Shown here: positions 1 to 64,000 of the stretch, piece after piece
How the letters are laid out: each line of letters begins with the position of its first letter
Numbering within the stretch: position 1 is the first letter of the stretch
Origin: Pseudomonadota bacterium
GTDB lineage: Bacteria > Pseudomonadota > Gammaproteobacteria > Burkholderiales > Methylophilaceae
NCBI GenBank assembly: GCA_029781535.1
Contig: JAKOWL010000250.1
Location: 34,711-98,710, forward strand
Length of the DNA: 64,000 nt
Reading direction: 5' to 3'
Program-made: the position numbers and the translations under genes
The notes under the pieces: generated by a model
What the model saw: the letters and a program-made list of their open reading frames with translations, nothing else
Told to the model about the DNA's origin: nothing
Database searches by the model: none

Positions 1-1523
1 TGAATAAATTAGATAAAATTGCGCCGTCAAAGATCTTTTGGTGGGTTATATCCATCAGCATGGTTATAGCGGCCTGGATACAATACATCCAGCATGGCTG
101 GATCAACCCAGACTCTGTCTTGTACTTTGAGCAAGCGCGCTTAATATCGTTGGGCGATTGGCGCGGAGCATTTAAAGTATTTAACTGGCCTTTTTATGCG
201 TTTTGTATCGCTTATACACACAAACTCACTACGCTCGGCATCCATACTTCGGCACAAGTTCTTAATATCATATTTTTTGGAGCCGCAACCGCTAGTTACT
301 TAAAACTCATTCAATTAGCTGGAGGCACATCACGCGCCATGTTTTGTGGTGCGCTTGTTTTGTTTGGTGCTCAGTATATTGTTGGGGATGTTTTAGGGAT
401 GCTGATGCGAGATGAAGGATTTTGGGCATTCTTCCTAGCTAGCCTTGTTTTCCTTATCCAATACATACAACACCAGCGAACCCGCGATGCAATCTTCTGG
501 CAAATATGCATCATAGTCGCAACCTTGTTCAGGATAGAGGCCATTTGCTACCTGTTGGGATTGCCTTTTGCGCTTTTCTTTATACCAAATCAGTCATGGC
601 AAAACAGGTTGCAGCATGTTATTCGCACATATTCAATCAGCCTCTTTATGCTGGCCGTCATTTTTATGGTTATATTGCTCAATCCTGACTTGAGCATGAA
701 AAACTTTGGCCGCCTGCAAGAAGTCTTTAGCCTAAACTTATATAACGAGTTTACCGCTCACTTGAAAGAAAAATCGAACATCATGGCGGACCAGGTATTA
801 GGAAAGCATCTTTCAGAATATGCTGTCCCTGGCCTGCTAATCACTTTCATTTATGCCATTCTCTCAAAAATCATTTCTGCGGCAGGTATCATTCCTAGTG
901 CGCTTAATGTTTATGGGGCTCGACAAGGCCATCATCAAACTATAGAAAATAACACCTATTTCATACTGAGTGCAGCCGCCACCATTGCAATTATCAGCAT
1001 GGCGCTCATCATCACCAAAGTCTTCGTTTTATCAGGACGCTATGTAGTTGCATTAAGCTGGATTCTGATGATATGGGCAGCAATCTACTTGGCTGAAATG
1101 TTTAAAACATCCAACAAAAAACTATTAAAAATTGGTGTTCTGATTCTCATGTTGCTCTGCCTAGGCCTAGTAAAAAACATATGGCCTAAACGCGAAGGCT
1201 ACAATTACATGCAGGATGCCGCAGCATGGTTGCAGCAGCAAAACACCACTCCTGATTATGTATTCTATGATGATTCCAGAATGCGCTACTATGCAGGCGC
1301 GCCTTTTATTGGCACTTGGGATGACAATTGGATAGTCGCAAAATCCGCAATCGATGATAATAACATCAATCAATACGATTATTTGGTGATTAGTTTATCC
1401 AGTAGCCATGCAGAACGTGAGGCTTATATTAAAAAAACTTTGACGCAATACCATGAAATCCAACGATTTTACCCCCCAAGAAGAGTCAAATGTATTGTTA
1501 TTTACAAAAAAAATAATGGCTAA
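1..1523 (+). CDS. Multi-pass membrane protein, GT-C/ArnT-like glycosyltransferase family (start probably at or just before window edge)
   Basis: ORF 60..1523; the frame stays open to base 3 (NKLDKIAPSKIFWW...) and bases 1-2 'tg' could complete an ATG lying just outside; many hydrophobic segments. Confidence 0.6.
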   Translation, partial: NKLDKIAPSKIFWWVISISMVIAAWIQYIQHGWINPDSVLYFEQARLISLGDWRGAFKVFNWPFYAFCIAYTHKLTTLGIHTSAQVLNIIFFGAATASYLKLIQLAGGTSRAMFCGALVLFGAQYIVGDVLGMLMRDEGFWAFFLASLVFLIQYIQHQRTRDAIFWQICIIVATLFRIEAICYLLGLPFALFFIPNQSWQNRLQHVIRTYSISLFMLAVIFMVILLNPDLSMKNFGRLQEVFSLNLYNEFTAHLKEKSNIMADQVLGKHLSEYAVPGLLITFIYAILSKIISAAGIIPSALNVYGARQGHHQTIENNTYFILSAAATIAIISMALIITKVFVLSGRYVVALSWILMIWAAIYLAEMFKTSNKKLLKIGVLILMLLCLGLVKNIWPKREGYNYMQDAAAWLQQQNTTPDYVFYDDSRMRYYAGAPFIGTWDDNWIVAKSAIDDNNINQYDYLVISLSSSHAEREAYIKKTLTQYHEIQRFYPPRRVKCIVIYKKNNG

Positions 1524-1722
1524 GATCTTGTTATCTTAAATGCTTTATGTAAAACATTTACAATGTTATCAAAGCCGAGTTATGTATTAACTCACCATCC
1601 AAACAGGCAAAAAAACTTTAGAAAAATATTGAACAAACTATCCTTGGGCGACCGATTTACTCAAACATACAAAATCAATTACTAGGATGAACAGCAAAAA
1701 GAGCCGTTAAAGAGCTAATGCA

Positions 1723-2775
1723 CTATGCTTCTGCTGTCATTTTTTGTAACAATAATTTGGCCCGGCTTTCCCATGTGTGCTTTTTCAAAAAGGTTTCATG
1801 TCCATTACGCGCGATTGCATGCCTTTTTTCAGGGTTCTGTAGATAATAGTCCACTTTCTTAGCAAGTTCTTTAGAGCTACGGAAAACATCCAGTTCTTCA
1901 CCAATGTCAAATAGTTCTGCAACTTCATCACAATAATCCGTCAGCAGGAAACATCCAGCCGCCAGAGCTTCAAATATCCTGAGATTCACACCAGTCTCGG
2001 CACCATAAAACTGGGTGCGAGTAATATTCAGCACGATTTTGGCATCTGCCAAATACTGATATAGCTCTTCACCCCAAATAGAGACGTCCTTGACGTTTGC
2101 CTTAAGTTCCTCGGAAATAAGCGGGTAATTCCGTTTCCAACGATCCCCGTAAACTGTAACCTTAGCTTTAATCTGTTCCAAGAGAAAAATACGCCGCAAA
2201 TCACAACTACCCACAAACAGCACGTCGTATTGCGGCATCTCAACCTGCGGCATAGAAATCTTGCTTGCGCCAAATGGCAAGAAAGTTGCCGGAAGTCGTT
2301 TGGTTTCGCTAAAGAAACGCGTTGTTATCTTTGAAAAAGAAAATATGTGATCGTAAATGGCCAGTTCATTCTCTATAAAAAAAATAAACTCCCGACGTTT
2401 TGCGTAAAGATTGCAGCTATCCGTATCATACAAAAACAATTTAAAATCGTACTTTGCTTTGAGTTTAGTCACAAATTCTGGAGACAGATATTTGTAAATG
2501 AACCCAACCACCAACACAATTGTTGGCTGCTCCTGCGCTAGATATGCCTCAAACTTCCCCTCATCCAGCTTAGGAAAATGATAGAAACTATCTTTGCTTT
2601 CCCATCTGTTAAATGCCTTTGTAAACGCCGACCTGAAGGCATAAAACAACTTGGGCGAGAGCCTGCGCAAATCAACATATTTGGTATCAACTCCCGTGCG
2701 GCTGATTGCATCCTTAAGTTCCCGCCCCAAAGGCACTCCGCCAATGCCATCAAGCAACACTAATTTCTCAGTCAT
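1723..2775 (-). CDS. Glycosyltransferase (CgeB/spore-maturation-like, C-terminal GT1 domain)
   Basis: ORF 1723..2895; internal start MTEKLVLLDG chosen because it nearly abuts the upstream gene; FEALAAGCFLLTDYCDEVAELF motif. Confidence 0.7.
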   Translation of the reverse strand: MTEKLVLLDGIGGVPLGRELKDAISRTGVDTKYVDLRRLSPKLFYAFRSAFTKAFNRWESKDSFYHFPKLDEGKFEAYLAQEQPTIVLVVGFIYKYLSPEFVTKLKAKYDFKLFLYDTDSCNLYAKRREFIFFIENELAIYDHIFSFSKITTRFFSETKRLPATFLPFGASKISMPQVEMPQYDVLFVGSCDLRRIFLLEQIKAKVTVYGDRWKRNYPLISEELKANVKDVSIWGEELYQYLADAKIVLNITRTQFYGAETGVNLRIFEALAAGCFLLTDYCDEVAELFDIGEELDVFRSSKELAKKVDYYLQNPEKRHAIARNGHETFLKKHTWESRAKLLLQKMTAEA

Positions 2776-3628
2776 GCCGTGACTTTGAGAGAAATCGAAA
2801 TTGCGCAAAGACCTGCTGATAGCGTGCAAGTACAAAATACACATTCGAGTAATGTTTGTGCGGATCAAAGTCAGACAAACACCAATCATTGGCAAATAGC
2901 TTGAAATATAGACGCCTTGCTATACCATATAGTCCTTGAGGATGTACCTTCTTATTGCCGGTGTAAGTTAGAGAATAACATCTATAGCCTTTAAATATTT
3001 CCTCGAACATTCTGGTGTTCAAGAAGGTTTGTGCTACTTGCACGCTTTTCCACTCTAGCAGCATAAGAGGTTGAAACTTATTAATCGTTTCACGCAAACC
3101 TTGAATCGCTAAAACCTCATGTCCCTCAACATCCATTTTAATAAAGTTTACTTTGGCATCTGGATGATATCTTGCAAGGTAATCATCGCCGGTTTCAACA
3201 TTGATCTGAAGCCGCTCTCCCTCACCCGATTTTACCTCCAAGCTGGAGGAACCTAGATTTCCGTTGAGAGGGATAAAAATTTCGGGCATTCTTTGCATAT
3301 CAGATAAGCCTATGTTTACTGCGGTCGCATTAACTATTTGATTTTGCTGCAAGTTAGTCTTCAACACCTCAAATATGAACTTAATTGGCTCAAACGCGAT
3401 TAGGTTTTCAGAATACCGTGCGATTACCAATGCATGATTGCCAATGTTAGCACCCACATCAAGACTCGTATGTGGCTTTATTTTTGCAAGCACTTCGGAC
3501 AGAGAATTCAGCGTATTGCTATCATATTCGCCATTTTTCTGCGCTTCTTTAGTAATAGAATCTTTTGCAAAAGCATTAAGAATGTAACCTCTTTTTGTTT
3601 TTAGTTGTATTGTTCGTCTCATTTGCAT
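2768..3628 (-). CDS. FkbM family SAM-dependent methyltransferase
   Basis: SLDVGANIGNHALVIAR, NFIKMDVEGHEVLAIQGL motifs; start MQMRRTIQL likely. Confidence 0.8.
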   Translation of the reverse strand: MQMRRTIQLKTKRGYILNAFAKDSITKEAQKNGEYDSNTLNSLSEVLAKIKPHTSLDVGANIGNHALVIARYSENLIAFEPIKFIFEVLKTNLQQNQIVNATAVNIGLSDMQRMPEIFIPLNGNLGSSSLEVKSGEGERLQINVETGDDYLARYHPDAKVNFIKMDVEGHEVLAIQGLRETINKFQPLMLLEWKSVQVAQTFLNTRMFEEIFKGYRCYSLTYTGNKKVHPQGLYGIARRLYFKLFANDWCLSDFDPHKHYSNVYFVLARYQQVFAQFRFLSKSRHD

Positions 3629-3636
3629 ATCAATCA

Positions 3637-4737
3637 CTATTGGGCCACTAGCTTTTTTACGAAGGGCATCTGCCAAAAGTTTACACGCGCTGCTTCATCA
3701 CTGAACACGGAGCTTAATATAACTTGCTGCACAGGCTGTGTGTCGTTTTTTTTAATTCCGACAGATTTTCCTAAAGCATCTGCAAGTGCTATTGAATCAC
3801 CCAGCTTAAATAATAGCCCCGCATTACCCGCTATCTCCGCCCCACCACCACAATCGCTGCATATCAGCGGAACCTCGGCGGCCATCGCTTCCAGTAAGAC
3901 CATACCAAATGGCTCGTGATCGGACGTCAACACGAACACATCAAATGCTTTGAAATACCGCTTGGCATTGGGTACATTACCAGTAAACACCACGGATTCA
4001 TTGACGCCAAGCTCCACAGCGAGGCGCTTGAGATCCGCTTCCAATGGCCCTTTCCCTATAATCACCAATTTGGTATTGGCAGGCAATTTTGACAAGGCTA
4101 GCCGAAACCCTCGCAATAGCGTTGCCTGATCTTTATCGCGATGCAACCGCCCGACATTGCCAACCACCCATGCATCCTGAGGAAGTCCAAGTGCGTGGCG
4201 GGCTTCTTGTCTTGATATTTGTATGCTCTGTAAGGCTTGTACATCGATATGGTTATAGAACGTTTGTATTCTTTCTGCAGGCCAGCCAGATAGATATAGC
4301 CGAATCTCATCACGCACAGAGTCCGATACAGCCAATATATGTATACGCTTTTGGAACAAATTGACCATCAGCCTGCGAGAAAAGCGTTTGAAATCACCGT
4401 AGTTATGACGGATGCTGATGACTGGAACTGACGTTGCAAGCAGAGCCACATAAGTCGGTTTGGCGCGATGCGCGATACAAAATTCAAACTGATATTTTTG
4501 ATGCAGCGCCCTGATCTTTTTTATTGCGCCAAGCTTGAGTCCAGAAACATCTTTACTTTCATATTCCAGAAAGATGACCTCTCCATGTCCTACTTCTTTG
4601 GCGACATCAGGATCTGCCTTGCCAGTTAAAAAAACTGTCAGGATCTTGTAGTTACTATTTTTAAATAAGACTGCATATTGCCTGGCACAATCCAGAAAAG
4701 GTGGATAGTAACAATGGCTAATTTGCAAAACCCACAA
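3637..4737 (-). CDS. Glycosyltransferase family 4 (GT-B)
   Basis: VGNVGRLHRDKDQATLL, FVLTSDHEPFGMVLLEAMAAEVPLI motifs. Confidence 0.85.
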   Translation of the reverse strand: MWVLQISHCYYPPFLDCARQYAVLFKNSNYKILTVFLTGKADPDVAKEVGHGEVIFLEYESKDVSGLKLGAIKKIRALHQKYQFEFCIAHRAKPTYVALLATSVPVISIRHNYGDFKRFSRRLMVNLFQKRIHILAVSDSVRDEIRLYLSGWPAERIQTFYNHIDVQALQSIQISRQEARHALGLPQDAWVVGNVGRLHRDKDQATLLRGFRLALSKLPANTKLVIIGKGPLEADLKRLAVELGVNESVVFTGNVPNAKRYFKAFDVFVLTSDHEPFGMVLLEAMAAEVPLICSDCGGGAEIAGNAGLLFKLGDSIALADALGKSVGIKKNDTQPVQQVILSSVFSDEAARVNFWQMPFVKKLVAQ

Positions 4738-4761
4738 GATGGAATCCTTTGATTATGTCTG

Positions 4762-5784
4762 CTAAATATCGTATCGATAATACGACCGATACCAGTTAGT
4801 AAATTTTTCTATTCCTGACTGCAAATCGGTATTCGGCTTAAATCCTACCCAGCTCTCCAAAGCAGTCGTATCGGCATAAGTTGCCTTCACATCACCTGCC
4901 TGCATTGGCAAAAACTCTTTTTCAGCAGTTTTTCCCAATGCTTTTTCCAGCGTTCCAATGAAATCCAGCAGTTTCTCAGGCTGACTATTGCCAATATTGA
5001 AAACGCGATATGGTGCATTGCTGGTTGATGCCTTTGGCAAACCGGTATCAAAATCAGGGTCTGGAGTAGCAGGTTTATCCAGCACGCGCACTACGCCTTC
5101 AATGATGTCATCGACATAGGTAAAGTCGCGCATCATGTCACCATGATTAAATACCTGGATTGGCTTGTCATTCAGGATGGCATTTGCGAACAAGAAGGGC
5201 GACATGTCTGGCCTTCCCCAAGGTCCATAGACGGTAAAGAAACGTAAGCCTGTGGTTGGCAATCGGTATAGATGGCTATAGGTATGCGCCATCAACTCAT
5301 TCGCCTTTTTGGTGGCAGCATAGAGACTTACCGGGTGATCGACAGCGTCGTCTTCACTAAATGGAAGTTTGGTGTTGCCACCATAGACGCTGGATGAGCT
5401 AGCGTAAACTAAATGCTCCACATGATGATGCCGGCATCCCTCTAGAATATTGGTGAATGCTACCAGATTGCTACTGGCATAGGCATGCGGGTTCTTTAAT
5501 GAATAACGCACCCCTGCTTGCGCTGCCAAATGCACGACACGCTCTGGCCTTTCAGAAACAAACAATGCCTCGGTAGCTGGCGTATCTGCCAAATCCAGTT
5601 TAATGAACTTGAGGTTATGCTGATTTGGGTTCGCTTTGAGCGATTCAAGCCTGGCCTCTTTGAGGCTTACTTCGTAATAATCATTCAGGTTATCCACGCC
5701 AATCACCGTATCACCCCTTTCCAGCAAATGCTGAGCCAAGTGATACCCAATGAAACCTGCAACCCCTGTAACCAAAACTTTCAC
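4762..5784 (-). CDS. NAD-dependent epimerase, UDP-glucuronate 4-epimerase-like
   Basis: [70 protein letters not shown]. Confidence 0.9.
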
Positions 5785-5804
5785 TATCTCTACCCGCTAA
5801 TATC

Positions 5805-7238
5805 TTAATTGGCGCCAGTATGACACATCGAGCCGAATCCCAATACCACCAATTTCTTTTTCCGCTTCAGGTAAGGCTCAAACTCCTCCAGCCTACATGC
5901 TGCTGAAAAATTATCAGCAACATCAATATCTTCGGCTAAAAGCATGAAATTTTGCTGTTTCTGCCTGAATGCATTCCATTCTTGTTTATCCAACAGTACC
6001 ACCGGCTTATTTGAATAAAAAATCAAACGGCTATCAATGCTCTTATATGCATACAGTCTGTCAGCACTTACTTTTTGACTCCATTGTTGGAATTCAGGGA
6101 AAGCGGAAATCCTATAATTAAACACATGCGCTTCAAAAGCCACATAAAAGATCGCTATAGTTGCTGGCATCAGGATGACTAAAGCATTCATCAGTTTTTT
6201 CATGGACAAACTGGCTGCTTCATATAACCTCGACAAATGGATACCCAAGAGAATCGCAATCACCGGATAAACTGGAAGTAGATATTTGGCATGCTTGTTA
6301 CTGAATAGCGAAAAAACCAGTATTGGCACAATCGTTGCGGCTGCCAAAATGAGCAGATTCCTTTGCTTCTGAATCCCTTTAAAACTCTTGTCGGGTTTAA
6401 CAAGAAACAATCCAACCAGAAATAGAAAGTCAACGACGATCCACCCAAGGTAACTTAACAAAGGTTTCACGTTATTATCACCCTGCATCTTCTCCACCAT
6501 GTCACGTTTCACGATCTGCGACCAAATGTCAGGGCCAAGTTTGAGGGTCACTATGGCATACCATGACAACGCCACCAGAAAGAACAGCACCCAAGCTTTC
6601 CAATCTTGCATGAACCTTTTCAAGGCCTCATCTCTTGTCCAAACTGACAATATCAATAAAGGCAATGTGACAAACAGCATGGCGACCGGACCTTTGGTCA
6701 GCACTGCAAGGCCTAGCAAGCTGTAACTCAAATATAGCCAGATTCGCTTGTGTTGCTGTTCCATATAGAGGATGGCTGAGATCAGAGAGCCAAAGCATAA
6801 TAAGGTAAGCAACATTTCAATTTCTGCTCGGCGTGCCAACATGGCAAATCCGAGATTTGCCACAAGCAAAGCCATAGCGCATACACTGGCCACAACTCCA
6901 TAGCGTTGCCTAGTGAAGCGATAAACGATTCCCAGTACGGCAGCCGCAGCAATTGCAGATGGCAGACGCAAGGTCCATTCGTTAAGGGTACCAAACACTT
7001 CGGAGATCGACATTGAGAACCAATAGAACAACGGAGGCTTTGTGAGGTAAAGCTCACCATTCAAGCGCGGCAATAACCAGTCTTTGGTTTGGAACATCTC
7101 TTTAACGACTAATGCGCGCCTCCCTTCATTCAGAGACATCAGCTGTAAACTGCCGAGTCCCCAGAACAAGGTCAGGAAAGCACAGACCACCACAAACCAG
7201 AAGAAATACTTGAACTGGTGGGTATATGAATTATTCAA
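5805..7238 (-). CDS. ArnT-like glycosyltransferase family 39/83 membrane protein
   Basis: LMSLNEGRRALVVKEMFQTKDWLLPRLNGELYLTKPPLFYW motif, multi-TM. Confidence 0.8.
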   Translation of the reverse strand: MNNSYTHQFKYFFWFVVVCAFLTLFWGLGSLQLMSLNEGRRALVVKEMFQTKDWLLPRLNGELYLTKPPLFYWFSMSISEVFGTLNEWTLRLPSAIAAAAVLGIVYRFTRQRYGVVASVCAMALLVANLGFAMLARRAEIEMLLTLLCFGSLISAILYMEQQHKRIWLYLSYSLLGLAVLTKGPVAMLFVTLPLLILSVWTRDEALKRFMQDWKAWVLFFLVALSWYAIVTLKLGPDIWSQIVKRDMVEKMQGDNNVKPLLSYLGWIVVDFLFLVGLFLVKPDKSFKGIQKQRNLLILAAATIVPILVFSLFSNKHAKYLLPVYPVIAILLGIHLSRLYEAASLSMKKLMNALVILMPATIAIFYVAFEAHVFNYRISAFPEFQQWSQKVSADRLYAYKSIDSRLIFYSNKPVVLLDKQEWNAFRQKQQNFMLLAEDIDVADNFSAACRLEEFEPYLKRKKKLVVLGFGSMCHTGAN

Positions 7239-7250
7239 GATGCTGAAAGA

Positions 7251-7613
7251 TCAATGAGGTTTATGTTGAGCCCGTCGAGCGTGGCGTTTGATCAACACCA
7301 GGTTACGCGCATAGACAATCGTGCCGGGCATTTGGCCGAGAATGATGACAGGATCAATACGATGTATGCCATATGCCAATACGATTAACCCGCCTAACAA
7401 ACTCAAATACCAGAAACTAACTGGGATCAAGCTTTGCTGATGTTTTTCGCTATGTATCCACTGCACGATAAAACGCATCATAAACAGACACTGTCCGACC
7501 AAGCCGATACCCACCCACACCAAATCAGTGGTTGAGATACCCGCAATATAGTGATCAACCGCATTGACGATATGCGAAAAATACATACCTATGCCATCAT
7601 TGACAATTTGCAT
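7251..7613 (-). CDS. Lipid-A-biosynthesis N-terminal domain (LABN) membrane protein
   Basis: WVGIGLVGQCLFMMRFIVQWIHSEKHQQSLIPVSFWYLSLLGG. Confidence 0.8.
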   Translation of the reverse strand: MQIVNDGIGMYFSHIVNAVDHYIAGISTTDLVWVGIGLVGQCLFMMRFIVQWIHSEKHQQSLIPVSFWYLSLLGGLIVLAYGIHRIDPVIILGQMPGTIVYARNLVLIKRHARRAQHKPH

Positions 7614-7615
7614 GA

Positions 7616-8347
7616 TTAAATCACCTTATCTTCCGTTGCCTGTGGAATCTTGGCGCGGCGTTGTAACCAGGCTACGCCAAACAAATCCACAATCCCCACC
7701 ATCAGCCTGTCCAAGGTACCATAGTTGGATTTTCCATGTTCACGATTCCGATGACCAACATGCACAGAGGCGATTCTCCCGCCGCGGCGTTTAATCAAGG
7801 CAGGCAAGAAGCGATGCATGTGATCAAAATAAGGTAAATCCAGAAACGCCGCCCGGCTGAATAGCTTCAAACCACAGCCTGTATCAGGTGTATCGTCACG
7901 CAACATTTTGGACCGTACCGTATTTGCAATGACAGATGACATTCTCTTTACCCAAGTATCACGGCGGCTCTGGCGCCTGTTACCGCCCACCAACTCTATA
8001 CCATCCCCAAGAGCTCCCATCAGTTTAGGAATGTCAGCGGGGTCGTTCTGACCATCGCCATCCAGCGTAGCAACCCATTCATATTTGGCAAATTTGACTC
8101 CGGTTCTAACCGCAGTACTTTGTCCACAGCTTTTTGCATGGCGAACAATCCTAAGCTGCGGATATTGCTGTTGAAGTGTTTTAAGCCTTTCATAAGTTGC
8201 ATCCGTACTACCATCATCGACATAAATGATTTCGTGCTCTATAACCGGCTTCAGTGCCGAATCAATTTCGCCAATCAAGCTTGCGACATTATCCTGCTCA
8301 TTGCGTACAGGCACCACGACAGAAAGTTGTTTTATCGGAGAAGACAC
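7616..8347 (-). CDS. Glycosyltransferase family 2 (polyprenyl-phosphate glycosyltransferase/ArnC-like)
   Basis: SVVVPVRNEQDNVASLIGEI, YVDDGSTDATYERL, TLDGDGQNDPADIP. Confidence 0.88.
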   Translation of the reverse strand: MSSPIKQLSVVVPVRNEQDNVASLIGEIDSALKPVIEHEIIYVDDGSTDATYERLKTLQQQYPQLRIVRHAKSCGQSTAVRTGVKFAKYEWVATLDGDGQNDPADIPKLMGALGDGIELVGGNRRQSRRDTWVKRMSSVIANTVRSKMLRDDTPDTGCGLKLFSRAAFLDLPYFDHMHRFLPALIKRRGGRIASVHVGHRNREHGKSNYGTLDRLMVGIVDLFGVAWLQRRAKIPQATEDKVI

Positions 8348-8375
8348 GAGCTACCTTTCAGGGGTTGTCTATCAG

Positions 8376-9029
8376 TCATAACAAACTGGCAATATTCTTT
8401 GCGGTCTGAATGCGATTGGCCGTACAAAAATCCTGCCAACCCGCCACTTCAGTCCAGTCAGTCAAAAAAACGAAATCAATATTAGCATGAGTTGCTGCCT
8501 GGAAATCATATTTACTGTCCCCAACAAACAGGGCTGGCAATTGCAGATTTTCATTGGCTATCTCACGCGCCAGCACATCTTCCTTGATATCAGGGCCGCC
8601 AAAGATACCAGCATCGAACAGATCGGCCAAGCCACGGCGAGCAAAAATTCGCCTGAGTTCACTTTGGTCTCCGCCGGAGAGCAGCATCCACCTGGCTTGT
8701 GGAGTCGCAAGTTTCAGCTCTTGCAATCCTTTTGCAACCTCACATTCCATTAACGCCTTATCCAGAATCTGTTCGAATGTATCCATATAACGTTGCATTA
8801 CTTCTGGTGTTACAGGCTGCTTCAGGATTTCTTTCAGGTAATACTCTATTTTCCCATTACGTGGGAAACTGCCCTTTTTAACATGATGGTCAGCCAAGGC
8901 TTGTGCCTGCTCATCTGTTCCCCCATTGCGTTTGGCCACTTCAAAATAGGCATTGACCTTGGTCTTGTTGCTATCCAGCACCACACCATCGCAATCAAAG
9001 ATCAACGTTTTGTAATGAGTCAGTTTCAA
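8376..9029 (-). CDS. HAD-superfamily hydrolase
   Basis: TLIFDCDGVVLDSNKTK; LSGGDQSELRRIF; FVGDSKYDFQAA. Confidence 0.85.
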   Translation of the reverse strand: MKLTHYKTLIFDCDGVVLDSNKTKVNAYFEVAKRNGGTDEQAQALADHHVKKGSFPRNGKIEYYLKEILKQPVTPEVMQRYMDTFEQILDKALMECEVAKGLQELKLATPQARWMLLSGGDQSELRRIFARRGLADLFDAGIFGGPDIKEDVLAREIANENLQLPALFVGDSKYDFQAATHANIDFVFLTDWTEVAGWQDFCTANRIQTAKNIASLL

Positions 9030-9092
9030 GTTAAGCCTAATAAAAAAGGCTTGGTGCTAATCACAAGCCTTGATATTGCAAACACCCTTTAC

Positions 9093-9722
9093 TTATTTGG
9101 CTGCTGTAATCGCGCTAGCCTCTTTAGCTAATTTGGTAATATGTGCCCAGTCTTTACGTGCCACAGCATCGGCCGGGGTCAACCAGGTACCGCCACAAAC
9201 AACCACATTAGGCAATGCCAAAAATTGTGGTGCGCTCTCTACCGTTACGCCACCAGTAGGGCAGAATTTGACATCGGCAAATGGGCCGGCAAAGCCTTTC
9301 AGCAAATTGATGCCACCCACTGCTACAGCCGGGAACAGTTTCAGGAAATAATAATCGTCAGCGTTGGCGGTCATGATCTCGGAGCCGGTAGAAACACCTG
9401 GCAGCAATGACAGGCCGATCTTACGGGCAAACTGGCCAAGCTCTGAGGTATAACCAGGGCTTACTGCAAATTTACAGCCAACATCCAGACTGGCTTGAGC
9501 ATCTTTCAGGTTACGCACCGTCCCTGAGCCCATGATTGCATCTGGCACATGTTTGGCGATTTGCTCCATCGCCTGCAATGCGCAAGAGGAACGCAAAGTC
9601 ACTTCCAGCACTTTGATACCACCTTCAAGCAAAGCTTCCGCCATTGGCACAGCATCTTCAACTTTATTAATCACAATCACTGGAATCACAGGACCGTGAT
9701 TAGCCAAATCTAGAGTATTCAT
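9093..9722 (-). CDS. eda: 2-dehydro-3-deoxyphosphogluconate (KDPG) aldolase
   Basis: PVIVINKVEDAVPMAEALLEGGIKVLEVTLRS; FKLFPA-like YYFLKLFPAVAVGG; CPTGGV; next to edd. Confidence 0.93.
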   Translation of the reverse strand: MNTLDLANHGPVIPVIVINKVEDAVPMAEALLEGGIKVLEVTLRSSCALQAMEQIAKHVPDAIMGSGTVRNLKDAQASLDVGCKFAVSPGYTSELGQFARKIGLSLLPGVSTGSEIMTANADDYYFLKLFPAVAVGGINLLKGFAGPFADVKFCPTGGVTVESAPQFLALPNVVVCGGTWLTPADAVARKDWAHITKLAKEASAITAAK

Positions 9723-9786
9723 ATTCTTTACCTACAATAAATAAACGATAAATTTTTAAGGATATAAACGCTACAATCGCATCAAA

Positions 9787-11601
9787 CTAGAGCCAAGTGA
9801 TAGCACCCTCTTCGGCAGACAATACATTCTTGCGCATGCCGCCGAATAATTCACGGCCTAATCCGTGTGCATTATGGTTGCGCTTGGCGTCAGACAATTC
9901 ATCTACTTCACGCTCCGCCCAAGTATCTTCATCCACCAGCACATTCAACTGCCCGACCGCAGCGTTCAAACGAATCATGTCGCCTGTACGGATTTTGGCA
10001 ATCGCACCTCCTGCTGATGCTTCTGGTGTCAAATGAATAGCAGCCGGGATTTTTCCGGACGCACCGCTCATGCGGCCATCTGTCACAATCGCAACCCTGA
10101 ATCCCTTATTCTGCAACACCGCCATCGGAGGCGTTAATTTGTGCAGTTCAGGCATACCATTCGCTTTAGGGCCCTGAAAACGCACCACCGCCACGAAATC
10201 ACGCTCCAGTTCACCGCGGTCGAACGCAGCCAACAACTCTTCCTGTGCGTCGAATACAATTGCAGGTGCTTCGATAATATGACGGTCTTCCGGAACTGCG
10301 GAAATCTTGATGACGCTGCGCCCCAGATTCCCTTTCAGCAAACGCAATCCACCAGATTCATTAAATGGGTGCATTGCCGTGCGGACAATAGTTTCATCCA
10401 CGCTTTCAGCAGGGAATTCGTGCCAAACCAGATGGCCGTTCTCCACCTCTGGTTTTTTGCCGTACTCGCGCAGACCTTTACCTGCTATCGTGAAAACATC
10501 CGGATACATGTTTCCGGATTCGATCAACTCACGAATAACGAAACCAGGGCCGCCTGCTGCCTGGAACTCGTTCACGTCTGCCTTGCCGTTCGGGTACACG
10601 CTTGCCAGCAGTGGCGTTGTTCTGGCGAGGTGATAGAAATCTGTCCAATCGATAATAATGCCTGCTGCACGGGCAACAGCTACCCAGTGGATAAGGTGAT
10701 TGGTCGACCCGCCAGTGGCCAGCAAGGCCACCATGGCATTCACAATCACATGTTCATCCACCAAGCGCCCAATCGGGATAAAGCTTTCTTTACGCGTGTT
10801 TTGAAGAACCAGTTTTACTGCCTCACGCGTCAATATCTCACGCATGCCATCTGCAGGGTGAATGAATGCTGCACCAGGCACATGTAGACCCATCGCCTCC
10901 AACAGCATCTGGTTGCTATTTGCCGTACCGTAGAATGTACAGGTACCTTCACCATGATATGCTGCAGATTCAGATGCCAGCAGTTCAGGACGGCCAACCA
11001 GGCCTTGCGCGTATTGTTCACGCACTTTGGACTTGGAAGTATTGTCGATGCCCGTGCTCATCGGCCCGGATGGAACGAACACACATGGTAAATGGCCAAA
11101 ATGCAAAGCGCCAATCAACAAACCTGGAACAATCTTGTCACAAACGCCAAGCAACAGTGCCGCATCGAAAACATCATGCGAGAGTGCCACCGCCGTCCCC
11201 ATCGCGATGGTATCGCGGCTGAACAGGCTCAGTTCCATGCCAGGCTCACCTTGAGTGATGCCATCACACATTGCGGGTACACCACCTGCAAGTTGCGTGG
11301 TAGCGCCATGTTTATGCGCTTCATCTCTGATGATATCTGGATAGTTGACGTAAGGCTGATGCGCAGACAACATCTCGTTGTAGGCTGTCACAACACCGAT
11401 GTGCGTCGGTTTTTCCGCGTAGATCTTCAGCTTGTCGTTTTGTGGCAATGCTGCAAAGGCATGCGCCACGTTTGCGCAGCCCAAACGGTCCGGGCCTTTT
11501 TTGCGGCTCAACATCGCATCTATGCGTTGCAGATAAGCCGCCCTGGTTGGTCGGCTACGTTCAATAATCCGTTCGGTAACTTCGATATGAGACTGTTTCA
11601 T
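9787..11601 (-). CDS. edd: Phosphogluconate dehydratase
   Basis: IERSRPTRAAYLQRI, AGGVPAMCDGITQGEPGMELSLFSRDTIAM, VTDGRMSGASGKIPAAIH; ATG start MKQSHIEVTERIIERSR. Confidence 0.93.
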   Translation of the reverse strand: MKQSHIEVTERIIERSRPTRAAYLQRIDAMLSRKKGPDRLGCANVAHAFAALPQNDKLKIYAEKPTHIGVVTAYNEMLSAHQPYVNYPDIIRDEAHKHGATTQLAGGVPAMCDGITQGEPGMELSLFSRDTIAMGTAVALSHDVFDAALLLGVCDKIVPGLLIGALHFGHLPCVFVPSGPMSTGIDNTSKSKVREQYAQGLVGRPELLASESAAYHGEGTCTFYGTANSNQMLLEAMGLHVPGAAFIHPADGMREILTREAVKLVLQNTRKESFIPIGRLVDEHVIVNAMVALLATGGSTNHLIHWVAVARAAGIIIDWTDFYHLARTTPLLASVYPNGKADVNEFQAAGGPGFVIRELIESGNMYPDVFTIAGKGLREYGKKPEVENGHLVWHEFPAESVDETIVRTAMHPFNESGGLRLLKGNLGRSVIKISAVPEDRHIIEAPAIVFDAQEELLAAFDRGELERDFVAVVRFQGPKANGMPELHKLTPPMAVLQNKGFRVAIVTDGRMSGASGKIPAAIHLTPEASAGGAIAKIRTGDMIRLNAAVGQLNVLVDEDTWAEREVDELSDAKRNHNAHGLGRELFGGMRKNVLSAEEGAITWL

Positions 11602-11779
11602 AATTTGAGACGTAACTTGATTATGTTCACTGGACAATGGCCTCTACCCCCCGCCATTTGCCGCCAGCACTCCTTTATCTTACAGCCCCATTATATAGCA
11701 AATTGGTTCGTGGTTTCATGCGCAAAAGTAAAATTGCACATAATTGGGGCAAGCCATTTCAAATTCTTGAAGAAATTGA

Positions 11780-13498
11780 TTATTCCTTAGTTACCAGCAC
11801 ATCTTCCAGCATCAAATATTCCAGATCGCAGCCATAGAACATGTTCAGCGCGTCGGTCGGGCTGCATATCATGGGCTCGCCGCGTCGATTCAGCGAGGTG
11901 TTCAATACCACCGGGTTGCCGCGCAACGCTTCCAGATGCTCTATCAGCGCGTAGTAACGTGGATTCGTTTCCCTGGTCACTACCTGCGCGCGCGCGGTAC
12001 CATCTTCGTGCACCACCTCAGGGATGCGCGATTTCCAATGCTCGGCCACATCAAAAGTGAATGTCATGTAAGGTGCAGGATGCGAAGTCTGCAGGATATC
12101 TTCCGCCACTCTATCCAGCATACTCGGGCAGAATGGCCGCCAACGCTCGCGATACTTGATTTGTGCATTGATACGGTCAGCCACCCCTGGGAAGCTGGGG
12201 TCTCCCAATATACTGCGACAGCCCAAGGCGCGTGGCCCGAATTCCATGCGCCCCTGGAACCAGGCCAATGGATTGCCCGCCGCCAGAATCTCTGCGGCTT
12301 TTCTGGGTCCATCCGTGACTCGCGTGAAGACTGGCTTGGCGGGGTGCTGCTCACACGCCGCGATACATTCTTCATTGCTATAACTAGGCCCTAAATAGGC
12401 ATGCTCCATTTTATGGATAGTCTCGCCCGCCAGATGTGCCGCATACGTTGCTGCACCAAGTGAAGTACCGTTATCACCGGAAGCAGGTTGGACGAACAAT
12501 TCCTTCACGTGCGGCAACGCAATAATGCGCTGATTCAACTTGACGTTGAGCGCCACACCGCCAGCCATGACGATCTTGCCAGTCTCGCGGATGATGTCGC
12601 CGAGATAGTATTCGATCATCTGCAGCGCCAAATCTTCCAGCAGTTGCTGCACGCTCGCCGCATAATGGATATAAGGGTCGTCGATCTCATCACCCTCGCG
12701 CTTGGGGCCTAACCACTGTATTAACTTGGGCGTGAAATAGAAACCTTTGCCATTCTCCTTGTAGCGACGCAGGCCAACCACGTTCACGTAATCGGTATTC
12801 ACGATCAGTTCGCCATTCTCGAATTTGGCCAAACGACTCAGGTCATACCTTTTGGGATCGCCATATGGCGCCATACCCATCACCTTGAACTCGCCATCCA
12901 ACATCTCGAAACCGAGGTATTCCGTAATCGCGCCATACATGCCGCCGAGTGAATCCGGATCATAGAACTCTTTGATCTTATGGATCTTTCCGTTCTCACC
13001 ATAACCAAAGAACGTCGTCGCGTACTCACCTTTGCCGTCAATACCGACAATCGCGGTCTTTTCTTTAAAACCGCTCAGATGATAAGCACTGGACGCATGC
13101 GCCAGATGGTGCTCCACCGGCACATATTTGGCCTTGGTCAGCCCTAGTTCCCGCATCAATTTCAAAGACTTGTCGCGGTTGCGACGGAAACGGCGATTGC
13201 CGTTGAACAGCGCATCCAGCGCTCGATCCGGCGCATACCAATACCGCTTGGCATAGTGCCAGCGCGCAGCAGAAGTTAGTGGTATCTCGCCATATGGGAA
13301 AGCAACGATATCCACCTCTTCCGGTTTCACGCCCGCCTGCTTCAGGCAAAATTTCGCTGCTTCGTATGGCCAATGGTTCTTAGCATGCTTGTCACGGATG
13401 AAGCGCTCTTCCTCCGCTGCCGCGACGATTTTCCCATCGATTAATATCGCTGCAGAAGCATCATGCCCAAGCGCGCCGGATAGACCTAATACAATCAT
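11780..13498 (-). CDS. Carbamoyltransferase (NodU/TobZ-type)
   Basis: MIVLGLSGALGHDASAAILIDGKIVAAAEEERFIRDKH; EHHLAHASSAYHLSGF; GRMEFGPRALGCRSILGDP. Confidence 0.9.
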   Translation of the reverse strand: MIVLGLSGALGHDASAAILIDGKIVAAAEEERFIRDKHAKNHWPYEAAKFCLKQAGVKPEEVDIVAFPYGEIPLTSAARWHYAKRYWYAPDRALDALFNGNRRFRRNRDKSLKLMRELGLTKAKYVPVEHHLAHASSAYHLSGFKEKTAIVGIDGKGEYATTFFGYGENGKIHKIKEFYDPDSLGGMYGAITEYLGFEMLDGEFKVMGMAPYGDPKRYDLSRLAKFENGELIVNTDYVNVVGLRRYKENGKGFYFTPKLIQWLGPKREGDEIDDPYIHYAASVQQLLEDLALQMIEYYLGDIIRETGKIVMAGGVALNVKLNQRIIALPHVKELFVQPASGDNGTSLGAATYAAHLAGETIHKMEHAYLGPSYSNEECIAACEQHPAKPVFTRVTDGPRKAAEILAAGNPLAWFQGRMEFGPRALGCRSILGDPSFPGVADRINAQIKYRERWRPFCPSMLDRVAEDILQTSHPAPYMTFTFDVAEHWKSRIPEVVHEDGTARAQVVTRETNPRYYALIEHLEALRGNPVVLNTSLNRRGEPMICSPTDALNMFYGCDLEYLMLEDVLVTKE

Positions 13499-13529
13499 TG
13501 AATCAACTTTATACAGTTTGTATGTTTAT

Positions 13530-14984
13530 TTATAGTGCGATATTCTCAAAAACGCCCGCCTGCTCCAAAGGCCGTGTATCAGAATAAACAGCGCGAAACG
13601 TCTTAACGAACGCATTATACAGCGTAGGTTGATTTTGCCAATTTTGCATGAAGCGACGCAAATCGCGGACATGCGCTTTCAAGCACGAGCGACGATGCTG
13701 ATGCATACTATCCAGATCAATCAATACCGGAATAGCGCCTTGCATTTTGATATTGGTCGCTTTGGTATCGCCGTGCGAGATCTGCAGCAAATACAGCCTG
13801 TAAAACAGTGTGCAAATGTTTTTAACCGCTTCTGCGCGCAGCAGCTTGTTTTGCGTCTGGGCGAAGAACTGTGTCGCATCCAGCGCATTTACAAACTCGG
13901 TCAGGAAGTACGCCTTACCCCGCAGCAAACCGAATTTCCGGGTTTCCAGCAAAGCCACAGGTTGCGCGGTAGCGATATTCAGCAACTTTAATCGATGCGC
14001 ATTCGCCCAGGAAACCGCCGCACGGCTGGGCCGCAACGCACGGCTGAAAGCATGGCTAACGCCTTTGATATTATAGCGCTTGATGACGACCTGCTTGTCA
14101 GCGATTTCAGCCAAACCCACTGTACAAGTGTTGCCGCTTTTCAGCAGCACACCACTTTCCAGCAATGCATCAAAATCCAGCCCGTCAGGCATATCGAACG
14201 AATTAGACCTTGCCAGGAACACGATTGCAGAGTGGCTCACAGACACATCGGTACAATTCCTGAACACCTTCTTATCCGCATAGTTGCTTACAGCCTTCTT
14301 GCGGTACCAATTTGCCAGTGGCGCCACTTGCGTCACATTCATCGGCTGATGCCAGTTGAAGATCGTGTGATAAGCCTCCAACATTTGTGGTAGCCACTCG
14401 GCCTGCTCCAGCACATCGAATTTAGAAACCATTTCCGCCAGATTGTGCAGAGCCCTTTTGTAGGTCAGACCGGCATGCTGGCGCACACCGTCACCATCCA
14501 GGGTATAGATCAAATCGTCAGTGACCAGAAAATTCTTCAGATGCAAATCGGTATGCACGATATCGGCATCATGATGCTGCGCGATGACTTTCATCAGCTT
14601 TTTCGCCAGATCCAGACGTGCTTTCGGCTTAAGCGTCGGCCAGAGTTCCTCAACATTTTTTGAGGACTTAATCTCTTCCAGAACAATGACTTGAACTCGC
14701 TCACCATTTTCCAAAAACCCTGTGCCAGAGTATAGCAACTTGGGCGTCGCAATCCCCTCCTGCTGCAGAATCGCAATGCCATCCGCATCGCGCATGGCAT
14801 ATTTCTGTGCATCCGTGCCCAGAAAAATCTTGGCAAAAATACCTTGGCTGTTCCACTCGCCTTTAGCCACCAACCGTTTGGATGGAATCCTCCGGACGAT
14901 CTGCAGCACCCGCAGGTCCGCAGCACCTTCCAGATGCAATGCAAACTGTGCCTGCCCGCCTTTGGACAATGCATCCAGATTCAT
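13530..14984 (-). CDS. Tandem LPS-kinase-like protein (two Kdo/WaaP-type kinase-fold domains)
   Basis: HTDLHLKNFLVTDDLIYTLDGDGV (domain 1) and SHGDTKATNIKMQGAIPVLIDLDSM (domain 2); start MNLDALSKGG gives an ATGA overlap with the upstream gene. Confidence 0.78.
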   Translation of the reverse strand: MNLDALSKGGQAQFALHLEGAADLRVLQIVRRIPSKRLVAKGEWNSQGIFAKIFLGTDAQKYAMRDADGIAILQQEGIATPKLLYSGTGFLENGERVQVIVLEEIKSSKNVEELWPTLKPKARLDLAKKLMKVIAQHHDADIVHTDLHLKNFLVTDDLIYTLDGDGVRQHAGLTYKRALHNLAEMVSKFDVLEQAEWLPQMLEAYHTIFNWHQPMNVTQVAPLANWYRKKAVSNYADKKVFRNCTDVSVSHSAIVFLARSNSFDMPDGLDFDALLESGVLLKSGNTCTVGLAEIADKQVVIKRYNIKGVSHAFSRALRPSRAAVSWANAHRLKLLNIATAQPVALLETRKFGLLRGKAYFLTEFVNALDATQFFAQTQNKLLRAEAVKNICTLFYRLYLLQISHGDTKATNIKMQGAIPVLIDLDSMHQHRRSCLKAHVRDLRRFMQNWQNQPTLYNAFVKTFRAVYSDTRPLEQAGVFENIAL

Positions 14985-16483
14985 TTTGAAATCTTCCACA
15001 GCGTCCAATGACCGACCGTTTTTTCTTCCTGAACGCGGTATTGCTGAATATCCGGTTTTTCCTTGCTCAGATACCATATCGAATCATGTGTCTGCATATA
15101 CTCCGCAACGCTTTTCGAATCCATAGTTTTGATTAGTTTCTTGGCATAGAACGAGAACGCGCCGTTGCCCGGCTCATTCTGGAAAACCGGCTCATAAGCC
15201 AGTGTCTGCAGCGTGAGCTGCTGGATATCATTTTTTTCCATGTCCTTGCTCAGATACTGCTCGGAAAACAAATAGCCAAACGCAGACAAGATTGCTGCAA
15301 TCAATATGGCATTTGTGGGCTGTTCGGTCTTGAACAGTTTTTTTAACACCAGCGGAATCAATAATAGAGCCATCCAATACGGCGCCGGGTTCACATTGAG
15401 CGTATGCTTCCTGAAAGCAAAAACCACCATGCCTATCACGCCGATGCACAATAGCCAGAACAGCACTTTGTTAAATTTGTAGAATTTACCGCTGGCTACA
15501 CCGAGATAATTCCCGATCAATATTGCCAGAGATGGCGCAAACAATAGCGCATACTGCATTTGCTTGTTCACGGTGAATGTCAGCAGCACGAACACCACCG
15601 CGAACCATATCCAGGCAAACAAAACCATCCTGTTCAATGGCCTGTGCTGGTAAAACCTGATAGCCATCGGAACGATCAGCAAGCCCCAAGGCAGAAAGAA
15701 CTCTGTGATATGTACCAGATACCAGTAGATAGGCTGCTGGTGTGTACCGCTGACAAAAGTCTCATCCAACTGCTTGCCAAAAAAGTGCTGCGCAGCATCC
15801 GGCAAGGTCATAAACACCCAGGTATACCAGCCCCCCGCAGCCAGCAAAAACAGCCCCAAGCCAAGCGGGCTCAACAGCCTCTTGAGCACCTGCATCTGTT
15901 TGTTGAGGTAGGCATACACCAGCAGTGTGAATAACGGAATTGCAATACCTGCAGGCCCCTTGCCGAGAAAGCCCAGACCAATCGCCAGCATAGCCAAAGC
16001 TGCCCATTTGCGTTGCTCATTGGCCGCACGGTGCAGAAGGTTGAACCCTGCATAACACGCCGCCGAGATGAAAAATATCAGCGTGGCATCGGCCTCGCCG
16101 CTGCGAAAATGCCGCAGGCTAATCAACGATGTCGCAAGCACCAGCACCACATTCACCGCAGTTTCGGTGCTGGTTTCCTGCCTGACCCATGTAAACACCA
16201 ACGCCAGCAACATCACTGCAAACAGCATGGAAGGCAAACGTGTGCTCAGCTCGCTCACGCCAAACAACTTGTAACTGATTGCTGTCGTCCAGTACGTCAG
16301 CGGCGGCTTCTGCAGACGCATGTCACCATTGAAATAAGGCACCATCCAGTCGCCGTTCACCACCATCTCGCGGGAGGTTTCTGCAATGCGTGATTCGCGG
16401 ATATTGTCTATCGCACGGTCGGCGGAGCCGATAAACAAAGCCGACAGCACCAGACTTAATATCACCATCCAGGTTTTCAACAT
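14981..16483 (-). CDS. ArnT-like glycosyltransferase family 39/83 membrane protein
   Basis: RESRIAETSREMVVNGDWMVPYFNGDMRLQKPPLTYWTTAISYKLFGVSELSTRLPS. Confidence 0.85.
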   Translation of the reverse strand: MLKTWMVILSLVLSALFIGSADRAIDNIRESRIAETSREMVVNGDWMVPYFNGDMRLQKPPLTYWTTAISYKLFGVSELSTRLPSMLFAVMLLALVFTWVRQETSTETAVNVVLVLATSLISLRHFRSGEADATLIFFISAACYAGFNLLHRAANEQRKWAALAMLAIGLGFLGKGPAGIAIPLFTLLVYAYLNKQMQVLKRLLSPLGLGLFLLAAGGWYTWVFMTLPDAAQHFFGKQLDETFVSGTHQQPIYWYLVHITEFFLPWGLLIVPMAIRFYQHRPLNRMVLFAWIWFAVVFVLLTFTVNKQMQYALLFAPSLAILIGNYLGVASGKFYKFNKVLFWLLCIGVIGMVVFAFRKHTLNVNPAPYWMALLLIPLVLKKLFKTEQPTNAILIAAILSAFGYLFSEQYLSKDMEKNDIQQLTLQTLAYEPVFQNEPGNGAFSFYAKKLIKTMDSKSVAEYMQTHDSIWYLSKEKPDIQQYRVQEEKTVGHWTLWKISK

Positions 16484-16574
16484 ATATTCACCATATTCAA
16501 TTTTTTGAGCATTTTAACAGAGGCAGGTTAGCCAAAACTTAGCTAACGCACTAAAACGTGCATAAAGCGCTACA

Positions 16575-17447
16575 ATGGCGCCCAATATGCTGAATCTCCT
16601 TTCACGGCTCATCGCAATGTTACCACTGCCCTTCATCCACAAAACGGGGGTAGCCTTGGGCTGGCTGATCCATTTCTGCACGCCTGCCTCTGCACGCATT
16701 CAAAAGCAGAATCTGACACAAAGCGGCTTGTGCCCGGACCCGGCAAGATTCAAGCAAGTCATAAATACCAATATCGGCGAGACAGGCAAAGCTATCCTGG
16801 AAACGCTCGCCATCTGGCAATGGCCGCAGGAAAAAGCACTTTCCTATGTCAAAAATTGCGATAACTGGCATCTGGTGAAAGATGCGCTGGCCGCTGGCAA
16901 AGGCCTCATCTTCATCACCCCACACCTCGGCTGCTTCGAGATCACCTCCATCTACTACGCGTCAAAACACCCCATCACCGTGCTATTCCGCCCACCCAAG
17001 AAGAACTGGCTTGCGCCTTTGATTGATGCCGGCCGCAGCAAAGGCCAGGTCACGCTCGCCCCGGCTAATGTGCAGGGCGTGCGCAGTTTGATGCATGCGC
17101 TGAAACGCGGCGAAGCGATTGGCATACTGCCCGACCAGATTCCTGCGGAAGGCGAAGGAGAATGGGCGGATTTCTTTGGTAAACCTGCCTACACCATGAC
17201 GCTGGCCAGCCGCCTGGCCGAAAAAACCGGCGCCACCGTCATTATGGCTTATGGCGAACGGCTGCCGAACGGCAAAGGCTACGAGATACACCTGACTAAA
17301 GTGGATTCCATCGCCACGCCTGCCCTTCTCAATCAAGCCATCGAGGCACAAGTGGCTAAAAAGCCGGAACAATACCTGTGGCGCTACAACCGTTACAAAG
17401 TGAGAAGGCACAGTCAGAAAACCGTGCCGAATAAATCAGAAAATTAA
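16575..17447 (+). CDS. LpxL/HtrB-family lipid A acyltransferase
   Basis: LIFITPHLGCFEITSIYYA (HX4E-like), GILPDQIPAEGEGEWADFFGKPAYTMTLASRLAEKTGA. Confidence 0.88.
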   Translation: MAPNMLNLLSRLIAMLPLPFIHKTGVALGWLIHFCTPASARIQKQNLTQSGLCPDPARFKQVINTNIGETGKAILETLAIWQWPQEKALSYVKNCDNWHLVKDALAAGKGLIFITPHLGCFEITSIYYASKHPITVLFRPPKKNWLAPLIDAGRSKGQVTLAPANVQGVRSLMHALKRGEAIGILPDQIPAEGEGEWADFFGKPAYTMTLASRLAEKTGATVIMAYGERLPNGKGYEIHLTKVDSIATPALLNQAIEAQVAKKPEQYLWRYNRYKVRRHSQKTVPNKSEN

Positions 17448-17565
17448 ACCCGAATTTTTCATTACAAAAATCATCGGTCTGGAAGGCCCATCCAGATTGG
17501 CTTGCGAGGCATGTATTTCGATAATGAACGCGCACACTCGCATAATAACCACCCTACTACGCAAA

Positions 17566-18222
17566 CTATTCAGCCTTATTCTGACTATTAGAATATGCCT
17601 CTAAGACAAACTCGGACAACACTAAAGTTGCCTGTGCAATCTGTAAAAGCGCCATCCGTATTGGCAAATTATCATTCTCTGTAATTACTATTTCAGCGTC
17701 TGGGCCAAACATAGTAACTTCACCAATTACTTCGAGTGAAGATGCAATTGCTTGAAATGTCGGATGTGGTTTTGGATTAAAGTGCGCAGGTCCTTCTTTG
17801 TTAGCACTCCACTTAATAAGGTCTTTAGGAGTGTACCAAGTTGCTCGCATGTTACCAGTCTGTGTATCAGGAATACTGACTGCACCTATTGGTGCATCCA
17901 AAAACTCTCTTAGAGTCATTTCATAAGAAAGAATCGCCGGTTGAGTAGAAACAGTTAACGGATTCATTGCAAAGTTTGGCGGCCTCATATTCATAGCCTC
18001 AGGAGGATATGGCCCCCAAACTTTCAAACTTAAAGATAACTCACCTGCAAGAGCAATCAACGTTGGCCATTTAGCATCACATAGCATTGAGCGAATATGA
18101 CCTGCAAGAGTTAAGTGAAAGTTATATTCATCTCGATTTGCATGCTCGAGTAATGCCCTGAGCGTTTCCATTTGTGTTCGCAAGGCTTGAGCTAAACGTG
18201 AAATATCTACTGGTAGAGTCAT
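17566..18222 (-). CDS. Hypothetical protein, no recognised family
   Basis: ORF 17566..18276; start MTLPVDISRLAQ preferred because the longer N-terminus overlaps a waaP-tail remnant in another frame; AT-rich context. Confidence 0.55.
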   Translation of the reverse strand: MTLPVDISRLAQALRTQMETLRALLEHANRDEYNFHLTLAGHIRSMLCDAKWPTLIALAGELSLSLKVWGPYPPEAMNMRPPNFAMNPLTVSTQPAILSYEMTLREFLDAPIGAVSIPDTQTGNMRATWYTPKDLIKWSANKEGPAHFNPKPHPTFQAIASSLEVIGEVTMFGPDAEIVITENDNLPIRMALLQIAQATLVLSEFVLEAYSNSQNKAE

Positions 18223-18247
18223 TTTTATAAAAAATCCTATTAAATTT

Positions 18248-18319
18248 TTACCTGAGTTTTTTCTTATTCGCCGCAAGCCTAATCTGAAACTTCACTCCAT
18301 TGAACTTGGCTAACAGCGC
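18248..18319 (-). pseudogene. Remnant of a waaP-like 3' end
   Basis: Minus-strand ALLAKFNGVKFQIRLAANKKKLR* aligns without gaps to waaP C-terminus ALLSKFNSQKFQARLAADREKLK* (15/23 identical by eye), stops coincide. Confidence 0.7.
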
Positions 18320-18345
18320 TTGCAAATATATTTCACTTTTTCACT

Positions 18346-18972
18346 CTATTTTGGCCTATTCGCTTTGTTGTACAGCCAGAGGATGCTCATGGCAGTAATG
18401 GCGCCGCTGAAGGCGAGAAAAGTATCCTTCTCAGCATCCCAGATATCGCCCTGTGTGCCAAGATAGGCATTGCCGAGTTCCGGGCTGACGATAAGCGCAA
18501 CAGCAGCCTCCAGAAACTCATAAAAGCAGCTGAACCCAAGTATGCAGGCAACAGGTAAGAAATATGACCAGCGTGGCCGGACGCCGGCTGAGCGCATCAG
18601 GATATCGCGCATGGGATAGGCGTTAAGCAGGCCGTAGGAAAAGTGGACGATGCGATCAAAGTGATTGCGCGTAAGGTTGAATGTGTCTTTTAGCCAGAAC
18701 CCGAACGGCACCTCTGAATAGGTATAGTGGGCGCCTATCAGGTGCAGGCTGATAAAAACCCCGAACAGCATATAAGAAAGGTTGGTAAAAGCGAAGCGCC
18801 GATAGGTGGCGATGAGCAAGCCGGCATAGATAAAGACCAACAGGTTCTCAAGCAGCCAGTCTCGGCGATTGAAAGGCTCGATGGCGGTGATTACCGAGAG
18901 TATCACCAGCCAGAAGATGAGCCCGTGCAAGAGACGGTTGCTGCGAAATGGTTGGGGAGTCGAATCGGTCAT
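18346..18972 (-). CDS. DUF2238/YjdF-like membrane protein
   Basis: HFDRIVHFSYGLLNAYPMRDI, FYEFLEAAVALIVSPELGNAYLGTQGDIWDAEKDT. Confidence 0.8.
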   Translation of the reverse strand: MTDSTPQPFRSNRLLHGLIFWLVILSVITAIEPFNRRDWLLENLLVFIYAGLLIATYRRFAFTNLSYMLFGVFISLHLIGAHYTYSEVPFGFWLKDTFNLTRNHFDRIVHFSYGLLNAYPMRDILMRSAGVRPRWSYFLPVACILGFSCFYEFLEAAVALIVSPELGNAYLGTQGDIWDAEKDTFLAFSGAITAMSILWLYNKANRPK

Positions 18973-19012
18973 CTGTCAAATATACACCGCAGACATTTTA
19001 ATCCCTTAATTT

Positions 19013-19819
19013 TTACTTTAATTTTTCCCGGTCGGCCGCCAGCCTGGCCTGAAACTTTTGGCTGTTGAACTTGGACAGCAGCGCTTTTGAGCGAGATTCT
19101 ACCTGTGTCCAGAATGCATCCGATTGTGGCAGGTAATGCTGTTTGAACAGCGCTAAATCTTCTGCACCCCAGCCCACCTGCAAACCGGAGAAGAACAGGC
19201 CGGCAATATCTTTCATCACCGGTTTTCCATTTGAGGATTGGCCTTGCAGCATGCGGTGCAGGTCTATCAGGTGCAGATTGAGTTTGCCTTGCTCGAACTC
19301 AGCCTTTTTCACCACGAAATGGCACAGGTAAAAATCGCGGTGGCACAAGCCTGCACCATGTAGTTTTTTTGCAAGCTCTGCCAGCGCTTGTATCAAGGCT
19401 TGTCTGGATTCCGCAGGCTTGCTCAGCCAGCCTTCACTCAGTTCTTCCGCGGTGATGATATCGCCCAAATCCTCCGTCAAAACAAAAGATTGCATGGTTG
19501 CCGGGTTGCAGCCGCGCTGGCCGTAAGCTACTAGCGGTGTGTTGGGAATGCCGATTGCATCCAGCTTTTGAATCGCAGCGACTTCTGTCATGGCCCCAAG
19601 AACCGGCTTTTTCAAGCTAAACAGGTTCTTGAATATCTCGCCCCAGCCGACGCCAAAATGCTGTTTCACAAAAAAGCTTTTGCCGCCAATCTGTACCTGT
19701 AGCGTTTTTCGGCCGGGCACATCGCGAAAGGCTTTGCCTTGCAGCTGCATCATCGCAGTGAACGGGTCGCCCTGCAGGTGCGTGCTTACCGAATCCGGGA
19801 TTTGCTGGATATCAGCCAT
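19013..19819 (-). CDS. waaP: Lipopolysaccharide core heptose kinase WaaP/RfaP-like
   Basis: SFFVKQHFGVGWGEIFKNLFSLKKPVLGAMTE; LCHRDFYLCHFVV; LIDLHRM; next to waaG/waaC. Confidence 0.88.
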   Translation of the reverse strand: MADIQQIPDSVSTHLQGDPFTAMMQLQGKAFRDVPGRKTLQVQIGGKSFFVKQHFGVGWGEIFKNLFSLKKPVLGAMTEVAAIQKLDAIGIPNTPLVAYGQRGCNPATMQSFVLTEDLGDIITAEELSEGWLSKPAESRQALIQALAELAKKLHGAGLCHRDFYLCHFVVKKAEFEQGKLNLHLIDLHRMLQGQSSNGKPVMKDIAGLFFSGLQVGWGAEDLALFKQHYLPQSDAFWTQVESRSKALLSKFNSQKFQARLAADREKLK

Positions 19820-20948
19820 GGTTTAGTTTTTTCTGCGCAAGCTCAATCAGGATGTTCGCCTCTGCGCTACCATCATTCTCCTGCATCAGCTGGCGGGCAA
19901 GCCGCAAGCCGTTGGCAGACCATTCATGTTTCTTCGGCGAATAGCGCATCTCCAGAAACTGGCGGTTGAATATCAACTGGTCGAAAGGCATGGCGCTGAC
20001 GATGCCTGCATCGGCCTCCTCCACGTAATGCGCGTAGCCGCAGCTAGCCGTCACTAGCATAGGTGCGCCGCAAGCCATGCCTTCCAGAATCACCAAGCCC
20101 GTGTTCTCGCGTCGCGCGGGGTGGATGCAGACATCTGCGCCCTGCATCAGCTGCGGGGTGTCCGGACGGCCTTTGGAAATGACCACATGCGCCGATAAAC
20201 CGAGCTTTTTCACCAGCTTCTCGAAATCGCTTGGGTTATCCTGCCCCACGGCCACCAGGCGCGTATTAGCCAGTTCCTCCTTGGGCAGATCGGCCAGCGC
20301 CAGAATGGCGCGGTCCAGGCCTTTCATATGGAAGCCTGAGCCGGTGAGCAGATAGACGAAATCCTCCGTGCCAAAATTGAACGCCTTGCGCAGATAAGCG
20401 CGCATCTCGGCCTTATCCTGCAGTTGAAAGCGCTCTGCAGACAGGAACGGTGGAATATAGTGGAAGCGCGCATCCTGAGTGCCGTACCAATGCTGGAAAT
20501 GCGGCTTTTCGGTCAGCGAGACAGCCAGGATCTCGGTTTTGGAATCGCGCGAGAAAATGGCTTTCTCACAGGCGGCAAACCACTTGAAGCGCGGCAGCAG
20601 ACGATACCAGGTGCTGCGCTGCTGTTGGACACGCTCGACAAAGCATGGGTCAGCGGCAAAATGTGCGTCCAGACCCGCCATACGGTTGTAGCCAAAGATA
20701 TAGTCGAAATGGTTCTGCCTGATAACGGCGAACGACAAATCGATGAATTTCTGGTAGCGCTGATAATTGAACAGGCCGGGCTGCGGCAAGACATGGACTT
20801 TAATACCCTGCGGCTGCTCGCCCTGCCAGATCATGGTGAATACCTCCACCTGATGGCCGCGTTTTGTCAGCTCCAGCGCGGTGCGCAGCATGTCGCGCTG
20901 CATGCCGCCGAAGGGAAAGTATTTAAATATAAGAAACGCAAATTTCAT
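19812..20948 (-). CDS. waaG: LPS core glucosyltransferase WaaG/RfaG-like (GT4)
   Basis: MKFAFLIFKYFPFGGMQRDMLRTALELTKRGHQVEVFTM; start moved inward from ORF start 21233. Confidence 0.88.
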   Translation of the reverse strand: MKFAFLIFKYFPFGGMQRDMLRTALELTKRGHQVEVFTMIWQGEQPQGIKVHVLPQPGLFNYQRYQKFIDLSFAVIRQNHFDYIFGYNRMAGLDAHFAADPCFVERVQQQRSTWYRLLPRFKWFAACEKAIFSRDSKTEILAVSLTEKPHFQHWYGTQDARFHYIPPFLSAERFQLQDKAEMRAYLRKAFNFGTEDFVYLLTGSGFHMKGLDRAILALADLPKEELANTRLVAVGQDNPSDFEKLVKKLGLSAHVVISKGRPDTPQLMQGADVCIHPARRENTGLVILEGMACGAPMLVTASCGYAHYVEEADAGIVSAMPFDQLIFNRQFLEMRYSPKKHEWSANGLRLARQLMQENDGSAEANILIELAQKKLNHG

Positions 20949-20976
20949 TGGCTGCATTGTATGCGAAAATAGCGCC

Positions 20977-21972
20977 GTGAAAAGAATTCTGTTAGTTAAA
21001 ACTTCTTCGATGGGCGATGTCATCCACAACCTGCCGGTAGTGAACGACATTCTGCAGCACATCCCTGACGCGCAGATCGACTGGGTGGTAGAAGAGTCAT
21101 TTGCGGATATTCCCAAGCTGCACCCGGCCGTGCATCGTGTGATTCCTGTCGCCATGCGGCGCTGGCGCAAACAACTGTTCAGCAAAACCACGTGGCAGGA
21201 AATCCGCGCCGTGAAAGAGACCCTTGCCAACACCAGCTACGATGCGGTGATTGACACCCAAGGCCTGCTCAAGAGCGCCTGGCTGGCGCATTATGCCAAT
21301 GGCCCATTGTTAGGTTACGACAGGCATTCCATCCGCGAGCCGCTCGCCAGCTTGTTCTATAACCAGCGCTTCACCATCTCGTACCAACAGCATGCGGTGA
21401 CACGCAACCGTACACTGGCCGCAATGAGTCTGGATTACTCTGTTCCCAATGATGCGCCAGACTATGGCATCGCCAAAAATGATGCCGCTGGAGACCGCAT
21501 GGACATTGGCTTCCAAAGCAACAATATTGGGAATAAGTACATTATCGGCCTGCACGGCACCAGCCGCGATAGCAAGCTGTGGCCGGTGGACCAATGGGTG
21601 GCGCTTGGGCAAGCGCTCAATGCACAAGGCTTGGTGCTGGCACTGCCCTGGGCCAGCCCGGCAGAATTGGAGCGCGCGACAGAGGTTTCCGGCCAGGTAG
21701 AGAACTGTACCGTATTGCCAAAACTCAGCATCGGTGCGGTTGCAGGCGTGATTGCAAGTGCTACAGGCGCCGTGGGTGTGGATACGGGTCTTTCGCATCT
21801 GGCGGTCGCACTGAACATCCCCACGATTGCCATCTACACTGATACAAATCCTGTATTAACCGGCGTGATGGCTGGCAGATTCGCACCAGCCATCAACTTG
21901 GGCGGTATCGGTCAGCCACCCTCTGCAGACGAAGTGTTACAAAATCTAAAAAAAATCATTAAAAACGCTTGA
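20977..21972 (+). CDS. waaC: LPS heptosyltransferase I
   Basis: GTG start [56 protein letters not shown]. Confidence 0.9.
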
Positions 21973-21995
21973 ATTCAGATTTTCTATCCCCATGT
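21968..21995 (+). promoter_or_regulatory. Sigma32-like heat-shock promoter of grpE
   Basis: CTTGAAT-N13-CCCCATGT, near-consensus to CTTGAAA-N11-15-CCCCATNT; overlaps waaC stop. Confidence 0.75.
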
Positions 21996-22030
21996 TGTTT
22001 AAATGGATATTCAGTAATGACGAGGAAAGC

Positions 22031-22540
22031 ATGCAAGAAAACGAAAACAATCAGGAACAGTCCGTAACAGGATCTACAGAAAACGCCTCACCTGAAGCGC
22101 AAATCACTGAGCTGGAGGCCGCGCTGGAAGAAGCCAAAGCCGCAGTACTCTATACTCGCGCCGAAGCTGAAAATGTCCGCCGCCGCTCCCTGGAGGATAT
22201 CGACAAAGCCCGTAAGTTCGCCTTGGAAAAGTTTTCCGGCGAATTGCTGGCAGTCAAAGACAGTCTGGACGCTGCGCTAGCCGTGGACAATGCCACTCTG
22301 GAAAGCTTCAAGAATGGCGTGGAACTTACCGCCAAGCAACTATTGAACGTATTCGAGAAATTCAATATCTCCGAGATCAACCCAGCCGGTGAGAAGTTCG
22401 ACCCGAACAAACATCAGGCCATCAGCGCAGTAGATTCTGACCAGGAGCCAAACACCGTGGTGAACGTATTGCAAAAAGGCTACACCTTGAACGAACGTGT
22501 GTTACGCCCTGCATTGGTGATGGTGGCGAAAGCAAAATAG
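22031..22540 (+). CDS. grpE: Nucleotide exchange factor GrpE
   Basis: [40 protein letters not shown]; start at MQENENNQ preceded by GAGGAAAG. Confidence 0.93.
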
Positions 22541-22552
22541 ATACAGACTGGG

Positions 22553-22580
22553 CTTGAAATCTGCCAAGCCATCCCAATTT
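22553..22580 (+). promoter_or_regulatory. Sigma32-like promoter of dnaK
   Basis: CTTGAAA-N13-CCCAATTT in the grpE-dnaK gap. Confidence 0.6.
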
Positions 22581-22632
22581 TTAAACTATCAGATTTGAAA
22601 TTAGTGAACTCAAACTAAAAGGATTATTAAAC

Positions 22633-24555
22633 ATGGCAAAAATTATCGGTATTGACTTAGGTACGACTAACTCCTGCGTAGCCGTGATGGAAGGCGGTAA
22701 ATCTCGCGTGATCGAAAACGCCGAGGGTACACGCACGACTCCATCCATCATCGCTTATCAGGAAGATGGCGAGATTCTGGCTGGAGCCCCTGCCAAACGT
22801 CAGGCTGTGACCAACCCAAAGAACACGCTATACGCGGTAAAACGCCTGATTGGCCGTAAGTTCTCCGAAAAAGAAGTACAGAAAGACATCGACCTGATGC
22901 CTTACACCATCGCCAAAGCCGACAACGGCGACGCATGGGTGGAAGTACGCGGCAAGAAAATGGCGCCTCCGCAAATCTCCGCAGAAGTACTGCGCAAGAT
23001 GAAGAAAACTGCTGAGGACTACTTGGGCGAAGAAGTGACCGAAGCCGTCATCACGGTACCAGCCTACTTTAACGATAGTCAACGTCAAGCCACTAAAGAC
23101 GCTGGCCGTATCGCTGGCTTGGAAGTAAAACGTATCATCAACGAGCCAACTGCTGCTGCACTGGCTTTTGGTCTGGACAAACAGGAAGGCGACCGCAAGA
23201 TTGCCGTATATGACCTAGGGGGCGGTACCTTTGATATTTCGATCATCGAAATCAATGAAATCGACGGCGAACACCAGTTCGAAGTGTTGTCCACCAACGG
23301 CGACACCTTCCTGGGTGGCGAAGACTTCGACAATCGCTTAATCGACTACTTGGCCGACGAGTTCAAAAAAGAGAATGGTCTGGACTTGCGCAATGACTTG
23401 CTGGCTAAACAACGCCTGAAAGAGGCTGCCGAGAAAGCAAAAATCGAGCTGTCTTCCAGCGCACAGACTGAAGTGAACCTGCCTTACATCACGGCAGACG
23501 CGACTGGCCCGAAACACTTGGTGGTGAAAATCACCCGTGCGAAATTTGAATCTTTGGTAGAAGACCTGATCGAGCGCACCGCCGAACCATGCCGTACCGC
23601 ACTGAAAGATGCCGGCGTGAAACCGTCAGACATCTCTGACGTGATTCTGGTAGGCGGTCAAACCCGTATGCCAAAAGTGCAGGACAAAGTGAAGGAAATC
23701 TTCGGCAAAGAGCCACGTAAAGACGTGAACCCGGATGAGGCTGTGGCCGTAGGTGCTGCAATCCAGGGCGGCGTGCTGCAAGGCGACGTGAAAGACGTGC
23801 TGTTACTGGACGTGACACCATTGTCTCTGGGTATCGAGACATTGGGCGGCGTGATGACCAAGCTCATCAAGAAAAATACCACGATCCCTACCAAAGCATC
23901 GCAAGTGTTCTCTACCGCTGAAGATAACCAGAATGCCGTGACGATTCACGTGCTGCAAGGTGAGCGCGAAATGTCCAGCGGCAACAAATCACTGGGTCAG
24001 TTCAACCTGAGCGACATTCCGCCAGCTCCGCGCGGCATGCCACAGATTGAGGTGACTTTTGACATCGATGCGAACGGTATCTTGCACGTGTCTGCCAAAG
24101 ACAAAGCAACCGGCAAAGAGAACAAGATCACCATCAAGGCGAACTCTGGCTTGAGCGAAGAAGAGATCAAACGCATGGAAGAAGATGCAGCAGCCCATGC
24201 AGATGAAGACAAGAAACTGCGTGAGACAGTGGATGCACGCAATCAGGCGGATGGCTTGGTACACAGCGTGAAGAAATCGCTCTCCGAGCATGGTGACAAA
24301 CTGGATGCGGATGAAAAAGCCAAGATTGAGGCGGCAATCAAAGACGTAGAAGATGTACTGAAAGATGGTGACAAAGACACCATCGAAGCCAAGACCAACG
24401 CGTTGATGGAAGCCTCGCAAAAACTGGGCGAGAAAGTCTATGCTGAGCAACAGGCCCAGCAAGGCGGCGCACAAGCCGACGCCGAGCCGCAAGGCGAGAA
24501 ACCGGTAGAAGGCGAAGTGGTAGATGCCGAGTTTGAGGAAGTGAAAAAAGACTAA
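22633..24555 (+). CDS. dnaK: Molecular chaperone DnaK (Hsp70)
   Basis: [40 protein letters not shown]; full length. Confidence 0.98.
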
Positions 24556-24571
24556 AACGTCGATGTAGTAA

Positions 24572-24604
24572 CAGAAAGCCCATTGTGATGGGCTTTCTGC
24601 TTTT
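24572..24604 (+). terminator. Intrinsic terminator-like hairpin between dnaK and dnaJ
   Basis: CAGAAAGCCCAT-TGTG-ATGGGCTTTCTG followed by CTTTT. Confidence 0.75.
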
Positions 24605-24618
24605 GCGTGAGAAAACGA

Positions 24619-25761
24619 ATGGCTGCTAAAAAAGATTATTACGAAGTATTAGGTGTCAATCGCGACGCTTCTGAAGAAGAGATCAAGAAAGCCTTCAAGA
24701 AGCTGGCGATGAAATACCATCCGGATCGCAACCCGGATAACCCGAAAGCGGAAGAACATTTCAAGGAAGCCAAAGAGGCCTACGAAATCCTGTCTGACTC
24801 ACAGAAACGCGCGGCGTATGACCAATATGGCCATGCCGGTGTAGACCCAAGCATGGGCGGAGCCGGCTTTGGCGGTGCAGGCGCGGGCGGTTTCGGTAAT
24901 TTCAGCGATGCATTCGGCGACATCTTCGGCGACATCTTCGGCGGCGGCCGTAGCGGCCAACGCTCCAATGTGTACCGTGGTGCTGACTTGCGCTACAACA
25001 TGGAAATCACCCTGGAAGATGCTGCCAAAGGATCCGAGACAAAAATCCGTATCCCCACGATGGCAGAATGTGACAGCTGTCATGGCTCAGGCGCCAAATC
25101 GGGTAAATCTGCCTCCACATGCTCGACTTGTGGCGGACATGGCCAGGTGCGCATGCAGCAAGGTTTCTTCTCTGTCCAACAGACCTGTCCCAAGTGTCAT
25201 GGTGCAGGCAAGACGATCAAACACGAAGACCAATGCCCTAGCTGCCACGGCGCAGGCCGCGTCAAACAGCAGAAAACCTTATCAGTCAAAATCCCGGCTG
25301 GCGTGGATGAAGGTGACAGGATCCGCCTGACCGGCGAAGGCGAGGCTGGTATCAACGGCGGTCCAACCGGTGACTTATATGTAGTCATTCACCTGAAACC
25401 GCATGGGATATTCCAGCGCGAAGGTGGTAACCTGCATTGCGAGATGCCTATCAGCTTCACCACCGCAGCATTGGGTGGCGAGATTGAAGTACCTACGCTG
25501 GATGGCGCAGCCAAAATGAAGATTCCGGCTGAAACCCAGACTGGCGCAGTGTTCAGGCTACGCGGCAAAGGCGTCAAACCTTTGCGTTCATCTGAACATG
25601 GTGACTTGATGGTGCATGTCACAGTGGAAACACCGGTCAAATTGACCGAGCATCAAAAGAAACTGCTGCGCGAATTTGAAGACAGCACACAGAAAGATGC
25701 CGGAAAACATAGTCCGCGTAATAAAAGCTGGGTAGACCGAGCAAAGGACTTTTTCGGGTAG
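24619..25761 (+). CDS. dnaJ: Molecular chaperone DnaJ (Hsp40)
   Basis: [39 protein letters not shown]; four CxxCxGxG-type zinc motifs. Confidence 0.97.
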
Positions 25762-25768
25762 CCGCTGG

Positions 25769-26767
25769 ATGCCTTGGCTCCAACTACTATTCTGCCTTAC
25801 TGTGATTACCTACGCGGGATATTATCTCTCGCGTTACGGCGACATCCTTGCCGAGAAAACCGGCATGTCAGCTTCTTGGGTTGGCCTGGTTCTGCTTGCC
25901 ACAGCCACTTCCTTACCTGAGTTGGTGACAGGTATCTCAGCCATCACAATTGCAGAAGTTCCAAATATCGCCGTTGGTGATGTGCTGGGCAGCACTGTGT
26001 TCAATCTTGCCATTCTGGTAATGGTGGATGCACTATATCAAAGAGAGACCTTATATAGCCGTGCTGCCCAAGGGCAAATCTTGTCCGCTGCGCTAGGTAC
26101 TTTATTGATCGCTTTTGCCGGATTCAGCCTGCTGCTCGATCATACCGAGATGAAGTTGACATTGGGAAATGTTGGGCTGTACAGCCCTTTGATTGTGCTG
26201 GTTTACCTGGCTTCGATGCGGGCAGTGCACCGCTATGCAAAGCGTACGCTTGACGAATACACTGAAGCCTCTACTGAACGATACCCGGATGTTGCATTGC
26301 GCCAAGCAGTGGCTGGCTATTCGGTAGCAGCCATTGCGGTCATGGCTGCAGGCTCCTGGTTACCATTCGTAGCCGCTGACATCTCCAAACTAATGGGCTG
26401 GGAGCAAAGTTTCGTCGGCACATTATTGGTGGCAGCAGTCACTTCCGCTCCTGAAGTTGCAGTCACAGTTTCAGCGCTTCGCATTGGTGCGCTTGATATG
26501 GCGATTGCCAATTTGCTGGGAAGCAACCTGTTTGACATACTCATACTTGCTATCGATGATCTGTTCTATACCAAAGGCCCTTTGCTTGCCAACGTGAATA
26601 CCAGCCATGCCATCACAGCCTTGACTGCGGTAATGATGAGCTCTTTGGCAACAGTTGGCTTTATATTCCGTCCTCAGCGCCGCGCAGTATTAAAGCTTAC
26701 CTGGATAAGTCTGGGGTTGTTCCTGCTCTATATCCTGAACACATGGATCATCTTTGAACATGGATAA
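25769..26767 (+). CDS. Sodium/calcium (cation) antiporter family membrane protein
   Basis: LATATSLPELVTGISAI, VGDVLGSTVFNL, VTSAPEVAVTVSALRIGALDMAIANLLGSNLFDI (paired alpha-repeats). Confidence 0.88.
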   Translation: MPWLQLLFCLTVITYAGYYLSRYGDILAEKTGMSASWVGLVLLATATSLPELVTGISAITIAEVPNIAVGDVLGSTVFNLAILVMVDALYQRETLYSRAAQGQILSAALGTLLIAFAGFSLLLDHTEMKLTLGNVGLYSPLIVLVYLASMRAVHRYAKRTLDEYTEASTERYPDVALRQAVAGYSVAAIAVMAAGSWLPFVAADISKLMGWEQSFVGTLLVAAVTSAPEVAVTVSALRIGALDMAIANLLGSNLFDILILAIDDLFYTKGPLLANVNTSHAITALTAVMMSSLATVGFIFRPQRRAVLKLTWISLGLFLLYILNTWIIFEHG

Positions 26768-29435
26768 CCACCGGCAAGCTTGGCATACATTATCAACAGA
26801 AGATGTTGCCCATCTGCTGGAAACCAACCCTCAAACCGGATTAAGTAAAACACAAGTCACCGAACGCATTGCGCGTTATGGACCGAATACCTTGAATGAA
26901 AAACATGGGCGTTCCGCTTGGCACATACTATTCGACCAGCTTGCCAATTTCATGGTGATTGTGCTGATTGGTGCTGCAGTCATTTCCAGTATCGTTGGCG
27001 ATGTACAAGATACTATTGTCATCATAGTGATTGTGATACTGAATACAGTGATTGGCTTTATTCAGGAATATCGGGCGCAACGCGCGATGACGGCACTAAG
27101 GCAGATGGCAGAAGCCAAGGCGCGCGTGCTACGTGATAGCACAGTTCAAATCGTTAACGCTTCCGAGCTGGTTCCTGGTGATGTGGTATTGCTTGAAGCC
27201 GGCAATGTAGTGCCGGCTGATGTTAGACTCTCTGAAGCAGCGCAACTCAGGATTGATGAGTCAGCCCTGACAGGGGAATCCATCGCTGTCGAGAAACAAA
27301 TCCACCCGCTATCTGCAGCAGATGTGCCGTTAGGCGACAAAATCTGCCTGGCATACAAAGGTACGGTAGTCACTTATGGCCGCGGGCGTGGTCTGGTGAT
27401 TGCCACCGGGATGCAAAGCGAGCTGGGCAAGATCGCATCACTACTCAGCCAGGATAGTAAAAGTAAAACCCCATTACAAAAGCGCATGGTTAGCTTGGGC
27501 AGATGGCTGGCATTAGCTGCACTGGCGATTTGCTTACTGGTCTTTGTGATTGGCATTTTGCGCGGCGAGCCACTTTTACCCATGTTCATGACATCTATCA
27601 GCCTGGCAGTGGCGGCCATTCCAGAAGCATTGCCCGCTGTAGTGACCATCTCATTGGCCATAGGCGCACACAGAATGATCAAGCAGCACGCATTGATCCG
27701 CCAACTGCCTGCAGTAGAGACATTGGGCTCAGTGACTTATATCTGCTCTGATAAAACAGGCACATTGACGCAGAATAAAATGCATGTGACTACACTTTAT
27801 GCCGATGGCATCGTTGCCGATATTGAGCAATTCAAAGGACCTGAAAATACGAATGCATTCATTAAAAGTAAAAACGGTCCTTGGCCAATCTTATTTCAGG
27901 CGTTGGCATTGAACAACGACGCACATCAGGATAACCATGGCCGTGTACAGGGTGAACCCACCGAGGCAGCGTTGTTGCGTGCGGCACAAGAAGCTGGCTG
28001 GCTTAAGACAGAACTGGAAAAGCTGACCCCCAGGTTAAAAGAACTGGCTTTTGATTCCGAGCGTAAGCGTATGACGACGTTCCATCGTGCCGAGGATAGC
28101 GTGATTGCTTACACCAAAGGCTCCCCCGAAACGCTCCTAACCCAATGCACGCGCATACTCACTTCAAGCGGCGAAAACCCGATAGGACAAGCAGCATTAT
28201 TGCAGCAAGCGGAAGTGATGGCGGCAAATGGTTTGCGTGTATTGGCCATTGCTTATCGTCATTGGGACACCTTGCCGGTTGGCGAACAGCCTGACGAGCT
28301 GGAACACCAACTTGTTTTTCTTGGTTTTGCCGGGCTTATCGATCCGCCACGTAGCGAAGCAAAAGAAGCGGTTTCTTTATGCAAACTGGCAGGCATTACC
28401 CCCGTCATGATTACAGGCGATCACCCTGCCACTGCGCGCGCCATCGCCTACCAACTGGGCATATTGGCAGATAGCGATGGTAAGGTGATTACCGGTACCG
28501 ATCTGGCAAAGCTGAGCCAAGAAGCGCTTGAAACCGAAGTTGAGCATATACGGGTCTATGCCCGCGTTGATCCCGCTCAGAAAATCAAGATTGTCCGCGC
28601 ACTGCAGGAAAAAGGCGAAGTGGTGGCCATGACAGGTGACGGCGTTAACGACGCCCCCGCATTGAAAGCTGCAGACATTGGTATAGCCATGGGCAAAGGC
28701 GGTACGGACGTAGCCCGTGAAGCCGCGCATATGGTGTTACTGGATGACAACTTCGCTACTATCGTACATGCCGTTCGTTACGGCCGTCGCCTCTATGACA
28801 ATATCCGCAAATTTATCCGCTACGTAGTCACGACCAATTCGGCGGAAGTCATGACTATTTTTTTGGCACCTTTTCTAGGATTGCCAATACCATTGCTGCC
28901 TATCCATATACTATGGATCAACTTAGTCAGCGACGGGCTTCCAGCGTTGGCGCTTACCACCGAAGCGACAGAACGTGGGGTCATGCGCAGGCCGCCACGC
29001 CCGGCAAAGGAAAGTCTGTTTGCCAACGGCATGTGGCAACACATGATTTGGGTAGGGCTGCTGATGGCAGGCCTGTCCTTGTTTACCCAGGCATGGGCCT
29101 ATCATTCCGGATTAGCGCATTGGCAAACTATGGTTTTTACCGTGCTTACCATCAGCCAACTGGGACATGTCATGGCTATCCGCTCAGAGAAAGAATCTCT
29201 TTTCAGTATTGGCTTCTTCTCCAACACGCCAATGACTGCAGCAGTGATGATGACTTTCGTATTGCAAATGGCGCTTATTTACTTACCAGTATTTAACGAA
29301 ACCTTCAAAACCAACCCCCTTAGCATGGAAGAGCTTGTCTTTTGTCTGGCCATATCCAGCATAGTTTTCATCGCTGTAGAAATCGAGAAATGGTTAATAC
29401 GCCGTGGATGGCTATATCGTCTTCAAGCGAATTAA
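26760..29435 (+). CDS. Cation-transporting P-type ATPase (P2-type, Ca2+-ATPase-like)
   Basis: ICSDKTGTLTQNKMHVT, DESALTGESIAVEK, MTGDGVNDAPALKAADIGIAMG; ATG start overlaps antiporter stop. Confidence 0.93.
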   Translation: MDNHRQAWHTLSTEDVAHLLETNPQTGLSKTQVTERIARYGPNTLNEKHGRSAWHILFDQLANFMVIVLIGAAVISSIVGDVQDTIVIIVIVILNTVIGFIQEYRAQRAMTALRQMAEAKARVLRDSTVQIVNASELVPGDVVLLEAGNVVPADVRLSEAAQLRIDESALTGESIAVEKQIHPLSAADVPLGDKICLAYKGTVVTYGRGRGLVIATGMQSELGKIASLLSQDSKSKTPLQKRMVSLGRWLALAALAICLLVFVIGILRGEPLLPMFMTSISLAVAAIPEALPAVVTISLAIGAHRMIKQHALIRQLPAVETLGSVTYICSDKTGTLTQNKMHVTTLYADGIVADIEQFKGPENTNAFIKSKNGPWPILFQALALNNDAHQDNHGRVQGEPTEAALLRAAQEAGWLKTELEKLTPRLKELAFDSERKRMTTFHRAEDSVIAYTKGSPETLLTQCTRILTSSGENPIGQAALLQQAEVMAANGLRVLAIAYRHWDTLPVGEQPDELEHQLVFLGFAGLIDPPRSEAKEAVSLCKLAGITPVMITGDHPATARAIAYQLGILADSDGKVITGTDLAKLSQEALETEVEHIRVYARVDPAQKIKIVRALQEKGEVVAMTGDGVNDAPALKAADIGIAMGKGGTDVAREAAHMVLLDDNFATIVHAVRYGRRLYDNIRKFIRYVVTTNSAEVMTIFLAPFLGLPIPLLPIHILWINLVSDGLPALALTTEATERGVMRRPPRPAKESLFANGMWQHMIWVGLLMAGLSLFTQAWAYHSGLAHWQTMVFTVLTISQLGHVMAIRSEKESLFSIGFFSNTPMTAAVMMTFVLQMALIYLPVFNETFKTNPLSMEELVFCLAISSIVFIAVEIEKWLIRRGWLYRLQAN

Positions 29436-29605
29436 AAAAACATCTTCCAGCAGTAATCAGTGAGGCAACACGCCAGCACCTGATCTCGATTCGCGTTTAC
29501 ATGTATATACAAAACCTTACAATTGTTTACAAGCACGTCATTAAATTGCAATACCGGGTTGTTAAAGTGACTCAAACGTTAATTAATAGCGGAAAGGAGT
29601 AAATA

Positions 29606-29962
29606 ATGAACGCGTTAATTAAGAGCATTATTTTAGGCGGCTTGGTACTTACTGGTTTAGCGTTGGTTCCAATGCATGCCAATGCTACCGGGTTCCGTCA
29701 CGATACACTAGGCAATAATGGCAAAGTGCTTTCAAAAAGCAAGTTCTATGATGCCGTTGAAAATACAAAACCGGATCAAGTCGCTTTGGTCTTCGGTTTA
29801 CCTGACCAAATTCTGACCTTGAAAAAACCAAATGGCGAAACGCAAGGTGTAGTTTGGGTTTACCGTAACGCAGTCAAACAAGATAGCGACAAGTTATCAG
29901 ACGCACGTCTTGTATTGATTGATGGCAAATTAGAGTACGTCCCATTGTCTGACGTGATTTGA
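29606..29962 (+). CDS. Small exported hypothetical protein
   Basis: N-terminal signal peptide MNALIKSIILGGLVLTGLALVPMHANA; GGAAAGGAG ribosome site region. Confidence 0.65.
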   Translation: MNALIKSIILGGLVLTGLALVPMHANATGFRHDTLGNNGKVLSKSKFYDAVENTKPDQVALVFGLPDQILTLKKPNGETQGVVWVYRNAVKQDSDKLSDARLVLIDGKLEYVPLSDVI

Positions 29963-30046
29963 TTTGCCTTGTAATGATTGCTTAACGTGCAAATAAATGG
30001 CGTGGTCCCCCATCACGTCAGTATCTCCTAATCATTTGCACCCTCG

Positions 30047-30074
30047 CCCACCCCTCACCGGGTGGGTTTTTTTT
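30047..30074 (+). terminator. Intrinsic terminator
   Basis: CCCACCC-CTCACC-GGGTGGG followed by eight T. Confidence 0.85.
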
Positions 30075-30112
30075 ACATACTCAAGGCACGTAAACTCGTC
30101 TAAAATGCGTTC

Positions 30113-30778
30113 ATGCCGCACATTTTGATCGTAGAGGACGAGCCAGCTATTGCCGAAACGCTTGTATATGCCTGCCAAGAAGCAGGTCTGCAAACCACAC
30201 ACCATCAGCTAGGCAGCGATGCTATCTCGGCAATCGAAACCGGATTGTTTGACATGGTCATACTGGATGTTGGCTTGCCGGATATCACAGGATTCGATGT
30301 ATGCAAGCAGATCCGTATGTCTTCTGATATCCCGGTACTTTTCCTAACCGCACGCAGCCATGAGATAGACCGCATCGTCGGGCTTGAGATCGGAGCCGAT
30401 GATTACGTGACAAAGCCTTTTAGCCCTCGCGAGGTAGTGGCACGAATCAAAGCCATTTTGCGCAGAATGGAACCGTCTCATCCACAACCGCAGCTTACAT
30501 TCAAACTGGACGCAGATGGTACACGTATCCAGTATCGCGACAACTGGTTGCAGTTGACGCGCTATGAGTTTGGTCTGCTTAAAACGCTGATGCAGCATCC
30601 CACACGCATTTACAGCCGTGCGCAGCTGATGGACCTGGTATGGTCGGATGCAGAAGACACCCTGGAACGCACGGTGGATGCGCATATCAAGACATTGCGC
30701 GCAAAACTTAAAGCCATCGACATGAACTGCGAGGCTGTTGTGACACATCGCGGCATGGGCTATAGCCTGCTCAAATGA
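30113..30778 (+). CDS. creB: Response regulator CreB-like (OmpR family)
   Basis: HILIVEDEPAIAETLVYA, receiver plus winged helix; next to creC/creD. Confidence 0.88.
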   Translation: MPHILIVEDEPAIAETLVYACQEAGLQTTHHQLGSDAISAIETGLFDMVILDVGLPDITGFDVCKQIRMSSDIPVLFLTARSHEIDRIVGLEIGADDYVTKPFSPREVVARIKAILRRMEPSHPQPQLTFKLDADGTRIQYRDNWLQLTRYEFGLLKTLMQHPTRIYSRAQLMDLVWSDAEDTLERTVDAHIKTLRAKLKAIDMNCEAVVTHRGMGYSLLK

Positions 30779-32208
30779 AAATCTCGCTGAAGATCTTTTT
30801 GGGTTACTTTATCCTGGTTGGCCTGGCCGCATTTTTTGTGCTGAACGTATTTGTAGACGAAGTAAAACCCGGTGTGCGCCAAGCCATGGAAGATAGCCTG
30901 ATGGACACCGCAAATGTACTGGCAGCGCTAGTCGCGCAGGACTTTAAAACTGGACAGATACAATCCGGCGACTTTGCACAAAGCCTGAAGTACTATCAAA
31001 ACAACGCCAGCCAGGCCAATATCTGGGGAGTGAAAAAACAAGGGGCCAGCTACCGCGTATATATCACAGACAACAAAGGCACCGTCGTGTTCGATTCAGC
31101 CAACCTGGCTTTGGGGCAAGACTATTCGCGCTGGAACGATGTATACCTGACACTGCGAGGGAAATACGGTGTACGCTCCAGCCCTGTGGTTGAAGGCGAA
31201 AAAGATGGCGACACGATCATGTATGTCGCCGCGCCCATCAAAGACGGCAAAAATATCATCGGATCGCTTACCGTGGCAAAACCAAACCGTGCCATGTTGC
31301 CATTCATCCAGCGTGCACAAATGAAAATCCTAGGCTGGGGTGCACTGCTGCTGGGGATGTCCATCCTCATCGGGATATGGTTCACGTGGCGTTTCACACG
31401 TGCCATCCATCGCCTGCGTGATTACGCCGTAGCAGTCTCACAAGGCAAGAAAGCTGCACAACCCTCATCCAGCAACGATGAACTGGATGAGCTTGCGAAA
31501 GCCATGCATACCATGCGCAATGAACTGGATGGCAAACAATATGTGCAGGATTATATCCATCAGCTGACACATGAATTGAAAAGTCCTATCACCGCAATCC
31601 AGGCCAGCAGCGAGTTATTACAAGGCGAAATGCCCCCCGAAGACCGGCAGAGGTTTTTGGGTAATATCCAAACGCAAACGACACGCCTGCAGCAAATGAT
31701 TCAAAACATGCTGGGTTTGGCGACGATGGAAAGCCAGCAGAAACTGGCCCAAACCAGCACTATAGATCTAACGCAGCTAGTACGTACGCAGATCCAGTAT
31801 TTGCAGGACAAGGCCGCTCATCGCCATATTCAAATCAGCTTACAAACCAGCACAGCCCCCCTGCATACTCAAGGGGAGACTTTTTTACTGGCGCAGGCCA
31901 TTACCAACCTGTTGGAAAATGCGCTGGATTTCAGCCCGGATAACGGCAGAATCGATGTGACAATTTCCAGCAAAGATGAATTTGTAGAGATTGCCGTACG
32001 CGATCATGGCACTGGTATCCCTGATTATGCGCAAGACAAGATCTTTGACAAGTTCTACTCTTTGCCCAGACCACTAAACGGCCAAAAAAGCACCGGACTA
32101 GGACTCAATTTCGTACGAGAAGTGGCACTGCTGCATGGCGGGGATATTCGCGTACAAAACCATGCAGATGGCGGCGTGCTTGCAACATTAATGCTGCCGC
32201 TGCACTAG
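30775..32208 (+). CDS. creC: Sensor histidine kinase CreC-like
   Basis: HQLTHELKSPITAIQASSELL; NLLENALDFSP; GTGIPDYAQDKIFDKFYS. Confidence 0.88.
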   Translation: MKISLKIFLGYFILVGLAAFFVLNVFVDEVKPGVRQAMEDSLMDTANVLAALVAQDFKTGQIQSGDFAQSLKYYQNNASQANIWGVKKQGASYRVYITDNKGTVVFDSANLALGQDYSRWNDVYLTLRGKYGVRSSPVVEGEKDGDTIMYVAAPIKDGKNIIGSLTVAKPNRAMLPFIQRAQMKILGWGALLLGMSILIGIWFTWRFTRAIHRLRDYAVAVSQGKKAAQPSSSNDELDELAKAMHTMRNELDGKQYVQDYIHQLTHELKSPITAIQASSELLQGEMPPEDRQRFLGNIQTQTTRLQQMIQNMLGLATMESQQKLAQTSTIDLTQLVRTQIQYLQDKAAHRHIQISLQTSTAPLHTQGETFLLAQAITNLLENALDFSPDNGRIDVTISSKDEFVEIAVRDHGTGIPDYAQDKIFDKFYSLPRPLNGQKSTGLGLNFVREVALLHGGDIRVQNHADGGVLATLMLPLH

Positions 32209-32219
32209 ATAACTTCATA

Positions 32220-32235
32220 TTCACTTCACATTCAC
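32220..32235 (+). promoter_or_regulatory. CreB-binding tag upstream of creD
   Basis: TTCAC-TTCACA-TTCAC, exact TTCACN6TTCAC. Confidence 0.7.
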
Positions 32236-32299
32236 CGCATCATCCCTTCATTGACGATGCTTATTCTGCACACTCCTACACAACAAAAAGGGGTATGCA

Positions 32300-33664
32300 A
32301 TGAACAGAACTTTTATCTTTAAAGTCATGGGAGTGTTCTTTCTCACCATGATGATGTCCTGGGCGGTCAGCTATATCAACTCGATGATTCATGAAAGGCA
32401 GTTTCGGCAAGAAGACGTCAAAAACCAGATTGCGCTTAGCTCTGCCGGAAGACAAACGATTATCGGACCGATATTGGTAGTGCCATATATTGAGCAATAT
32501 CCGGAAACAATCACCGAGAATGGCATCAAAAAAACGGTGATTCAGCAAGATACACAAGCGGTGTATATTTTGCCGGAGACACTGAATCTTGAAGGAGGAT
32601 TTACCAACCAATACAAACAGTTAGGCATATACAAAGCACTTATGTATCAGCTCGGCGGACAGATGCAAGGACGCTTCAAATTCAATCAGCCAATCCTGCC
32701 CAGGCACTCAGGTGGTACGGTTTATATCAAACCTGCATACCTCAGCATGGGAATCAGTGACCCGCGCGGCTTTACCGACAAGCCAGAGCTCACCTGGAAC
32801 GAAAGAACCATAGGATTTTTGCAAGGCACTCAACTGAAAGCGCTTGGCAAGGGCATCCATGCTGAGCTCGGGCAAATCGACATGACGCAGACTCACGATA
32901 TTCCATTTGCGTTCAAACTCAATCTGCGCGGGATGGAAAACTTTGACTTTACCCCGATTGCCGACAATAACAAAGTGCTGCTTCGCTCCAGCTGGCAGCA
33001 CCCGCATTTTAACGGCAGCTACCTGCCAGACCCGAACACCCAAAAAGTCAATAGTGCCGGGTTTGAGGCCGAATGGCGTGTGTCATCTATCTCCAGCAAC
33101 AACCAAAGCTTGCTAATAAACGCTCTGGGGGCAGCCAACTCATCCTTGAATCTGGAATCGTTAAACATCGGTTTTATCGAGCCCATCAACGTCTATAGCC
33201 TCTCCGACCGTGCCACGAAATATGGCCTGCTGTTCATCGGACTCACCTTTGCCGGATTCTTTATTTTCGAGCTGATGAAGCAACTGCGCATCCACCCTGC
33301 ACAATACACCATGGTGGGTCTGGCGATGGCAATGTTCTATCTCTTGCTCATCTCTTTATCGGAGCACATCAGCTTTGGCGCGTCTTACCTGATCGCCAGT
33401 CTGGCCTGTGTAGGCTTGCTGGGGTATTACCTGAGCTTTGTGCTAAAAAGCAAAGCAAACGGGGCAATCTTTGCCACCCTGCTGACAGCGCTCTATGGCG
33501 CGCTATATGGCATTCTCGCATCGGAAGACAATGCCCTGCTGATGGGGTCACTACTTGTGTTCGGCTTACTAGCACTCACCATGGTGATTACCCGCAAAGT
33601 GGACTGGTATCAGATCAGTAGCAAACCAGCACAAAGCCTGGCTTACGCTGAGTACACCGCATAA
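32300..33664 (+). CDS. creD: Inner membrane protein CreD
   Basis: Long N-terminal periplasmic domain, C-terminal TM block EPINVYSLSDRATKYGLLFIGLTFAGFFIFELMKQLRIHPAQYTMVGLAMAMFYLLLISLSEHI. Confidence 0.92.
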   Translation: MNRTFIFKVMGVFFLTMMMSWAVSYINSMIHERQFRQEDVKNQIALSSAGRQTIIGPILVVPYIEQYPETITENGIKKTVIQQDTQAVYILPETLNLEGGFTNQYKQLGIYKALMYQLGGQMQGRFKFNQPILPRHSGGTVYIKPAYLSMGISDPRGFTDKPELTWNERTIGFLQGTQLKALGKGIHAELGQIDMTQTHDIPFAFKLNLRGMENFDFTPIADNNKVLLRSSWQHPHFNGSYLPDPNTQKVNSAGFEAEWRVSSISSNNQSLLINALGAANSSLNLESLNIGFIEPINVYSLSDRATKYGLLFIGLTFAGFFIFELMKQLRIHPAQYTMVGLAMAMFYLLLISLSEHISFGASYLIASLACVGLLGYYLSFVLKSKANGAIFATLLTALYGALYGILASEDNALLMGSLLVFGLLALTMVITRKVDWYQISSKPAQSLAYAEYTA

Positions 33665-34167
33665 TGCGCCGTGCAGTATATTTGCCTGCGCTTATCCTGC
33701 TGCTTGGGCTGCTAATGCCCAGGCAGCAGGTAATCCCGGTGCAGCATGCGCATCAAGGGGACTGGAACCGGCACAGCTTCTGGTATAGCCCATGGGGAAA
33801 ATCCGGTGTACACAAGGGCATCGATATCTTCGCGCCCAAAGGCACGCCTGTTTTGAGTAATGGCGCCGGGCTGGTGCTATTCAAGGGTAAAATCGCACTG
33901 GGTGGCAATGTGGTGGCGGTGCTTGGTGCCAAATGGCGCATTCACTATTACGCACACTTGAAGCAGGCAAACGTACCCTGGCTTGATTGGGTATCCAGTG
34001 GCGAGCAAATCGGCCAAGTAGGTGACACTGGCAATGCGGTGGGGAAGCCAACGCATTTACATTACAGTATCATTACGCTTGTGCCTTACCCGTGGCGTAT
34101 CTCCATGCAGCCACAGGGTTGGAAACAGATGTTTTATTTGAACCCAATGGATTACATTCAAGAATAG
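33664..34167 (+). CDS. M23-family (LytM) peptidase
   Basis: HKGIDIFAPKGTPVLSNGAG; HYYAHLKQ; GDTGNAVGKPTHLHYSI. Confidence 0.85.
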   Translation: MRRAVYLPALILLLGLLMPRQQVIPVQHAHQGDWNRHSFWYSPWGKSGVHKGIDIFAPKGTPVLSNGAGLVLFKGKIALGGNVVAVLGAKWRIHYYAHLKQANVPWLDWVSSGEQIGQVGDTGNAVGKPTHLHYSIITLVPYPWRISMQPQGWKQMFYLNPMDYIQE

Positions 34168-34596
34168 ATGCGTTATTTACACTGGCTGAAACCCAAAAAA
34201 TGTTGGCTATGGTTGCTTGGCCTGCCTGTTTTGTATACAAGCTTTGTGCTGGGCTTTGTATGGTGGCATTGCCATAAAAGCGGCCTGGAGGGCGGAAAAT
34301 ATGGCCCACTCGATGCGTATCGCCATACGCTGGCCAGCGCTTTGGTTGCATACACCACCACACCCAGGCTGGTCTCGGCTACCACCAAAATCATGGAATA
34401 CAAGAACCGGCCAATCGACTTAATGGACCAGCACAATAATGCGATTGGCGCAGAAATTGGCGTGAATGCTGAATCGTTATTTGATCTGGATGCTGCCGTC
34501 AAGAATCAGGTGGCACATGGCACTATAGATGCTAGCAGTGCTCAGCAAACCACTTGGTTACCGCCGCAATATTGGCTAGAAAGTCTACTGTGGTGA
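34168..34596 (+). CDS. Conserved hypothetical protein with N-terminal hydrophobic segment
   Basis: YGPLDAYRHTLASALVAY; starts immediately after the M23 gene. Confidence 0.6.
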   Translation: MRYLHWLKPKKCWLWLLGLPVLYTSFVLGFVWWHCHKSGLEGGKYGPLDAYRHTLASALVAYTTTPRLVSATTKIMEYKNRPIDLMDQHNNAIGAEIGVNAESLFDLDAAVKNQVAHGTIDASSAQQTTWLPPQYWLESLLW

Positions 34597-34602
34597 TTTA
34601 TA

Positions 34603-34848
34603 TCACCCAAGCAAACTTGCGATAACTTTCAGTTCTTCTTGTGGACTGGCGTAGTCTTCGTATTTCCTGCCAGCCGTCCGCGCATACCAGTAGTTGCTGT
34701 TCCACACATCACCCTCGATCTTGTGCAACACAGCATGTATCCAGTTGGCCATCGGGTCACTGTAATCCTGTGCGATTTTATGGGATTTATCCCATTCGCC
34801 ACCCAATGCAGCCTCAACAGCTTGTAACAAATGTTCCTTATTAGACAT
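34603..34848 (-). CDS. Conserved hypothetical protein
   Basis: [47 protein letters not shown]. Confidence 0.65.
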
Positions 34849-35248
34849 TGCTTGGATATTGAATCGTGCCTTTTTGAATGAACTCGATCTTGTACCCATC
34901 CGGGTCTTCCACAAAGGCAATCACGATGGTGCCATGCTTCATCGGCCCAGCCTCACGCACTACTTTTCCGCCCTTGGCTTTCACCTGTTCGCAGGCTTTA
35001 TAAGCATCTTCCACCTCGATGGCGATATGCCCAAACGCACCGCCCATCTCATAGCTGGTCTTGCCATAGTTATAGGTCAATTCCAGAACGGTGTTGTCGT
35101 ACTCGTTGCCATAACCGACGAACGCCAGCGTGAATTCGCCATCCGGGTAATCGTGCGTACGCAGCAGTTTCATGCCCAGCACATTGGTGTAGAAATCAAT
35201 GGAGCGCTGTAAGTCGCCCACGCGTAACATGGTATGTAAGATTCTCAT
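34841..35248 (-). CDS. gloA: Lactoylglutathione lyase
   Basis: [47 protein letters not shown]. Confidence 0.95.
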
Positions 35249-35250
35249 GC

Positions 35251-36012
<762 letters not shown>

Positions 36013-36582
36013 CTAATGTTTGGATTTTAGCAAATGATAATACACCGCGCCTGCTTTGCCGTGTTTTAACACCTGCCAATCCTCATTATCCTGCAAAGCA
36101 TATTCCGCCTCGGCATACACTATGCCGTTTCCGGCTAAATGCGGTTTCAGCAAAGGCAGCAGTTTATCCAACCAGCCTTTGTTGTAGGGCGGGTCACAGA
36201 ATATCACCTCGAACTTTTGCACGTTCTGGGCCAGAAACTGTATCGCGTCCATCTGCAGCACCTGCGCAGCATCAGCCGCCAGCAAGGCTTTATTCTGTTG
36301 CAGGCTTTTGCAAGCCACAGGTGAAAACTCCACCATCGTCACGGCTTTTGCGTTGCGCGAAAGTGCCTCGAAACCCAGCGCGCCGGTGCCCGAGAACAAA
36401 TCCAGACAGGTTTTACCGGTCAAATCCTGCCCCAGCCAGTTGAACAGCGTCTGCCGCACGCGATCCGGCGTCGGGCGCAAACCTTCCGCATCCGGGAACT
36501 TGATGATGCGGCTGCGCCATATGCCGGCATTGATGCGTACCTGATTGGTTTTGGATTTCTGCAAAGTAATGTAGAGTGTCAA
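36013..36582 (-). CDS. rsmD: 16S rRNA (guanine966-N2)-methyltransferase
   Basis: GLRPTPDRVRQTLFNWL; CLDLFSGTGALGFEALSR; IFCDPPYN. Confidence 0.94.
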   Translation of the reverse strand: MTLYITLQKSKTNQVRINAGIWRSRIIKFPDAEGLRPTPDRVRQTLFNWLGQDLTGKTCLDLFSGTGALGFEALSRNAKAVTMVEFSPVACKSLQQNKALLAADAAQVLQMDAIQFLAQNVQKFEVIFCDPPYNKGWLDKLLPLLKPHLAGNGIVYAEAEYALQDNEDWQVLKHGKAGAVYYHLLKSKH

Positions 36583-36659
36583 AAAAGCCTAATTATAGTG
36601 AGCTACGGCGCATTTATGTTGTCATAAACAACAGCATCGTCATTGTGAGGGGTTTTATC

Positions 36660-37151
36660 ATGAAATTGCATACTGTATTGCTGCTACTCGTATTGGCCTT
36701 GATTGCCTTGTTTGCCATGCTGAACTGGGGAGTATTTCTTGCCCCTACAGAGTTATCTCTTGGCTACACTACAGTCCGCTTGCCTTTGGGCTTAGTCATG
36801 CTCGGGCTATTGGTGTTCGTTACAATACTGTTTCTTGCTTTTGTGGTCTACCTTCAGGGTTCTGTTTTACTCGAAGCACGCCGTCATTCGCGTGAACTTC
36901 AAGCCCATAGGGCGCTTGCAGATCAGGCTGAAGCCTCTCGATTTACAGAACTGCGTTCCTTCCTTGAAGCAGAATTGACCAAACAATCAGCACTAAATGA
37001 CGAATCAAAAACGGTAATCCTCGCAAGAATCGACCGGCTTGAACATGACATTCGATCATCCATGGAGCAGTCTGGGAACACACTGGCTGCTTATATTGGC
37101 GAACTGGAGGACCGGCTGGAAAAGATCACACCGCCATCTTCTGCGCGCTGA
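36660..37151 (+). CDS. LapA-like small membrane protein with coiled-coil C-terminus
   Basis: MKLHTVLLLLVLALIALFAMLNWGVFLAPTELSLGYTTVRLPLGLVMLGLLVFV. Confidence 0.65.
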   Translation: MKLHTVLLLLVLALIALFAMLNWGVFLAPTELSLGYTTVRLPLGLVMLGLLVFVTILFLAFVVYLQGSVLLEARRHSRELQAHRALADQAEASRFTELRSFLEAELTKQSALNDESKTVILARIDRLEHDIRSSMEQSGNTLAAYIGELEDRLEKITPPSSAR

Positions 37152-37294
37152 AGTTCGCCTCTTGAGCCGCGCGTTTATATTCACTTCGTACGCGCGCATT
37201 CATTATCAAAACTCGATGCCATGGAAGGCAGGCTGGACGCGGCTTCCAGGCATATTGTTTACGCAATGAAGAAAATGCGGTTTTTTGATGTTTC

Positions 37295-38587
37295 CTACTG
37301 TGCACCCACCACCACGGTCACAAAGTTCTCGGGCTTGATGCGGCGATTGAACGCATCCTTGATCTGCGCAGCGGTAACTTGCTCGATGCTTTTGTTGAAC
37401 TCGTCCAGATAAGTGTAGGAAAGCCCGTAAAAACCGATGACGTTGAGGTAATCCAGAATCTTGCTGTTGCTATCCAGCCGTAGCGGGAATCCGCCAGTGA
37501 TGTTGTCTTTGGCTGCTTTGAGCTCTTTCTCGGTGATACCATTTTTAATGAATTTAGCTACCGTCTCATTAACCAGCTTCAATGCATCTGTCGCTTGTTC
37601 TTTCTTGGTCTGCAGGCCAATCTCGAACGGGCCGGGCTGTGCCATGGGCACGAAGTAGCTGTATACGCTATACACCAGCCCACGTTTCTCACGCACTTCT
37701 TCGGTCAGGCGCGAGACGAAACCGCCGCCGCCCAGAATGTAGTTGCCGACGTAGAGCGGGAAATAGTCAGGGTCGCCACGCTTGATACCCGGCTGACCAA
37801 TAAGAATGTGCGCCTGACTAGCTGGATGCGGAGTCTTTTGTTCGACGGCAGCGGTCGGCAATGTGACTTCCGGCAGCTTGCCCACCGCTTCGGTCTGCGG
37901 CAAGCTGGCAGAAATCTGTTCGGTGATCTCGTGCGCCTGTTGCTCGGTCATATCGCCAATCAGTGCAATGACGGCACTCTTGGCACTGTAGTATTGCTGG
38001 TAGAAACTTTGCAAATCCTCACGCTTGAGCGCTGTAATGGTGTCTACCTCGCCATCTTCATCCAACGCATAAGGATGCTCGCCATACAAAGCACGCATGA
38101 AGGCCTTATTTGCAATACTATCTGGCTTGGTCTCATCTTCTTTCAGGCCGGCAATGATGCGCTGCTTTTCGCGCTGCAGCACAGCATCCGGGAAATCCGG
38201 CTTGTGCAGAATAGTGTTGAAAGTCTGCAGCGCTTTTTGCTGCTCGCTAGTAAGGGTACGCAGTTTAAACGCGGCACGGTCAGCATCCAGTTCGCCGCCC
38301 AGTACAGCGCCAATATCGGCAAAGGCGTTGGTGATCTGCTCTTCGTTCATGCCGCCCGCACCCAGCGCCATCATGTAGCGCGTCACGCCAGCCAGGCCAG
38401 CTTTCTGTTTGGTGTCACGCGCACTCCCTGCAGGAAAATTGACGGCAATATCCATGATGGGCAAATCGTGGTTCTCGACAAAGAGCACTTTGCTGCCCGA
38501 TATGGTCTGCCAGTGCTGGATTTTGACAGCAGCTTGCGTGATTCCCGAGAATACGACAAATGCAATCAATAAAACATATCGAATCAT
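37295..38587 (-). CDS. M16-family peptidase-like protein (non-catalytic type likely)
   Basis: M16 fold motifs; lacks HXXEH at the expected site (GLAGVTRYMMALGAGG); paired with the next gene. Confidence 0.85.
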   Translation of the reverse strand: MIRYVLLIAFVVFSGITQAAVKIQHWQTISGSKVLFVENHDLPIMDIAVNFPAGSARDTKQKAGLAGVTRYMMALGAGGMNEEQITNAFADIGAVLGGELDADRAAFKLRTLTSEQQKALQTFNTILHKPDFPDAVLQREKQRIIAGLKEDETKPDSIANKAFMRALYGEHPYALDEDGEVDTITALKREDLQSFYQQYYSAKSAVIALIGDMTEQQAHEITEQISASLPQTEAVGKLPEVTLPTAAVEQKTPHPASQAHILIGQPGIKRGDPDYFPLYVGNYILGGGGFVSRLTEEVREKRGLVYSVYSYFVPMAQPGPFEIGLQTKKEQATDALKLVNETVAKFIKNGITEKELKAAKDNITGGFPLRLDSNSKILDYLNVIGFYGLSYTYLDEFNKSIEQVTAAQIKDAFNRRIKPENFVTVVVGAQ

Positions 38588-38614
38588 TTTTAACTTTCCA
38601 ACTTTATTTTTAAT

Positions 38615-40018
38615 TTAATGGCTATGTGGTCTGCCAACAGGTTTGGCATTCGGATCAATCGTCTGCGGATCCAATGTCGCCACGGTCATATTGTCCTTGA
38701 CCAGATACTTCTTGGCGACCGCCTGGATCTGCTCGGAAGTGACTGCCTTCAACTTCTCCGGATATATCTTCAGCAGACGCCAGCCATAACCCATCGTTTC
38801 CAGCTGGCCTACCTGCATCCCCTGATAGAACATCGAATCGCGTTTATAGACGTCCGCAGCGATCACCGCGGCCTTTACCCGGTCAAGCTCTTGCTGTGTT
38901 GCACCCTCGGCTTTGACCTTCTCGACCTGCTCCAGAATCGCCTGTTCAAGCTCGGCTACGGTTTTGCCTTCGCTAGGCGTACCCACCAGCTCAAACAGAG
39001 CTTCGCGGCCACGCGACGTGCTGTCATACCCCGCACCGACATCCACCGCGATAGGGTTATCACGCACCAGCTTCTGGTTGAGGCGTGCTGAATCGTTGCC
39101 ACTGAGCACCCCCGCCAGCACATCGAGCGCATAAGGTTCCCATTCATCCTCCGGTGTGGATGGTTTATCTTGCAACGTAGGCACGTGAAAGCCCATCACA
39201 AGATAAGGCAACTTGCCCGGCGCCTTCACGATGGCACGCCGCTCGCCCACTTGCGCAGGTTCGCGTTGCGGCTTACGCTCTGGCAGCTTGTGCGGCTTGA
39301 TCGAGCCAAAGAACTTATTCGCCAGTTTCAGCACGTCCTGAGTGCTGACATCGCCTACGACCACCAGTGTGGCATTGTTAGGCGCATACCAGTTGCGATA
39401 CCACTCGCGCGCATCTTCCGCCGTCATGTTCTCCAGATCGTTCATAAAGCCCACCACTGGTCGCGCATAAGGATGCTCGGTAAAGGCCATTGCCTGGAAT
39501 TGCTCGTTCACTTTGGATTGCGGCTTATCCTCGGTGCGCCAGCGGCGCTCTTCCATCACCACCTTGATCTCTTTGGCGAACTCTTCATCGGTGATCTGCA
39601 GGTTGGCCATCCGGTCAGCTTCCAATTCCAGCGCCAACGGCAACTTGGACTTTTCCAGCTGCTGGAAGTAGCAGGTGTAATCCATACCGGTAAACGCATT
39701 TTCCTTGCCCCCGGCAGCGGCGATAATACGGGAGAACTGGCCGGCAGGCACCTTTTTCGTCCCCTTGAACATCATGTGTTCCAGCACATGCGCAACACCG
39801 GTCTTGCCGTTGACTTCATCCAAGGCACCAGCGCGATACCAGACTTGCGACACGACCACCGGCGCGCGGTGATCTTCCTGAACAACCACTTTCATGCCGT
39901 TATCGAGTTTGAATTCCTGAATGTCTGCCCACGCCAATAAGGGCATGGCAATTACCAAGAATGCTAGAAATCTGCTTTTATTGTTCAATTTTTTTCTATT
40001 CAAGCTTTTTCCTATCAA
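38615..40018 (-). CDS. M16-family zinc peptidase
   Basis: GVAHVLEHMMFKGTKKVPAGQFSRIIAAAGGKENAFTG (HXXEH). Confidence 0.93.
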   Translation of the reverse strand: MIGKSLNRKKLNNKSRFLAFLVIAMPLLAWADIQEFKLDNGMKVVVQEDHRAPVVVSQVWYRAGALDEVNGKTGVAHVLEHMMFKGTKKVPAGQFSRIIAAAGGKENAFTGMDYTCYFQQLEKSKLPLALELEADRMANLQITDEEFAKEIKVVMEERRWRTEDKPQSKVNEQFQAMAFTEHPYARPVVGFMNDLENMTAEDAREWYRNWYAPNNATLVVVGDVSTQDVLKLANKFFGSIKPHKLPERKPQREPAQVGERRAIVKAPGKLPYLVMGFHVPTLQDKPSTPEDEWEPYALDVLAGVLSGNDSARLNQKLVRDNPIAVDVGAGYDSTSRGREALFELVGTPSEGKTVAELEQAILEQVEKVKAEGATQQELDRVKAAVIAADVYKRDSMFYQGMQVGQLETMGYGWRLLKIYPEKLKAVTSEQIQAVAKKYLVKDNMTVATLDPQTIDPNAKPVGRPHSH

Positions 40019-40129
40019 GATGCGATTCCTTCAAAATGGATTATTTCTCTAAAGACAGGCAGGATTTTAATTTAGTTCGTAGCCGTGTGTGGCGATTACG
40101 ACTAAAATAACGCTAATTCACGATTGTAT

Positions 40130-41167
40130 ATGACGATGTTCGATTTTTTCAAAAAGAAACCCGCAGAGACACCTGCACCAACCACACCGGCAGTCGAGCC
40201 ATCTGCCGAGACCACCCTCCCACAAGTTGCAGTGATGGAGGATAACGCTGCACCAAAGCTCAGCCTTACGGAACGTCTGAAACAAGGCCTGGCCAAAACA
40301 CGCCAGCAACTGGGCGGGCAACTCGCCGGATTGTTCGGCGGCGGCAAGATCGATGCGGACACCTACGATGAACTTGAAACCATCCTGCTGACTTCCGATG
40401 TCGGCGTGGCAGCAACGCAAAGGCTGCTGGATAACCTGAAGAAGCGCGTCAAACGTGAAAATCTGGAAGACACCGCCGCACTGAAGAACGCCCTGAAAGC
40501 CGAGATGCTGGCGGTGTTGGCACCACTGGAAAAACCGCTGGAAACTAATACGCATGCGCCTTTCGTAATGATGCTGGCAGGCGTGAACGGAGCCGGCAAG
40601 ACCACTACCATCGGCAAACTAGCCAAGCTTTTCCAGGCACAAGGCAAGAGCGTGCTGATTGCAGCCGGCGACACTTTCCGCGCTGCAGCACGTGAGCAAC
40701 TGCAGGTATGGGGTGAGCGCAACAACGTACACGTCATCGCATCCGAAGGCGGCGATCCGGCTGCTGTGATTTTTGACGCGGTTAACTCCGCTGTTGCCAA
40801 AAAGATCGATATCGTCATTGCCGATACTGCAGGGCGGTTACCGACGCAGATGCATCTGATGGATGAGATCAAGAAGGTGCAGCGCGTGATTGGCAAAGCC
40901 TTGCCAGATGCGCCACATGAGATCCTGCTGGTGCTGGACGCCAATACTGGCCAGAACGCCATCAACCAGGTGAAAGCATTTGATGATGCGCTGGGCGTGA
41001 CCGGACTGGTACTAAGCAAGCTGGACGGCACCGCCAAGGGCGGCGTGATTGCGGCGATCGCCGAGGCCAGGCCTATCCCAATACGCTACATTGGCATTGG
41101 CGAAGCGATTGATGACTTGCGCCCTTTCAATGCAAGTGACTTTGTAGATGCACTATTTGATAGCTAA
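40130..41167 (+). CDS. ftsY: Signal recognition particle receptor FtsY
   Basis: GVNGAGKTTTIGKLAKLF; DTFRAAAREQL; DTAGRLPTQ; LSKLDGTAKGG. Confidence 0.97.
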   Translation: MTMFDFFKKKPAETPAPTTPAVEPSAETTLPQVAVMEDNAAPKLSLTERLKQGLAKTRQQLGGQLAGLFGGGKIDADTYDELETILLTSDVGVAATQRLLDNLKKRVKRENLEDTAALKNALKAEMLAVLAPLEKPLETNTHAPFVMMLAGVNGAGKTTTIGKLAKLFQAQGKSVLIAAGDTFRAAAREQLQVWGERNNVHVIASEGGDPAAVIFDAVNSAVAKKIDIVIADTAGRLPTQMHLMDEIKKVQRVIGKALPDAPHEILLVLDANTGQNAINQVKAFDDALGVTGLVLSKLDGTAKGGVIAAIAEARPIPIRYIGIGEAIDDLRPFNASDFVDALFDS

Positions 41168-41176
41168 ATCAACGAC

Positions 41177-41845
41177 ATGATAGTTTTCGACCAAGTCAGC
41201 AAACGTTACCCCGGCAGCCACGAGGCACTAATCGACGTTTCCTTCACCATCAATGACGGTGAACTGGTCTATGTCACCGGCCATTCCGGTGCCGGCAAAA
41301 GCACGTTGCTGAAGCTGATGGCGGCGATTGAGCGTCCCACCAGCGGTGCGGTCATCATCAACCAGCAAAATATCGCCAAACTCAAGAGTGCCAGCCTTCC
41401 TTTCGTTCGCCGCAAGATTGGCATGGTGTATCAGGATCACAAGCTGCTGTTCGACCGCAACTGCTATCACAATGTCGCGTTGCCGCTCGCAATCAACGGC
41501 ATCACGGGAGCAGAGGCAGGCAAGCGTATCCGTGCCGCACTGGATAAGGTTGGCTTGCTGAACAAGGAAAAGGCCATGCCCATCACCCTCTCCGGCGGTG
41601 AGCAGCAAAGACTGGCTATCGCGCGTGCCGTAGTATCCAGGCCATCCATCCTGATTGCCGACGAACCGACCGGCCATCTGGACCGCAGCTATGCCGACGA
41701 CATCATGCAGTTATTTGGCGCTTTCCAGCAAGTGGGGGTGACGGTGATTGTGGCCACACATGACGCCTTGGGCAAGACTACCCCTCAGGATAAAGTGCTG
41801 CAGCTGCAGCATGGCCGGCTGGTACCGGCAGAGGTGCCTGCATGA
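41177..41845 (+). CDS. ftsE: Cell division ATP-binding protein FtsE
   Basis: MIVFDQVSKRYPGSHEAL; GHSGAGKSTLLKLM; LSGGEQQRLAIARAV. Confidence 0.96.
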   Translation: MIVFDQVSKRYPGSHEALIDVSFTINDGELVYVTGHSGAGKSTLLKLMAAIERPTSGAVIINQQNIAKLKSASLPFVRRKIGMVYQDHKLLFDRNCYHNVALPLAINGITGAEAGKRIRAALDKVGLLNKEKAMPITLSGGEQQRLAIARAVVSRPSILIADEPTGHLDRSYADDIMQLFGAFQQVGVTVIVATHDALGKTTPQDKVLQLQHGRLVPAEVPA

Positions 41846-42747
41846 ATATTTGGCTGACTCAGCATCTGCAGGCGATGAAGCAAGTATTGCATCGCTGCCA
41901 TCAAAATTTCCTACATACTTTTTTGATCAGTCTGGTGATAGGCGTGGCGCTGACCCTGCCAGTCTTGGGTTATGTCACCATCCACAATCTCGGCGACCTG
42001 ACTGGCAAGGCCAACCAGGAAGCGCAGATAAGTGTTTTCTTGAAGAACAACCTGACAGAGAATGCCAAATCCAGCCTTCGCAAAAACTTGGAAAGCAATC
42101 CTGAAATCAAATCAGCCACTTTCGTATCTAAAGAACAAGCACTAGAGCAACTCAAGGACAGTTTTGCCGATGTGACACTTATCGAATCCTTGCAGCAGAA
42201 CCCATTGCCTGACGCTTTCCAGATTGTTCCCAAGAGCCTGGATACTGCACAGTTGAGCGCACTCAAAAAGCAACTGGAAAACCTGGATGGTGTACAAGAA
42301 GTCGTGCTGGATGCAGACTGGCTCAATCGCCTGAACAGTTTGATTCAGCTTGCCGAAAGAATCTTATGGCTAATCACCGGCCTGTTCGCACTACTGCTCA
42401 TCACTGTCATCAGCAATACAGTGCGCATGCAGATCATGGCCCAGCGCGACGAAATCGAGGTCAGCCAACTGATTGGTGCCACTGCAGCTTTTACACGCCG
42501 CCCGTTTTTATATCTAGGCGGACTATATGGCCTATTCGGGGGTGTACTGGCAATCCTTATTGCTGTAGCAGTTGTATATATTTTCAACCAATCCATTATT
42601 CCTCTCACCGCCGCCTACCAGACACATTTCGCGCTTAATTACCCGGCTATGAATACACTGGGAGCAACCTGTCTGTTCGCTTCTGCCATCGGCTTGCTCT
42701 CCGCTCACGTCACTGCATCAAAATTCATAAATAAATCAATGCGCTAG
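41842..42747 (+). CDS. ftsX: Cell division permease FtsX
   Basis: SVFLKNNLTENAKSSL; overlaps ftsE stop; C-terminal TM block. Confidence 0.95.
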   Translation: MNIWLTQHLQAMKQVLHRCHQNFLHTFLISLVIGVALTLPVLGYVTIHNLGDLTGKANQEAQISVFLKNNLTENAKSSLRKNLESNPEIKSATFVSKEQALEQLKDSFADVTLIESLQQNPLPDAFQIVPKSLDTAQLSALKKQLENLDGVQEVVLDADWLNRLNSLIQLAERILWLITGLFALLLITVISNTVRMQIMAQRDEIEVSQLIGATAAFTRRPFLYLGGLYGLFGGVLAILIAVAVVYIFNQSIIPLTAAYQTHFALNYPAMNTLGATCLFASAIGLLSAHVTASKFINKSMR

Positions 42748-42859
42748 TTACAAATGGTAACAATTTTTTGCTTGATATGGCTTTATGCCTACCGGATAAT
42801 CAAAGTTATAACAAAATAACTCAATATAACAGGGGAATATCAATAACAAAGGATGTTAT

Positions 42860-43519
42860 ATGAAGAAAATAATCACTTTGCTCGCGTTTTTACCGATGGC
42901 TGCGAGCGCCAATACACTGCAATTCAATCCTTCAGGCAGCAATTTCAGCTTTAGTGGTTATGGCATATCGCCAGATACTACCGGAGCCAGAGATGTTGGG
43001 CAGTTAGGTTCATTTTCCACGGCCGGGTCCGGTAGCGGCACACTGACTTTCACCTTTCTAGGTCAAGAGAGTGGTTTCCTTAACAACTTGTCACTTACCG
43101 TCGACGGCGCTATCCAAACCCTGACAGAAGGTGCGCTTGGCAGCACCATCTCAGCTGTTATCAATGGGGCCGGACTCATCAACTTCGGCTTCTTCAGCTC
43201 AGGTCCTTCTGGTAATTTTGGACAATTTAACAATGGCGATACGGCAAACGGTACGTTGGGTTTTGCAGTGCTTAAGGAATTCATAGGCAATCAAGACCCG
43301 GCTGCTGTTGCAGGTGCAGGTTATAACAACACCACAACGCTAGGCAGCTTTGACTTTTTGCTTGGTTTCAATGATGCAGGCAAGGGCGATGCTGATTACG
43401 ACGACTACGTGGTAGGTGTAAATTTCAAGCCAACGGCAGTACCGTTACCAGCCGCTATGCCGTTGCTGCTGGCAACTGCAGGTTTGTTTGGATTTGGGAT
43501 TTACCGCAAGCGCGTCTAA
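42860..43519 (+). CDS. PEP-CTERM sorting domain protein
   Basis: Signal peptide plus C-terminal VPLPAAMPLLLATAGLFGFGIYRKRV. Confidence 0.88.
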   Translation: MKKIITLLAFLPMAASANTLQFNPSGSNFSFSGYGISPDTTGARDVGQLGSFSTAGSGSGTLTFTFLGQESGFLNNLSLTVDGAIQTLTEGALGSTISAVINGAGLINFGFFSSGPSGNFGQFNNGDTANGTLGFAVLKEFIGNQDPAAVAGAGYNNTTTLGSFDFLLGFNDAGKGDADYDDYVVGVNFKPTAVPLPAAMPLLLATAGLFGFGIYRKRV

Positions 43520-43538
43520 CCAATGTCTGTGCCTTAGC

Positions 43539-43566
43539 AAAAGGGGTGTCTCGACACCCCTTTTTT
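43539..43566. terminator. Bidirectional intrinsic terminator between convergent genes
   Basis: AAAAGGGGTGTC-TC-GACACCCCTTTTTT. Confidence 0.88.
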
Positions 43567-43570
43567 AATG

Positions 43571-46267
43571 CTAGGCATGCACTCGACCAAATGCTGAAAC
43601 CATGCGCTTGAGTTCCGGCACACAGGATCCGCACTGAGTACCGCACTTGAGCTTGGCCTGCAGCGTCTGCAAGTCCGCACCAGCCTCACAAGCCTCGACA
43701 ATCTCGTTCTCAGCCACATCCAGGCAATTGCAAACAATCTTGCCACGACCACGCTGACCTGTTGGCGGTGTACTCAATGGGGCCAATGCCCAGCGTCGGA
43801 GTTCATCACTGAACTGGCCTGTGGTCATCACTTCTTTCAACCAGTCTGCTGCCAGCGTCTCACCCACCAGCCGCACACCAGTGACCTGGCTATTTTGTAC
43901 CAGTATCCGTTTACTGATGCCGCGCTTGGCATCATCGTAGTGAAGCATGGGCGCACCTTCCAACATGCCCAACAACTGATCCAATCTTTCGATTATCCGG
44001 GTATCCGGAGCCCCATGATGCGCCACACGCAGAACCACCATACCACTGCCCCTTCCATAGAGGCCGCAAGTCGCATAATCAAAGTCAGGCAGCAATGTAC
44101 GTATGGATTGCAGCAAAGACAAATCGGCACAATTGCGCATCACCGTCATTTGCCAAGGCAAATCCAGCTTTTCGATTTTGATTGCAGTATGCTTCAATTC
44201 CGGCTGCTTTGAAGCTTTATCGAAAGCCGGCGGCATCAGCGCGTTCACGCCCAAGCCATGCATAGACTGGCTTCCCCAGTGCATCGGGATATAGGCTTCT
44301 GCAGGCTTCATCTCCCCGGATTCCGCGACGCGGATCACGAGGCTGCCACGCTTGTTGCTGACCTTGACGATATCCCCGGCCCTGATTTGGCGGCGCTGCA
44401 TATCATCCGCATGCATGGATATCACGGGCTCTTCGACATGGTTATACAACTGCGCGACTCTGCCGGTACGGCTCATGCCATGCCATTGGTCACGCAACCG
44501 CCCGGTCAACAGATGCAATGGATGCCGCGCATCGGTCTTATCCGCGGTGCCTTTGTATGATGCATTGACGAACCTAGCCTTGCCATCAGGTGTAGGAAAC
44601 CCGCCATCGGTATAAAGTCTTGCCATTCCTTTGCCTGCACCGGATTTGAATGGCCACTGCTGCGGGCCCTTATTTAGCAGGATATCGTAAGTCAGGCCAG
44701 TGATATCCAGGTCACGGCCACGTGTGCTTTCACGATGCTCGTTAAAGACAGCCTCCGTACTGACATAAGGGAACAGTTGTGGTTCCCTATCCAGATGCTT
44801 TTCCAACCGATGTGCGAAATCTACGACGATCTCCCAGTCATGGCGCGCCTCACCAGGAGGATTAACAGCAGACTGCACACGTGTGATACGCCGCTCGGAG
44901 TTGGTTACCGTCCCCTCCTTTTCTCCCCAGGTACTGGCTGGCAACAATACATCCGCGTACTGGCAAGTCTCGGTATTGTTAAAAGCATCCTGCACTACGA
45001 CCAGCTCAGCCGACTCTAGCGCTTTAAGCACATTGTTCACGTCAGGCATGGACTGCGCCGGATTGGTACAAGCAATCCATATTGCCTTGATTTCGCCGCT
45101 TCTAACAGCGTCAAACATCTCGACTGCAGTTTTGCCGGGGGTCGCAGGCACCTCATTTACCCCCCATAGCTTTGCGATTTCGGCACGATGTTCAGGATTC
45201 ATCAGGTCTCGATGTGCAGATAGCAGGTTCGCCATCCCACCTACTTCACGCCCACCCATCGCATTGGGCTGCCCAGTCAAGGAAAACGGTCCTGCCCCTA
45301 ACTTGCCGATCTGCCCCGTAGCAAGGTGCAGGTTGATTAGCGAGGCGTTCTTGTCAGTACCATGAATGGATTGGTTCAAACCCTGACAATACATAGACAG
45401 AGTGGGGCCTGCGCCGAACCATTTGGCTGTCTGGATGATATCTTTTTCACTGACTCCGCAAATATCTGCAACCATTTTTGGCGTATATTCACGCACTGTT
45501 TCTTTCAGCGCGTCAAAACCCGTGGTGTGCTTGCGAATATATTCATGATCCAGTAAGCCTTCCCACAACATGACATGAAGTAAGCCATTGAACAGCGCCA
45601 CATCTGTGCCCGGGTGAATCGCGAGATGGATATCAGCCAGCTGTGCGGTATCAGTCCTGCGTGGATCTACGACCACGACCTTCATATCCGGATCCTTGGC
45701 CTTCGCATCTTCGATGCGGCGGAAAACGATGGGATGTGCAAAAGCCGTATTGCTGCCCGCGATAAAGAGACATTTCGTATAGTTGATATCGTCATAACAG
45801 GCAGGCGGCGCATCAGCGCCCAAAGTAGCTTTATATCCTGCCACAGCGCTGGACATGCACAGACGCGAATTGGTGTCGATATTGTTGGTGCCTATCAACC
45901 CTTTGGCAAGCTTGTTGAATACATAATAGTCTTCGGTCAACAGTTGCCCGGAGATATAGAACGCCACGGCATCCGACCCATGCTTACCGATGATATTCGC
46001 AAACTTTTCTGCCAGATAGTCCAATGCGACATCCCAGCTCACATGCTGTCTCTGTGTATCGCGAGTTTGTCGCATTTCTGGGAATAATGCACGAAAATCC
46101 GTTGTTGCTGTTAAATGCAATGTAGAGCCCTTGGTGCATAAACGCCCAAAATTCGCAGGATGCTTCGGATCACCCTTCACATTGATAATTGCATTACCAT
46201 CAGATTCGATGATGACGCCACAACCAACCCCGCAATAGGGGCACGTTGACTTAGTCTCTTTGATCAT
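43571..46267 (-). CDS. nasA: Assimilatory nitrate reductase catalytic subunit (molybdopterin, [4Fe-4S], C-terminal Bfd-like [2Fe-2S])
   Basis: STCPYCGVGCGVIIE; GTNNIDTNSRLCMSSAVAGYK; CNCLDVAENEIVEACEAGADLQTLQAKLKCGTQCGSC. Confidence 0.93.
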   Translation of the reverse strand: MIKETKSTCPYCGVGCGVIIESDGNAIINVKGDPKHPANFGRLCTKGSTLHLTATTDFRALFPEMRQTRDTQRQHVSWDVALDYLAEKFANIIGKHGSDAVAFYISGQLLTEDYYVFNKLAKGLIGTNNIDTNSRLCMSSAVAGYKATLGADAPPACYDDINYTKCLFIAGSNTAFAHPIVFRRIEDAKAKDPDMKVVVVDPRRTDTAQLADIHLAIHPGTDVALFNGLLHVMLWEGLLDHEYIRKHTTGFDALKETVREYTPKMVADICGVSEKDIIQTAKWFGAGPTLSMYCQGLNQSIHGTDKNASLINLHLATGQIGKLGAGPFSLTGQPNAMGGREVGGMANLLSAHRDLMNPEHRAEIAKLWGVNEVPATPGKTAVEMFDAVRSGEIKAIWIACTNPAQSMPDVNNVLKALESAELVVVQDAFNNTETCQYADVLLPASTWGEKEGTVTNSERRITRVQSAVNPPGEARHDWEIVVDFAHRLEKHLDREPQLFPYVSTEAVFNEHRESTRGRDLDITGLTYDILLNKGPQQWPFKSGAGKGMARLYTDGGFPTPDGKARFVNASYKGTADKTDARHPLHLLTGRLRDQWHGMSRTGRVAQLYNHVEEPVISMHADDMQRRQIRAGDIVKVSNKRGSLVIRVAESGEMKPAEAYIPMHWGSQSMHGLGVNALMPPAFDKASKQPELKHTAIKIEKLDLPWQMTVMRNCADLSLLQSIRTLLPDFDYATCGLYGRGSGMVVLRVAHHGAPDTRIIERLDQLLGMLEGAPMLHYDDAKRGISKRILVQNSQVTGVRLVGETLAADWLKEVMTTGQFSDELRRWALAPLSTPPTGQRGRGKIVCNCLDVAENEIVEACEAGADLQTLQAKLKCGTQCGSCVPELKRMVSAFGRVHA

Positions 46268-46572
46268 TTCAGCTCTATATACACAACGCCACCTTCTACT
46301 TTTATGGGATAGCACGCTACTTCGCCGACATCCGGCTCTTCGGCCTTGCCAGTTTCCAAGCTGATTTTCCATTGGTGCAGCGGGCATGCCACCTTATTGC
46401 CATAGACAATCCCCTGTGTCAACGGACCGCCTTTGTGTGGACAGCTATTATTAATCGCAAACACTCGGTCATCCTCAGTACGAAACACGCCTATATCTCC
46501 AGTGCCAGTGCGCACTACACGTGCCCCTAACTTCGGGACTTCATTCAAAGGACATACCTTTTTCCAGGACAT
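46264..46572 (-). CDS. nirD: Nitrite reductase (NADH) small subunit
   Basis: Rieske-like NNSCPHKGGPLTQGIVYGNKVACPLHQWKISLETGKAEEPD. Confidence 0.93.
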   Translation of the reverse strand: MSWKKVCPLNEVPKLGARVVRTGTGDIGVFRTEDDRVFAINNSCPHKGGPLTQGIVYGNKVACPLHQWKISLETGKAEEPDVGEVACYPIKVEGGVVYIELK

Positions 46573-46596
46573 ACAAACTCCGCACAAATTAAGTAA

Positions 46597-48285
46597 TTAA
46601 GAAACCAGCAACAAGTAAATCAGTAAAAAATTCAGCAACATCGAAAAAATGGCGATCCACTGCCACTTGACTAATCTGGCACGCGCAATCAATGGGGTGC
46701 GTTGTACTGCAATCGGCTTAAATTCACCATGCTCTAGCGCCAGCAACATTTCATCCGCAGTTTCAAAGCGCTTGTCCACATCATGTGCCACCGCCTTGAG
46801 GACAATATTTTCCAGCCAGCTTGGAATTTCCGGCCTATACCTAGTTGGCCTTGTTGGCTCGCCAAACCGCGGCGTCTGGAAAGGCTCAATCTCGCCATAT
46901 GGGTATTTTCGTGTAAGCAGATAATATAAAGTCACACCCGCCGCATATATGTCTGTGGCGATATTTGCCGTGCCCCCCGCGAAAAGCTCTGGTGCCATAA
47001 AGCTGGGCGTCCCAGGGTTTTCCATCTCTTCCGGCATATCTGTCATGGTGTTGAGGGCAACGCCTAAATCCAGAATACGCAAGCGCTGGTCACTGCCTAT
47101 GTGAATATTCGCAGGCTTAATATCGCGATGCACGATATTCAATCTATGTAACATACTTAAACCACGCATCATATCCACACCGATTTTGGCTACACCATTC
47201 ACTGTGAAGTGATGTCCGCTATCAATACGCTGCTGCAAGGTAGCACCTTCGTGCCAAGTCATTACAAAATACAGGTATTTACGTTGCGCTGGCCCCAATG
47301 GCAGAATCTGCGGCATAGCCTGTGAGACCACGCGCTTAGTCAACCATTCTTCATTCAACAATGCCTGGCAACTTTGCTTGTCCTCAGCTAATACCGGTTG
47401 CAATGTTTTCAGCACAAACAACTGGCCATTTTGGCTACGTACTTTGTATAGCAGGGTAGCGCGCGAGTCATGCAAAACCTCCTGCACCTCAAACCCATCC
47501 AGCACATCACCCACCTTGAGTTTTGGCGGAACCGGCAGCGACTGAGCATCTGCCAACACATCACTTAGGCTATCTTCACCGATGTCTTGAACCCGCACCA
47601 CCAATGCAGAAGCATTGTCTTGCCCTCCCTTAGCCAAGGCGTTTTTGGTAAGTTCGTCTGCTACCATCTGCGGGCTATCATACAGCATCATGGCGCGATG
47701 GATAGCCTCTTCACCAAGCGGCTCCCATACGCCATCACTCATGATGGCAAAAACATCACTCGTCTCCAGCAATCCGTCGGCATAATCCACACTTAAGTGA
47801 TTATCCAACCCAACGGCTCGCTTCAGCACATGACGCATCTCCGGGTTGTCCCATACATGATCTACCGTCAACTGCTTCAGCGATTTATTTCTCAGCAGGT
47901 AAATACGTGTATCTCCGACATGCGCTAGATAATAACGCTGGCCGCGCAATACTATCAGCGATAGTGTAGCGGCCATTCCAGCCAAATCGCGGTTGGCACT
48001 AGCTTGCGCCAGTACCCAACGGTTTGCCGCAGTAAGCACTTTGTCTAACGCAGCATGCGGCTCCCAAGTATCAGGCGTGGCGTAATAATCAGCCGAAACC
48101 GAACGCACAGTCATTTCCGAAGCCTCAGCACCACCCTCATTACCACTCACGCCATCAGCCACAGCCAATAAGGCGCCTTTTATTTTGAGTTGATCTTTAT
48201 TGGGTGTCACAACGCCAATATAGTCCTCATTACGTTTACGCGGGCCAATCTGACTGGATTGGCCGATTTCAAATTTAAGGGGCAT
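46597..48285 (-). CDS. Bifunctional PP2C-type phosphatase / Ser-Thr protein kinase, C-terminal TM tail
   Basis: VADGVSGNEGGAEAS, HVGDTRIYLLR, MSDGVWE (PP2C); NIVHRDIKPANIHIG, ILDLGVAL, GTPSFMAPELF (kinase); terminal FSMLLNFLLIYLLLVS. Confidence 0.92.
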   Translation of the reverse strand: MPLKFEIGQSSQIGPRKRNEDYIGVVTPNKDQLKIKGALLAVADGVSGNEGGAEASEMTVRSVSADYYATPDTWEPHAALDKVLTAANRWVLAQASANRDLAGMAATLSLIVLRGQRYYLAHVGDTRIYLLRNKSLKQLTVDHVWDNPEMRHVLKRAVGLDNHLSVDYADGLLETSDVFAIMSDGVWEPLGEEAIHRAMMLYDSPQMVADELTKNALAKGGQDNASALVVRVQDIGEDSLSDVLADAQSLPVPPKLKVGDVLDGFEVQEVLHDSRATLLYKVRSQNGQLFVLKTLQPVLAEDKQSCQALLNEEWLTKRVVSQAMPQILPLGPAQRKYLYFVMTWHEGATLQQRIDSGHHFTVNGVAKIGVDMMRGLSMLHRLNIVHRDIKPANIHIGSDQRLRILDLGVALNTMTDMPEEMENPGTPSFMAPELFAGGTANIATDIYAAGVTLYYLLTRKYPYGEIEPFQTPRFGEPTRPTRYRPEIPSWLENIVLKAVAHDVDKRFETADEMLLALEHGEFKPIAVQRTPLIARARLVKWQWIAIFSMLLNFLLIYLLLVS

Positions 48286-48343
48286 GCTTAAATTCTAGCA
48301 GGGGTAATGCGCAACAAGCCAAGAATTAATATATTAGTAATTT

Positions 48344-49555
48344 TTAAACCTTTGCTGCGGTTGCTGTGGCACTTCCCCACGTCGTTCTCCAGCGTGTTTT
48401 TACGCCACTCAAACCCAACAGCGCCATTACTGCCAAGCCTGCAAAAATCAATAAGCCTATCTGATAACTGCCGCTATGCTGCTTGATATACCCCAGGCTA
48501 GCTGCCAAATAGAAACCTCCTACACCGCCTGCCATACCTACCAAGCCGGTCATTACGCCAATTTCCTTACGAAAGCGTTGGGGGACTAGTTGAAATACTG
48601 CACCGTTGCCCATGCCTAATGTAGCCATCGCAGGAATTACCACCATCAAAGACTTGGCAATAGTGGGCTGACCAAAACTCATCCAAAAAATCAACAGTGC
48701 TGCCATCGCATACATGATAAGCAAAGTGCGAATACCGCCAATGCGGTCTGCAACATAACCGCCAATAGGACGCACCAACGAACCTGCAAATACACAGGCA
48801 GCAGTACAATAACCCGCAATGACCGGACCGAGACTATATAAATCATTGAAATAGATGGTTAGACTAGAAGCCAGGCCAACAAAACCACCAAAAGTGACAC
48901 TATAAAAAAACATGAACCACCAGGCATCTTTATCTTTCAAGACGTTAGCATATTGCGCCAATGATTTAGGTGGTGGTGCATCTGGTGAGTCTTTAGCAAA
49001 CAAAACGTAAACTACCAGCGCAGTCACCAGTGGAATCAAAGCCATCCCGAACACATTATTCCACCCGTATGCCGCCGCCAAGCTAGGCGCAAATAACGCA
49101 GCAAACACAGTACCCGAGTTGCCGGCACCTGCGATTCCTAATGCGGTACCTTGGTGCTCTGGCGGATACCAGCGGCTAGCCAAAGGTAAAGCAACCGCAA
49201 AGGCAGCACCTGCAAATCCAAGAAATATGCCCAGCAGTAATGCTTGCTGGAAGTTTTGAATACCATGTAACCATGCTGCCAGTAAGGCCAGAATCACAAT
49301 CACTTGTCCTATCAAGCCAGCAATTTTAGGTTTAAGATGATCGACCAACACACCCATTACGATCCGCAGCAATGCACCCGCCAGTACTGGCGTAGCCACC
49401 ATCAAACCTTTTTGTGCCGGTGTAAGCTGTAAATCTGCCGCTATTTGCACAGCCAGTGGACCAAGTAATACCCATACCATAAAACTCAAATCGAAATATA
49501 AAAATGCTGAGAACAGTGTTGGTGTATGCCCAGCTTTCCAAAAACTAGTCTTCAT
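48344..49555 (-). CDS. narK: MFS nitrate/nitrite transporter (NarK/NasA-type)
   Basis: FDLSFMVWVLLGPLAVQIAADLQLTPAQKGLMVATPVLAGALLRI; within nas cluster. Confidence 0.9.
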   Translation of the reverse strand: MKTSFWKAGHTPTLFSAFLYFDLSFMVWVLLGPLAVQIAADLQLTPAQKGLMVATPVLAGALLRIVMGVLVDHLKPKIAGLIGQVIVILALLAAWLHGIQNFQQALLLGIFLGFAGAAFAVALPLASRWYPPEHQGTALGIAGAGNSGTVFAALFAPSLAAAYGWNNVFGMALIPLVTALVVYVLFAKDSPDAPPPKSLAQYANVLKDKDAWWFMFFYSVTFGGFVGLASSLTIYFNDLYSLGPVIAGYCTAACVFAGSLVRPIGGYVADRIGGIRTLLIMYAMAALLIFWMSFGQPTIAKSLMVVIPAMATLGMGNGAVFQLVPQRFRKEIGVMTGLVGMAGGVGGFYLAASLGYIKQHSGSYQIGLLIFAGLAVMALLGLSGVKTRWRTTWGSATATAAKV

Positions 49556-49594
49556 GAAAAATCCTCAAAATTATGGTGTTAATCGAATAAGTAA

Positions 49595-52045
49595 TTAGAT
49601 GGTAATGGTTTGATACTCTTTGTATTCATCACGCTTTTGCACGCGATCCAGCCAGGGGTTGGTCGCACCTTGCAAAGCATATAGCAGTCTCTCATAGGCA
49701 GCTTTGCGGCCCTCATGGTCTTCCACTACACGTTTTTTCACATAATCCAAACCTACACGTTCAATCCAGTGCACAGTACGATCCAGATAGCGCGCTTCCT
49801 CGCGATAGATCTGAATAAAGGCACCAGAATACTCCATGACTTCCTCTGCCGTTTTTACCTTGCATAAAAACTGCGCGACTTCGGTTTTGATACCTCCGTT
49901 GCCACCCACGTAGATTTCCCATCCGGAATCGACGCCAATGATGCCCACATCCTTGATACCAGATTCCGCACAGTTTCTGGGGCAGCCGGATACCGCGAAT
50001 TTCACTTTATGCGGTGCCCACATGTGATCGAAGGCTTTTTCCAAATCGATGCCCATTTGAGTAGAATTTTGGGTACCAAAACGGCAGAACTCGCTACCCA
50101 CACAGGTTTTGACGGTGCGAATGCTCTTGCCGTAAGCGTAGCCGGATGGCATGTCCAGATCAGCCCACATATTAGTAAGGTCTTCTTTCTTTACACCCAG
50201 CAAGTCGATACGTTGGCCTCCGGTAACCTTTACCATTGGCACTTTATATTTGTCAGCCACATCCGCGATCTTGCGTAATTGATCAGGAGAGGTCACACCT
50301 CCGTACATACGCGGTACAACGGAATAGGTTCCATCTTTTTGAATATTCGCGTGCACGCGCTCGTTAATGAAGCGCGATTGCGGATCATCCTTGGCTTCAT
50401 GCGGCCAGGTCGAAATCAGATAATAATTGAGCGCAGGGCGACATGTCGCACAACCATTGGGCGTGCGCCACTGCATGCCTTTCATGGCATCCGGAATCGT
50501 CAGATATTTATGTTTACGTATCTCTTCTCGCACCTCTTCGTGATTCATCTCCGTACAACCGCATACAGCCTTGCTGGTAGATGGGGGTGCATAACCACCG
50601 CCTAGTGTAGAAGCTAGGATCTGCTCGACCAGACCGGTACAGCTGCCGCAGCTGGAAGCAGCTTTGGTCTGCTTTTTCACATCATCGATCGTGAACAAAC
50701 CCTTTTCTTTGATGGCTTTAACGATGGTACCTTTGCATACGCCATTACAGCCACAGACTTCCATTTCGTCGGTCATGGCAGCCGCTTTGTCCTGACCAGC
50801 ATGACCGGTATTTCCCAAGCTATCCTGCCCGAACATCAAATGGTCGCGTATCTCATGAATAGATTTGCCGTCACGGAGCATCTGAAAATACCAGGCTCCG
50901 TCGGCAGTATCGCCAAACAACACGCCGCCAATGATTTTGTCATTCTTGATGACGAGTTTTTTGTAAACGCCGCCCACAGCATCGTGCAAAACGATCTCTT
51001 CACGTCCGTCATCCGGCGCGCCTTCACCGCTGGAGAAATCACCTGCACTGAACAAATCAATCCCTGTAACCTTTAATTTTGTCGAGGTCACAGAGCCTTT
51101 ATATTGACCTATTCCAAAGTTAGCCAGATGTGTGGCACAAACCTTGGCCATTTCAAACAATGGCGCAACCAGGCCGTAAGAAATACCACGATGCGCTACA
51201 CACTCCCCCACTGCATAAATACGTGGGTCGTATGTCTGCATGGTGTCATTCACCACAATGCCCTTATTACAATAAATCCCCGCAGACTCAGCAAGCGCAT
51301 AGTTCGGGCGTATACCCACCGCCATTACAACCAGATCCGCTGCAACCTCCACTCCATCTGTAAAGCGCACTGCGCTGACGCGCCCATTTTTACCAATCAG
51401 CTGTTCAGTATTTTTGTTAAGCAGGAATTTGAGGCCTTTAGCTTCCAGGTTTTTCTGTAGCATACGGCCTGCCGTCTTATCCAACTGGCGCTCTAGTAAC
51501 CAATTGTTTTTGTGTACCACCGTTACGTCCATGCCTTGAATCTTCAGACCGTTCGCAGCTTCCAGACCAAGCAGGCCACCACCTATCACCACTGCATGCT
51601 TGTATTTTTTGGCGGCGGCAATCATGTCATTGGTATCTTTGATGTCACGATACCCCAGCACTCCCTGTAAATCAGCACCAGGAATGGGCAGCATAAATGG
51701 TTTGGAGCCAGTAGCGATCAGCAAGCGGTCATACTCGGCACTTGCACCGTCCTCTGCATATACCACGCGATTTTTACGGTCAATTTTGTTAATACGTGCG
51801 TTGGTGTACAACTTGATATTGTTTTCCGCATACCACTCACGAGAGTTCAGGATAATGTCATCGATAGTCTGCTCGTTCGCCAGCACAGGAGAAAGCATGA
51901 TGCGGTTGTAATTAGGGTATGGCTCGTCACCAAACACAGTAATGTCATAAATATCCGGTGCGATTTTCAACAGCTCTTCGACTGTTCTCATTCCAGCCAT
52001 ACCGTTACCTACTACTACTAACTTCATTTTTTGCATTTCCATCAT
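49595..52045 (-). CDS. nirB: Nitrite reductase (NADH) large subunit
   Basis: KLVVVGNGMAGMRTVEELL; CGCNGVCKGTIVKAIKEKGL; KTCVGSEFCRFGTQNSTQMG; SGCPRNCAESGIKDVG. Confidence 0.96.
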   Translation of the reverse strand: MMEMQKMKLVVVGNGMAGMRTVEELLKIAPDIYDITVFGDEPYPNYNRIMLSPVLANEQTIDDIILNSREWYAENNIKLYTNARINKIDRKNRVVYAEDGASAEYDRLLIATGSKPFMLPIPGADLQGVLGYRDIKDTNDMIAAAKKYKHAVVIGGGLLGLEAANGLKIQGMDVTVVHKNNWLLERQLDKTAGRMLQKNLEAKGLKFLLNKNTEQLIGKNGRVSAVRFTDGVEVAADLVVMAVGIRPNYALAESAGIYCNKGIVVNDTMQTYDPRIYAVGECVAHRGISYGLVAPLFEMAKVCATHLANFGIGQYKGSVTSTKLKVTGIDLFSAGDFSSGEGAPDDGREEIVLHDAVGGVYKKLVIKNDKIIGGVLFGDTADGAWYFQMLRDGKSIHEIRDHLMFGQDSLGNTGHAGQDKAAAMTDEMEVCGCNGVCKGTIVKAIKEKGLFTIDDVKKQTKAASSCGSCTGLVEQILASTLGGGYAPPSTSKAVCGCTEMNHEEVREEIRKHKYLTIPDAMKGMQWRTPNGCATCRPALNYYLISTWPHEAKDDPQSRFINERVHANIQKDGTYSVVPRMYGGVTSPDQLRKIADVADKYKVPMVKVTGGQRIDLLGVKKEDLTNMWADLDMPSGYAYGKSIRTVKTCVGSEFCRFGTQNSTQMGIDLEKAFDHMWAPHKVKFAVSGCPRNCAESGIKDVGIIGVDSGWEIYVGGNGGIKTEVAQFLCKVKTAEEVMEYSGAFIQIYREEARYLDRTVHWIERVGLDYVKKRVVEDHEGRKAAYERLLYALQGATNPWLDRVQKRDEYKEYQTITI

Positions 52046-52074
52046 CCCGATATTTTTAAATCCTGCCCACTATT

Positions 52075-52090
52075 TGCAATATGCATGCCA
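52075..52090 (-). promoter_or_regulatory. Candidate sigma54 promoter of nirB
   Basis: Minus strand TGGCATG-CATA-TTGCA, correct GG-N10-GC spacing. Confidence 0.7.
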
Positions 52091-52152
52091 ACGAAAACAT
52101 CAACAGAAACAATAGGATAACGTGTCAAGTCTCGGCAATTGCATCCAGGTAT

Positions 52153-52198
52153 GCACCAGAATGGAAAAGTGCACCACATCAAAGCACTAAAGCAGTGC
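52153..52198 (-). promoter_or_regulatory. Candidate NtrC-type enhancer pair upstream of nirB
   Basis: GCACTAAAGCAGTGC (52184-52198, GCAC-N7-GTGC) plus weaker GCACCAGAATGGAAA (52153-52167), centres about 31 bp apart. Confidence 0.5.
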
Positions 52199-52220
52199 AC
52201 GTCTCCAGACATACCAAAGG

Positions 52221-53687
52221 TTAGAACGTATACATAGCAGTCAGCCAGAGTTTCTCGGTATCACGGATACGTCCACGATTGCCCGCTACGTTGTTAGCTG
52301 TGTTAGCAGCTGCGGCATAATGGTCATCTTCACTATATTTCCCGTATTCGACTTTGGCCATCCAGTTCTTGTTGACGTTATATGTCGCAGCCACATTCCA
52401 TTCAGTGCCATATTTGTCACCATTCGTCTTAGTACCGCTGCCCACGGTATAAAAATCTTTATCTGATTTGATCACGTGGTAATCTGCAAAAAACAGAATG
52501 TCATCCCATTTATAAGTCGCTGTCACGAAAGTGTCCTGTATACCCTGTCTTGGTGTTGCCAGAAACTTATCCACCCACCCCTGGAACAGGTGATTAGTGC
52601 CCAATGGGGTCTGAAAAGCATATTTACTGTCATTGCTAGACAACAGTTCCTGGTCGGCACGAATCGTGAAATTATCGATACCAACACCACCCCCCACTTT
52701 GTAGTAATGCGCATCTATACGCTTGTCCCCGCTTTGATAGTCTGTCTGTTTAGCATATTCAGCGGTGTAAAGCGCCCTCAGGTTTGGGTTGAATGGGTGT
52801 ATGCCATCCAGACGCAACCCGAGAATCTTGTTGGACTGGTCTGCGGATGCATTGGGCTTACCATTATTGTTGAGCGTGCCTGCGCCAAACCAGGCGTTAC
52901 CAAAACCCAAATCTTCAAAACCATCCAGATAAGCATAGCCAATCAGGTTCTCAGTAGGTGAAATACGATATTTAACATTAGCAATCTCGAGCGCACCTTC
53001 ATCGCGGTTCTTGGTAGTGATTTGTCTCACACGCTCAAAGTGAGCCAAAAAGACCTCTGTATCAGGAATGCTTTTATTCAATACCGAAACTCCATCAAAC
53101 ACTTGCATTACTTGGCGGAAACCAATATCCCCGATGAACCGAACGTTATCCAGGTTGACTTGTTGTCGGCCAAGACGAAATTTGGTGTTTCTGATCCCCG
53201 TCCAATCGATATAAAGTTGATTGATTCCTGTATATGTCGGATCGACAATCTTTGCATATTCCACGGTTCTGATTTGGTTAGAAGCACCATTGATGAGCGT
53301 GTTATTGGTGCTATCGTTAAAGTTATCTACAATTTTTGTCACATCTATCAACTGCGCTGCAAAACTAAAGTTTTTGTAAGGTGCTGTTTGCCAGCCTATC
53401 AAGCTGCGCAGTGTTAGTCCCTCGGCATCTTTGAGCTCTTGATTCGCAGTTGGATTAGGAGTTGTACCCACGATAGTTGTCGGCTGCAGACCATCTTGAT
53501 CCACATGCTCATAACGCAACCTGAAGCTGGTCAAATTCTTGCCTTGTTTTACCGAGTCCATAAAAGTATATTCATCTTCAGAGTGTGTTACGGCCTCTTC
53601 AGCAAGTGCCGCATATGAGAACGCTGCCAGCGCCATGCCTAAAGCAAATGCAAGCTTGGATTGATTAAAAATATTTAAAGATTTCAT
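52221..53687 (-). CDS. Outer-membrane porin-like beta-barrel protein (alginate-export-like)
   Basis: Signal peptide ...ALGMALAAFSYAALAEEA; RLGRQQVNLDNVRFIGDIGFRQVMQVFDGV; C-terminal aromatic KLWLTAMYTF. Confidence 0.82.
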   Translation of the reverse strand: MKSLNIFNQSKLAFALGMALAAFSYAALAEEAVTHSEDEYTFMDSVKQGKNLTSFRLRYEHVDQDGLQPTTIVGTTPNPTANQELKDAEGLTLRSLIGWQTAPYKNFSFAAQLIDVTKIVDNFNDSTNNTLINGASNQIRTVEYAKIVDPTYTGINQLYIDWTGIRNTKFRLGRQQVNLDNVRFIGDIGFRQVMQVFDGVSVLNKSIPDTEVFLAHFERVRQITTKNRDEGALEIANVKYRISPTENLIGYAYLDGFEDLGFGNAWFGAGTLNNNGKPNASADQSNKILGLRLDGIHPFNPNLRALYTAEYAKQTDYQSGDKRIDAHYYKVGGGVGIDNFTIRADQELLSSNDSKYAFQTPLGTNHLFQGWVDKFLATPRQGIQDTFVTATYKWDDILFFADYHVIKSDKDFYTVGSGTKTNGDKYGTEWNVAATYNVNKNWMAKVEYGKYSEDDHYAAAANTANNVAGNRGRIRDTEKLWLTAMYTF

Positions 53688-53725
53688 CTTGGTTCCCTGT
53701 GTATTTTGTTGATATCTATTTTGAA

Positions 53726-54526
53726 TTAAGCAGCTTTCTTGGCATGGCGCTCGTAAAGGAAACGCAACACCTCGCTACGTAAATGGTTGTAGGTTGCATC
53801 CTCTGCCAAGGCTAGGCGGTTACGCTGTTTTGGCAGGCTAACATCCAGAATCTCGCCTATCGTTGCGGAAGGCCCGTTGGTCATCATCACAATACGGTCT
53901 GAAAGCAATACAGCCTCATCCACATCATGCGTCACCATGACCGCTGTACAATTCTTTTCCGTCATGATGCGCATCAATTCATCCTGCAGATTGGCACGGG
54001 TCAACGCATCCAGCGCACCAAACGGTTCATCCAGCAGTAACACTTTTGGCTCCATTGCCAATGCCCGCGCTATACCTACCCGCTGTTTCATCCCACCTGA
54101 TATCTCATGCGGCCTTTTCTCAGCGGCATGTGTAAGCCCCACCAGCTTAAGTGCTGCATACGCACGCGCTTCCAGTTGCATGCTGGTTTCAGATTCAAAA
54201 ACGCGCTCTACAGCAAGATATACATTTTCAAAGCAGGTTAACCAAGGTAACAAGGAGTGGTTCTGAAACACGACCGCACGCTCAGGCCCTGGCCTAGCAA
54301 TCTCGCGGCCAGCACAGAATAAATGGCCTGAGGTAGGTTCTAACAGCCCAGCGATCAGGTTCAATACCGTGGACTTGCCACAACCAGAGTGGCCGATGAT
54401 GGAGACGAACTCGCCCTGGTCAATACTCAGGTTGATATTATTCAATGCTTCAAACGTACCTTTTTTGGTCACGAACTTCATACCTACATTTTCGAGGTAT
54501 ACATATTTTTCGATTGGTTTTTCCAT
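53726..54526 (-). CDS. nrtC: Nitrate ABC transporter ATP-binding protein
   Basis: SIIGHSGCGKSTVLNLIAGL; HEISGGMKQRVGIARALAMEPKVLLLDEPFGALDALTR; start at MEKPIEK. Confidence 0.92.
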   Translation of the reverse strand: MEKPIEKYVYLENVGMKFVTKKGTFEALNNINLSIDQGEFVSIIGHSGCGKSTVLNLIAGLLEPTSGHLFCAGREIARPGPERAVVFQNHSLLPWLTCFENVYLAVERVFESETSMQLEARAYAALKLVGLTHAAEKRPHEISGGMKQRVGIARALAMEPKVLLLDEPFGALDALTRANLQDELMRIMTEKNCTAVMVTHDVDEAVLLSDRIVMMTNGPSATIGEILDVSLPKQRNRLALAEDATYNHLRSEVLRFLYERHAKKAA

Positions 54527-54548
54527 GTTGTTTCCTTCCAGCATGTAT

Positions 54549-55481
54549 TTATTCGTAAGAAAAGCGTTTGGCGATGAGCAGCAGCGATTGCTCCAGCAGC
54601 AATCCGATGATCCCCACCACAAATATCGCGATGATGATGTGTTCCACCACCAGATTGTTCCACTCGTCCCATACCCAGAAGCCAATCCCTGCACCACCGG
54701 TCAGCATCTCTGCGGCCACAATTACCAGCCACGCTGTGCCAATGGACAATCGAATGCCGGTCATCATGTATGGCAACACGCTAGGGAACAGAATTTTGGT
54801 GACGATCTTCCACTCACTCAGGTTAAGTACCTTGGCCACATTCATGTAATCTTGTGGCACTTTGGATACGCCCACGGCAGTGTTGATAATCATTGGCCAT
54901 ATCGCAGTGATGAAAATCACCCAGATTGCGGCTGGGTTTGCCGCCTTGAACACCAGCAAACCTATAGGCAGCCAAGCCAGTGGTGAAACAGGGCGTAGCA
55001 AGCTAATGATGGGGGATGTCATGCGTGCCAGGAACTCGAAACGACCAATCATGAAACCAAACGGAATACCCACCAATGCCGCCATACTGAAGCCCAGACC
55101 GACACGTTCAAGGGAATTGAGGATATTCCAGCCAATCCCCTGATCATTTGGGCCATTGATATAAAATGGATCGCTAAACAGTTTTACTGCTGCCTCGAAA
55201 GTCACAATAGGTCCTGGCAGACCCTTGGTAACAGCCGCAATCATGCTCCAGACACCTATCAACAGTGCCAAACCCATCACTGGCGGTATTAACCACTGCA
55301 TAAATGGTTTAACTTTGCTTAAGGCACTGCTTTTAGCAATCGATGCGACTGTGTCTTCTTTAACTGCTGATTTATCCTCAACAATCTGTACTGCAGCCAT
55401 ACCCGGTTTCGATTCAATGGGTTTTTCTTCAGTTTTTGATTGCATAGGTAAACCTTCCTTGCGTAGTGGCACAACACTCAT
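54549..55481 (-). CDS. nrtB: Nitrate ABC transporter permease
   Basis: LRPVSPLAWLPIGLLVFKAANPAAIWVIFITAIWPMIINTAVGV. Confidence 0.92.
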   Translation of the reverse strand: MSVVPLRKEGLPMQSKTEEKPIESKPGMAAVQIVEDKSAVKEDTVASIAKSSALSKVKPFMQWLIPPVMGLALLIGVWSMIAAVTKGLPGPIVTFEAAVKLFSDPFYINGPNDQGIGWNILNSLERVGLGFSMAALVGIPFGFMIGRFEFLARMTSPIISLLRPVSPLAWLPIGLLVFKAANPAAIWVIFITAIWPMIINTAVGVSKVPQDYMNVAKVLNLSEWKIVTKILFPSVLPYMMTGIRLSIGTAWLVIVAAEMLTGGAGIGFWVWDEWNNLVVEHIIIAIFVVGIIGLLLEQSLLLIAKRFSYE

Positions 55482-55510
55482 GGTGGGCTCCCAAATATAG
55501 TCTAGTAAAA

Positions 55511-56803
55511 TTAAGCCTTGATCTTGAACCCTGCTGCATAGGCAGATGGATTGCTGCCATCCCATACGACACCATCCATCAGCTTGGAAGAACGCATCTG
55601 TTTTTTCGGTACACTTACTCCTACTTGTGTTGCAGCTTGTGTATACAAATCGATATGATTAACCTTCTTGGCAACAGCCAAATAGTCCGGGTCTGACTTC
55701 AACATGCCCCAGCGTTTATGCTGTGTCATGAACCACATACCATCAGACAGGTACGGGAACGGCACGGCACCGTCATTGAAGAATTTCATGTAGTTCGGGT
55801 CCTTCCATTTTTTACCGTTACCATTGTCATAATCACCAAGAAAACGGCCTAAAATCACATCTTTTGGTGCATTGACATAAGCCTTGCCGGAAATCAGTTC
55901 TGCCACACTGGCACGGTTAACAGAAGCGTCGATATATTTGCAAGCCTCCAACACTGCCATAATCATGGCACGGGCCGTATTAGGATATTTGGCAACAAAT
56001 TCGGCAGTAGTGCCCAACACTTTTTCCGGATGGTCTGTCCAGATATCCTGACTTGTTGCGACTGTATAACCTACTTTGTCGTAGATGGCGCGGGCATTCC
56101 AAGGCTCACCGACACAGAAGCCATCCATATTGCCAATACGCATATTGGCCACCATTTGTGGTGGCGGCACCACGATAGTTTTCACGTCCTTGATTGGGTC
56201 AATGCCATTGGCTGCCAACCAGTAGTTCAGCCACATCGCGTGTGTGCCGGTCGGAAATGTCTGTGCAAACGTGTAATCACGGTTTTCATTTTCAATCAGA
56301 CGCTTCAAGCTTTTGCCGTCTTTAACCCCTTTTTCCTTGATCTGATTGGACAAGCTGATACCCTGGCCGTTATTGTTCAAAGACATCAGCACCGCCATAT
56401 CTTTTTGCTGACCACCAACACCCATTTGCACACCGTAGACCAAACCATAAAGCACATGTGCAGCATGCAGTTCCCCATTTACTACCTTATCACGCACACC
56501 TGCCCAGCTTGCTTCCTTACTAGGTGTGATTTTGATTCCGTATTTCTTGTCAAAACCCATTTCAGCTGCGACGACAATCGGCGCACAATCGGTCAACGGG
56601 ATAAATCCTATCTTCACTTCAGTGAGCTCAGGCGCATCTGAACCTGCAGCCCAAGCGCTACTGCGTATTCCGGCTGGTACGATATTCATCATGGCTGCCG
56701 CTCCAAACGCACCTGCAACAGCCTGTTTGAAAAAGCCTCTTCGGCTGGCATCCATCTGGTTTGCAGATTCGATCTTGGCAATCTTTTTGGCGCTTTCACT
56801 CAT
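55511..56803 (-). CDS. nrtA: Nitrate ABC transporter substrate-binding protein (Tat signal)
   Basis: DASRRGFFKQAVAGAFGAAAMMN; EVKIGFIPLTDCAPIVVAAEMGFDKKYGI. Confidence 0.93.
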   Translation of the reverse strand: MSESAKKIAKIESANQMDASRRGFFKQAVAGAFGAAAMMNIVPAGIRSSAWAAGSDAPELTEVKIGFIPLTDCAPIVVAAEMGFDKKYGIKITPSKEASWAGVRDKVVNGELHAAHVLYGLVYGVQMGVGGQQKDMAVLMSLNNNGQGISLSNQIKEKGVKDGKSLKRLIENENRDYTFAQTFPTGTHAMWLNYWLAANGIDPIKDVKTIVVPPPQMVANMRIGNMDGFCVGEPWNARAIYDKVGYTVATSQDIWTDHPEKVLGTTAEFVAKYPNTARAMIMAVLEACKYIDASVNRASVAELISGKAYVNAPKDVILGRFLGDYDNGNGKKWKDPNYMKFFNDGAVPFPYLSDGMWFMTQHKRWGMLKSDPDYLAVAKKVNHIDLYTQAATQVGVSVPKKQMRSSKLMDGVVWDGSNPSAYAAGFKIKA

Positions 56804-56831
56804 GTCTACTCCTTATCAATTCACAAATAAA

Positions 56832-56888
56832 AAAGGCGTCTTGAGCATGCGGCAGCACGAAGCCTACCTACATATTCAAGACGCCTTT
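56832..56888 (-). terminator. Conditional intrinsic terminator in nrtA leader
   Basis: 13-bp perfect basal stem AAAGGCGTCTTGA / TCAAGACGCCTTT with extra inner pairing and T-tract. Confidence 0.88.
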
Positions 56889-56959
56889 GTCTCTATTTAA
56901 AACGAAATACCAACCTTGGCATTTCTAACTTTTGTGTCACCCGCCATTGGGAAACACAA
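56832..56959 (-). promoter_or_regulatory. ANTAR (NasT) antitermination leader: two hexaloop hairpins plus intrinsic terminator
   Basis: P1 TTGTGTTTCCC-AATGGC-GGGTGACACAA; P2 GAAATGCC-AAGGTT-GGTATTTC; both loops A at 1, G at 4; then AAAGGCGTCTTGA...TCAAGACGCCTTTTTT. Confidence 0.88.
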
Positions 56960-56991
56960 CATTTGCATCTACTACTGAATAACTTAACCCG

Positions 56992-57570
56992 CTACAAAAT
57001 CAGCATTTTTGCCGCATCTATCAATTGTCCTGACAAATCCGCCAATTTCATGTTTTTTTTCATCGCCATGCTGCGCAACAGGCTATAAGCCTCGTCTTCA
57101 TCCAAATTGCGCTGCTTCATGAGTAACCCTTTTGCCTGCTCTACTACTTTGCGCTCTTCGAGTTTTAGCTTCGTCAGCGCCAACTCTTCACGTAAGTTAT
57201 TGAATTCTTCAAATCTGGCAATTGCTGCATCTATCACCGGAGTCAACCTTTCTGTGGGAATATTACCGACCACATAAGCACTCACACCTGCTTGTGTCGC
57301 CGCACGAATCTTGTCCTTATCTCCATCATGCGTAAACATTACCACAGGGCATCCTGCATTCATGGTCATTACACATACATTCTCCAGGGCATCACGATTT
57401 GGCGATTCCATATCCATGATCACTATATCCGGCTTCAACCGTGCACACTGATCCTCGATATTTATCGCATTCTTGATATGCGCGACCACCTCGTAACCAT
57501 TATCAACCAATGATTGCTTGAGCGGTTTGCTTCGATCAGGCTCATCGTCGATAATCATTACCCTTAGCAT
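56992..57570 (-). CDS. nasT: ANTAR-domain response regulator/antiterminator NasT
   Basis: MLRVMIIDDEPDRSKPLKQSL receiver; C-terminal KLEERKVVEQAKGLLMKQRNLDEDEAYSLLRSMAMKKNMKLADLSGQLI (ANTAR). Confidence 0.93.
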   Translation of the reverse strand: MLRVMIIDDEPDRSKPLKQSLVDNGYEVVAHIKNAINIEDQCARLKPDIVIMDMESPNRDALENVCVMTMNAGCPVVMFTHDGDKDKIRAATQAGVSAYVVGNIPTERLTPVIDAAIARFEEFNNLREELALTKLKLEERKVVEQAKGLLMKQRNLDEDEAYSLLRSMAMKKNMKLADLSGQLIDAAKMLIL

Positions 57571-57581
57571 GGTCGAACAAA

Positions 57582-57597
57582 AGCAATTGCTATGCCA
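57582..57597 (-). promoter_or_regulatory. Candidate sigma54 promoter of nasT
   Basis: Minus strand TGGCATA-GCAA-TTGCT. Confidence 0.68.
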
Positions 57598-57685
57598 CAC
57601 TATTCAACAATAAATAACCTAATGATTCTAATAGATTAATTACGAATATTCAGAATTCTGATTGTGACAATTAGCGCCTCAGCAA

Positions 57686-57733
57686 TGCACAAAATCAGTG
57701 CAAATGCTCCGAAAAACAGCACCGATTGGCAAA
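57686..57733 (-). promoter_or_regulatory. Candidate NtrC-type enhancer upstream of nasT
   Basis: TGCACAAAATCAGTGCA (57686-57702) plus weak GCACCGATTGGCAAA (57719-57733), centres about 32 bp apart. Confidence 0.55.
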
Positions 57734-57808
57734 CAAATCTGCTAGGAAATAGCAAGCTAGAATGATTTTTAGAAGACTGATGGAATAAAGCTTAGTTAGA
57801 TTGAACTT

Positions 57809-57842
57809 GCATCGGTCCAGTCCATCAGACCTGGACCGATGC
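57809..57842. repeat. 12-bp perfect inverted repeat
   Basis: GCATCGGTCCAG-TCCATCAGAC-CTGGACCGATGC. Confidence 0.85.
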
Positions 57843-57853
57843 TAGAGACAAAC

Positions 57854-58564
57854 TTATTGAGTCTTTTTAGCCAACAAGGTGCTGGCTTCGCTGATATTCG
57901 CCTCAATCTCTTTATTCAGCAACTCATCTTCTTTGCCAATGAGCGGCTGTAGACGTTTCCAGAAGTCGATAGCTTTTTGATATTCAGCGTCATTAAAGGC
58001 TATCGTACCTGCAAGCAAGAGCGCTTTAGGATTTTTTGCATCGATTTGCAAGGCTTGATCTACCAAGCTTTTTGATTTCTCATCGAATTTGCTTTGATTT
58101 GTCACAGCCAAGGCATCCGCATAGTCTGCTAATAGCTGCGCATCATTTTTAATCAGCTTCGCCGCCTTTTCAAAAGCTCCCACGGCTTTGCCATGCTGCT
58201 TGATTTCTACATACGTACGCGCAAGCAATGCCCAATTGTCTCCATTTTCAGGTGACTTCTCCAACTTGGCGGCCAGCTTGTCAGCCATTGCTTCCAGATC
58301 ACCCATTTCATGACTATTACTGCCAGGCATGCTTGGTGCACCACCCATTTGCACTGGTGGCATAGTTTCTTGGGGGGCAATACGTGCTGCCTGTGGTGAG
58401 CCAATCTTCCAGTAAATCAATCCGGCCAACAATGGAACTGCCAGAAAAACACTCAACAACGGCAAATTCTGCTTGAATGTCTTGTCAGCACTAAATCCAA
58501 TTACAGGCAATAAAACTGCGCCCGCTATCACACCCAAAATAAACCCTATTAATAAAAGAGCCAT
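57854..58564 (-). CDS. ccmI: Cytochrome c maturation protein CcmI (TPR)
   Basis: Two N-terminal TM helices then TPR region NWALLARTYVEIKQHGKAVGAFEKAAKL; adjacent to ccmH. Confidence 0.85.
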   Translation of the reverse strand: MALLLIGFILGVIAGAVLLPVIGFSADKTFKQNLPLLSVFLAVPLLAGLIYWKIGSPQAARIAPQETMPPVQMGGAPSMPGSNSHEMGDLEAMADKLAAKLEKSPENGDNWALLARTYVEIKQHGKAVGAFEKAAKLIKNDAQLLADYADALAVTNQSKFDEKSKSLVDQALQIDAKNPKALLLAGTIAFNDAEYQKAIDFWKRLQPLIGKEDELLNKEIEANISEASTLLAKKTQ

Positions 58565-58566
58565 GC

Positions 58567-58983
58567 TTATTCTTCCTCCGCTTCAAAATCTTCATTGCCA
58601 GCACGTTTTTTAAGCGTACGGATCAAAAAAACAGCGCCTATCAGAAAACCGACAAAAGGTCCCAGCCAAAGCAACATGGTGCTGCGCTTCATAGGGGGAC
58701 GGTACATCACGAAATCGCCATATCTTGCAACCAGGTAATCCACGACTTCCTTGTCGCTTTTACCTGCGTGCATCTGTTCGCGAATTTCTTTTCGTAGATC
58801 CTCTGCCAATGGTGCATTTGAATCAGCCAAGGTTTGATTTTGGCATACCAGGCAGCGCAACTCTTGCGAAAGGCTCTTTAAGCGAGCCTCCAGTACAGGA
58901 TCCTCTGCCAGCGGTTTTGCTTCTCCTGCAAAAACCAAAGCACAGGCCGTTAACATGTAAAATAGGACTATCCATCTTTTCAT
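58567..58983 (-). CDS. ccmH: Cytochrome c maturation protein CcmH
   Basis: LRCLVCQNQTLADSNAPLAEDLRKEIREQMHAGKSDKEVVDYLVARYGDFVMYRPP. Confidence 0.95.
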   Translation of the reverse strand: MKRWIVLFYMLTACALVFAGEAKPLAEDPVLEARLKSLSQELRCLVCQNQTLADSNAPLAEDLRKEIREQMHAGKSDKEVVDYLVARYGDFVMYRPPMKRSTMLLWLGPFVGFLIGAVFLIRTLKKRAGNEDFEAEEE

Positions 58984-59513
58984 CGCTGTAGCTCTTTCAC
59001 CATAGGCAAAATCTTAGTGTACAAAAGCTCCTTGGTTATCGGACCAATCTGCTTATAACGTATCACCCCTGACTTATCAATCAAGTAAGTCTCCGGTACT
59101 CCATATACACCATAATCAATACCGATTCGTCCATCCATATCCGTAGCAACGAGCTTGTACGGATTTCCAGCTGTTTTCAGCACATCCTGCGCTTCTGCGT
59201 CAGTATCTTTATAATCCAGCCCATATAATTGAATTTCGCTGATTTTTGACATATCCATCAGCACTGGGTGCTCTTCACGGCATGCTCCACACCAGGAAGC
59301 CCAAACATTCAACAACCAGACTTTACCTTTCATTTCTTCGCTGGAGAATTTCTTGCCTGTTTCAGCCAGTACAGGTGCATTGAACAATGGTGCAGGTTTC
59401 CCTACCAATGGCGATGGAACCTCATGCGGATCCAGATATAAGCCTTTGAACAAGAAACCGACGACGATAAAAAACAATGCCAGAGGCAGCAAAGATTTTA
59501 CTAGCTTACTCAT
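58980..59513 (-). CDS. ccmG: Thiol:disulfide interchange protein CcmG/DsbE
   Basis: WLLNVWASWCGACREEHPVLM; YGVYGVPETYLID. Confidence 0.95.
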   Translation of the reverse strand: MSKLVKSLLPLALFFIVVGFLFKGLYLDPHEVPSPLVGKPAPLFNAPVLAETGKKFSSEEMKGKVWLLNVWASWCGACREEHPVLMDMSKISEIQLYGLDYKDTDAEAQDVLKTAGNPYKLVATDMDGRIGIDYGVYGVPETYLIDKSGVIRYKQIGPITKELLYTKILPMVKELQR

Positions 59514-61495
59514 GCTTCTACTCCCGGCACATAACCAGCATCCATTGCCGCTTTTTTATTGGCAACTCGATAGCGACGATCTGACAGTGCAAGAACACCA
59601 CCCAAAGCCATCAACATGCACCCAGCCCATATCCATTGCACAAAAGGCTTGATATAGATCCTGACACTCCAGGCGCCATTTTCCAGCGGCTCACCTAGAG
59701 ACACATACAAGTCGCGAACTATTCCCGGCTTGATATCGGCTTCTGTCATCACCGAGCCTTGCACAGGATAAAAACGCTTTTCCGGCTTGAGAGTGACAAT
59801 CTCTTTCCCATTTTGTGAAACGGCGATGCTACCTTGTGAAGACATATAGTTTGGTCCAGTAATATCTTTCACACCTTCAAAGCGGAATACCAGATTCTGA
59901 ATCGTGGCAGTATCACTCACATCCATACGCAAATCTTGTTCGGATTCGTAACCCTTTACCAAGGTAACGCCCAAGACAAAGATACCAATACCCAAATGTG
60001 CCACTAACATGCCATAGAATGCCAGTGGAATGGATTTAAGCGTATCTATCAGTTTAGCGCCTGTCATCCCTCTGGTTTTCACCCTGTTTATTAATAGGAC
60101 GAACGTAGTGCTGATAACCCAGACTCCCATGAATACACCCATCGCCACCATCGCGGTAAGTTTACCCATGATAAATGGAACCAGCACCGCCGAGAGCAAG
60201 CTAATCACAGCCGCGACACGAATACGGACGCCAATCTCCGGCAGGTTTGCTTTTTTCCATTTGGCGAGGGGTCCCAAACCCAGTAAGAATATGCCCGGAA
60301 CCATAATGGCAACAAACACGGCATCGAAATAAGGTGGGCCAACGGAAATCTTTCCTGCACCCAAGGCATCCATCAGAAGAGGATACAAAGTACCCAACAT
60401 CACAGAGCCTGCTGCAGCTGCCAATACGACATTGTTGGCCAATAACATCGATTCTCTGGATACAACACCAAACCTTTCACCCAAACCTACATTAGGTGCT
60501 CTTAGTGCAAACAGTAACAGCGCACCACCGATAACAACAACAAGATAAAGCAGAATGAACAAACCACGGCTTGGATCAGTTGCAAACGCATGTACCGAAG
60601 TCAGCACCCCTGAACGCACCAGGAAGGTGCCCAGCAAACTGAGCGAGAACGCACAGATAGAAAGCAGTACAGTCCATACTTTGAAAGCATCTCGTTTCTC
60701 AGTAACTGCTAATGAGTGAATCAACGCAGTACCAACCAGCCAAGGCATGAACGATGCGTTCTCTACCGCATCCCAGAACCACCATCCACCCCATCCCAAC
60801 TCGTAATACGCCCATCTGCTGCCGAAAGCTATCCCTAATGTCAAGAACACCCAAGCTACCGTGGTCCAAGGTCTGGTCCAGCGCGCCCAAGTGATATCTA
60901 ACCGGCCATCCAGCAATGCTGCAATCGCGAAGGCAAAAGCGACAGAGAACCCCACATAGCCCATATACAATACAGGTGGATGAAACACCATGCCCGGGTC
61001 CTGCAGAAGCGGATTCAAATCGCGGCCATCCATCGCGGCGGGTATCAGGCGTTCGAATGGATTAGAAGTAAATAGAATAAATGCCAGAAAGCCAATGCTC
61101 ACCAACCCCATTACGGCTATCAGGCGTATCCTGAAGCTTTCGGGAAGATTCTTAACGAACATAGTCACTGCCATGGTCCATACCGACAATATGGTCACCC
61201 ATAACAGCATGGAGCCCTCGTGACCGCCCCATAGAGCTGCTAGCCGATATATCAATGGCAACTGTGAATTAGAATTGGAGGCTACATAAAGTACGGAAAA
61301 ATCATTTACGTAAAAGGAATAATCCAGACACAAGAAAGCGATGATAATAAAAACAAACTGCGCTCTGGCTGCTGGCACAACAGTGTTTGCCAATTTTGGC
61401 TGGTTTTTCCAAACCCCTATCAAGGGTAATATGCCCTGAATGATTGCGAAACAAAAAGCAAGAATCAGAGAGAATTGACCTATTTCAGGTATCAC
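59510..61495 (-). CDS. ccmF: Heme lyase CcmF
   Basis: LWGGHEGSMLLWV; WGGWWFWDAVENASFMPWL. Confidence 0.97.
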   Translation of the reverse strand: MIPEIGQFSLILAFCFAIIQGILPLIGVWKNQPKLANTVVPAARAQFVFIIIAFLCLDYSFYVNDFSVLYVASNSNSQLPLIYRLAALWGGHEGSMLLWVTILSVWTMAVTMFVKNLPESFRIRLIAVMGLVSIGFLAFILFTSNPFERLIPAAMDGRDLNPLLQDPGMVFHPPVLYMGYVGFSVAFAFAIAALLDGRLDITWARWTRPWTTVAWVFLTLGIAFGSRWAYYELGWGGWWFWDAVENASFMPWLVGTALIHSLAVTEKRDAFKVWTVLLSICAFSLSLLGTFLVRSGVLTSVHAFATDPSRGLFILLYLVVVIGGALLLFALRAPNVGLGERFGVVSRESMLLANNVVLAAAAGSVMLGTLYPLLMDALGAGKISVGPPYFDAVFVAIMVPGIFLLGLGPLAKWKKANLPEIGVRIRVAAVISLLSAVLVPFIMGKLTAMVAMGVFMGVWVISTTFVLLINRVKTRGMTGAKLIDTLKSIPLAFYGMLVAHLGIGIFVLGVTLVKGYESEQDLRMDVSDTATIQNLVFRFEGVKDITGPNYMSSQGSIAVSQNGKEIVTLKPEKRFYPVQGSVMTEADIKPGIVRDLYVSLGEPLENGAWSVRIYIKPFVQWIWAGCMLMALGGVLALSDRRYRVANKKAAMDAGYVPGVEA

Positions 61496-61953
61496 TTGTT
61501 GTTCTCCGTAGAAAGTGTATTGGTTTTATTGGCTTGTGCCTTGGCGATAGCCGCAGCTGCCTCTGGTGGCATATAGTTTTCATCATGCTTGGCCAGCACT
61601 TGAGTAGCAACAAAAAGGCCATCCTGATTCAAACTGCCCTCAGCGACCACGCCCTTACCCTCTTTGAACAAGTCCGGCAAGATGCCCTTGTACTCTACCA
61701 ACATGGATTTGGCAGTATCAGTGACCTTGAATTGGACCCGCAACCCGTCAGGTAAGCGTTTAAGAGTACCCTGTTCGACCAGGCCGCCAATCCTGAAATT
61801 CCCCGATTTAGGCGCCTCCCCTTTCTCTACCTGGGTAGGGGTAAAGAAAAAAACCAGATTGCTTCGGAAAGATTTGGTAATGAGTACAGCTGCTGCTGCA
61901 ATCAACACTAACCCCGCAACGATCATGGCAAGTCTTTTGTGTCGTGCTTTCAT
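61492..61953 (-). CDS. ccmE: Heme chaperone CcmE
   Basis: FRIGGLVEQGTL; VLAKHDENYMPPE. Confidence 0.96.
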   Translation of the reverse strand: MKARHKRLAMIVAGLVLIAAAAVLITKSFRSNLVFFFTPTQVEKGEAPKSGNFRIGGLVEQGTLKRLPDGLRVQFKVTDTAKSMLVEYKGILPDLFKEGKGVVAEGSLNQDGLFVATQVLAKHDENYMPPEAAAAIAKAQANKTNTLSTENNK

Positions 61954-61954
61954 T

Positions 61955-62116
61955 CTAGACAGTCTCTTGTTTTAACATGTTAGTAATACGCTGACGGCGT
62001 TTTTTAAGTGCCAACAACTCTATAGCCATCGCTAGAAAGGTGATGCCGAACGAGCTCCAGACATAGAACCCGTAGCCACCCATCGCGATAAATTCCTGAA
62101 AACTGTGCCACTGCAT
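61955..62116 (-). CDS. ccmD: Heme exporter CcmD
   Basis: MQWHSFQEFIAMGGYGFYVWSSFGITFLAMAIELLALKKRR. Confidence 0.9.
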   Translation of the reverse strand: MQWHSFQEFIAMGGYGFYVWSSFGITFLAMAIELLALKKRRQRITNMLKQETV

Positions 62117-62126
62117 TTGGTGCCCT

Positions 62127-62876
62127 TTAAATATCTTGTCTGAACAAGGCAGCTTTACTGTCTCGCTCCATAATCTCGCAACGTACACGAGCCAATATCA
62201 CCGCAATGCTGTAAAGCCAAAAGCCCAAAGCCATTATCAACATCCCTTTTAACATGATGGCTGCCATGGCAGGCGCTTTGGTTAAACTGATAGACGCTCC
62301 TTGATGCAATGTGTTCCACCACTTAACAGAAAAATAAATGATAGGCACATTAACTGCCCCAACGATTGCCAGAATCGCACTCGCTTTGTCTGCGCGATTA
62401 GTATCATCAATGGCAGATTGCAATGAAAAATAACCAATATACAAAAACAACAAAATCAGCTCGGATGTCAATCTGGCATCCCAGACCCACCAAGCACCCC
62501 ACATCGGTTTACCCCAGAAAGAGCCGGTAACCAGCGCCACCAAAGTAAACATGGCTCCAGTAGGCGCAATCGACTTCGCCATCATATGGGAGAGCTTGGC
62601 ATTCAATACCAGCCCAAGAATAGCGTAGCCTGCCATCAACAAATACAGAAACATGGAAAACCAGGCAGCTGGCACGTGTACGAAAATAATCCGGTAACCT
62701 TCACCTTGCTGAAAATCGGTAGGCGCTACCAATAAACCCAAATATAAGCCATATACGATCAATACAGCGGCACCAACCGAAAACCAAGGAATCAGCTGAC
62801 CTGCAAGTGGGTAGAATGTTTTTGGAGAAGCATATTTCAACCAATTGATACCGCTTTTAGATTTTACTATGTCCAT
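62127..62876 (-). CDS. ccmC: Heme exporter CcmC
   Basis: IIFVHVPAAWFSMFLYL; WGKPMWGAWWVWDARLTSELILLFLYIGY. Confidence 0.96.
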   Translation of the reverse strand: MDIVKSKSGINWLKYASPKTFYPLAGQLIPWFSVGAAVLIVYGLYLGLLVAPTDFQQGEGYRIIFVHVPAAWFSMFLYLLMAGYAILGLVLNAKLSHMMAKSIAPTGAMFTLVALVTGSFWGKPMWGAWWVWDARLTSELILLFLYIGYFSLQSAIDDTNRADKASAILAIVGAVNVPIIYFSVKWWNTLHQGASISLTKAPAMAAIMLKGMLIMALGFWLYSIAVILARVRCEIMERDSKAALFRQDI

Positions 62877-62899
62877 TTACTCATCCACTCTTTATTTAA

Positions 62900-63601
62900 T
62901 TACTCCAAAGCCACTTTTAAAGCGGCAGATGCCGCCAAAGGTGCAAATACTAACGACAAGGCCAGAATTGCTCCAAGCAGTGATAATGCACCCTGTGGAC
63001 TCATGCCAATAGAAACGGCGGTTACTGCCCCAGCACCAAACACCAGCACCGGGATATACAAGGGCAATACCAATATCGCAATCAGCACACCTGTGCCACG
63101 CAGACCCAAGGTTAAGGCTGCGCCCACACTGCCAATCAGACTTAAAGCCAAGGTGCCTATCAAAAGGGATAAAGCCAAGACCTGCAAACCTGTTGCATCC
63201 ATATTGAATTGTAATCCAATAAGCGGAGCAACTAGTACCAATGGCAGACCAGACAAAACCCAGTGCGCGACCACTTTTGCCACGACAATCAATATCAATG
63301 GCTGGCTCGAGATAACCATTTGTTCCAGCGTGCCATCAGAAAAATCACTTGCGAACAATCTGGATAATGAGAGCATGCATGACAATAGTGCCGTAACCCA
63401 CAAAACGCTTGGTGCCATGGCACTTAACAATTTCGGATCAGCACCAGAACCTAGCGGGAACAGACTTGCTGCGATAATAAAGAAGAAAAGCACCGCTGCC
63501 ACATCGGATTGTCTACGCATCGCTACAAGAATATCTCTTGCCAGGATACGATACAGCACAGCAAACGTGCCTAGTTGGTTACTTGGAGGAGTTTGCAACA
63601 T
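62900..63601 (-). CDS. ccmB: Heme exporter CcmB
   Basis: FSDGTLEQMVIS; multi-TM; operon position. Confidence 0.94.
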   Translation of the reverse strand: MLQTPPSNQLGTFAVLYRILARDILVAMRRQSDVAAVLFFFIIAASLFPLGSGADPKLLSAMAPSVLWVTALLSCMLSLSRLFASDFSDGTLEQMVISSQPLILIVVAKVVAHWVLSGLPLVLVAPLIGLQFNMDATGLQVLALSLLIGTLALSLIGSVGAALTLGLRGTGVLIAILVLPLYIPVLVFGAGAVTAVSIGMSPQGALSLLGAILALSLVFAPLAASAALKVALE

Positions 63602-63612
63602 GCGGAAACCTG

Positions 63613-64000
63613 CTAGCCACCTAAACGCAATCGCACAAGATTAGGAACTTGCATCTGTACAGATTGATGGGTAGTCATCACGACGATACCACCTTCATTC
63701 GAAAACAGCTCGATACGTTGACGCAAAACATCCACCGCAGCAACATCCAGCGCAGTGAACGGTTCATCCAACACCCAAAGAGGCGACTGCTGCAACCACA
63801 ACCTCGCTAACGAAATACGCTTCTTCTGTCCTTGTGATAACAGTCTGGAAGGCAAGCTCATACATCTTTTCAAACCGAGCTCGTCCAGCACATCTTTGAT
63901 ATGCTCAGCTTTTACTTCCATGCCTGCCAATGTCATGGAAAATTGGAGGTTTTCGATTGCAGAGAGTTCCTCTTTAATGCCTGACAAATGTCCGATATAC
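63613..64000 (-). CDS. ccmA: Heme exporter ATP-binding protein CcmA, truncated by window edge
   Basis: Frame open to edge as YIGHLSGIKEELSAIENL; LSQGQKKRISLARLWLQQSPLWVLDEPFTALDVAAV. Confidence 0.94.
   Translation of the reverse strand, partial: YIGHLSGIKEELSAIENLQFSMTLAGMEVKAEHIKDVLDELGLKRCMSLPSRLLSQGQKKRISLARLWLQQSPLWVLDEPFTALDVAAVDVLRQRIELFSNEGGIVVMTTHQSVQMQVPNLVRLRLGG

Follow-up and report, generated by a model that had tools for sequence, protein, structure and literature searches.

A putative ANTAR antitermination leader with three hexaloops, the last of them on the terminator arm, between nasT and nrtA in a Methylophilaceae bacterium

The dual-hexaloop leaders described for the ANTAR-domain regulators EutV (eutP), NasR (nasF) and AmiR (amiE) carry two hairpins whose hexaloops are closed by a C:G pair and have A at position 1 and G at position 4, with the last hairpin on the 5' arm of a terminator (PMC3369931, PMC8934654, PMC7496416). 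In the described systems this second hairpin, P2, overlaps the terminator, so that binding prevents termination (PMC3369931, PMC3369936, PMC8934654), and antitermination by EutV is abolished when the linker is lengthened by 20 nt (PMC8934654). In the NasS-NasT systems of Paracoccus, Azotobacter, Pseudomonas and Bradyrhizobium, nasT stands by a nitrate-assimilation operon with a hairpin leader and is under nitrogen (NtrC) control; experiments in Paracoccus and Bradyrhizobium support both binding of NasT to the leader and antitermination (PMC3795266, PMC5424462, PMC6759348).

We analysed a 64,000-nt stretch of DNA from a member of the Methylophilaceae (the window), in which a leader on the minus strand is bordered by the nasT stop at 56992 and the nrtA ATG at 56803. 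The locus resembles the systems above in its C:G-closed A1/G4 hexaloops, in the last hairpin on the terminator 5' arm, in its ANTAR-domain regulator and in the place of nasT by a nitrate-assimilation operon, with a nitrogen control of nasT that the sequence implies. It adds to the described two-hexaloop motif a third hexaloop (H1) upstream of the other two (H2 and H3). Unlike the NasS-NasT systems, we found no NasS, the gene behind the leader encodes an exported NrtA, and nitrite reductase belongs to another unit, which has a sigma54-like site of its own. The elements of the leader are as follows.

56932-56959, minus strand: H1, TTGTGTTTCCC-AATGGC-GGGTGACACAA, upstream A1/G4 hexaloop on a 10-bp stem, read directly
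56926-56931, minus strand: linker between H1 and H2, AAGTTA, 6 nt
56904-56925, minus strand: H2, GAAATGCC-AAGGTT-GGTATTTC, second upstream A1/G4 hexaloop, on an 8-bp stem
56878-56893, minus strand: H3, GAGAC[AAAGGC]GTCTT, C:G-closed hexaloop with A1 and G4, the candidate antiterminator hairpin
56876-56888, minus strand: terminator 5' arm, AAAGGCGTCTTGA
56832-56844, minus strand: terminator 3' arm, TCAAGACGCCTTT, followed by a T-tract that reaches 56829

The preliminary description had recognised H1 and H2, as P1 and P2, with a linker of about 6 nt between them and a 13-bp terminator with T-tract ahead of nrtA. Direct reading bears this out: both hairpins lie where they were placed (H1 with a single T.T mismatch in its stem), the linker is AAGTTA (56931-56926), the arms of the 13-bp intrinsic terminator (56832-56888) and its T-tract can be read between nasT and nrtA, and A1 and G4 are present in both loops and kept among relatives. 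What does not stand is the claim that this leader was complete, since the third hexaloop, H3, was overlooked and the claimed P2 ends 15 nt short of the terminator. The window leader has three C:G-closed hexaloops with A1 and G4, namely AATGGC, AAGGTT and AAAGGC. No other hexaloop of the leader is as stable as H1 and H2, and the 192-nt region as a whole folds at -66.5 kcal/mol, versus -43.8 +/- 3.5 for shuffles (z = -6.4).

H3 is the sole hexaloop in the leader to overlap the terminator: the terminator 5' arm consists of the H3 loop, the H3 3' arm and two more bases, while the H3 5' arm (56889-56893) lies outside the terminator. H3 and the terminator are thus predicted to be mutually exclusive. 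Because its loop and 3' arm form the terminator 5' arm, H3 would be the functional P2 of the ANTAR motif and H2-H3 the canonical pair; the P2 of the preliminary description, which ends 15 nt ahead of the terminator, cannot compete with it, and H2 would instead correspond to the P1 hairpin of the canonical dual motif. H1 is then best described as an extra upstream hexaloop, and H1 and H2 as putative upstream binding hairpins. With H3, every anatomical element of the known ANTAR mechanism is present, including the overlap of P2 and terminator. H3 alone is weak (-3.6 kcal/mol, versus -32.7 for the terminator), as expected of a protein-held antiterminator, although this is no proof of one. The spacing is 6 nt between H1 and H2 and 10 nt between H2 and H3; in some relatives H2 and H3 are 27-40 nt apart.

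The neighbourhoods of relatives were first chosen by similarity to the NasT protein, not by the RNA. Most of the family keeps the gene order nasT-leader-nrtABC-porin, and several more distant genera of the order share nasT-leader-nrtABC. An A1/G4 hexaloop on the terminator 5' arm was flagged by script in 15 of the 18 intergenic regions chosen by NasT homology, and the overlap of H3 and terminator was seen by eye in two further regions, L053 and, with a T:G closing pair, L049. The region of a second copy in genome G027 (L039) was covered in part by the 18-region step, and its leader was found separately by a covariance model, R1. In an alignment of 13 sequences (A1), with named structures for the H3 and terminator folds, covariation in both folds exceeds that in shuffled and slid controls. 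Column 70 pairs with column 57 in H3 (AU in 6 sequences, GC in 6, other in 1) and with column 108 in the terminator (UA in 5, CG in 4, AU in 1, other in 3). One base of H3 therefore appears to covary with different partners in two mutually exclusive folds, a signal that partly reflects relatedness, as the sequences with AU and those with GC largely form two related groups. Among relatives, two of the three apical pairs of H2 have changed on both sides, and the equivalents of H1 in the closest relatives (L034-L037, L041) have stems that differ yet pair.

Model R1 includes H2 and H3, whose presence in its matches is thus partly selected for, with H1 outside the model. In the genome of the window it finds a single leader, at 56.7 bits (the next match scores 23.4), and no further leader above noise; a genome search likewise finds one ANTAR protein, NasT, encoded next to the leader, so that leader and ANTAR protein pair one to one. 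R1 matches leaders in 96 of 187 family genomes; ANTAR proteins occur in 98 of the 187, and the two sets of genomes largely coincide. The 30 best-scoring R1 loci yielded 26 leaders that passed a strict H3/terminator test. Each of these 26, selected with the RNA model, has at least one upstream C:G-closed A1/G4 hexaloop; two or more are found in 16 once hairpins such as GCAGCAAAGTTGCTG, which in some relatives lie within the 3'-terminal part of the nasT coding region, are left out, and in 19 if they are counted. The chance in shuffles is 0.043 for one such upstream hexaloop and 0.0008 for two or more. Among the 41 C:G-closed hexaloop hairpins of the 26 leaders with stems of at least 5 bp, 33 carry A1 and G4 where 7.7% would be expected; a few of these 33 fall within the 3'-terminal part of the nasT coding region. 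These counts indicate that a majority of leaders in the family have two A1/G4 hexaloops upstream and that the three-hexaloop form is probably widespread.

A search of Rfam found no significant family in the window, either at the gathering threshold or at E values up to 10; hits to snoR11 and STnc40, and the one to rox2 in L011, were judged chance matches to the terminator hairpin. RF00625 (P11, threshold 70 bits) has no match in the window and scores 35, 32.4 and 31.7 bits in the family leaders L013, L014 and L015, and H2-H3 of the window reaches 17.2 bits (E 0.76) with RF03032 (narK RNA), versus a threshold of 43.2 bits. Both entries nevertheless align with leaders of this class and resemble the one in the window. 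RF00625, named Pseudomonas sRNA P11, has GGAC[AAAGGC]GTCC on the terminator arm and a sigma54-like site upstream, as in the window class, but stands directly before nirB, whereas the window leader stands before nrtA; P11 is reported to regulate the NirB/NirD/NasC operon of PA14 (PMC12080996). RF03032 has the loop AACGGC in its first hairpin and an unannotated CGAC[AAAGAC]GUCG, an overlapping hexaloop that its structure line leaves unmarked, and stands before nasA or a NasS/NrtA-type gene, unlike the window leader. The P11 and narK RNA loci (L120-L144), in genomes that we take to be Pseudomonadaceae, both have an ANTAR-type hexaloop on the terminator arm, which suggests that these two Rfam families are leaders of the same ANTAR class.

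The genes and promoter elements around the leader are listed below in the direction of transcription.

57686..57702, minus strand: NtrC-like dyad, TGCAC-N7-GTGCA, upstream of the sigma54 site and named from its resemblance to the consensus
57582..57597, minus strand: sigma54-type promoter, TGGCATAGCAATTGCT, directly upstream of nasT, matching 10 of 12 consensus positions
56992..57570, minus strand: nasT, receiver and ANTAR domains, start at 57570 or 57558, frame open from GTG 57600
55511..56803, minus strand: nrtA, nitrate-type substrate-binding protein (NMT1_2, 3.5e-108), first gene behind the switch
54549..55565, minus strand: nrtB, nitrate ABC permease (TIGR01183 above cut-off)
53726..54697, minus strand: nrtC, nitrate ABC ATPase (TIGR01184 above cut-off), the true start probably lying downstream of the listed ORF start
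52221..53687, minus strand: outer-membrane porin gene, 38 nt behind nrtC

A sigma54 site matching 9-12 of 12 positions lies at about the same place ahead of nasT in nearly all relatives examined. Given this promoter, the leader is probably part of a nasT-nrtABC-porin transcript under sigma54/NtrC control; the 38-nt gap between nrtC and the porin gene holds no terminator, and the porin is the probable last gene of the unit. In the genome of the window we found no sigma54-type or close sigma70-type match between nasT and nrtA, and a separate promoter for the leader between nasT and H1 was rejected on this ground; more distant relatives have a second sigma54-like site between nasT and the leader, which this genome lacks. 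The nirB gene is probably outside the control of the leader because a sigma54-like site of its own lies at 52090. The start point predicted for the sigma54 promoter (57540-57600, minus strand) falls about at the nasT start codon, so the nasT mRNA may have no 5' leader or only a very short one. At the end of the nitrate cluster (46597-48285, minus strand) lies a gene for a PP2C phosphatase-protein kinase fusion, which is found again beside nasA in distant relatives.

The adjoining gene does encode an ANTAR protein, as had been claimed: NasT comprises a receiver and an ANTAR domain and aligns with EutV (6WSH/6WW6) over nearly its whole length. Among the EutV residues named as RNA contacts (PMC8934654), R168, M172 and K143 have equivalents in NasT, and N173, R175, R177 and K147 are replaced by K, N, K and Q. 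The receiver has an acceptor-like Asp and the Thr/Ser position; its conserved Lys is Gly in NasT and is absent from all aligned NasT proteins, and the second acidic residue is Asn in the NasT of many relatives. With Lys replaced by Gly, the domain looks like a pseudo-receiver, so that NasT has the pseudo-receiver and ANTAR composition of the NasS-NasT systems. In one relative (L049:7318-12028), a single nrtABC cluster is flanked by two NasT genes, both encoding receiver-ANTAR proteins.

Sister species of the same genus (L154, L155; G004, G016 and others) have no close NasT, and ANTAR proteins of about 430 aa are encoded beside the same leader class. By length, and by sequence in the one case read, these appear to be NasR-like, which suggests a regulator swap on one RNA code within the genus. 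Many same-genus genomes also encode a conserved 77-aa ANTAR-only protein (L157:1234-1467, L158:1314-1547, L160:1348-1581, L161:1303-1536) that lacks the LR..AM positions, RNA contacts in EutV; its gene has neighbours that we take to be radC-like and cstA-like.

A response of NasT to nitrate had been assumed. NasT and its leader are indeed present, but the known sensor, a cytoplasmic NrtA-like NasS, normally encoded next to nasT, was not found in the genome of the window, and a search of the same genome gave no NIT domain; these absences are read from a 94.7% complete draft and so are not absolute. The NMT1_2 matches in this genome are the Tat-type NrtA (signal SRRGFFKQA) and one unrelated signal-bearing binding protein (L003), which was rejected as a NasS on account of its signal peptide, its sulfonate/taurine-type appearance and its position beside an ABC permease. 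A relative assembled as a single contig (G012) has NasT and NrtA only, with no NasS, and nearly all of the 83 family genomes with a strong NMT1_2 match have just one. The exceptions are G027, G160, G144 and G162, in which a signal-less NrtA-like protein is encoded directly behind nasT (L039:8003-9169, L148:8065-9231, L149:6625-7770, L150:1426-2631). In an NrtA/NasS tree, signal-less NrtA-like proteins beside nasT take three separate positions, two inside Tat-NrtA, the placement of the third group being unsure owing to long branches. We interpret this as at least three origins, two of them from Tat-NrtA, the direction being our reading of the tree. The four proteins just listed are nested inside Tat-NrtA, an apparently recent origin of a NasS-like protein.

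Together, these results make it highly likely that the leader is an ANTAR-dependent antitermination leader recognised by NasT, probably inside a sigma54/NtrC-started nasT-nrtABC-porin transcript. By default, polymerase leaving nasT would form the 13-bp terminator and halt ahead of nrtA. When NasT is free to bind RNA, presumably in response to nitrate, it would be captured on the A1/G4 hexaloops of H1 and H2 and would then hold H3 (GAGAC-AAAGGC-GTCTT). Since H3 uses bases of the terminator 5' arm, the terminator could not form while H3 is held, and nrtABC, and the porin gene with it, would be transcribed in the cell from the nasT promoter. The changed EutV contacts, the weakness of H3, the missing NasS, the lack of an Rfam match and the long H2-H3 linkers of some relatives count against this reading. 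Of the earlier proposal of a NasT leader for nrtABC and the porin, the class is retained, in view of the ANTAR neighbour and the kept loops and terminator, and the P1/P2 anatomy, which overlooked H3, is replaced.

Could NasT act on H1 and H2 without any overlapping hairpin, for instance via RNA polymerase, with H3 merely a terminator arm? These two hairpins are the most stable hexaloops, and their 6-nt separation would suit a dual motif. Yet H3 is the best-conserved hexaloop and always lies on the terminator arm, its 5' arm covaries with its 3' arm despite lying outside the terminator, and some relatives keep it where H1 is missing or unrecognised; we consider this alternative very unlikely and have rejected an overlap-free action of the claimed P2. 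Even less probable is an ordinary terminator with hexaloops arising by chance. A strong intrinsic terminator is present, but the excess of hexaloops over shuffles, the A1/G4 bias and the covariation speak against chance, and nrtA needs read-through because no promoter was recognised between nasT and nrtA.

The remaining alternatives accept NasT-dependent read-through and concern its input. In a genome without a detected NasS or NIT protein, NasT might always be active; in Paracoccus, where NasT is held by NasS, a strain mutated in nasS is constitutive (PMC3795266). In that case nrtABC would follow the amount of NasT, that is, NtrC/sigma54 and nitrogen starvation, in keeping with the sigma54 site ahead of nasT. 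A permanently open switch should decay, however, and the terminator, H3 and the loops are kept across NasS-less genomes, while sister species pair a NasR-like protein with the same leader class. We regard an absence of nitrate input as rather unlikely. Phosphorylation of the NasT receiver by a kinase, as for EutV by EutW, finds some encouragement in the acceptor-like Asp and the Thr/Ser position but is hard to reconcile with the absence of the receiver Lys from all aligned NasT proteins, the frequent Asn at the second acidic residue and the lack of an adjacent histidine kinase gene, and seems to us very unlikely.

If read-through by NasT does respond to nitrate, Tat-exported NrtA is the best candidate carrier of the signal. 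The repeated origin of NasS-like proteins inside Tat-NrtA raises the idea that ordinary NrtA is already able to bind NasT, and we tentatively propose, as a possibility that may well prove wrong, that in NasS-less NasT bacteria NrtA itself is the nitrate sensor, its cytoplasmic, pre-export form holding NasT until nitrate binds. The leader class itself is known; what is new relative to the known ANTAR and NasT leaders is the presence of three hexaloops and the absence of NasS. The literature consulted, mostly outside subscription journals, describes neither a three-hairpin ANTAR target nor NrtA as a sensor for NasT.

These findings correct the anatomy of a conserved switch which Rfam misses here: the functional antiterminator would be H3 and not the P2 first described. 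A widespread ANTAR target with three hexaloops also bears on the puzzle that two hairpins are required although a EutV dimer binds a single loop. A NasT lineage that lacks NasS, NasR and NIT leaves two options: NasT acts with no sensing of nitrate, or the sensor is some other protein, NrtA being the simplest choice. Should the latter be true, NrtA, the first product behind the switch, would report nitrate and close a feedback loop, and the combination of an NrtA sensor with a three-hexaloop leader would constitute a circuit of new design.
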